From: a virus
Direction: 5' to 3' (one strand)
DNA length: 28,784 bases
IMG/VR virus record: IMGVR_UViG_3300024261_000121
Span: 1-28,784 of that record
Shown here: positions 1-28,784 of the stretch, piece by piece
Layout: every line of letters starts with the position of its first letter
Position numbering within the stretch: the stretch's first letter is position 1
Program-made: the position numbers and the translations under genes
The notes under the pieces: generated by a model
What the model was told of the DNA's origin: nothing
Database searches by the model: none
What the model saw: the letters and a program-made list of their open reading frames with translations, nothing else

Positions 1-72
1 GGTGTAGGTGTTGGTGTAGGTGTTGGTGTAGGTGTTGGTGTAGGTGTTGGTGTAGGTGTTGGTGTAGGTGTT
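1..72. repeat. 12-bp tandem repeat encoding (Thr-Pro)n
   Basis: Six perfect copies of GGTGTAGGTGTT run to the left window edge, so the true copy number is unknown. On the minus strand each unit encodes Thr-Pro-Thr-Pro. Both Pro codons and the Thr codon are kept exactly in every copy, as expected for recent expansion by slippage. The array is in frame with the gene at 1-458. Confidence 0.9.
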
Positions 73-458
73 GTGGTTGTTGCCGTATTTGTTGTTGCCG
101 TATTTGTTGTTCCTCCAACTGTTGAATCATAGGCAGCAGCTTGGTTTGCGCCATATTGAGCAGCCAATTCATTAAAGGTACTTGCGTCTGAAACCATTGG
201 CATATATCTTGGGCCAGATGGCATATATGGAGCAACTTGGTCAATATAGCCAAACGGGGAAGCTAGGTCATACTGAGTATAACCTTCAGGCTTTCGTTGA
301 GAATAACTAACGCCAGGTGCAATTAATCCAGCAGGAACTCCGCCACTTGCTAGGTCATCCATTGCTCTGTTATTTAGACCATACGCAAACGCATTGCCAC
401 TTGCATAGTTTGCATCGTCTTGATGTGCTTCTAAGTAATCTAAGAGTTCTTGGTTCAT
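1..458 (-). CDS. Thr-Pro repeat structural-region protein, C-terminus cut by window edge
   Basis: This reading frame starts at ATG 458-456 and stays open to the left edge, so only the first ~152 codons are seen. It begins MNQELLDYLEAHQDDANYAS and is rich in Gly, Ala and Tyr. It then passes through a Thr-Asn-Ala linker into about 12 Thr-Pro dipeptides encoded by a 12-bp tandem repeat at 1-72. The start overlaps the stop of the upstream gene as ATGA, so it is co-translated with the lysis cassette. I do not recognise a family. A Thr-Pro tract is typical of an extended, rigid linker, so a virion or surface-exposed role is possible but unproven. Confidence 0.75.
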   Translation of the reverse strand, partial: MNQELLDYLEAHQDDANYASGNAFAYGLNNRAMDDLASGGVPAGLIAPGVSYSQRKPEGYTQYDLASPFGYIDQVAPYMPSGPRYMPMVSDASTFNELAAQYGANQAAAYDSTVGGTTNTATTNTATTTTPTPTPTPTPTPTPTPTPTPTPT

Positions 459-694
459 AAGTTTAATAGTTTATCAATTTTTTCGTCTATTTTGTCGAAT
501 CTGTCAAAAATTCTATCCATGTCTTTGTGTAGCTCTGCTTTGGTTACATAACGAGTTGGCAACTCTTCTCTTGTTTTATTAACAAGAATATCAACTCTTT
601 TAACTTCTTGAGAGTTAGACCTAATATTTGTAATGATTGGTATGTACACCAATGTTATGAGGGCGTTCCACAAGATCCATGGAGAGAGTTCCAT
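455..694 (-). CDS. Small membrane protein with C-terminal coiled coil (lysis region)
   Basis: The protein has 79 residues from the ATG at 694, which overlaps the stop of the preceding 35-aa gene as TAATG. A longer frame from 727 exists but lacks a ribosome site. Residues ~5-25 form one hydrophobic segment (ILWNALITLVYIPIITNI). The rest is charged and heptad-like, ending KIDEKIDKLLNL, which suggests a coiled coil. It sits directly downstream of holin and endopeptidase genes. A role in lysis (accessory holin or spanin-like) is plausible from position and topology only; there is no lipobox or clear family match. Confidence 0.65.
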   Translation of the reverse strand: MELSPWILWNALITLVYIPIITNIRSNSQEVKRVDILVNKTREELPTRYVTKAELHKDMDRIFDRFDKIDEKIDKLLNL

Positions 695-801
695 TAGTTT
701 TTGATGAGCTTTTTTAGAGCTTCCCATCTATCAGGTTGGAAGTGTCTAATACATAGACCCGTTCCTATTACTATAATTGCTGTCCAAAATAAAAATTCCA
801 T
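694..801 (-). CDS. 35-aa single-pass membrane microprotein
   Basis: Reads MEFLFWTAIIVIGTGLCIRH followed by a basic, amphipathic tail ending KKLIKN. The ATG at 801 has a good ribosome site, AAGGA, eight bases upstream. The stop TAA shares its last A with the next gene's ATG. One N-terminal membrane segment is visible. It lies between the endopeptidase and the coiled-coil membrane protein, with an 11-bp gap to the former. A lysis accessory (pinholin or spanin partner) is possible but not shown. Confidence 0.6.
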   Translation of the reverse strand: MEFLFWTAIIVIGTGLCIRHFQPDRWEALKKLIKN

Positions 802-811
802 AATTGTTTCC

Positions 812-1222
812 TTAATAACTCCATATCCAAGGTCTAGGTCTTGTTACTTGATGTGTCGATACATCTAAATGAATAAACCTATTGTCGCCTTTTTGTGCGA
901 CACCTATGCCTGTAAAACCAAACTCACTTGCCTTAGCTATCACTTCGTATGCTTTATGACCTCTGACTCCTATGTCAGCAGCGAAGCCATCTCTGTGTGC
1001 GCCTGGATTAACTTTTTTCTTTTCTATCGGGTGATCTTTACAACGATAACCAGATGTAATTACGAAAGGAAAATCAAGTTCCGTTCTTAGTGATTGTAAC
1101 TTATCTAAAAGTAATTGACTAATACCATTTTCACCGCAATGTTGACAAGCAAACTCTTCAGGTGAAAAGTTGGGATATTGTTCCCAATCTATATTGTGTT
1201 CTTTTTTCATAAACGCCCACAC
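812..1222 (-). CDS. Endolysin, M15-family zinc D-Ala/L-Ala endopeptidase
   Basis: The 136-aa protein matches the peptidase M15_3 pattern: FSPEEFACQHCG near the N-terminus, VITSGYRC at ~54-61, then GAHRDGFAADI with the zinc ligands His76 and Asp83, and FIHLDV with His118. These enzymes cut peptidoglycan cross-link peptides in the periplasm. No signal peptide is visible, so export would rely on the holin encoded just upstream. The frame opens with GTG at 1222 overlapping the holin stop (TAGTG); an ATG at 1210 is the alternative start. Length is normal for a single-domain phage endolysin of this type. Confidence 0.88.
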   Translation of the reverse strand: MWAFMKKEHNIDWEQYPNFSPEEFACQHCGENGISQLLLDKLQSLRTELDFPFVITSGYRCKDHPIEKKKVNPGAHRDGFAADIGVRGHKAYEVIAKASEFGFTGIGVAQKGDNRFIHLDVSTHQVTRPRPWIWSY

Positions 1223-1593
1223 TATTTTTTGGTTTTTTCATAAGTTCTAAGCGAACTCATGCCAAGCATTGCCATAACGATTGTTGAAAGCTGGCTAAAG
1301 TCAAATTCTGGTGTCTTGAAGTCAGAGCCATTAATAATAAGAATGTATTGAATAATAGGTTCAATAAGAAAATGATAGACCAACGCTACACCACAAGCCC
1401 AACCGATAAAAGGTCTCCATCCTGCAACAAAGACATTCTGATGAGCAGCTTCTACTGCATTAAGTTCTATCTGAGCTCTATTAAGAGAGACTATTTCTTT
1501 CTCTAGTTCGTGAGATAGCTTAAGTTTTAAATCCTTGTCAGCAACAAACTTATCAAGAATATCGCTAACAGGCTTGATAAGTTTATCAATCAT
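1222..1593 (-). CDS. Holin, GTA-type 3-TM holin family
   Basis: This 123-aa protein has an N-terminal amphipathic, coiled-coil-like region (residues 1-50) containing the stretch EIVSLNRAQIELNAVEAAH. Hydrophobic segments follow at ~55-75 (FVAGWRPFIGWACGVALVYH), ~77-88 and ~102-113. The pattern 'aGWRPfiGW...hY...ePii' is the hallmark of the 'holin of 3 TMs' family found in gene-transfer agents and many phages. It would form the membrane lesion that releases the M15 endopeptidase encoded immediately downstream. Its start touches the stop of the basic 85-aa gene, so the lysis genes are translationally coupled. Confidence 0.8.
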   Translation of the reverse strand: MIDKLIKPVSDILDKFVADKDLKLKLSHELEKEIVSLNRAQIELNAVEAAHQNVFVAGWRPFIGWACGVALVYHFLIEPIIQYILIINGSDFKTPEFDFSQLSTIVMAMLGMSSLRTYEKTKK

Positions 1594-1850
1594 TATTTTC
1601 TTTTGGATTTAGCCCCAGAACATTTCCATCTTTTTCTTGATAGATTGTTTGGAGTATTAGGGTTGTTTTGTTTTTTCTTTGATAATCTTTTCTTTATACC
1701 AAGACTTCTAGCACAATATGAATCACCTTTAGATGTTCCTGGCTTTACCCTAGGCCCACCACCCTTGGCTTTTCCTGCTTGACCATAACTAACTCTTTTA
1801 CCAGATGCAGTTACTTTTACTTTTGCCTTACCCTTTCTTGGTGTTGCCAT
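1593..1850 (-). CDS. Very basic small protein, possible DNA- or virion-associated
   Basis: The 85-aa protein is packed with Lys and Arg (opens MATPRKGKAKVKVTASGKRV, ends CSGAKSKRK). It contains a Gly-rich GQAGKAKGGGPRVKPGT and a conserved-looking DSYCARSLGIKKRLSK. I have seen this composition in small proteins of marine podovirus-like phages but cannot name a function. The strong positive charge would fit binding to packaged DNA or RNA. The two Cys are too few for a classic zinc finger. It lies between the small gene after the portal and the holin. Confidence 0.7.
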   Translation of the reverse strand: MATPRKGKAKVKVTASGKRVSYGQAGKAKGGGPRVKPGTSKGDSYCARSLGIKKRLSKKKQNNPNTPNNLSRKRWKCSGAKSKRK

Positions 1851-1852
1851 GA

Positions 1853-2026
1853 TTAGTGTACTGTCTTTTCCTCACAACTTAATATTTCTGAATCTTCGTT
1901 GATAATACCACCAGACATAAGCGTTAGTATTTTTAATGCTGTCTCTTTGTCTTTGGCTCTGATGTCGTTACCAACGTAAACCATGTCATCTTCTAAGACC
2001 TCTATGTCAAATATCTTAACCGCCAT
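1853..2026 (-). CDS. Hypothetical 57-aa protein after the portal gene
   Basis: I start this gene at ATG 2026 (MAVKIFDIEVLEDDMVYVGN), which overlaps the portal stop by 11 bp. The frame can be extended to 2062, but that adds 12 residues overlapping the portal C-terminus and has no better ribosome site. The protein is short, acidic and probably a compact alpha/beta fold. I recognise no domain. Co-transcription with portal, holin and endopeptidase genes is clear from spacing. Confidence 0.6.
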   Translation of the reverse strand: MAVKIFDIEVLEDDMVYVGNDIRAKDKETALKILTLMSGGIINEDSEILSCEEKTVH

Positions 2027-4139
2027 TGCCCGTGAACAATCCTTGTGCATTGGTCTTGGCAATCTGTCTTATGGTTTCTCTGTCTCTTTCCATAAGTGCG
2101 TTGATCTCTGCTACATTGATTTGTGCGCCATACTTAGCATTTAGTTCAGCAGCCTTAAGCCTAATGTTAGCTTCTGCTTCGTCTCGGTTTCTATCATCGT
2201 CCATGATGATCTTCATTCGATCTGTTTCAGAATCTATCATAGCTTTCTGCGCTGCTACTTTTGCTTTTTCCATTTCAGCTTGAGCCAACATATCTTGTGG
2301 AGTTGGTTGTGGTTGCTGTGGTGGTATTGGAGGTACTTCAGAATTAATAAACGACTTGGTATCTTTGAAACCAGCTTGTTCTATTAACTTAGAAAGAGTG
2401 TTGGAGTATTGTTGTAGTGATACTAATGGATTGTTTACGCCTAGCTGTTGTAGGATCTGTTCTTGCTTGCTTGCGACCTGTAGTAAGACAGCTTGTTTTT
2501 CAGCATCACTGGTTTTAGAAATAGCTACGTTGACTACTAGGTCTTTGTCGGCATCCCAATAACGAGGATCAATGGGTACAAACTCATTGTTAAGTCTTAC
2601 CATGTCTGCTTGGTCTTGGTGTTTTACAACTAGGCTATTGACCAGTTTAAACAAGTCTTTCATGCCATCGGCAAAGTGTCGGCAAATAAGTTCGACTCGA
2701 CCTTGTGCGCCTGACATAGTGGCTGCAACTGCGGATGCACTTGAGCTTTGTAATGCATCAGCGTTCAGACCAGCAGATGCCTTAGATACACCTGTTCTAT
2801 TTTCTTTTGCTTCGTCTAAGTAAGACAGAACGGGGAAAGCCTCTTTGCCAACAAAAGGAACTGCGAAAGGTTGCACCATACCTGGCGCACGCATTCTAAT
2901 TGGTTGTCCTATGTCGGTGTTGAGAACATCGTCTATGTTGACTTGTCCTTCAACGACTCCCATGCGAGGGAAGATGGCGTGGCCCAGACTATCAAGTGTG
3001 TCTCGCATAATTTGAGACTTAGCAGCTTGAATAGGCTTCAAGTAATCTGCTGGACAAGAACCGATGGAGGTATGCGGTTCGGGATCAGGACAGAAGAGAG
3101 TTATCGGTAAGTCATCCCATTGAGCTGTATTTACTATATTTAAGCCATTGCCTACAGTACATACTCTTATCCTTTCGTCTATTCCATCGCCATCTAAATC
3201 ATAAAATAAATAGTGTTCTACATATAAAACATTTTTTTGACCGCTATCGTTTCTTGCATCAAAAATTCCGTCTGAATATGGATTTCTTGCTTCTTCTTCT
3301 TCAAAAGTTTCAGCATCAATTAAATTACCAGAACCAGCGTATTGTTCCATTTCTTCTCTGTCGTAACCCATAGCAACCAAGTCGCTAACAGTTTTAATCA
3401 TGCGGTGAGCTACATAAGGAGAACTGTGCAAATCTCTGGCATACCTAGAGATTAAAACTTCTTCAGGTGGTATGGACTCGATGCAAACTTGGTTTTTACC
3501 TTTAACTCGTCTGATGGTTAGGTCGTAACTTACAGGTGATTCTTGTGTTATCTCTTCGCCCGTTTCAGGGTTGATGATTGTCATGGACTGCATCTCTGCT
3601 GTCTCTTTAACTATCTCTACATCAGGATCTAACATGAGAGCTTGATAACCCTCTGGTGATACGTCTGTGTATTCGTGAGTAGATGCACTAATGCTGTCAT
3701 CCCAATAAGCTTTTACAAAACCAGTTTTTCTGATGAGTGCATCTTTAAATACGTCATACATAACTTTGAAACCAGGGTTCTTTTGTTGAATGATGTAGTT
3801 GATGTAGTCGGTTTGTTGGGTTGCAAGAGGTATATCCTCTGCGTTGCGTGGTACAAACTCAACGATCTTATTAGTACCAAAGAAAGTACGCATGATAGAT
3901 GGAAGCATAAACAGTACGCTGTCTCTAACGTCTGTTGAAACATACTCAGACTGCATGGAGCTTTGTCCATTGGGTGCTTCACCTAAATAATATTCAGTTG
4001 CCTCGGCTCTATCTTCGCCTACTTGCTCGATGTAATCTCTAGCATCGTCTAGCTCAGATTTTAAGATGCCTTGCAGTTCTTCTTCATTAGAATCGTCTAT
4101 CATTTCTGCTTTCGCATCATCTTCTTTGTCATATTTCAT
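2016..4139 (-). CDS. Portal protein, P22-like
   Basis: The 707-aa protein is of portal size for podoviruses and lies 3 bp after the large terminase, the canonical position. The N-terminus carries RDYIEQVGEDRAEATEYYLGE and VSTDVRDSVLFMLPSIMRTFF, typical of P22-like portals. A mid-region contains 'GvsKasaGLNADALQSS...SAVAA', matching the crown/stem part of that family. The last ~110 residues, after a Pro/Gln linker (PPQQPQPTPQDM), are Lys/Glu/Ala-rich and predicted coiled coil, like the barrel of P22 gp1. It would form the dodecameric DNA gate at one capsid vertex. Its last bases overlap the next gene. Confidence 0.88.
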   Translation of the reverse strand: MKYDKEDDAKAEMIDDSNEEELQGILKSELDDARDYIEQVGEDRAEATEYYLGEAPNGQSSMQSEYVSTDVRDSVLFMLPSIMRTFFGTNKIVEFVPRNAEDIPLATQQTDYINYIIQQKNPGFKVMYDVFKDALIRKTGFVKAYWDDSISASTHEYTDVSPEGYQALMLDPDVEIVKETAEMQSMTIINPETGEEITQESPVSYDLTIRRVKGKNQVCIESIPPEEVLISRYARDLHSSPYVAHRMIKTVSDLVAMGYDREEMEQYAGSGNLIDAETFEEEEARNPYSDGIFDARNDSGQKNVLYVEHYLFYDLDGDGIDERIRVCTVGNGLNIVNTAQWDDLPITLFCPDPEPHTSIGSCPADYLKPIQAAKSQIMRDTLDSLGHAIFPRMGVVEGQVNIDDVLNTDIGQPIRMRAPGMVQPFAVPFVGKEAFPVLSYLDEAKENRTGVSKASAGLNADALQSSSASAVAATMSGAQGRVELICRHFADGMKDLFKLVNSLVVKHQDQADMVRLNNEFVPIDPRYWDADKDLVVNVAISKTSDAEKQAVLLQVASKQEQILQQLGVNNPLVSLQQYSNTLSKLIEQAGFKDTKSFINSEVPPIPPQQPQPTPQDMLAQAEMEKAKVAAQKAMIDSETDRMKIIMDDDRNRDEAEANIRLKAAELNAKYGAQINVAEINALMERDRETIRQIAKTNAQGLFTGNGG

Positions 4140-4142
4140 GTA

Positions 4143-5675
4143 TTAACCTACTCGTAGAATTTTGGATTTTAAAGGTTTCTTGAAATTATAACCCAAAAAG
4201 GAAGTTCCTCCACCAAAACTTGCAGCCGAACTTGCCATGGTTAATGCAAGTGCATCTGCCTTGTCGGGTGATTTGATTCCTCTTTTTTTCATTTCTTCCT
4301 TAGACTCTATTTTTATTTTTCCTGTTGATGTATATTTGTAGGAAGGCGCAACCAATTCCGCTACAAGCTCATCATCATAAGGAAGTCGGCAATCTCGTTG
4401 CGCCAACCAATCTTTTATCGCAAACCATAACTCTGCTCTCAAGTTAAGATAGTTCTTACTGGTCGCTGGAGACTCAGATACGTTTACGCCTCTGACGGGT
4501 AAGTTTTGCTCTGAGAGTCTGTCAACCACACCACTGCCTAAACCAATTACGTCTATAAGGATCTCTTGTGGTCTGTTCATTGCAGTTGCGTCATCGTATA
4601 GATTTTTAACTGCACCGCATAATTGCATTAAATCCATTGATTTAAAAGTCTTAATTTCAAAAACTGTGTTGCCCTGGCGGATGCAAAGAGCTGAGTTATC
4701 ACCACCAAACCTAGCTACGTCTAATCCCCAAACTATCGGATCATTTACTGTTAATGACACATCTCTTCCTAGTGCTGCTCGAGCAAGTTCCATAGGAATA
4801 ACCGCATCATCGTCTGCATGGGGAAACTCACCAAGAACTTCGACTCTAGCGACTGTTGAATCTTCACCATATTGTTCAAGCATGGTTTGAAAGAGGTTTT
4901 GGTCAGTTCCCTCAACTGTGCGTGAGTCGATTTGCGCTAATTCCCAGAATTTACGCTTGGAATGGAAAGAATCGTAGAATGGGCCTGTGTTTCTGCGTGG
5001 GTTAGAGAAGGTAAACCAATAGCGGTTTTCGGTGGGTTCAGTAAAAAATCCCTCTGATACGCTGTAGATAGGTGCTGGTATACCTGATGCTTCGTCCATA
5101 ATTAGGCAAACTCCGTAGTTAGAGTGAATACCAGCAAATGCGTCTGGGTTTTCTTCGCTCCATAACTGTGCTTGCGCGTAGTAGTAACCAGTATCTATTT
5201 TTAGGTCGCGTTTTAGTGCTTCTTCAAACCAACCTTCAGGTTTGATGGTGGTTGCTGTTTTGTGAAACCAATGGTTGTTAATCGAAAGCGTGAGCCATTT
5301 ACCTAGTTCCGCCCAAGTTCTACTTCTAAGCTGCTGTTCGGTGTTAGCGGTAACGATGGTAGTAGAGCCAACTCTGGTTGAGAGCATCCACAGTATGAGC
5401 CAAGCAACTAAGGCTGATTTGCCGATACCACGACCACTTGCAACTGCAAGTCTAAACATTTCTGGTGTGGCTTTTCCGTTGTTGCGTTGTATGTGTATGG
5501 AAATATCTCGTAAAATTTTTTCCTGCCACTTGCGAGGGCCTGTAAATTCTTCGAGGGGGGTGCCTGGTTCTCCCCAAGGGAAGATGAACTTAACAAAGTT
5601 GTAAGGATCGTTTTTAACATTCATTGACCAAATTTCGGTCATGAGTTCTTGTTCTTGTTGTGCGCTATATTTCAT
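4143..5675 (-). CDS. terL: Terminase large subunit (packaging ATPase/nuclease)
   Basis: The 510-aa protein has both TerL domains. ATPase: Walker A SGRGIGKSALVAW near residue 80, Walker B CLIMDEAS near 190, and a coupling-type TFSNP motif near 225. RNase H-like nuclease: first Asp in GLDVARFGGD, second in ILIDVIGLGSGVVDRL, third in SPDKADALAL near the C-terminus. It drives DNA into the prohead through the portal encoded 3 bp downstream. The ATG is preceded by a long A/T run rather than a strong ribosome site. Length and motif order are complete, so the gene looks intact. Confidence 0.95.
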   Translation of the reverse strand: MKYSAQQEQELMTEIWSMNVKNDPYNFVKFIFPWGEPGTPLEEFTGPRKWQEKILRDISIHIQRNNGKATPEMFRLAVASGRGIGKSALVAWLILWMLSTRVGSTTIVTANTEQQLRSRTWAELGKWLTLSINNHWFHKTATTIKPEGWFEEALKRDLKIDTGYYYAQAQLWSEENPDAFAGIHSNYGVCLIMDEASGIPAPIYSVSEGFFTEPTENRYWFTFSNPRRNTGPFYDSFHSKRKFWELAQIDSRTVEGTDQNLFQTMLEQYGEDSTVARVEVLGEFPHADDDAVIPMELARAALGRDVSLTVNDPIVWGLDVARFGGDNSALCIRQGNTVFEIKTFKSMDLMQLCGAVKNLYDDATAMNRPQEILIDVIGLGSGVVDRLSEQNLPVRGVNVSESPATSKNYLNLRAELWFAIKDWLAQRDCRLPYDDELVAELVAPSYKYTSTGKIKIESKEEMKKRGIKSPDKADALALTMASSAASFGGGTSFLGYNFKKPLKSKILRVG

Positions 5676-5839
5676 ATCAAAAAAAATAAAAAAATTTTAG
5701 TTCATCAGTTCCACATACATTGCCCCGTCGCAAAAGTGAAAGGGGGGGTATTTACAACATCTGATATAAGGAGCTGACATTGATGGGGTTTTCCGCCTTT
5801 CCGTTGGCTAGTATTAAGGGGAGATAAGATCGCCAACGC
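5676..5839. other. 164-bp gap between terS and terL with inverted repeat and G7 run
   Basis: This is the largest gap inside the packaging operon; no credible gene is seen in it. It holds a 7-bp inverted repeat, CGTTGGC (5802-5808) and GCCAACG (5832-5838), separated by 23 bases directly beyond the terS stop. It also has a run of seven G near 5742-5750 and a long A/T tract just before terL. Possible roles are attenuation between the two terminase genes or a packaging signal; the sequence alone does not decide. Confidence 0.4.
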
Positions 5840-6334
5840 TTAACCCTTTGTGTTTTTTTGCTGCATCTTCTTTGATACGAGTTGTTCCCCTTCTTCATCT
5901 GCTTTAGCTAAAGGGTTTATTTCTTTTGCATCGATTACATTTGTCATAGAACCGCCGATCCTGGTTTTTGCTCCATTTATTACATCGTTTAAATTAATTG
6001 ATGCGTTCACAACTTCTTGGCGATCCTTCCATTTGGATGGGTCTTGGTTCTTAAGGTAGAAAATCTGGGCCACAACTGAGTTTTTCTCTGTTGCCGATTC
6101 AAAAAGTGCATTTGTTACTTGTGCCAATCCTCGAGCCTTTCCCCTTTTTAATGCTTCTTCAAATTCACCTAAACGCTTTCTGTTTCTGTCTATCGTATTC
6201 CATGAAACGCCCAAGGCACGAGCTATTTGCGTAGTACCAAGACCGCGAGAAGCTAAGTTCTCCACTTGTTCTAAGTCTAATTCAATGCGTTTTCTGCCTA
6301 CTTTTTTGAGTGGTTTTTGTTCTTTTTGTTCCAT
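5840..6334 (-). CDS. terS: Terminase small subunit (DNA recognition)
   Basis: The 164-aa protein begins with basic residues. A helix-turn-helix follows at ~20-55 (LASRGLGTTQIARALGVSWN), then FEEALKRGKARGLAQVTNALFE and FYLKNQDPSKWKDRQE. That last motif is seen in many phage small terminases of the HTH type. It would bind the packaging site and hand DNA to TerL. It is the first gene of the leftward packaging/lysis operon, with a 151-bp promoter-type gap behind it. The start ATG has AGGGG about six bases upstream. Confidence 0.85.
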   Translation of the reverse strand: MEQKEQKPLKKVGRKRIELDLEQVENLASRGLGTTQIARALGVSWNTIDRNRKRLGEFEEALKRGKARGLAQVTNALFESATEKNSVVAQIFYLKNQDPSKWKDRQEVVNASINLNDVINGAKTRIGGSMTNVIDAKEINPLAKADEEGEQLVSKKMQQKNTKG

Positions 6335-6340
6335 TAATAC

Positions 6341-6390
6341 CCCTTTTATAAGCCGATTTTATATGAAAAACCGCCCTTTTTATACAAAAA
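6341..6390 (-). promoter_or_regulatory. AT-rich leftward promoter region with three TATAAAA boxes
   Basis: On the minus strand upstream of terS there are three TATAAAA elements (near 6344-6350, 6357-6363 and 6377-6383) embedded in similar T-run and GG contexts. One, CTTTTTGTATAAAAAG, is a near-palindrome. They lie within 60 bases of the terS start. I read this as the promoter region for the late packaging/lysis operon. Which box is used cannot be told. Confidence 0.4.
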
Positions 6391-6410
6391 GACCACTTTT
6401 CTGCCCTTAC

Positions 6411-6444
6411 TTGGTATCTTTCGTGATGTTTTATGAGTTATAAT
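6411..6444 (+). promoter_or_regulatory. Rightward promoter for the small-gene cassette
   Basis: A perfect -10 hexamer TATAAT lies at 6439-6444, 42 bases before the first plus-strand gene. No good -35 sits at 17-bp spacing; the nearest candidate, TTGGTA at 6411, is 22 bp away. An activator or extended contact may therefore be needed. The spacer contains TCGTGATGTT, which recurs in the promoter before the cytosine methyltransferase gene. Confidence 0.45.
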
Positions 6445-6485
6445 TCTTATGTAATCAATTAAGGTTACACATTAGGAGAGAGAGA

Positions 6486-6827
6486 ATGGATTATAAACAA
6501 CAACTAAAAACAGACTTCTATAATTTCGATGAGATATTAGAAGATTCAAACCATATAGTAAGGAGATTATATTCTTGTTATATAAATGGTGATTATGGTT
6601 ATGACATTTATGAACGCAATATTCAAAGATGGCAACAAGCAACCACACCAAAGAAAAAACGATCTTTCGTTATTTCTACTTTTATAGATGCACAAGCGCA
6701 AGACTATCAATGCACAACTCAACAAGTGCAAAGATGGTTAATGCAAAATATAGGCATTGAAAAACTAGAACAATTTAACCAAGAATTAATTAATGATGTT
6801 GAAGATACACTAAAGGAGGTAGCGTAA
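6486..6827 (+). CDS. Hypothetical 113-aa protein, first gene of rightward cassette
   Basis: Starts MDYKQQLKTDFYNFDEILED, with AGGAGAGAGAGA immediately before the ATG as ribosome site. It is rich in Gln, Asp and aromatic residues. The middle carries RWQQATTPKKKRSFVISTFIDAQ and a later QVQRWLMQNIG, so the fold is probably mostly helical. No signal peptide, membrane segment or metal motif is visible and I recognise no family. It ends LKEVA, encoded by the shared GGAGGTAGCGTAATG junction that also starts the next gene. Position just after a divergent promoter suggests early expression. Confidence 0.75.
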   Translation: MDYKQQLKTDFYNFDEILEDSNHIVRRLYSCYINGDYGYDIYERNIQRWQQATTPKKKRSFVISTFIDAQAQDYQCTTQQVQRWLMQNIGIEKLEQFNQELINDVEDTLKEVA

Positions 6828-7045
6828 TGAGTATCTTTAAAGAATTTGAACAAGAAATTAAGGAAAACTTAAAAACAGTTAAAGCTAACAAACCTGACAT
6901 TACTTTAAATCAGTTATTAAATGAAGTAACTGCACCATTTCATAAGCGTAATAAAGCACCCTCATGGGATTGTAGTTGGGCGATTGTTTACAGAGTATAT
7001 AACGAAACTAAGGAGGTATATCTCCCTAGGCAACTAAGGAGGTAG
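6827..7045 (+). CDS. Hypothetical 72-aa protein with altered C-terminus
   Basis: Starts in the TAATG overlap (MSIFKEFEQEIKENLKTVKA). The charged helical first half is followed by PFHKRNKAPSWDCSWAIVYR. No family is recognised. The C-terminus EVYLPRQLRR is read through what looks like a 26-bp tandem duplication. Removing it would make the protein end TKEVA and restore the same TAATG coupling as its neighbours. As it stands, the stop TAG lies inside the ribosome site of the next gene. Confidence 0.65.
   Translation: MSIFKEFEQEIKENLKTVKANKPDITLNQLLNEVTAPFHKRNKAPSWDCSWAIVYRVYNETKEVYLPRQLRR
7006..7044 (+). repeat. 13-bp direct repeat marking a 26-bp tandem duplication
   Basis: AACTAAGGAGGTA is present at 7006-7018 and 7032-7044, 26 bp apart. 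It duplicates the ribosome site at the end of the 6827-7045 gene and shifts its reading frame. The spacer between the copies is TATCTCCCTAGGC. Confidence 0.8.
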
Positions 7046-7049
7046 CGTA

Positions 7050-7196
7050 ATGGATAAATGCAATTTATGTGGAAAACTTGAGGATGAGAGAAATTCTCAA
7101 ATTCAATGTGGCGTTGTTCTTTGTAATTCTTGCGATGGTTTATATTCAGATGAAGAATTACAAGACCAATTAAATAACTCTGAGGAGGTAGCGTAA
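7050..7196 (+). CDS. 48-aa zinc-ribbon microprotein
   Basis: Reads MDKCNLCGKLEDERN, then QCGVVLCNSCDGLYSDEELQ, and ends NNSEEVA. CxxC pairs at Cys4/Cys7 and Cys25/Cys28, with Cys20 between, give a likely zinc-binding knuckle or ribbon. It uses the GGAGGTAGCGTAATG junction at both ends: ribosome site before its own ATG and stop/start overlap with the next gene. Small phage zinc ribbons often bind host proteins or nucleic acid, but no target can be named here. Confidence 0.7.
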   Translation: MDKCNLCGKLEDERNSQIQCGVVLCNSCDGLYSDEELQDQLNNSEEVA

Positions 7197-7480
7197 TGGA
7201 TATTATTACTAACTTTGGAAACAAACGCTTTTATGGAAACGCTAAAGAACTTAAGCAAAGAATTAAGTTAGAACGCAAGATATACCTAGTTGATTGGGTT
7301 GACGGATATGGAGAAGTGCCAAAAAAGGAGGTTTCTCTTTATACGCTTATTAACTCTGATGATTGGGGTTTAGATGATGAATTTATAGCACAATTACATT
7401 TTCTCAAAGATGATGCAGCGCTTACCTATTCTGATCCTAGCGGAACTTTAACCTTTACCAAACAAAAGGAGACAAACTAA
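7196..7480 (+). CDS. Hypothetical 94-aa protein
   Basis: Starts by TAATG overlap with the zinc-ribbon gene (MDIITNFGNKRFYGNAKELK). It is an alternating hydrophobic/charged soluble protein with KIYLVDWVDGYGEVPKKEVS and a later SDDWGLDDEFIAQLHFLKDD, probably alpha/beta. No cysteine cluster, membrane segment or known motif is visible. It is the last gene before a hairpin that may end or attenuate the first half of the rightward operon. Confidence 0.7.
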   Translation: MDIITNFGNKRFYGNAKELKQRIKLERKIYLVDWVDGYGEVPKKEVSLYTLINSDDWGLDDEFIAQLHFLKDDAALTYSDPSGTLTFTKQKETN

Positions 7481-7491
7481 AACAACTCTCC

Positions 7492-7531
7492 CCACGATCC
7501 CCCTAACCCTCTCTTTTGAGGGTTTTCGTGG
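7492..7531 (+). terminator. Nested hairpin, probable rho-independent terminator/attenuator
   Basis: An inner stem AACCCTC (7505-7511) pairs with GAGGGTT (7518-7524) around a TCTTTT loop and is followed by T residues. An outer stem CCACGA (7492-7497) pairs with TCGTGG (7526-7531). It lies 11 bases after the 94-aa gene stop and before the next gene's ribosome site. The T-tract is short, so read-through is likely. Confidence 0.6.
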
Positions 7532-7562
7532 TATTACTAACTCATTTTATAGGAGATAAGAA

Positions 7563-7703
7563 ATGAAAGACTTTGCACACAAATTACACAAGCCAAGACA
7601 ACCAAAACCATGGCACGATGTAGCACGAGAGATGACAGAAAATCTGATCTTTGTTGCTCTAGTGGTTTTTATAACAATCATAATTGCAAAGGCGGTGATC
7701 TAA
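7563..7703 (+). CDS. 46-aa single-pass membrane protein
   Basis: Starts MKDFAHKLHKPRQPKPWHDV, then has one strong hydrophobic helix near the C-terminus (residues ~27-46, LIFVALVVFITIIIAKAVI). The ATG has AGGAGATAAGA directly upstream. Its stop TAA overlaps the ATG of the next gene. A basic, Pro-rich cytoplasmic head with a C-terminal anchor is the likely topology. It is too far from the lysis cassette, and on the opposite strand, to be called a holin; a host-membrane-targeting accessory is a guess. Confidence 0.65.
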   Translation: MKDFAHKLHKPRQPKPWHDVAREMTENLIFVALVVFITIIIAKAVI

Positions 7704-7960
7704 TGAGTAGAGATTTAATTATTGATATGCAAATAAGCGTAAATGTATCGAGAGACTTTTATAAAAAGTTATCTAACATGACTAATGAAGAGTTAGCAGA
7801 ATATATATCTAAATCATGCTTTAAGAACAACAATAGGTTCTTGATGAATTACCAAATAGTAAATGGTGATGCAAACAGATTTAAACAAGTTGATTTAAAA
7901 GACTGGTTTAATGATCTTAAAAATCAAGAGAATTATTATCTTAACGAGGAGGTAATCTAA
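7703..7960 (+). CDS. Hypothetical 85-aa protein
   Basis: I start it at ATG 7703 (MSRDLIIDMQISVNVSRDFY), inside the TAATG junction and preceded by GGCGGTGATC. A longer frame from 7610 would overlap the membrane-protein gene and reads a shadow Cys/Arg-rich stretch. The protein contains FYKKLSNMTNEELAEYISKS and ends LNEEVI. I recognise no domain; the 'Tn EELaeyI' helix resembles small phage host-interaction proteins but is not diagnostic. Confidence 0.65.
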   Translation: MSRDLIIDMQISVNVSRDFYKKLSNMTNEELAEYISKSCFKNNNRFLMNYQIVNGDANRFKQVDLKDWFNDLKNQENYYLNEEVI

Positions 7961-8124
7961 TGGCATTAATGAAACTACAAGTAACAGAAAAAGATAAAGA
8001 AGTTTTAATCAAGGCACTCGCTGACTTAGGAAAGCCATTGGTTAAGAAACCAAAGCCAACGACTGAGGAAAAGAAAACCTTAGTAGCAATAGAAAACTTA
8101 ATAAAACAAATAGCATTTCAATAG
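7960..8124 (+). CDS. Hypothetical 54-aa basic protein
   Basis: Reads MALMKLQVTEKDKEVLIKAL, then a Lys/Pro-rich linker (KPLVKKPKPTTEEKKT) and a short helix ending IAFQ. The start lies in the fourth copy of the coupling junction with GGAGG seven bases upstream. It is lysine-rich, lacks Cys and membrane segments, and has no recognised family. The two helices joined by a flexible basic linker could bind nucleic acid or a partner protein. Confidence 0.6.
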   Translation: MALMKLQVTEKDKEVLIKALADLGKPLVKKPKPTTEEKKTLVAIENLIKQIAFQ

Positions 8125-8136
8125 GAGGAACTAAAA

Positions 8137-8331
8137 ATGGCATTATTTGAAATAGATAAAAGATCAGACGAGTGTGCGTATATAACCATGGGAAATTTAA
8201 CTGTCTATCTTGACAACTCAACAGGCGAACAGATTATCCATATTTGGAAAACTGTACCCAATACAGGACAAATGACAGATATTTATGACTCATATTTTGA
8301 TATTGAAAAACAAAAAAGGGTGAAAGCATGA
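8137..8331 (+). CDS. Hypothetical 64-aa protein
   Basis: Starts MALFEIDKRSDECAYITMGN after the ribosome site AGGAGG. It looks like a small beta-rich fold (YITMGNLTVYLDN, EQIIHIWKTV) followed by a basic tail ending KQKRVKA. The stop overlaps the next ATG as ATGA. Similar short 'L..D......I..W' proteins occur in marine phage small-gene clusters, but I cannot assign a family. Confidence 0.65.
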   Translation: MALFEIDKRSDECAYITMGNLTVYLDNSTGEQIIHIWKTVPNTGQMTDIYDSYFDIEKQKRVKA

Positions 8332-8510
8332 CACAGCATAGCGACAAAGTAGAAGAACAACGCCAACGCTTAGACAAAGAACAGCTTGACGGACAAATAA
8401 CCATGATCGATATTCGCAAAGGTAGAATTCAAACACGCTTTGCTAGTGGGCGAGTTGTTACCGAGTACCCAAGAGATAAGCGAAGAAAAACCAAAATAGA
8501 GCAAAGATGA
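8328..8510 (+). CDS. Hypothetical 60-aa basic protein
   Basis: Starts MTQHSDKVEEQRQRLDKEQL, probably a helix, followed by a strand-rich GQITMIDIRKGRIQTRFASG and a basic tail ending KTKIEQR. Both ends overlap neighbouring genes as ATGA. High Arg/Lys content suggests nucleic-acid contact. No family is recognised. Confidence 0.6.
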   Translation: MTQHSDKVEEQRQRLDKEQLDGQITMIDIRKGRIQTRFASGRVVTEYPRDKRRKTKIEQR

Positions 8511-8608
8511 TAGAGATAATAGGCTTCATATTCGGTATAGGTTTTTTAATTTGGCTAACAGTCCTGATAGGTATTTATATAGCTGTCAGGATATTTGAGA
8601 ACCTCTAG
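8507..8608 (+). CDS. 33-aa membrane microprotein
   Basis: Reads MIEIIGFIFGIGFLIWLTVL, then IGIYIAVRIFENL: essentially one long transmembrane helix with a short tail. It starts by ATGA overlap with the basic 60-aa gene. Its TAG stop lies in a CTAG shared with the stop of the convergent gene on the other strand. Low complexity alone could mimic such an ORF, but tight coupling supports translation. Confidence 0.55.
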   Translation: MIEIIGFIFGIGFLIWLTVLIGIYIAVRIFENL

Positions 8609-9030
8609 TCCCCCTCCTCAACCAAAGCTACCCCTAAACCAATAAGGAGAATATGCTTTCTCCCGTTCCGTCTTGCTTTCCGCAAGAGTATCCTCTCTCC
8701 CTCTACAGCTAACCAAATTACCTTTTTATCAACTAAAGACTGAATTGCCTTTCCTACTGTTTTAGGCGTTAATCCTGTCATCTTCGCCAAATAACTAAAC
8801 GCATCCCTACAGCTCATTGATTCTGCGCGATGTCTTTCACATATGGCCCACAAAACCAAAGTCTCAGCTGCATTTAGATCGGTTCTCCCTGCTTGTCGTC
8901 TAAACCACTTCCAAACCACGCCTTTGAGCTTCGCAAAACTTTTATACTTCTTTGCTACCCCATAGGCCACAAATCCAACATCTTCCTCGATTACACTATC
9001 GGTTGTTATCCACCAGAATTTATCAATCAA
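8605..9030 (-). CDS. Winged-helix DNA-binding protein, candidate replication initiator or regulator
   Basis: The 141-aa protein has a basic N-terminal part (KLKGVVWKWFRRQAGRTDLN). A helix-turn-helix/wing follows at ~52-112: AAETLVLWAICERHRAESMS, FSYLAKMTGLTPKTVGKAIQ, SLVDKKVIWLAVEGERILLR. This resembles the helix-turn-helix used by phage replication proteins and MarR-like regulators. The start is TTG 9030, chosen because GAGGAGGAG lies seven bases upstream and no ATG exists. It is the last gene of the leftward early operon, just downstream of three iterons and a palindrome, so autoregulation or origin binding is likely. Confidence 0.65.
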   Translation of the reverse strand: MIDKFWWITTDSVIEEDVGFVAYGVAKKYKSFAKLKGVVWKWFRRQAGRTDLNAAETLVLWAICERHRAESMSCRDAFSYLAKMTGLTPKTVGKAIQSLVDKKVIWLAVEGERILLRKARRNGRKHILLIGLGVALVEEGD

Positions 9031-9058
9031 TTAAACTCCTCCTCTTCTAATTATTCTT

Positions 9059-9088
9059 GGGGAAAATGGTCTTTAGACCATTTCTCCC
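9059..9088. promoter_or_regulatory. Palindrome upstream of winged-helix gene, probable operator or hairpin
   Basis: AAATGGTCT (9064-9072) and AGACCATTT (9075-9083) form perfect 9-bp arms around TT. Imperfect pairing extends through flanking G/C runs to 9059-9088. It lies 29 bp before the TTG start and just ahead of its ribosome site. There is no T-tract in the leftward direction, so an operator or 5'-leader hairpin fits better than a terminator. Confidence 0.6.
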
Positions 9089-9132
9089 TCTATGTTATGT
9101 TATGTTATGGATATGCTTAACTACATTACCGC

Positions 9133-9198
9133 AAAGTCTTAACAGATCTTCCATAAAGTCTTAACAGTTCTTCTATAAAGTCTTAACAGAACTTCCAT
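9133..9198. repeat. Three 22-bp iterons, candidate origin or operator array
   Basis: Direct repeats at 9133-9154, 9155-9176 and 9177-9198 abut with no spacers. All contain AAAGTCTTAACAG, then a variable three-base stretch (ATC, TTC or AAC) and a CTTCCAT-like end. A fourth partial unit starts at 9199 (AAAAACT). 22 bp is two helical turns, so bound proteins would align on one face. The array lies about 100 bp upstream of the winged-helix gene start. Confidence 0.85.
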
Positions 9199-9203
9199 AA
9201 AAA

Positions 9204-9323
9204 CTACTTCTTTTTTACCTCTTTTTCGTCTTTTTGCTTCTTCTTTTTACCAAAAATACGTTCCCAATTATCCTTGTATTCTTGCGAATAAGCTCCAGGT
9301 CTTGGCATATCACCTTTACCCAT
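9204..9323 (-). CDS. 39-aa basic microprotein
   Basis: Reads MGKGDMPRPGAYSQEYKDNW, then ERIFGKKKKQKDEKEV and a Lys-rich end. The ATG follows GGTGA and overlaps the stop of the zinc-finger gene by 8 bp. The MPRPGAYS...W..IFGKKK pattern looks familiar from small conserved marine-phage proteins of unknown role. It ends immediately before the iterons. Confidence 0.65.
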   Translation of the reverse strand: MGKGDMPRPGAYSQEYKDNWERIFGKKKKQKDEKEVKKK

Positions 9324-9504
9324 GATATTCACCACTTCGCCTAATAGCTTCATCTAATAAATCGTCTTTTGGTGGATAAGCATTAACGACAGCTCCACAT
9401 TCTGCACAACTAAAACTAAGCTTTAAATCAAAACAATTATTGTATCGACTAATATTCTTTTCTCTGTCCAACTTCATATTGGCATTACAATTAAAACATT
9501 TCAT
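9316..9504 (-). CDS. 62-aa zinc-finger protein
   Basis: Two CxxC pairs, MKCFNCNANM at the N-terminus (Cys3, Cys6) and SFSCAECGAV near residues 33-36, form a likely treble-clef or zinc-ribbon site. They are followed by an acidic helix (DDLLDEAIRR). The ATG has GGAGG in the preceding micro-ORF. It lies in the early operon between methyltransferase and iterons. Small zinc ribbons of this type often bind DNA or RNA polymerase; the target is unknown. Confidence 0.7.
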   Translation of the reverse strand: MKCFNCNANMKLDREKNISRYNNCFDLKLSFSCAECGAVVNAYPPKDDLLDEAIRRSGEYHG

Positions 9505-9566
9505 TTTGCTCTTGATCCTCCTGGTAATTGTTCAACGTCAAACCAACCGCATGGGTAATTAATCAT
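9501..9566 (-). CDS. 21-aa micro-ORF between methyltransferase and zinc-finger genes
   Basis: Reads MINYPCGWFDVEQLPGGSRA plus Lys. The ATG has AAGGAG seven bases upstream, the start overlaps the methyltransferase stop by 8 bp, and its TGA overlaps the next ATG as ATGA. It could be a leader that couples translation, or a real microprotein with an aromatic CGWFD core. Placement in an unbroken chain of overlaps is the main evidence. Confidence 0.5.
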   Translation of the reverse strand: MINYPCGWFDVEQLPGGSRAK

Positions 9567-10419
9567 TTTGTACTCCTTGTCCAAACATTCCTAATTCATT
9601 GTTAATTCTTGCATTAGCTAAATCTATGTATTCTTGGTTCAGCTCCAATAAAACTGCATTTCTACTGTGTTGTGCTGCAACTATGCCTGTTGTTCCAGAA
9701 CCACCAAAGGGATCTAAAACTGTACCGCCCTCTGGACAACCAGCTAAAACGCATGGTTCTATTAAGTCTTTGGGAAAGGTGGCAAAATGTGCGCCTTTAA
9801 ATGGTTTGGTAGTTATAGTCCATACAGATCTTTTATTTCTTTTGGGTTGTTCTTTCATATTAGATAAACCAGACCGAATATCAAAACCATTTTGACCTTG
9901 GTTTTTTTTACCAATTCCAGACATACCATTGGGCCTATACTCTCCCTTACTATTTTTATAAGTTGAATCTTCTTTTATTATTTCGTTGTCATAATAATAT
10001 TGTTTATTTTTTGATAATAAAAAAATATATTCATGGCAATTAGTTACCCTATCTCTTACGCTACTCGGCATGACTGCTGGTTTATGCCAAATAATATCGC
10101 TTCTTAATATCCATCCATCGCTTTGCAATCCAAAAGCTGTTCTCCAGGGCATACCTAATAATTGTTTATCTTTCCAACTATCGCCAAGATTAAGCCAAAC
10201 TGTTCCATCATCTCGCAACACTCTTTTGACCTCTCTAAATACATTGACCAAATTATCAACAAATTCCTCTGGTGTATCTTCCATACCTAACTGCTTGGAT
10301 TCATCGTTGTAATTACGCAATCCCCAATAAGGCGGACTAGTTATACAGGTGTTGATAGATTGATCTTCTAGTTTCTTTAATGATTCAATGCAATCGCCTT
10401 TCAATATTTCAATATTCAA
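9559..10419 (-). CDS. DNA methyltransferase, N4-cytosine or N6-adenine type
   Basis: The 286-aa protein has the circularly permuted beta-class order. The catalytic motif IV is near the start (CITSPPYWGLRNY, SPPY at ~28-31), with the target-recognition part in the middle. AdoMet-binding motif I is near the end (VLDPFGGSGTTGIVA). SPPY rather than DPPY is more often seen in N4-cytosine enzymes, but the base cannot be fixed from sequence. The start is TTG, overlapping the 49-aa gene by 11 bp. No cognate endonuclease is adjacent, so protection against host restriction or epigenetic control is likelier than a full restriction-modification system. Confidence 0.9.
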   Translation of the reverse strand: MNIEILKGDCIESLKKLEDQSINTCITSPPYWGLRNYNDESKQLGMEDTPEEFVDNLVNVFREVKRVLRDDGTVWLNLGDSWKDKQLLGMPWRTAFGLQSDGWILRSDIIWHKPAVMPSSVRDRVTNCHEYIFLLSKNKQYYYDNEIIKEDSTYKNSKGEYRPNGMSGIGKKNQGQNGFDIRSGLSNMKEQPKRNKRSVWTITTKPFKGAHFATFPKDLIEPCVLAGCPEGGTVLDPFGGSGTTGIVAAQHSRNAVLLELNQEYIDLANARINNELGMFGQGVQND

Positions 10420-10558
10420 TTCCTTTCCCCTTGCTTTTTATTTCAAAATGGTTGATCTCATTGTTATCAACCGCCTCTTTAAACTTCTCCTTCAATTCAT
10501 CTTGGCTAAGATTAATTGCATCTTTAATAAATATTACTGCTTTGACTGTATCGTTCAT
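10409..10558 (-). CDS. Hypothetical 49-aa protein between two methyltransferases
   Basis: Begins MNDTVKAVIFIKDAINLSQD at ATG 10558, which overlaps the cytosine methyltransferase stop as ATGA. A longer frame back to 10603 lies inside that gene. The protein is helical and charged, ending FEIKSKGKGIEY, with no recognised domain. Its tight coupling to both methyltransferases suggests a partner or simply filler. Confidence 0.55.
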   Translation of the reverse strand: MNDTVKAVIFIKDAINLSQDELKEKFKEAVDNNEINHFEIKSKGKGIEY

Positions 10559-11847
10559 GCTTCCATGTTCTTTAAGATGTGAGCAATAACTTCTATAGTC
10601 CAACCATTGCCAAGCATTTTATAACGCTGAGTGTTGCTGACATGGTTCGTATAATTATCTGGTACTGTTTGCAATCTCTCGCACTCTAAGGGTGTTAGCT
10701 TTCTCCAATAGACTTCATCTTGGGTTAAAACATTGTCCTTTTGTACTGTGGTAATGGTATTGGTCTTTTGGTCTTTGCGTAATTCTAAACGCTGACTAAT
10801 TGAGCCATCCTCGTTGTAACGGCCTCTGTAAGCACCCATAACAACTTTCGGTTCTCTGTTACCACCGCCCATCGTATTAACAGTTGGAGATTTACCATCA
10901 GGAGAATACACACGCTTTAATATATCGTGTCCATTAACATCAACTTCTGTTCCTATGTGTTGAGGCTTATCGCTAGTTTGTTTTATCCAAGTATTACCAT
11001 TAGATGAATTTGTCCTAAGTGTTGTAGATTTATCTCCCTTAATCATTTTTTTATTGTAAGGATCGCAAAAGTCTCCCTCTTCATTAGGTACATACTTAGG
11101 TACTGTTTCGTCTTTTATTTTGAATTGCTTTAAATGGTCTTGCTCTTTGTGTTTGGGTTTATCAATAGCAATAACCCCATAAGGAACTCCTTTGTGCATA
11201 TTGGCTGTTAAACACATCCCTTTTTGGCTTTCATGTTTTATGTAAATATCTTTTCTAGATTTTCCATTTGACCATTTTGGTGAATTTCTATTCATGTAGG
11301 CTACTGCTTTATCAGTTAAATAAGTATTAGCTTGTTCCTCTAAAATATCTCTTAAAACTATTCCCCTCTCCTCAGGTTGCTCAATCCCAGGAATGTTAGT
11401 CCAATAGTAACGCTGTCTTGACTGAGCAGAAACCAAAGAGCTATTAATAAAGATAGGTTCAACTCCCATGTACTCAGAAATAATATCTAAGTATTCTTTC
11501 TTCATTCTTACATTTTCTAATAAAAAATATTTAGGATTTAATTCTTTTACACACTTAACAAACTCAAAAAACAACATAGACCTTGGATCATCAAAGGCCA
11601 ACTGTTTACCTGCAAAGCTAAATCCTTGACATGGCGAGCCACCCATCACCAAATCAATCTTCGGTAAAGTAGATAAATCTAACTTAGTAATATCACCAAC
11701 ATGAATAATATCTGGGTAATTGGCTTGGCTTACTTGGATGGCATACTTATCAATCTCACTTGCGTAATAATTATCAACTTTAATTCCTAAACGATCTAAA
11801 GCAATCATTCCGCAACTCATTCCGTCAAACAAACTTAATACATTCAT
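10555..11847 (-). CDS. DNA (cytosine-5)-methyltransferase
   Basis: The 430-aa protein shows the C5 motifs in order: I LSLFDGMSCGMIALD (5-18), IV GGSPCQGFSFAG (69-80, catalytic Cys73), VI FLLENV (108-113), VIII AQSRQRYYW (141-149), IX RKLTPLECERLQTVPDNYT (~386-404) and X MLGNGWTIEVIAHIL. The target-recognition region between VIII and IX is long (~235 residues), so it may read a longer or multiple sites. The ATG has AAGGAG upstream and a good promoter lies in the 72-bp gap behind it. It likely modifies phage DNA against host restriction. Confidence 0.95.
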   Translation of the reverse strand: MNVLSLFDGMSCGMIALDRLGIKVDNYYASEIDKYAIQVSQANYPDIIHVGDITKLDLSTLPKIDLVMGGSPCQGFSFAGKQLAFDDPRSMLFFEFVKCVKELNPKYFLLENVRMKKEYLDIISEYMGVEPIFINSSLVSAQSRQRYYWTNIPGIEQPEERGIVLRDILEEQANTYLTDKAVAYMNRNSPKWSNGKSRKDIYIKHESQKGMCLTANMHKGVPYGVIAIDKPKHKEQDHLKQFKIKDETVPKYVPNEEGDFCDPYNKKMIKGDKSTTLRTNSSNGNTWIKQTSDKPQHIGTEVDVNGHDILKRVYSPDGKSPTVNTMGGGNREPKVVMGAYRGRYNEDGSISQRLELRKDQKTNTITTVQKDNVLTQDEVYWRKLTPLECERLQTVPDNYTNHVSNTQRYKMLGNGWTIEVIAHILKNMEA

Positions 11848-11882
11848 CTCTCCTTTCTCCTTTAATTAATGCTAGGACTAAA

Positions 11883-11912
11883 ATTGTAACATCACGATTA
11901 ATCACAAAGCAA
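11883..11912 (-). promoter_or_regulatory. Leftward promoter for methyltransferase genes
   Basis: On the minus strand TTGCTT (11907-11912) and TACAAT (11883-11888) are separated by 18 bp, 36 bp before the methyltransferase start. The spacer carries TAATCGTGATGT. The same TTGCTT-18-TAnAAT layout precedes the excisionase-like gene. Confidence 0.55.
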
Positions 11913-11919
11913 CTTGCGA

Positions 11920-13782
11920 CTAACTCCATTCAAATGCTTTGCTTCCGTCTAAGATTTCTAAAACTGCTTCTTTACGAATCAAGGTTTTGATTCCGTAATC
12001 CACGTTACCTGAATTACTTTTTACCAATGCAGCTTTCACAACTGCCATTCGGTTAAAGTCTATGCCTTGTTCTGCACAAATTTTTTCACACGTTTCTTCA
12101 TCAGCCAACCACATGGCAATGGCATAACGTACTGAGTCCGTGATGGACGAGGCCCCACGAATTTCCATACGATGCGACATTGCATCGTCAGAGTCATTGG
12201 TTAATGCACCTTTATTAAGATGATGAACTGTTAAAGTGCTACAACCAATTCTGGCACTTATGTTCGCACAATAAGAACCCCATAATTGGCCCACCTCGTT
12301 AGAGCTAGAAACATTGCCTGTTGTAAATGCCTGGAGTGGATCAAAACAACACAGCTTCAAGTTTGGAATCATCTTTAATTCATCGACCAACTCTTGACCA
12401 ATAGGAGTAATGCCTTCTTCTCTTAATAAGATCATCGGCTCTTTTTGTTCAGGAATAGGAAAAACATAAACATCGTAAGGTGAATCAAACCTCTCGCCTT
12501 TTGGGTCGAGCAAATCTATTCTCCTGTGGATCTCACTTAAATCATCCTCGGCTGCAAAGATTACGCTGTTACCTTGTTGCAGTATTTTCTTTCCCCACCA
12601 ACTTCCACCTGTTGCAATACCCAATGCTAATTGAATAACGCTTAAACTTTTACCAACGCCACCTACCGCAGCAATAATTCCAGGTTTAGAGAGGGGAATG
12701 AACGATTCTACTAACCACTCGGTCTGAGGAGGAGAGTTTACTAGATTCCGAATGGCGTATTGTCGAATGTTAAACTTGGAGTCTAACAGTTCGAGCTTTA
12801 CTTGCTCATTCCCCTGTTGTCTTGCTAAATCATTGTAATCACCAATGATGCTTGGAAGTCTGGTTACACAATTTACAACTGCTGTCGCAACTTCGTTGGC
12901 CTTAGTATTGCCTACTTGGTTCTTGTCATTGTCTAACGCTAAAATAAATTTACAGTTATTACCAATTATTTCTCTTAATCTGCTGAGAGCTGGCAAACAA
13001 AAGTTTGCACTAAATACCACCAAGCAAGGAACACCTGTGCTTTCATAGATCGATGCTGCTGTCGCATACCCCTCACAGACGATTAGATTTGGTAAGTGCA
13101 ATAGATCATTCACATCGCAACCAATGAGGTTCACGTTGCCTCTCACAGCTCCCCCACCAACAAATTTCTTATCTCCGTTTGGAGAGATATATTGGAGCGA
13201 CTTTATCTCTTTTACTAATGTTCCTGTATTAGTTTTAGTGATAGAATGCACACCGACAAGCAGATTACCATTTACTTGTTTTAGACCATAACTTTTAACA
13301 CTTTTTACATCCAAATACTTATGTTGAACCACCTCTTCAGCCGACTCAAACTTTTCCTTGGCATATACAGCAACTTCTTCTTGTTGCTTTTCTTTAGCTT
13401 CCTGTCTCCTGTTATTAGCCTCCTCCAACTTACGCTGTAGGTCTTGCTTCTCAACAGGTGTTAAATCGTTGGCTGAGTAACTAAGAAACTTCCCTTCAAA
13501 AGAACTTCTCCAATTACCAAAGACGCAAACAAATTTTTCGTGGTCAATCTGATTAAAAACATAATAACCAGATGCCTCACCTACTTTATCAGGTCTACAG
13601 TTTGCAACTGCTCCTACCTTACAGCGAACTAACTCGCCACTCATGTCTATGTAATCAACCAACAAACCATGCGTCTGCATTTCGTTGATTAAGTCTTGAA
13701 TACTTTTACCTTTATTGGCAAAAGCAAAATTAGGATCTATCGCTAGGCCCTCTTCTCCAAAAAATTGTGTTAGATCAGTCAT
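11920..13782 (-). CDS. Bifunctional TOPRIM primase / RepA-like helicase
   Basis: About 620 aa. The N-terminal ~110 residues resemble plasmid-type primase lead-ins, followed by a charged coiled coil (110-150). TOPRIM: LIVCEGYATAASI (Glu239) and FILALDNDKN (Asp286/Asp288). Helicase: Walker A AAVGGVGKSLSVIQLA (Lys380), Walker B LCCFDPLQAF (Asp483), and VHHLNKG (~521-526) as sensor. This joins primer synthesis and unwinding at the fork, as in TOPRIM/AAA_25 phage proteins. There is no CHC2 zinc finger. I prefer ATG 13782; GTG 13788 is an alternative. Both overlap the upstream gene's stop. Confidence 0.85.
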   Translation of the reverse strand: MTDLTQFFGEEGLAIDPNFAFANKGKSIQDLINEMQTHGLLVDYIDMSGELVRCKVGAVANCRPDKVGEASGYYVFNQIDHEKFVCVFGNWRSSFEGKFLSYSANDLTPVEKQDLQRKLEEANNRRQEAKEKQQEEVAVYAKEKFESAEEVVQHKYLDVKSVKSYGLKQVNGNLLVGVHSITKTNTGTLVKEIKSLQYISPNGDKKFVGGGAVRGNVNLIGCDVNDLLHLPNLIVCEGYATAASIYESTGVPCLVVFSANFCLPALSRLREIIGNNCKFILALDNDKNQVGNTKANEVATAVVNCVTRLPSIIGDYNDLARQQGNEQVKLELLDSKFNIRQYAIRNLVNSPPQTEWLVESFIPLSKPGIIAAVGGVGKSLSVIQLALGIATGGSWWGKKILQQGNSVIFAAEDDLSEIHRRIDLLDPKGERFDSPYDVYVFPIPEQKEPMILLREEGITPIGQELVDELKMIPNLKLCCFDPLQAFTTGNVSSSNEVGQLWGSYCANISARIGCSTLTVHHLNKGALTNDSDDAMSHRMEIRGASSITDSVRYAIAMWLADEETCEKICAEQGIDFNRMAVVKAALVKSNSGNVDYGIKTLIRKEAVLEILDGSKAFEWS

Positions 13783-14170
13783 CGACACTCAAACCTGTTT
13801 CAGCCACAGAGTGCTGGTGATTCAGATAAGAGCGTACAAGAGAATGGACAAACGCCAACCTCTGTTCTTTTGACCACTTGTGTAATTCAAATGATCCTGT
13901 TTCTTTTTTTGTATCTAAATAAATGTCTCTGCTTTTCCCCAAAGCATAATCAAGTCCTTCCTCAGAAACTTGCGCAAAATTTTTTATCTCTTGCATCTTC
14001 TCTCCTCGTTTAATTTTATCCAGGTGATCTAGTGAACACCCCCCAAACATCTTATCTCCAACCATGACAAACATCGGGGAAGCCAAGTCTCTGCAATAAC
14101 CGCAAAGACTGGGCCTCCGATATTTAAGGTCATGACTAGAAGGGGATGTTCTCGCTGTGATCTGTATCAT
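13775..14170 (-). CDS. Small Cys-rich protein, DUF6511-like
   Basis: The 131-aa protein starts with a Cys cluster, LCGYCRDLASP at ~22-32 then FGGCSLDHLDK at ~42-52, suggesting a zinc site. A C-terminal helical part follows (KWSKEQRLAFVHSLVRSYLN). That layout recalls the DUF6511 family of phage replication regions, a tentative match. The annotated ATG overlaps the SSB-like gene by 35 bp. A second in-frame ATG at residue 59 has an excellent ribosome site (AGGAGAGAAG), so a shorter second product is possible. Confidence 0.65.
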   Translation of the reverse strand: MIQITARTSPSSHDLKYRRPSLCGYCRDLASPMFVMVGDKMFGGCSLDHLDKIKRGEKMQEIKNFAQVSEEGLDYALGKSRDIYLDTKKETGSFELHKWSKEQRLAFVHSLVRSYLNHQHSVAETGLSVDD

Positions 14171-14636
14171 CAGCTTTCTCTTCTACTTTTGGCTCAGACT
14201 TAGCTGCTCCTACGATTTGCCAGGTTTTACCATAATCCTCATGTATTTTTAGATAACCTGCATCATTTCTAACTAACTCTGCTGATACTGCTTTGCCAAC
14301 CAGCACATCAGTATTTTTCATAGAGTTTAGTCCAACAGCGTTCATAAAAAGCATTAAGGAAGTTTTCCCTATTTCAACATTTTTTTTCGCGCCATTAGCC
14401 TTTTCTGGTGATGGTTTGTTGTATTGCATACAAAAGTCATTTCTGACATTCATAGTAGTGCCATCGATTTCAAAAGTTATTCTAATAACTTTCCTATCAA
14501 GTTCTTCGTTATAGATTTCTTCTGAACCAGCATAATGTAAAACATGACGACCTGGTTCTATTGAACCACCGCCCCCACTATTTACACTTGTACTATCAAA
14601 CGCTTCACCATCATTATATTGTGTTAAATCAACCAT
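14136..14636 (-). CDS. Single-stranded-DNA-binding-like protein (DUF669 type)
   Basis: The 166-aa protein has a Gly-rich start (SGGGGSIEPGRHVL), then a beta-rich core with VIRITFEIDGTTMNVRNDF. A linker and an acidic tail ending DDTDHSENIPF follow. That C-terminus mimics the bacterial SSB tip that recruits replication proteins. DUF669-like proteins usually accompany Sak4-type ATPases, and the Sak4 gene is two genes upstream. It would coat ssDNA in replication and strand annealing. The ATG is preceded by GGAGGTAATT. Confidence 0.75.
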   Translation of the reverse strand: MVDLTQYNDGEAFDSTSVNSGGGGSIEPGRHVLHYAGSEEIYNEELDRKVIRITFEIDGTTMNVRNDFCMQYNKPSPEKANGAKKNVEIGKTSLMLFMNAVGLNSMKNTDVLVGKAVSAELVRNDAGYLKIHEDYGKTWQIVGAAKSEPKVEEKADDTDHSENIPF

Positions 14637-14671
14637 AATTACCTCCGTAAAAAATTAACACTAAAAAAAAC

Positions 14672-14869
14672 TTATCCGAGATCGTACTCTTCAAAGTCGC
14701 CTGTACGATCAATCAAAAATAACAAGTCTTTGATAATTTCTACCAACTCCTTGTTACCACCTTGGGGTAGTAAATGATCGTGTTCCCCATTTTCTTCTTC
14801 AACATGATCCAACAAAACTTTTGCCCTCTTCATGTAGTAGAGGGCATTATCATGCGATAACTTTGCCAT
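14672..14869 (-). CDS. Hypothetical 65-aa protein in recombination operon
   Basis: Reads MAKLSHDNALYYMKRAKVLL, then an acidic, His-containing stretch (EEENGEHDHLLPQG) and a helix ending FEEYDLG. The ATG overlaps the Sak4 gene stop as TAATG. All-helical, acidic and without a recognised family. It sits between the Sak4 ATPase and its probable SSB partner, so a recombination accessory is conceivable. Confidence 0.65.
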   Translation of the reverse strand: MAKLSHDNALYYMKRAKVLLDHVEEENGEHDHLLPQGGNKELVEIIKDLLFLIDRTGDFEEYDLG

Positions 14870-15654
14870 TAGGATTTATTGATTAACTTACCAATCTCGG
14901 CCCAAGTATTTTCAGCTCTGACAATAAAGTCATCGCCTTCTTCAACGACTGGTATTTCTTCTGGTAAACCATATCTATTTTTAGCAACCGCAGCAGGTGA
15001 TTCAGTTGTAACTAATATTCTTCCTGATTGCACAGTTTTATTAGTTAGTCCTTTGTTACCCTGCACTTTGACTGTTCCCTTTTTATAGTTAAGGAACAAA
15101 CACATATCACTAGCTTCAAGAACTAATGCTGATGCGTGTTTATTAAGCTTAAGTTCGTGGCGGTCATAACTTTCAGTAGATGGATCATGAAATGTTTTAA
15201 TCTGATTGTGTGCAATCAAACATATTCTCATGCTGTGTTCATTTCTTAATCTGTTCACCAGGTCAAGAAACTCTCTCCAATACTTAACTGCCTCTACATA
15301 ACCACGACCATAACCAAACGACTCAATAGATTTTTGATTATGTACTTCACAAGTCTTAGCAAAAATAATTGGTTCTAACCAATCTAAGCTGTCGACCACT
15401 AGAGATGAATAAGGCAACTCCTTTTCATCAACTAAAGATTTTAGATAACCAATAAAAGTATCGTAATCTTTTGCCAATGGAAAATGAGGAATGTCTCTGT
15501 TCTTGGTTAAGATACCTAGACCTTCTTCTGTTTGCAAAACTATTGGATCTTTTGAGCCAACAGCAAGTGTGGTTTTACCAAGACCAGATGGCCCATAGAT
15601 AATCACAATGCTTGGTTTTGCTTTCGCTTTCTTTTGTATTGCAGCTAGACTCAT
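14869..15654 (-). CDS. Sak4-type RecA-like ATPase (phage recombinase)
   Basis: The 261-aa protein has Walker A IIYGPSGLGKTTLAVG (residues ~18-33) and Walker B YSSLVVDSLDWLEP. IAHNQIKTF follows, then a Tyr/Asp/His stretch (YDRHELKLNK) typical of AAA_24/Sak4 proteins. These shortened RecA-fold ATPases anneal or exchange single strands with an SSB, here probably the DUF669-like protein. The start ATG overlaps the upstream stop as ATGA. Length is normal. It lies with two nucleases and the primase-helicase. Confidence 0.85.
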   Translation of the reverse strand: MSLAAIQKKAKAKPSIVIIYGPSGLGKTTLAVGSKDPIVLQTEEGLGILTKNRDIPHFPLAKDYDTFIGYLKSLVDEKELPYSSLVVDSLDWLEPIIFAKTCEVHNQKSIESFGYGRGYVEAVKYWREFLDLVNRLRNEHSMRICLIAHNQIKTFHDPSTESYDRHELKLNKHASALVLEASDMCLFLNYKKGTVKVQGNKGLTNKTVQSGRILVTTESPAAVAKNRYGLPEEIPVVEEGDDFIVRAENTWAEIGKLINKS

Positions 15655-15941
15655 TTTTTCACCTCATCAACGCCATGTATTTTTACTGGCTTTTTGTAAG
15701 GCGGTAATGCTGCCTCAAGTTTCTCTAACGCATTTCTAATGTTCTTACGAACCGATTGCATATGGTGCATGACTTTGGTTGCCTCGTTAAATGTTGGGGC
15801 AAGCTCTTCCTCTGCTTTTAAATCCTGTTGGATTTCTTCCACCAAAGGTTGCACCTTTTCTGTCAAATCTTTGTTAAAGATTTGTCTATTGTTTCCGTCT
15901 TTATCTTCAAAAGATAATAACGCTTTCTCTTCTTCTTTCAT
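15651..15941 (-). CDS. Hypothetical 96-aa coiled-coil protein
   Basis: Starts MKEEEKALLSFEDKDGNNRQ with GGAGG upstream (TAATG overlap with the nuclease gene). It is highly charged, with helical segments VQPLVEEIQQDLKAEEEL and VMHHMQSVRKNIRNALEKLE, then a basic C-terminus. No enzymatic motif is seen. Tight coupling with both the Cas4-like nuclease and Sak4 suggests a helper of the recombination module. Confidence 0.65.
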   Translation of the reverse strand: MKEEEKALLSFEDKDGNNRQIFNKDLTEKVQPLVEEIQQDLKAEEELAPTFNEATKVMHHMQSVRKNIRNALEKLEAALPPYKKPVKIHGVDEVKK

Positions 15942-16678
15942 TATTTAACCTCCAGGTTATTTTGAAATGTTACACAGTCAGGTTTGTATGCACAAAACCG
16001 ACACCAATCTCCAGCGTTGTAGGTTGGATCTTCACCCAATGCTTCCTCACACGCTGGCTTTAAGATATTAAAACCCCAATCGACTAGATCGACAGCTTGA
16101 ATATCAAAACTTCTAATAGGCCCATCTTTATGAAAAGATTTTTTACTTGGTTGGATGATCGTCATTTCTATGACTGTGTTTTCATTTCCCCACCGAGTCA
16201 ATGCGCCTAAACTATATGTCATTAATTGTTCGTTAAAATTTACATCGACTGGAAAATTACCAGACTTTAAATCTGCAACCACCATACGATTGTGTTCACC
16301 TAAGATAACTGCATCACTTGTTCCCCAACAGTCATCGCTAATTTCATTCATGTAAAGTTTTTCTTCTATTAAGAGTTTGCCATTGAGTTCTTCAGTTCTT
16401 TGATTAATGTAGTTGACGTAAGTTTCTGCTATGTCTATTTCTTCTTGGCCTATCTCTATAGCAAAGCCTTCTAGCTCTACTGTTTTGCCTAACCAATAAT
16501 CAGACAAAGTAATTCCATCTAATCTGTTTTTTAATAACTGCTCACACATCTCATGGATTGCAGTACCTCGTGCAGCAGGTAACGAAGATGTGTTTGGTGC
16601 TTCAGCATTAGGTATCGCTGAACCTGGACATCTAATAACTCTACTTATACTACTCGGTGCTAATTTCGCGTGTGCCAA
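15941..16678 (-). CDS. Cas4/RecB-like PD-(D/E)XK nuclease with Fe-S cysteines (DUF2800)
   Basis: The 245-aa protein opens with AHAKLAPSSISRVIRCPGS (Cys17). It continues through GTAIHEMCEQLL, CWGTSDAVI and VVADLKSG, which supply the acidic and Lys residues of the RecB-type active site. It ends with WCRFCAYKPDC (Cys226, 229, 235). One Cys early and three late is the Cas4/AddB pattern for a 4Fe-4S cluster. DUF2800 proteins accompany phage annealing recombinases and probably make single-stranded ends. The start is TTG with GGAG eight bases upstream, overlapping the resolvase gene by 29 bp. Confidence 0.85.
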   Translation of the reverse strand: MAHAKLAPSSISRVIRCPGSAIPNAEAPNTSSLPAARGTAIHEMCEQLLKNRLDGITLSDYWLGKTVELEGFAIEIGQEEIDIAETYVNYINQRTEELNGKLLIEEKLYMNEISDDCWGTSDAVILGEHNRMVVADLKSGNFPVDVNFNEQLMTYSLGALTRWGNENTVIEMTIIQPSKKSFHKDGPIRSFDIQAVDLVDWGFNILKPACEEALGEDPTYNAGDWCRFCAYKPDCVTFQNNLEVK

Positions 16679-17072
16679 TGTTGTACTCCTCTCTCATTAT
16701 TGCAGCCCACAGTTCAGTTGACATAACCGAAGCAATGTTAAAATCTTCTATGGGAAATAAATTGTTCTTGTGTGCGTAGACATCTGGTATGGCTACCTTC
16801 CAGTCTGCTCTGTCTGCTCGAAACCAAAGGCAAGGTAACAGATCAACTTTAAGTGCTTGCTTAACTGCTTGATCCCACCAATTTTTTAGATCGGCTTGTG
16901 ATACTGCTCTGCGTCTTTTAACTTCAATGGCATAACCAGGACAACCAAGTAAGTCGTGTCCGCCACCAAATGATTGACTGTAATTAACTTCCAATTTTAT
17001 CCCCAACAGTTGTTCTATTTGCTGTATGCACTCAAGCTCTCCCCTTCGGCCTTTCGACCTTGCATTAACCAA
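16650..17072 (-). CDS. Holliday-junction-resolvase-like PD-(D/E)XK endonuclease
   Basis: The 140-aa protein starts SKGRRGELECIQQIEQLL, supplying the early Glu12 and basic residues of Hjc-type enzymes. GGGHDLLGCPGYAIEVKRRR follows with Asp40 and Glu50-x-Lys52. Spacing and length fit archaeal-type Hjc/phage resolvases. It would cut branched DNA made by replication and Sak4 recombination before packaging. The frame starts with TTG directly after the stop of the HTH gene and lacks a strong ribosome site, so translation probably depends on coupling. Confidence 0.75.
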   Translation of the reverse strand: MVNARSKGRRGELECIQQIEQLLGIKLEVNYSQSFGGGHDLLGCPGYAIEVKRRRAVSQADLKNWWDQAVKQALKVDLLPCLWFRADRADWKVAIPDVYAHKNNLFPIEDFNIASVMSTELWAAIMREEYNIGTREISTE

Positions 17073-17264
17073 TTAACTTGCGACTGGTTCGATAGTTGAT
17101 TTAGTTTCTTCCTGCTCTATGACCTGAAGATCATAAAGAACCTTGCCACCCATTTTAGAATAGGTTGGGCCTTTGCCTTGCGCCCGATAATTTGCCAATG
17201 TTCTCGGAGACTTTCTCCATCTCTCTGCTAACTCTTCTTGTGTTAGCCAAACTTTATTATTCAT
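17073..17264 (-). CDS. Excisionase/AlpA-like helix-turn-helix protein
   Basis: The 63-aa protein reads WLTQEELAERWRKSPRTLAN, then YRAQGKGPTYSKMGGKVLYD: a MerR/HTH_17 fold in which the wing carries G-x-V-x-Y. Proteins of this kind act as excisionases or small regulators. It is the first gene of the long leftward early operon, with its own promoter and a divergent DUF3310 gene behind it. The integrase lies just to the right, so directing excision is plausible, as is regulation of this operon. Confidence 0.75.
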   Translation of the reverse strand: MNNKVWLTQEELAERWRKSPRTLANYRAQGKGPTYSKMGGKVLYDLQVIEQEETKSTIEPVAS

Positions 17265-17293
17265 AAATTTTACTCATTGTTCACGATTGTGTT

Positions 17294-17323
17294 ATTCTAA
17301 CCCATGCTTTTTTAATAAAGCAA
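17294..17323 (-). promoter_or_regulatory. Early leftward promoter
   Basis: TTGCTT (17318-17323, minus strand) and TAGAAT (17294-17299) are 18 bp apart, 30 bp before the HTH gene's ATG. AATCGTGA lies just downstream (17281-17288). An inverted pair GCTTT/AAAGC covers the -35. It would drive the whole recombination-replication operon. Confidence 0.55.
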
Positions 17324-17424
17324 GTGAACTGGAGAAAATATTGTAAATATAATTTAGAAATTTTCTTTACAAAAAGATTCACGAAATTTTACATTTAATA
17401 TTTAAAGATAATTAAGGAGCAAAA

Positions 17425-17694
17425 ATGTCTATAGATAACGCAACACCAGAAGAATGGAATCAAGCAATGAAAGGGGAAAAAGATATGGTTAATAAACCAG
17501 CACACTATCAGGGTGCAATAGAATGTATCGACTTAATAAAAGATCGTGTCGGTTCAAATAATTTTCCATCTTACTTAGAGGGAAACATTTGGAAATACTT
17601 TTATCGTTACAAAGACAAAGAAGAAAATATCCAGGACTTAGAGAAAGCTGCTTGGTATCTCAACAAATTAATTGAGCATTATAAAGAGCTGTAA
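17425..17694 (+). CDS. DUF3310 protein (SaV-like, putative nucleotide-related)
   Basis: The 89-aa protein matches the DUF3310 pattern: MVNKPAHYQGAIECIDLI at ~21-38, then YLEGNIWKYFYRYKDKEENI and DLEKAAWYLNKLIEHY. The family is widespread in phages and has been annotated as nucleotide-kinase related; direct function is uncertain. The ATG at 17425 has AAGGAG upstream; a second Met at residue 21 begins the conserved part. It is transcribed alone, divergently from the early operon and convergent with integrase, and ends before a strong hairpin. Confidence 0.85.
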   Translation: MSIDNATPEEWNQAMKGEKDMVNKPAHYQGAIECIDLIKDRVGSNNFPSYLEGNIWKYFYRYKDKEENIQDLEKAAWYLNKLIEHYKEL

Positions 17695-17736
17695 ACCGCA
17701 TAACTTCGTTAAGGGTAAACCTTGGGTTGGGTCAAC

Positions 17737-17773
17737 AAAACGCCTTAGAGAGCATCTCAGGAGGTCGTTTTTC
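17737..17773 (+). terminator. Rho-independent terminator after DUF3310 gene
   Basis: AACG (17739-17742) pairs with CGTT (17766-17769). An inner CCT-TA-GAGA / TCTC-A-GG pairing surrounds a GCA loop, and TTTTTCTC follows. It is 43 bp after the stop and separates this gene from the convergent integrase gene. Confidence 0.6.
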
Positions 17774-17790
17774 TCTAAAGCCAGGTAAAT

Positions 17791-18825
17791 TTACCCATTC
17801 ATAATAATCTTCTGAATATGGTCGCCAATCTTCTGTGCGTTCTCCACTGACACCTTTTCATGGATATGTGCATAGCGTTGAGTCGCTGCAATATCTCTAT
17901 GGCCCAACAAGTTACCGACCATACTTAGGTTCATATCCAAACCAATGCCAAAAGATGCATAACTATGTCGAAGATCATGCAATCTTAAATCTGGTGCATT
18001 GATTTGCTTTCTAATTCCATCCCAAAATTTTCTAGGACTACCGATCCCAACTATCGTGCCACTTGTTCTTGGCAAAGCATTAATAATGTTCATGGCTTGT
18101 TTAGATAAATAAATAACTCTGTCATCTCCATAACGCATTGTCTTGTGGTTTTTTAATGTAAGTTTATTGTCTTGCAAGTCTGACCATTTAGCACCAGCCA
18201 CCTCACCACACCTTGCGCCTGTTAATATCAACAACCAAATAAATGCAACTGAGTTAGTTAGCTCTGGTATTTTAGATTTAGCATTTAATATTCTTACAAC
18301 ACTATTCAGCTCTTCTTCTGTTAGATAGCGTTTACGTTTAGCCTCTGGGTTCTTTTCTATTCCGTCTATTGGGTGGTCTTTAATCTTGGCATGACGATAA
18401 GTTGCTTTTAATACTTCCAGGCATTTGTTAGCCATGATAGGTGCGCGTTGAGTTACCTTATCATGTAAAGTTTGTATCTCGCTGTCAGTAATTTCATCTA
18501 AATGCTTATGACCAAATAACTTCTTAATATCTTTGTCAAAAATTGCAGAATATTCTTTAGCACTCTTTGATCCTTTGTTGGTAAGTTTTTGCACATAGTT
18601 AGCAAACGCCTCATTCAATGTAAGCTTGTTCTTCTTATCCATTGGATCAATGCCAGTAGCCACTAGGCCCAAGTTCTTTTGTGCTAGGTTTCTTGCAACC
18701 TTAATAGGCAAGTCCAGAGATCCCAACTTCATGCTTCTACGCTTACCCTTAATTCTGTAGTAAACGTAATAACCAGTTGGGTATATTTTAAGTGCTTGTA
18801 TTTGCGTGTCGTTTTTGTATTTCAT
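17791..18825 (-). CDS. int: Tyrosine recombinase integrase
   Basis: The 344-aa protein has an N-terminal arm-binding domain (YVYYRIKGKRRSMKLGSLDL) and a core-binding SAM-like domain. The catalytic domain has Arg in LTGARCGEVAGA, His-x-x-Arg in LHDLRHSYAS, His in LLGHRD and the nucleophile Tyr in ATQRYAH. I start at ATG 18825 because GAGGAG lies just upstream; a frame from 18873 only adds residues shadowing the DUF1289 gene. It would recombine attP, about 385 bp to the right, with a host tRNA-Val gene. The stop lies in the palindrome GGTAAATTTACC. Confidence 0.95.
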   Translation of the reverse strand: MKYKNDTQIQALKIYPTGYYVYYRIKGKRRSMKLGSLDLPIKVARNLAQKNLGLVATGIDPMDKKNKLTLNEAFANYVQKLTNKGSKSAKEYSAIFDKDIKKLFGHKHLDEITDSEIQTLHDKVTQRAPIMANKCLEVLKATYRHAKIKDHPIDGIEKNPEAKRKRYLTEEELNSVVRILNAKSKIPELTNSVAFIWLLILTGARCGEVAGAKWSDLQDNKLTLKNHKTMRYGDDRVIYLSKQAMNIINALPRTSGTIVGIGSPRKFWDGIRKQINAPDLRLHDLRHSYASFGIGLDMNLSMVGNLLGHRDIAATQRYAHIHEKVSVENAQKIGDHIQKIIMNG

Positions 18826-19075
18826 CTTTGCTCCTCGTTTGTAGATGTCTAATGTCGTAATGTTCTGAAGCATTACGCAAGTTAATTATTTTTTTCTCTG
18901 TGTCAGAGAAAGTTCCCCAATCCCTTATTTCGGTTTGTGTTCTTCCACACCCCTTACATCGATCATCACCGAACTGTGTGGTTGAACAAATGCCAATACA
19001 AGGACTGTCTGCAACGCTCACACATCTCCCTAAAGTTTTAGATAGATCTGTAAATGTTCCAGTTTCAGTTTTCAT
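18788..19075 (-). CDS. DUF1289 Cys-rich protein overlapping integrase
   Basis: The 95-aa protein contains the DUF1289 signature: DSPCIGICSTTQFGDDRCKG at ~23-42, then CGRTQTEIRDWGTFSDTEKK. Four Cys (26, 30, 40, 43) probably bind zinc or an Fe-S centre. DUF1289 is normally a bacterial chromosomal protein, so it may have been captured from a host. Its last 38 bp overlap the integrase start, so both would be made from one message. No ribosome site precedes its ATG; a TGTCA/TGACA dyad does. Direct function is unknown. Confidence 0.8.
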   Translation of the reverse strand: MKTETGTFTDLSKTLGRCVSVADSPCIGICSTTQFGDDRCKGCGRTQTEIRDWGTFSDTEKKIINLRNASEHYDIRHLQTRSKDEIQKRHANTST

Positions 19076-19076
19076 T

Positions 19077-19159
19077 TGTCATACATTTGACAGCACTTAG
19101 GTGTTGTTTGTGTATTTATAGTATTAATAATGAATCAAGTATGACACTTTTGCAAGTGT
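19077..19159. promoter_or_regulatory. Integrase leader with TGTCA dyads and hairpin
   Basis: TGTCA (19077-19081) and TGACA (19088-19092) form a dyad touching the DUF1289 ATG. GTATGACAC at 19139-19147 repeats part of it inverted. ACACTT/AAGTGT (19144-19149/19154-19159) form a perfect 6-bp stem. They may be integrase arm sites or repressor operators. A TATAAA box lies between, but no clear -35 is seen. Confidence 0.4.
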
Positions 19160-19209
19160 TTCCCTAAATTAATGATGTATAGTGATTTGCAATGATACGT
19201 ATTTATATT

Positions 19210-19248
19210 GGTGTAAACGAGATGCTCTCCCAACTGAGCTAATCACCC
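19210..19248 (-). other. 5' half of tRNA-Val(TAC), probable attP core
   Basis: Read leftward, the 39 bases start GGGTGATTAGCTCAG and run through the D-arm (GCTC...GAGC), 5' anticodon stem TCTCG and loop TTTACAC with anticodon TAC, stopping after C39. The 3' half is missing: the next bases (AATATAAATACG) cannot complete the stem. Together with a tyrosine integrase ~385 bp away, this marks the integration site at the anticodon loop of a host tRNA-Val gene. The identity lies on the 5' side of the tRNA, the less common arrangement. Confidence 0.8.
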
Positions 19249-19271
19249 AAACGGCTGTTTTAAGCCAAAAA

Positions 19272-19745
19272 CTAGCCTATTGCAACCAATGAATTTTCGT
19301 CAAATAGATCCACATTTGTCATATGTCTGTCAGTATTAATCCATGCAATGCTATCCATAGCCCCCTGCAAACTATCTAACGAATTAAGATTTTTCATAAT
19401 TTCATCTGATATACAAATTGATTGTTTTTTGCAATTATTAAAAGGTAAGAAGTAAATAGTATTATATGGAACAGAGATAAGCGCAAAAACATCCAACGTG
19501 TTTTCTTGGTATTTTCTATTTTTGGTGTTAGCTCCTCTGCGTAAATCAAACCGCCAAGACACTCCACCTTTCTCAATGTTGTTTCTTGTTTTGACCTGGC
19601 ACTTAATTAAATGGTTGTTCCACTCAAAGATGACATCGGCTTCGGCTGCGTGAGGTAAGACTGTAACTGTATCGGAGACTTTGGCTAGAACTGAGGCGGT
19701 CAAGAACTCGCCACTACGACCAACCCTTTCCGTTTTTCTGGACAT
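19272..19745 (-). CDS. PD-(D/E)XK endonuclease, group I intron-endonuclease-like
   Basis: The 157-aa protein begins VGRSGEFLTASVLAKVSDTV (Glu13). It follows with PHAAEADVIFEWNNHLIKCQ and VKT, giving Asp37 and Gln50-x-Lys52, the layout of the PDDEXK_5 family that includes the cyanobacterial intron endonuclease I-Ssp6803I. No intron or HNH domain is present, so it is free-standing. It may cut competitor DNA or spread itself by homing. It is the last gene of the leftward structural block and ends 24 bp before the tRNA-Val half. Confidence 0.8.
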   Translation of the reverse strand: MSRKTERVGRSGEFLTASVLAKVSDTVTVLPHAAEADVIFEWNNHLIKCQVKTRNNIEKGGVSWRFDLRRGANTKNRKYQENTLDVFALISVPYNTIYFLPFNNCKKQSICISDEIMKNLNSLDSLQGAMDSIAWINTDRHMTNVDLFDENSLVAIG

Positions 19746-19751
19746 GGTTTA

Positions 19752-22730
19752 TTATTGTTTTAAATCCTGCATAAGATTTAATATTTCATTTGTAATAATA
19801 TCAGGATTTCTAATTTGCGTAACTTCTCTTGCAATTTTTTGATCTTCTAAAATTATACTTTTAATTAAATCTGTTTTAACGGAATCAACAACAGATTGAT
19901 AATTAGAAGATTTTATAACATTTTCTAGTTTTCTTTTTGTTCCCAAAGACAACATTTCTTTTAACATTCCTTCATATTGTTTAGGTTCTAACTTTACACT
20001 ACCAATTTTTCTTGATGGCGTTGATGGAGTTATTTTTAATCTTGCCAATTCATTAAATACAACATCATTTGTAATGGTAGATTTTTGTATTGGAGAAAAA
20101 GTTTTACCAATGTTGCCAAAAATTTCTGGAGAATAAGTAGATGTATATTCTATTGGTTCACCAAGAACATTTCTTCTGGCTGGTAGCTGTTGAGACATGG
20201 TGGGTATTCTGTTGTAAAAAGCATCAGTAAGCGTTTGTGCATCTCTAATTAATGGATCATCTGATTTTCTAACATAGTAAACAGCCGTTGGTACAAAACT
20301 TGAAGCAAATCTTTTTACCCAACCCTCTGCATATCTATCAGGATCAGATATAGCGTTAATTGCAGAGGTGATACCTGATAGAAAAGTTTTATTGGTTAAG
20401 TTCATTGATACAGAAGAACCTAACATTCCAGCAAGTTTATCAAACTCTGCTGCATCACCTTTGCTTTTTTCTTCTGATATATAATTTGATATTTCAACAC
20501 TATCCGCAGCCAATCCAAATAAAATTCCAGCAGGTTCAAATCTATTATAACCATAGTAAGAGTCGCCAATTTTTAAAGAATAAGGTTGCCAACCAGTTTC
20601 TTGAAGTATTCTTCTTTTCCTAAAATCAGAAGGGCCTCGACCAGTAACTAAATTATTACTCGCAAGATAAGCTATTGCACCCATAACAGAACTTCCAAAT
20701 ATAACTCTTGCTCTAGCTAAGTCTGCTTCAGCACCACCTTTTTTAATGGCTTCTTTGTAAGTTTTAGAGAATCTTCCCAAAGGAGTTCTTTGACCAGCGT
20801 ATTTAACTATATTAACTGGTGTTCTAAAAAATGGGATAATAAATCTTGCAGAGGGATGTTTTATTAAAAGGTCTTGAATTTTTTGTGCGCTTTCTCCAAG
20901 GGGGTTTGTAAAGGTTTGATACCTTGCAATGTCTTGAGACTTTAAATGTATATCTGGAAAATTCTTTTCTGGATTTTCTAATATCTCAAAAGCTCTTTTA
21001 ATTCCTTTGCCCTCTTTCTTTGACTGTCTTATTGCTTGTCCCCAAAGCTCTTGCCTGTAACCTATGCCTTTAAACAAAGCATCTTCTGCGGTTAAGAATC
21101 TTCCTGGCAATCTAACTGTGTCTCCTATCAGGTCATAGTTTCCAATCTTTAAAGGTGTGTTAATAGATTTTTGTCTTTGTAATTCTAATTTAGTTAAAGG
21201 ATCTGTAATTGTTTCAGGATCTATTATTGCTTTACCAAAAGCTCTTAAACCATCTAATGCTCCATAAACATTACCAAGAACTCTTGCTCCAAACTCTGTT
21301 GGCGTTACTTTGTCTGCACCTTTTCTTGCTGCACCAAGAACAGTAGCTATACCATATTCAGGTATTCTTGATGTTGCAACAAGGGCATTAGATAAAACAT
21401 TAACTAAATGTGTTGAAGGAGATGATAATAAAGAATTGATCCAAAATTCTTGAACTTGATCTCTAGTTGTAGCTTTAAAAGCCTGAGAAGAAAACTTTGC
21501 AATTTCGCTAGGCGAGTCTAATTTGCTCATAGCTTCTGCAATAGCTTCAATGGTTTCATCTCCGCCCTTTTGTTTTATAAATTCTTTTATTGCTCTTTCT
21601 TGCACAGCACCAGTTGACTTTGCTATTTCTCTAAATCCTCTTAATGCTCGACCAGCTTCAGCAGTAATTCCTGCAACCTGTTCTTGAATAGCAGTATGTT
21701 TTGTCATGCCCTCTTCAAGATTAATTAAATCTTGAGGAGTTCTATTTTTACCAGTTGCTTTCTTTGCTAGTTGAACCAAATTTTTAGCAGAGTTTATATT
21801 TAATACTCTAGCCGCATAAGATGTTTCTGCATTAAACGCTTCTCCTGTTTTTCTTTTTAATAATTGTTCTTCATCTAGTCCAGTTTCTTTTGCTAATGCT
21901 CTTAACTCTTCGCCATCACTTCCAAACTTAACCACTCCTCTAGTAGCTTCAGTAAAATTATTATTATCATTTGCAATATCTTTAATAATATTTTTTACTT
22001 CATCAGGACTGTCTACTTTAGTTAAATTAATATTTCCAGCAAAGTCTGGAGTTGGTTCAGGAGTTTCTACTTTTATTGGTTCAGGAGTTTCTACTTTTGC
22101 ATCAACACCTTCAATTTCTTCTGCAACATTTTTTGAACCTTTAATTCTACCAAGACCTTTTAAAACTCCTTCAACAGCAAGACCTAATCCAGCACCCTCA
22201 AGTGCCATTTTAAATCTACCCTCTGCTACTGAATCATTTGAATCGGCTTGTAAAAATTCTGTAACTGGGTTTTCTAATAATGGATATGATTGAACTAAAT
22301 TAGATAGTCTTTCTTCGTCTGGACTAAAAGCAAACTGTTCCGCTGCTGCACCAAGACTTGTTGTTTTTGCTACCTTTCCAGCAGTGGTCGCTGGTGCAAT
22401 AAACTTAGTTGCTTTAACAGCACCAGTATAAGGGACAAGAAATCCTGCAACATCTCTTACCAATCCTCCTCCTGTATAAGTTGGCTGTGGAACTTTTGGC
22501 AAGTCTGGAATATCAAACTCTGCTCCAACCAAGCCACCTGCATCTTCTACTAATTCTGCTGTTGCTTGTGCTGTATCTCTTAAAGCACCAACACCAGTTC
22601 TATATAATACATTTTCAGCAAGGCCTACTTGTGGTTTTGCTTGTTGTCCTTTAAAAGGATCTTGAGGTTTTAAAAACGGATCTTGAGGTTTAAGTTGATC
22701 CCTAGACTTTAAGAATGGATCTTGTGGCAT
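19752..22730 (-). CDS. Large internal virion/ejection-type protein
   Basis: The 992-aa protein starts with a repeated PQDPFLK-type motif (three copies in the first ~28 residues), followed by Gly/Ala-rich amphipathic stretches. A Pro/Glu linker follows (PEPIKVETPEPTPDF, ~215-228). The rest is a long helical body with LLSSPSTHLVNVLSNALVAT and a hydrophobic ARVIFGSSVMGAIAYLASNN. The length, composition and place after smaller ejection-type genes fit the big internal proteins that podoviruses release with DNA. No peptidoglycan-lytic motif was seen. Overlap with the preceding gene is TAATG. Confidence 0.6.
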   Translation of the reverse strand: MPQDPFLKSRDQLKPQDPFLKPQDPFKGQQAKPQVGLAENVLYRTGVGALRDTAQATAELVEDAGGLVGAEFDIPDLPKVPQPTYTGGGLVRDVAGFLVPYTGAVKATKFIAPATTAGKVAKTTSLGAAAEQFAFSPDEERLSNLVQSYPLLENPVTEFLQADSNDSVAEGRFKMALEGAGLGLAVEGVLKGLGRIKGSKNVAEEIEGVDAKVETPEPIKVETPEPTPDFAGNINLTKVDSPDEVKNIIKDIANDNNNFTEATRGVVKFGSDGEELRALAKETGLDEEQLLKRKTGEAFNAETSYAARVLNINSAKNLVQLAKKATGKNRTPQDLINLEEGMTKHTAIQEQVAGITAEAGRALRGFREIAKSTGAVQERAIKEFIKQKGGDETIEAIAEAMSKLDSPSEIAKFSSQAFKATTRDQVQEFWINSLLSSPSTHLVNVLSNALVATSRIPEYGIATVLGAARKGADKVTPTEFGARVLGNVYGALDGLRAFGKAIIDPETITDPLTKLELQRQKSINTPLKIGNYDLIGDTVRLPGRFLTAEDALFKGIGYRQELWGQAIRQSKKEGKGIKRAFEILENPEKNFPDIHLKSQDIARYQTFTNPLGESAQKIQDLLIKHPSARFIIPFFRTPVNIVKYAGQRTPLGRFSKTYKEAIKKGGAEADLARARVIFGSSVMGAIAYLASNNLVTGRGPSDFRKRRILQETGWQPYSLKIGDSYYGYNRFEPAGILFGLAADSVEISNYISEEKSKGDAAEFDKLAGMLGSSVSMNLTNKTFLSGITSAINAISDPDRYAEGWVKRFASSFVPTAVYYVRKSDDPLIRDAQTLTDAFYNRIPTMSQQLPARRNVLGEPIEYTSTYSPEIFGNIGKTFSPIQKSTITNDVVFNELARLKITPSTPSRKIGSVKLEPKQYEGMLKEMLSLGTKRKLENVIKSSNYQSVVDSVKTDLIKSIILEDQKIAREVTQIRNPDIITNEILNLMQDLKQ

Positions 22731-23521
22731 TATTCACCTTTGGTATATTCTATGCCATTAAAAATAAATTTATCGCCATTATTTAATTTTTCATATATGC
22801 CATCTTCTTCGTTTATTATTGTAGGAATATCGCTAAAAGGATCACTAAGACCAATTTGATTATAAATACTTCTTTTGTATATTTCTAAAGGATCAGTTGC
22901 AGAAATGGTGTCTAATATATTCTGTTCTGATTTTGAAAGCTCATAGGTTGGTTCATCTTCTGTTGGTACATGATTTTTAATGTTTTGCAAAATATCTACA
23001 ACAAAATCACTTTTAGTTGTTTTAGGTGGTTTAGGTGATGGCGCATTAGGTAAAACTGGTTCTCCTGTGTCCGCATAATATTGAATACCATTTTGTAAAA
23101 TAATTTTTCTGTCTTTTGCAGTTGGTAATTTTAAACCTGGGAATAATGTATTTAATTTAATTGCGTTTCTGTACTGAGGATTGTTTTTTACAAATTCGTT
23201 TTGTTGCGTTTTTAGTAATGCCTCTTTCTGTTTTTGTTCTGCCAATGCTTTTCGTTGAGCCATCCTGTCAGAGAAAATTTTAGAAGCTCCATAGTTGCCT
23301 GATTTATTTGCATTAACCATTCGCATCGTATCAGCGAATTGTTGCAACTTCATACTTTGGTCTGCTCTTTTTCTTTGTTCTTGTTCTGCCAAACCATCAT
23401 TTATTTTTTTTTGATCAATAGCTTGTTGAACTTGAGCTTGATCGATGTTGAACAAATTTGGAGTGCTGTTAAAACCTGAAACTCTAGGTTGAAATAAGTT
23501 TGGGATATTGTTTATTGCCAT
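22730..23521 (-). CDS. Hypothetical coiled-coil structural protein (ejection module)
   Basis: The 263-aa protein starts MAINNIPNLFQPRVSGFNST. Gln/Lys-rich helices follow (QVQQAIDQKKINDGLAEQEQ, MAQRKALAEQKQKEALLKTQ), then a Pro-rich middle (NAPSPKPPKTTKSD) and an acidic C-terminal domain. No family is recognised. Position between two virion-type genes and the coiled-coil character suggest an ejection protein. Confidence 0.6.
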   Translation of the reverse strand: MAINNIPNLFQPRVSGFNSTPNLFNIDQAQVQQAIDQKKINDGLAEQEQRKRADQSMKLQQFADTMRMVNANKSGNYGASKIFSDRMAQRKALAEQKQKEALLKTQQNEFVKNNPQYRNAIKLNTLFPGLKLPTAKDRKIILQNGIQYYADTGEPVLPNAPSPKPPKTTKSDFVVDILQNIKNHVPTEDEPTYELSKSEQNILDTISATDPLEIYKRSIYNQIGLSDPFSDIPTIINEEDGIYEKLNNGDKFIFNGIEYTKGE

Positions 23522-23531
23522 TTTTTACCTA

Positions 23532-24374
23532 TTAAAAAAATCCTTTAACAGTATTGTATATGTCTGCTGCATCACCAACTCTACCAAGCATACCTTGACT
23601 GTTATTTGTAGATTGTGTTTCGCTTGGAGTCATACCAAAGACAGCTTGAGATAATAAACCAAGTTGTTGAGGCCCATAACCTAATGCTCTCATAAATTCG
23701 CTGTAACCAGCATCCATTCCTGCTTGTTGTAGACCTTGTTGCTGAGTTCCAATACCAGATAGTAAACCAAGGTTTCTGTATTGATCGCCCAACATTCCTG
23801 ACTGTATGCCACTTCTAAAGTTTCTATCTTGCATGGCTGCGTTAAGAGAATTGTTGTAACCAGATTGTCTAAGATTGCTTGATGTTCTAGCTGCTGCATC
23901 AGCAAAGTTTCTGTTGGTTTCAGCTTCCAATAAAGCAGAACGAGATCCACCAAATGCACCAGCTCCGATTGCTCGGTCTTGATCGCTTTGTAATCTTATT
24001 TGCCTTGCTCTATCTAAATCATTTAATGATTGGTCAATGACTTGTGTGTTGTAAGGATTTTGAAATGATTGAATGTCTAATGGTTGTGTACCCATGTCAG
24101 ATAATAACCCTCTTGGGTTATAAGACATAGAATCTTGAAACGAACCTCTAGCTGAATCAAAACCTTGTAATTGATCTGGATTAAATCCTGCTACTCTTGC
24201 ACCCGTATAAGGTACAAAAGGCTGTCCTGCTATGCCCTTGGCTCTACCATATAAGTCATCGTACCTAGCTTGTGTTGCTGGATCAACTTGATTAGTAACA
24301 GTTTGTTTATCGCCACCACCTTTTGATGCGCCATATAAACTTACTGCTGCTGGTATTATTGTTTCCCATCCCAT
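23532..24374 (-). CDS. Virion structural protein, putative DNA ejection protein
   Basis: The 280-aa protein opens MGWETIIPAAVSLYGASKGG, a hydrophobic, signal-like start followed by Gly. It has FNPDQLQGFDSARGSF, FQNPYNTQVIDQSLNDLDRA and IGAGAFGGSRSALLEAETNR, all motifs seen in marine podovirus virion proteins near the tail genes. The remainder is Gln/Gly-rich. It would travel in the virion and help deliver DNA into the host. Confidence 0.65.
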   Translation of the reverse strand: MGWETIIPAAVSLYGASKGGGDKQTVTNQVDPATQARYDDLYGRAKGIAGQPFVPYTGARVAGFNPDQLQGFDSARGSFQDSMSYNPRGLLSDMGTQPLDIQSFQNPYNTQVIDQSLNDLDRARQIRLQSDQDRAIGAGAFGGSRSALLEAETNRNFADAAARTSSNLRQSGYNNSLNAAMQDRNFRSGIQSGMLGDQYRNLGLLSGIGTQQQGLQQAGMDAGYSEFMRALGYGPQQLGLLSQAVFGMTPSETQSTNNSQGMLGRVGDAADIYNTVKGFF

Positions 24375-24376
24375 AA

Positions 24377-24802
24377 TTATAATTCCTTCTTGACTGTGTA
24401 CTCTTGTTCAAAGCCAAGATGTTGTAGTTTTCTTATCCAACCCTTACGACCACCGCCATAAAGGTATTTGCACTCATGTTCTTTTGCAAAAATTTCTATG
24501 CTTTTAAGCATTTCTTCTAGCTCGTTGTAGTCTCCGCCACATAGAAATAAGTTTAAAACTCTATATTTAGGAAATTCACCAAAGCTAGATACATAAAAAG
24601 CATCTTTACCAGACCAAATGTGAAAAAGTCCTTGTCTGATTTTTTCTTTAATATCACTTAGATTATACCTATCTTGATACTTTAATGCACTAATAATGTG
24701 TGGCTCAAGCCTATCAAACTCTACTTCCCAGTCTTCCTTACGCGACTTGGGTGGTAGAGAGGTTTCCGCTATTGTCGACTGTGATTCTATACTTAGTTCC
24801 AT
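24377..24802 (-). CDS. GNAT-like acyltransferase-fold protein
   Basis: The 141-aa protein ends CKYLYGGGRKGWIRKLQHLG then FEQEYTVKKEL, matching the last strands of the GNAT fold; IWSGKDAFYVSSFGEFP fits the central strands. Such proteins are common among podovirus head-tail genes, where catalytic activity is often unproven. The ATG at 24802 lies 65 bp inside the upstream gene; no in-frame start exists just after that gene's stop, so the long overlap seems real. The ribosome site is weak. Confidence 0.65.
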   Translation of the reverse strand: MELSIESQSTIAETSLPPKSRKEDWEVEFDRLEPHIISALKYQDRYNLSDIKEKIRQGLFHIWSGKDAFYVSSFGEFPKYRVLNLFLCGGDYNELEEMLKSIEIFAKEHECKYLYGGGRKGWIRKLQHLGFEQEYTVKKEL

Positions 24803-24965
24803 TTGGACTCACTAAAACGACTTCTGTTTGATCGCCACCATTGGCTTCAATTCGTTCGCCTTTTTTAAAACTCAAACCATCTCGGTACTCTATTTCTGTT
24901 ACCAGATAGCTTTGGTATGAAGCATCATAATTTTCACCAGGCTTGGTTAAGGCTCGTCTTGCCAT
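24738..24965 (-). CDS. Hypothetical 75-aa protein in tail module
   Basis: Reads MARRALTKPGENYDASYQSY, then a beta-rich tail with EVVLVSPNGTKYRITVDNSG ending STTQVA. It resembles a small beta-barrel or single immunoglobulin-like sheet. It lies between the gp10-like gene (TAATG overlap) and the GNAT-like gene and is probably a head-tail or tail component. No family is recognised. Confidence 0.65.
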   Translation of the reverse strand: MARRALTKPGENYDASYQSYLVTEIEYRDGLSFKKGERIEANGGDQTEVVLVSPNGTKYRITVDNSGNLSTTQVA

Positions 24966-26470
24966 TACCTACGCCCTCTGTTGCGTAAATTAAGTCTTAT
25001 ATTACCAACTTTAAAATCTTGTGTAGTAGTTCCTGTAACTGTCATAGATACTTGTCTGCCTGTAAATCTTGCGTCTGTGTAGCCATCACTTTCAAAAGTA
25101 AATGATCCAAAGTCTTGTTCAGCTCCTAATGGAGTAAATCGACCTTTGAAACTAATAGTTACGCCAGGTAATGTGTTGGCTTCTTCATCAGGAATAATCT
25201 GATTACATTGCACATAGTTATCGCCATTGCCTATTTCGATTGGCCCACTCTTTGCAAACGGAACAGCAGAACCAATGTTTGTTGAGTTACTTAATGTTGT
25301 GCTTTCGTGTTGATACACAAAACCATCAGCATCACAAGCAATCGGATAATCAAACACGCCTTGGTCAATCCAACAACCTCTGTCCATAGTTCCTATAGAC
25401 CAAGTATTCTCTGCGTAGTTCCATATAACATACTTGCTAGGCGTTGAAAATGTGGTAGGAAAGAACCACCAAATTTCATTAAAGTTTGAGTTATGACCAC
25501 CACATGAAACCCTACGAAAATTATATACCAAGTTGTCATATACAAAGTCATGGGTTTCGCATGGTATTTCTCTAACATTACCATCGTAAATAAAGAAAGC
25601 GTTTTCACCCATCCATGCCAAGAAGTTACCAGCCGAGACAACTGTTCTTGGGCCTGTTACACGACAGTTAGTTCCAGCATCTTGAATACCATAAATAAAA
25701 GGTGATCCAGCGTAATAGACTCTAGCAATACCTGTATCGGTAAAGATTACGATGTCTGTTTGCCATTTAATACCACTGAGGATTTTACCGCCTGTTGGTA
25801 TTTGTAAATCACCAGCAGTATTAGTAGATGCTGCTGTCCATGTTGTAGTAGTTTCTCTTGATGACCAAGCAATCTTTCTTGGATCGCCACTTGCACCTAA
25901 TGCGATAACGTGTCGTTCATTACTAACCAATACACCAGCACAATTAATTGGAGCATTAGTTAGAACAATACCTGTTGCATCGGGTGAGCCTGAACCTGAG
26001 TCTGGTCGCCATTTATATATTTTGCCATCACTTGCACAGCAAAAGAGTAAGTGTTCGCCAAAGTTATCAAAAGACCAAGACTGAGAATCAAAGAATAAAC
26101 CTGATTGACTTCTTGCATCTCCGTAATCTTCTTTGCCATATTGATATGCACCAAATCCTAGTGCATCTTCTGATGCGTCAGTTACAAAACCTGATGGTGT
26201 AATGTCATACCAAGTATCATCAAATAAAACATAAATCTTTTGTCTTGTGCCAACAGCTAAAACTCTTTTACCCGCATTTGTTTTATAGGCATACATCCCT
26301 GTTGGAGTGCCAGTAAGAGCTGTATCTTTTAGTTTTTCCCAACCACCGATAGGTTTGAGTGAACCATTTTGGAAACGAATAAGATCGCTGTCTACCCAAC
26401 GCCCTTTGTTTGAGTAATCAGTTCCGTTGGTTACGATTCCTGGTGGTGGAGTTACGGGTAGTAACGCCAT
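24965..26470 (-). CDS. Tail hub / DNA-stabilisation protein, P22 gp10-like
   Basis: The 501-aa protein starts LPVTPPPGIVTNGTDYSNKG and RWVDSDLIRFQNGSLKPIGG. This pattern is typical of the beta-propeller tail proteins that include P22 gp10 and their marine podovirus equivalents. It is beta-rich with repeated W and Y in 'FGEHLLFCCASDGKIYKW'-type blades, with a C-terminal domain ending LNLRNRGRR. In P22 gp10 closes the portal channel and holds the needle and tailspikes. It sits upstream of the small tail genes. Confidence 0.7.
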   Translation of the reverse strand: MALLPVTPPPGIVTNGTDYSNKGRWVDSDLIRFQNGSLKPIGGWEKLKDTALTGTPTGMYAYKTNAGKRVLAVGTRQKIYVLFDDTWYDITPSGFVTDASEDALGFGAYQYGKEDYGDARSQSGLFFDSQSWSFDNFGEHLLFCCASDGKIYKWRPDSGSGSPDATGIVLTNAPINCAGVLVSNERHVIALGASGDPRKIAWSSRETTTTWTAASTNTAGDLQIPTGGKILSGIKWQTDIVIFTDTGIARVYYAGSPFIYGIQDAGTNCRVTGPRTVVSAGNFLAWMGENAFFIYDGNVREIPCETHDFVYDNLVYNFRRVSCGGHNSNFNEIWWFFPTTFSTPSKYVIWNYAENTWSIGTMDRGCWIDQGVFDYPIACDADGFVYQHESTTLSNSTNIGSAVPFAKSGPIEIGNGDNYVQCNQIIPDEEANTLPGVTISFKGRFTPLGAEQDFGSFTFESDGYTDARFTGRQVSMTVTGTTTQDFKVGNIRLNLRNRGRR

Positions 26471-26473
26471 GTT

Positions 26474-27049
26474 TTACTCCTCGGGTGGAGTTGGCCAATC
26501 ACCTAATGGTCGAACAGGTGGTTCAGCATCGTTGTAAACATACAAAGCTGCTAACTCATCCACTGTGGTACAAGCATCTATTTTGCTTTGCATATCTGCT
26601 GCCGTGCTTCTGACATCAGTTCTAAAAGTAGTCCAATCAGCAGGAATAGCTGTACCAGCTTCACTCTCTCTGACCACATACCAATCATTGGGCTGCAATA
26701 AGCCATAGGCTTGATTAATAATCACTTGATCGTGATTCCATTTAAGACCATGAGTTACATCACCAGTATCAGGATCAGTTGTATCATCTAATGCTTTAGC
26801 TGTAGCTGTACCATAACTTGCAGTGACTGTACCACTTGCAAACGCAAAGGTTTGATTGGTATTTGTGTAATACTCTTGGTCTTTAAAGTTTGAGTTGTCT
26901 ATGACAACTGCATAAATCCCTATGGCTTCTAGCTCAGAGCTAGTCCAAAGCATAAAAATATTACTAGGATAATTTACATCACCTACTGTTATTGCTTTAG
27001 GTCTGGTATAAACCTTGGTTACGTTATTTGATTCTACTAATGCCCACAT
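26474..27049 (-). CDS. Small tail-associated protein
   Basis: The 191-aa protein opens MWALVESNNVTKVYTRPKAI. The beta-rich middle contains KWNHDQVIINQAYGLLQPND and a helix follows with FRTDVRSTAADMQSKIDACT. It ends in a Pro-rich PPVRPLGDWPTPPEE. The helix plus W/P tail recalls tail-fibre assembly or chaperone-like proteins. It lies between the gp10-like and fibre genes with 3-bp spacing. No firm family name. Confidence 0.55.
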   Translation of the reverse strand: MWALVESNNVTKVYTRPKAITVGDVNYPSNIFMLWTSSELEAIGIYAVVIDNSNFKDQEYYTNTNQTFAFASGTVTASYGTATAKALDDTTDPDTGDVTHGLKWNHDQVIINQAYGLLQPNDWYVVRESEAGTAIPADWTTFRTDVRSTAADMQSKIDACTTVDELAALYVYNDAEPPVRPLGDWPTPPEE

Positions 27050-27064
27050 ATTATTATCTTACCT

Positions 27065-28135
27065 CTATCTTGCTGTTGTTGGAATACCTGTTGATGTTAC
27101 GAATGGATTTTCTGCAAATGCCATGTAGATGTATGTTCCACCGCTTGCGTTTTGTGATGCACTTGAAGCTCTTAACTTAAATCCATTAGACAATAAATCT
27201 ACAGAAGTTGTTGAAGCATCTTCTGCTGAAGGGTCATCGGGATAAAGTTTGTCTTGTTTAGGGTTATAACCCGACCTTTTATGGTCATAAATTAACCAGT
27301 TATTAGCCGCATCAATTCTTCTTAAAATAATCATAGCAGGTTTAAATCCTGTATAGACAAACGAACCATTTGCATCTCCATTACCGACATATTTACCAAA
27401 CTTGCTGTAGCCTTGTCGTTCTTTCCAACAATAAGCTACAAGATTTTCGTTAGGTTGATTAACAGCAGCATTTTCTCCTGTTGTAATAATTGTGCTGCTT
27501 GGAGCTACATTTCCCCACAGGGTAGAGTTTGCTAGTTCTCCGTATGTACTAGTGTTTAATTGTAAATATCTATTTGCAGCAGGAGATGTTAATTCTTTAT
27601 GATATACAGCCCATAACCTAGCACTTGACCTATTTTTAATAATAATTACATCAGGAGCTTCGCCCATCCCATGTCCAACTTGCAAAGGCTCAATAGGGTC
27701 TTTACCTGTATAAGTAACAATAGAAAAACCTGCTGTTGAATTAAATTGAACAGTAGAAGTTAAATCTCCATCCGTATTGCTTGAGGTCGTACCACCATTG
27801 GCTTTCCATTGCCAAGCTACATATTCGTCAGGGTTTGTGCCATTATTAATAGTAGAACTTGTTCCTAAAGTAAAACCATCAGTTGTAAAAGATTTTAAAG
27901 TTGAAGTTTCAGTAGATTCAGCACCAGTAGTATTAGATTGAATTCTTTTAGTCGCACCCCTTGTACTGTCAAACAAAGCATGGCTTTGTGCTTGAGTTCT
28001 ATCTTTTAACCAAACCCAGTCAGGTTTTAAATCAGAATTTCCATCATTGGTAACTTGTCTGTCATCATTGTTATCACCAGTATAAGTAGCAACTTGAAAA
28101 TATGCAGATGGGTCGTCTATTGTTGTATAAGCCAT
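27065..28135 (-). CDS. Tail fibre / receptor-binding protein, DUF7483-like
   Basis: About 356 aa from ATG 28135, which overlaps the upstream stop as TAATG; a frame from 28165 is rejected. It has at least two similar blocks. The first carries 'vATYTGdnn...pDWVWLKDRTQAQSHALFDSTRGATKRI...DGFTLG...YVAWQWKA' and the second 'IVTYTGKD...PDVIIIKNRS.ARLWAVYHKEL...YCWKE'. This repeating pattern is common in receptor-binding proteins of marine phages. Being last but one in the visible tail cluster fits a host-recognition role. Confidence 0.75.
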   Translation of the reverse strand: MAYTTIDDPSAYFQVATYTGDNNDDRQVTNDGNSDLKPDWVWLKDRTQAQSHALFDSTRGATKRIQSNTTGAESTETSTLKSFTTDGFTLGTSSTINNGTNPDEYVAWQWKANGGTTSSNTDGDLTSTVQFNSTAGFSIVTYTGKDPIEPLQVGHGMGEAPDVIIIKNRSSARLWAVYHKELTSPAANRYLQLNTSTYGELANSTLWGNVAPSSTIITTGENAAVNQPNENLVAYCWKERQGYSKFGKYVGNGDANGSFVYTGFKPAMIILRRIDAANNWLIYDHKRSGYNPKQDKLYPDDPSAEDASTTSVDLLSNGFKLRASSASQNASGGTYIYMAFAENPFVTSTGIPTTAR

Positions 28136-28784
28136 TATCCGTACTCCGCTAAATTCTTTGTACACAAGGCGTAGTAGCCTGTAGGTGGTGCGTATTCAAA
28201 AGTTCCGTAGCCGTTGGCATCACTTGCTGCACTTGATATTGTGCTTCCTGTGTATCCGCCTAAATTAATCCTGCTATTAAGACCGCTTCCGTAATGAGAA
28301 ACAAATGGGAAAAATTCTCCGTTGCCTATTAAACCATCTATGGAAAAAGCACTATTAACGATTGTGCCATTTCTATAGAAAGCAATCGTGTTGGCATCTA
28401 AATCTAAAGCAACTCCCCAAATATCAGTTGTAGCAAATGTTTTAGTAAAGGCTTCACTTCTTGCACTAGGGTCATAGAAATAAATATTATTATCGTTCAT
28501 GGGTATCGCCAAAGTGTATGCTTCCGCATAAGATTGAGCCGCTGCTCCCGCAACTTGACTTTGAATACCAAACATAGTGTCACTCCCACTAAAGCTACTA
28601 TGTTCCCAGTACCACTTGCCATTAGTCACACCAATAGAACCTTTTGCTCCACCCCAAGCAGCAACAGTATTTGCTACTTTTGTAGCTCCGTCTGAAATTC
28701 CCATTGTTTGAGTCCATTTCCACAATGGATTAAGCGTACAAAAATTATTAGTAGGCGTGTCCGTAGCTATATCAGCTGACGACC
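28135..28784 (-). CDS. SPRY/concanavalin-like tail fibre protein, N-terminus cut by window edge
   Basis: The frame is open to the right edge; a start at TTG 28725 is not needed. Upstream residues read ATDTPTNNFCTLNPLWKWTQ, a motif common in this family. A SPRY-type core follows: GKWYWEHSSFSGSD, WGVALDLDANTIAFYRNGT, FFPFVSHYGSG. The C-terminus is FEYAPPTGYYALCTKNLAEY. Such domains bind carbohydrate or protein at the cell surface, so this is a receptor-binding protein. It overlaps the next fibre gene as TAATG. Confidence 0.8.
   Translation of the reverse strand, partial: SSADIATDTPTNNFCTLNPLWKWTQTMGISDGATKVANTVAAWGGAKGSIGVTNGKWYWEHSSFSGSDTMFGIQSQVAGAAAQSYAEAYTLAIPMNDNNIYFYDPSARSEAFTKTFATTDIWGVALDLDANTIAFYRNGTIVNSAFSIDGLIGNGEFFPFVSHYGSGLNSRINLGGYTGSTISSAASDANGYGTFEYAPPTGYYALCTKNLAEYG

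Follow-up and report, generated by a model that had tools for sequence, protein, structure and literature searches.

Zhao and Williams (cited in PMC6563490) reportedly described in 2002 an element that reverses the usual orientation of its target, and in that element, as in the 5′-fragment islands of the Islander collection and apparently in the phage DNA analyzed here, it is the mobile element that supplies the 5′ part of the tRNA. Such polarity is a documented minority: of 3,919 islands in Islander, 159 (about 4%) carry a 5′ tDNA fragment and 3,760 a 3′ fragment (PMC4383910), in keeping with the statement of an earlier reading of this DNA (the original prediction) that most integrases retain the 3′ part of the tRNA, and 5′ recombination has been called considerably rarer (PMC6563490). 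The present phage belongs to this minority and is not a new kind. Compared with the Islander 5′ islands, it contributes an attP from a marine phage, located at tRNA-Val(TAC), with recurrence at that tRNA, alleles among siblings that appear specific to two hosts, and an apparent flip of polarity within one integrase clade.

Several described systems invite closer comparison. The archaeal pTN3-like integrases can be likened to the present case in that their attB is a tRNA 5′ half and element DNA drives the expression of the rebuilt gene (PMC8371274). Here, in contrast, the integrase is of the bacterial phage type and would lie at the opposite junction, beside the dead 5′ fragment, so that the integrase promoter could not drive the rebuilt tRNA. 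As a rule, and barring very few exceptions, it is the host's original promoter that drives a rebuilt tRNA in bacteria (PMC8371274). The class A integrases (Williams 2002), as represented in PMC4383910 and PMC8371274, share with our locus anticodon-stem symmetry and a seven-base anticodon-loop overlap, the latter putative here; in those accounts their identity block reaches the tRNA 3′ end, whereas ours reaches the 5′ end. T7-like cyanophages and pelagiphages with a tRNA-Leu attP are likewise marine and likewise combine an integrase with a tRNA-matching attP whose alleles tell the host (PMC8776855; PMC6811365; PMC3861242), theirs being tRNA-Leu and ours a tRNA-Val 5′ half. Closest in form are the Synechococcus phages Yong-M3-232 and Ssp-JY40 (L002/L003), which carry a 39-base tRNA-Val 5′ half (36/39 match) beside an integrase, but their integrase is unrelated (23% identity) and the gene orientation is opposite. 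In these isolated cyanophages the half lies 36 bases from the integrase stop and bears no annotated feature.

The window, by which we mean the whole 28,784-base stretch of an IMG/VR virus record, has the following features around the half-tRNA.

17073–17264, minus strand: HTH_17 protein, excisionase-like, PHROG_7735
17791–18825, minus strand: tyrosine integrase, 344 aa, PF00589 with arm-binding PF13356, PHROG_1
18788–19075, minus strand: DUF1289 protein, between attP and integrase
18826–19209, minus strand: putative P′ arm, from half-tRNA to integrase start
19210–19248, minus strand: putative attP half-tRNA, tRNA-Val(TAC) positions 1–39, 5′ end at 19248
19211–19217, minus strand: TTTACAC, seven-base anticodon loop T32–C38, putative strand-exchange (overlap) region, the intersection of 5′-half and 3′-half identity blocks
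19257–19285, minus strand: promoter-like TTGCAA-17-TAAAAC, a weak candidate that the family conserves, its end lying 8 bases ahead of tRNA position 1
19272–19745, minus strand: PD-(D/E)XK-like protein, product of the final gene ahead of the half-tRNA, with homologues in the same place in contigs L271 and L043
19752–28725, minus strand: structural genes (internal virion, tail), upstream of the half-tRNA on the same strand

The reverse complement of 19210–19248, GGGTGATTAGCTCAGTTGGGAGAGCATCTCGTTTACACC, has its anticodon TAC at 19213–19215 on the minus strand and is identical at 39/39 bases to positions 1–39 of SAR86-type tRNA-Val(TAC) genes. Complete genes of that type run on past position 39 as GAGAGGGTC..., unlike the window, which runs on as AATATAAATAC.... 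At three or fewer mismatches the half-tRNA was matched once, against an expectation of 0 from 100 dinucleotide shuffles; the predicted match from the first acceptor base through C39, followed by divergence, is confirmed by these comparisons. ARAGORN found no tRNA in the window, which may be an incomplete genome, and a search of the window for the tRNA 3′ half returned none, with T-arm-like motifs at chance frequency. A split or intron-containing tRNA is ruled out, the window having no 3′ half. Judged by its sequence, the element is of reversed (5′-restoring) polarity, with the tRNA 5′ part present and the 3′ part absent. C39 probably lies outside the required attP block, although the literal match reaches it, because the conserved block of related phages stops at C38: the divergent relatives L022 and L043 lose tRNA identity from position 39, and among the matches listed 15 of 46 distinct 5′-half contexts have zero matching bases past C38.

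On its truncated side the half-tRNA is followed by the DUF1289 gene, the integrase, and the excisionase-like gene; on the other side, 23 bases separate it from the end of the PD-(D/E)XK-like gene. The integrase catalytic residues R205, H283, R286, H309, and Y318 are all invariant, and GTATTTATA is repeated in the putative P′ arm, at 19112 and 19199. By this R-H-R-H-Y set, the arm-binding domain, and an attP block that coincides with a segment of a host tRNA gene, the window reads as that of a tyrosine integrase phage with a tRNA attP. An integrase search of viral contigs returned 21 loci, 20 at 92–100% identity and one at 73%, and every relative (73–98% integrase identity) whose contig reaches the site carries the 5′ half alone, cut at the same position. 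The half is nearly invariant among them, and the sequence past position 38/39 varies (L014, L022). A complete tRNA at this locus in other isolates, one of the findings that the original prediction had named as its own refutation, was sought and occurs in no relative reaching the site. Elsewhere in the window, two DNA methyltransferase-like genes (9559–10419 and 10555–11847) lie in regions that vary between sibling phages.

We consider it highly probable that the 39 bases are the attP of a tyrosine-integrase phage that inserts into the anticodon loop of the host tRNA-Val(TAC) gene, the 5′ half coming from the phage. The proposal is built from the half-tRNA, its conservation, the neighboring integrase and xis-like gene, and integrated examples in other groups. 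Strand exchange by the window phage would occur across the seven-base loop, and the phage arm beside the structural genes would contribute tRNA positions 1–38. After integration, the host's own 5′ half and promoter would persist next to the integrase as a nonfunctional fragment, and a complete tRNA, phage 5′ half joined to host 3′ half, would be rebuilt at the far prophage end, downstream of the structural genes. The expected junctions are an attL of host flank, half, and AATATAAATAC, and an attR of CAGCCGTTT and the complete tRNA.

The location of the crossover and the question of polarity are informed by phages that carry the other half of the same tRNA, found in at least 28 distinct contexts. 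Their tRNA identity starts at T32 or earlier and that of the 5′-half phages ends at C38 or later, and we infer the crossover to be TTTACAC, the seven-base anticodon loop, as in class A (anticodon-loop) integrases, because this is the part common to both identity blocks. A seven-base overlap is usual for tRNA-targeting integrases (PMC8371274). Contig L271, whose integrase is 45% identical to that of the window, has the PD-(D/E)XK gene, att site, and integrase in the window's order and orientation, with tRNA identity on the other arm: it carries the 3′ half, from T32, of SAR11 type. Because the more distant L043 (34% identity) is a 5′-half phage, polarity appears to have switched at least once in this clade, in an integrase tree made by a quick method and containing long branches. 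All 23 integrases of another, separate clade are of the 5′ type. At tRNA-Val(TAC), 5′-half phages are by these sequence matches as easily found as 3′-half ones, the counts coming from two differently designed scans and from the matches listed, and so not being a rate.

Were an element to supply the 5′ half, the order would be host flank, half, integrase, remainder of the element, complete tRNA, host flank, and this order is seen in integrated phages of other integrase groups. Prophage contig 3300006353_000002 has the half and integrase at one end and, 42.8 kb away at the opposite end, the complete tRNA; 3300034142_000033 has the same arrangement, its tRNA being cut by the contig end; and 3300005511_000022 has both half and complete copies, with no integrase seen in the short stretch examined. 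In the SAR86 genome AG-325-G09 (L208), a 2,982-base insert is flanked by two copies of the tRNA-Val 5′ half, and four loci (L159, L180, L186, L172) represent the empty site, collinear with L208 on both sides and free of the insert. The insert appears to be a remnant or satellite, because no integrase was found in it. This is the only genome with two copies of the site among 162 SAR11-order and 203 SAR86-order genomes. The attP reading, also favored by the anatomy of the window, gains from these integrated examples in other integrase groups and from the SAR86 island; the predicted reversal of polarity is borne out by the integrated contigs and the L208 duplication; and the predicted position of the rebuilt tRNA, on the downstream side of the structural genes, fits the window and has the geometry of other groups' prophages. 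The same 365 genomes yielded no lysogen of the window's own family above E 1e-30, the one exception being a 31%-identical integrase at another place. A scan of genome contigs based on the integrase alignment gave 125 pattern matches and 0 relatives, a weak line of evidence given the poor peptides. As a locus in its own right, the SAR86 tRNA-Val site, which adjoins a rhodopsin-like gene, bears a variable island (L208:1202–4259) that in L208 is bounded by duplicated 5′ tRNA halves and contains a TonB-receptor-like gene; in L185 the island has a different gene.

The rebuilt tRNA would have to be transcribed from phage DNA. Near the window's half, a generic promoter scan gave promoter-like sites at chance level only. 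Across 33 contexts (the 5′-half group of 23 integrases and other GGGC-type halves, some on short contigs that may show host sequence), TTG[AC]C occurs at −55 to −38 upstream of the half in 17, against 1.1 expected from shuffles, mostly at −45 to −47. Among these contexts are contigs on which over 5 kb precede the half, as well as integrated copies viewed on their phage side, and the 23-integrase and GGGC-type phages seem to bring a −35-like box or promoter along with the half. About 70 bases upstream of the half, many 5′-half phages (L053, L056, L060, L108, L133) also share a conserved motif resembling CCGCTCCGTTCCG, which may be an integrase arm site.

The half-tRNA of the siblings (GGGTGTTTAGCTCAGYTGGTAGAGC...) differs from that of the window (GGGTGATTAGCTCAGTTGGGAGAGC...) at two positions, 6 and 20, and these are exactly the differences between SAR11 and SAR86. 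In a species-genome scan covering 85,000 genomes, with counts of the matches listed, the window's allele occurs at no fewer than 28 loci: 22 have SAR86 in their titles, four more (L164, L167, L217, L240) are SAR86-like by 3′ half and title (Gammaproteobacteria or Proteobacteria), and two are alphaproteobacteria, so that SAR86 accounts for about 26 of 28. The siblings' allele occurs at 78 or more loci, all those listed being titled Alphaproteobacteria or Pelagibacteraceae. Order-wide searches found the tRNA-Val site in 124 of 162 SAR11-order and 27 of 203 SAR86-order genomes, with the D-loop base T in 124/124 of the former and G in 27/27 of the latter. The window's half pairs fully with a SAR86 3′ half, A6 restoring pairing with T67, and with a SAR11 3′ half leaves an A–A mismatch at 6:67. 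This allele match makes SAR86 the probable host of the window phage. The alphaproteobacterial affinity originally suggested accordingly suits the sibling phages, with their SAR11 allele, and the window's own allele is instead that of SAR86, a gammaproteobacterial group.

Other observations concern the flanks of these genes. The phage upstream sequence has AACAGCCGTTT in common with SAR11 upstream sequence (shuffle p about 0.01–0.03), which is only suggestive of homology. AACAGCC lies within 35 bases upstream of all 81 of 81 SAR11-type tRNA-Val genes (L137, L143, and L168, for example), and in the loci inspected this motif sits inside an extended inverted repeat (CGGCTGTTAAA/TTTAACAGCCG) that has a T-run. 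The phage carries TTAAAACAGCCGTTT in that place. Five tRNA genes lie on a short viral contig, one of them a complete tRNA-Val (L004:3224–3299) identical to the SAR86 gene, which suggests a SAR86 phage. The internal virion and tail-fiber modules of the window (19752–23521 and 27065–28725) are highly variable between siblings, with neighboring genes 94–100% identical; considered as support for a host jump, they were set aside for lack of discrimination, differing equally between two SAR11-type siblings.

A broader reading, which we advance tentatively and at less than even odds, is that the repair half is a loose property of an attP arm and not of the integrase: related integrases would cut one anticodon loop in one orientation, either arm may bear the repair half, a 5′-type phage would move a cassette of promoter and 5′ half that needs to match the host 3′ half, and the window phage would record a jump from the SAR11 to the SAR86 allele, between bacterial classes. 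Such a jump would vanish if the SAR86-type allele were an assembly error at a 39-base repeat common with an abundant SAR86 genome, the phage being an ordinary SAR11 phage. A6/G20 is indeed found in one contig (the window's) of about 19, the flanks, including the sequence upstream, resemble their counterparts in the SAR11-type siblings in spite of the SAR86-type half, and the protein encoded by the gene beside the half is identical in a sibling. We nevertheless find the error improbable, given that a 39-base repeat is short for assembly, that two informative positions changed together, and that the surrounding region is about 5% different from the sibling anyway.

Somewhat more credible than that error, if still unlikely, is a genuine attP used for transient integration by an essentially lytic phage, for which T7-like cyanophages with a tRNA-Leu attP are a precedent (PMC8776855); no repressor was recognized among the genes scanned, and the SAR11 and SAR86 genomes searched hold no prophages. 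Against it stand the excisionase-like gene and the stable prophages of the same geometry in other integrase groups. That the half-tRNA plays no part in integration, being left over from a phage-encoded tRNA gene or acting as a decoy or regulatory RNA, would accord with the frequency of tRNA genes in phages, the complete tRNA-Val with an identical 39-mer in L004, and the failure to find lysogens of the family in the genomes searched. It is very unlikely, however: the half adjoins the integrase in every relative reaching it and in most unrelated 5′-half phages, is cut at the anticodon loop, where 3′-half phages start, stays fixed while its flanks change, and has integrated counterparts in other groups. 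Least probable, to the point of being barely worth entertaining, is tRNA-dependent lysogeny, in which the host tRNA is lost on integration and replaced in function by one from the phage, as known in mycobacteriophages (PMC10865867); HTVC019P-group pelagiphages reportedly have a tRNA-Leu of their own (PMC6811365), but the possibly incomplete window has no complete tRNA, and its identity block of 38–39 bases rebuilds the gene, where a core of about 10 bp and a complete phage tRNA of the same isotype would be expected. Insertion with restoration of the 5′ half thus remains the reading we prefer.

Such 5′-half sites can escape automated island finders and annotators that are geared to 3′ fragments. 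Because pairing is required between the half-tRNA and the half kept by the host, the attP may serve as a host tag, pointing to SAR86 for the window phage and to SAR11 for its siblings. A 5′-restoring phage would take over an apparently single-copy, probably essential tRNA of small-genome ocean bacteria, and with tRNA-Val(TAC) under phage control, lysogens would need phage DNA for the decoding of valine.
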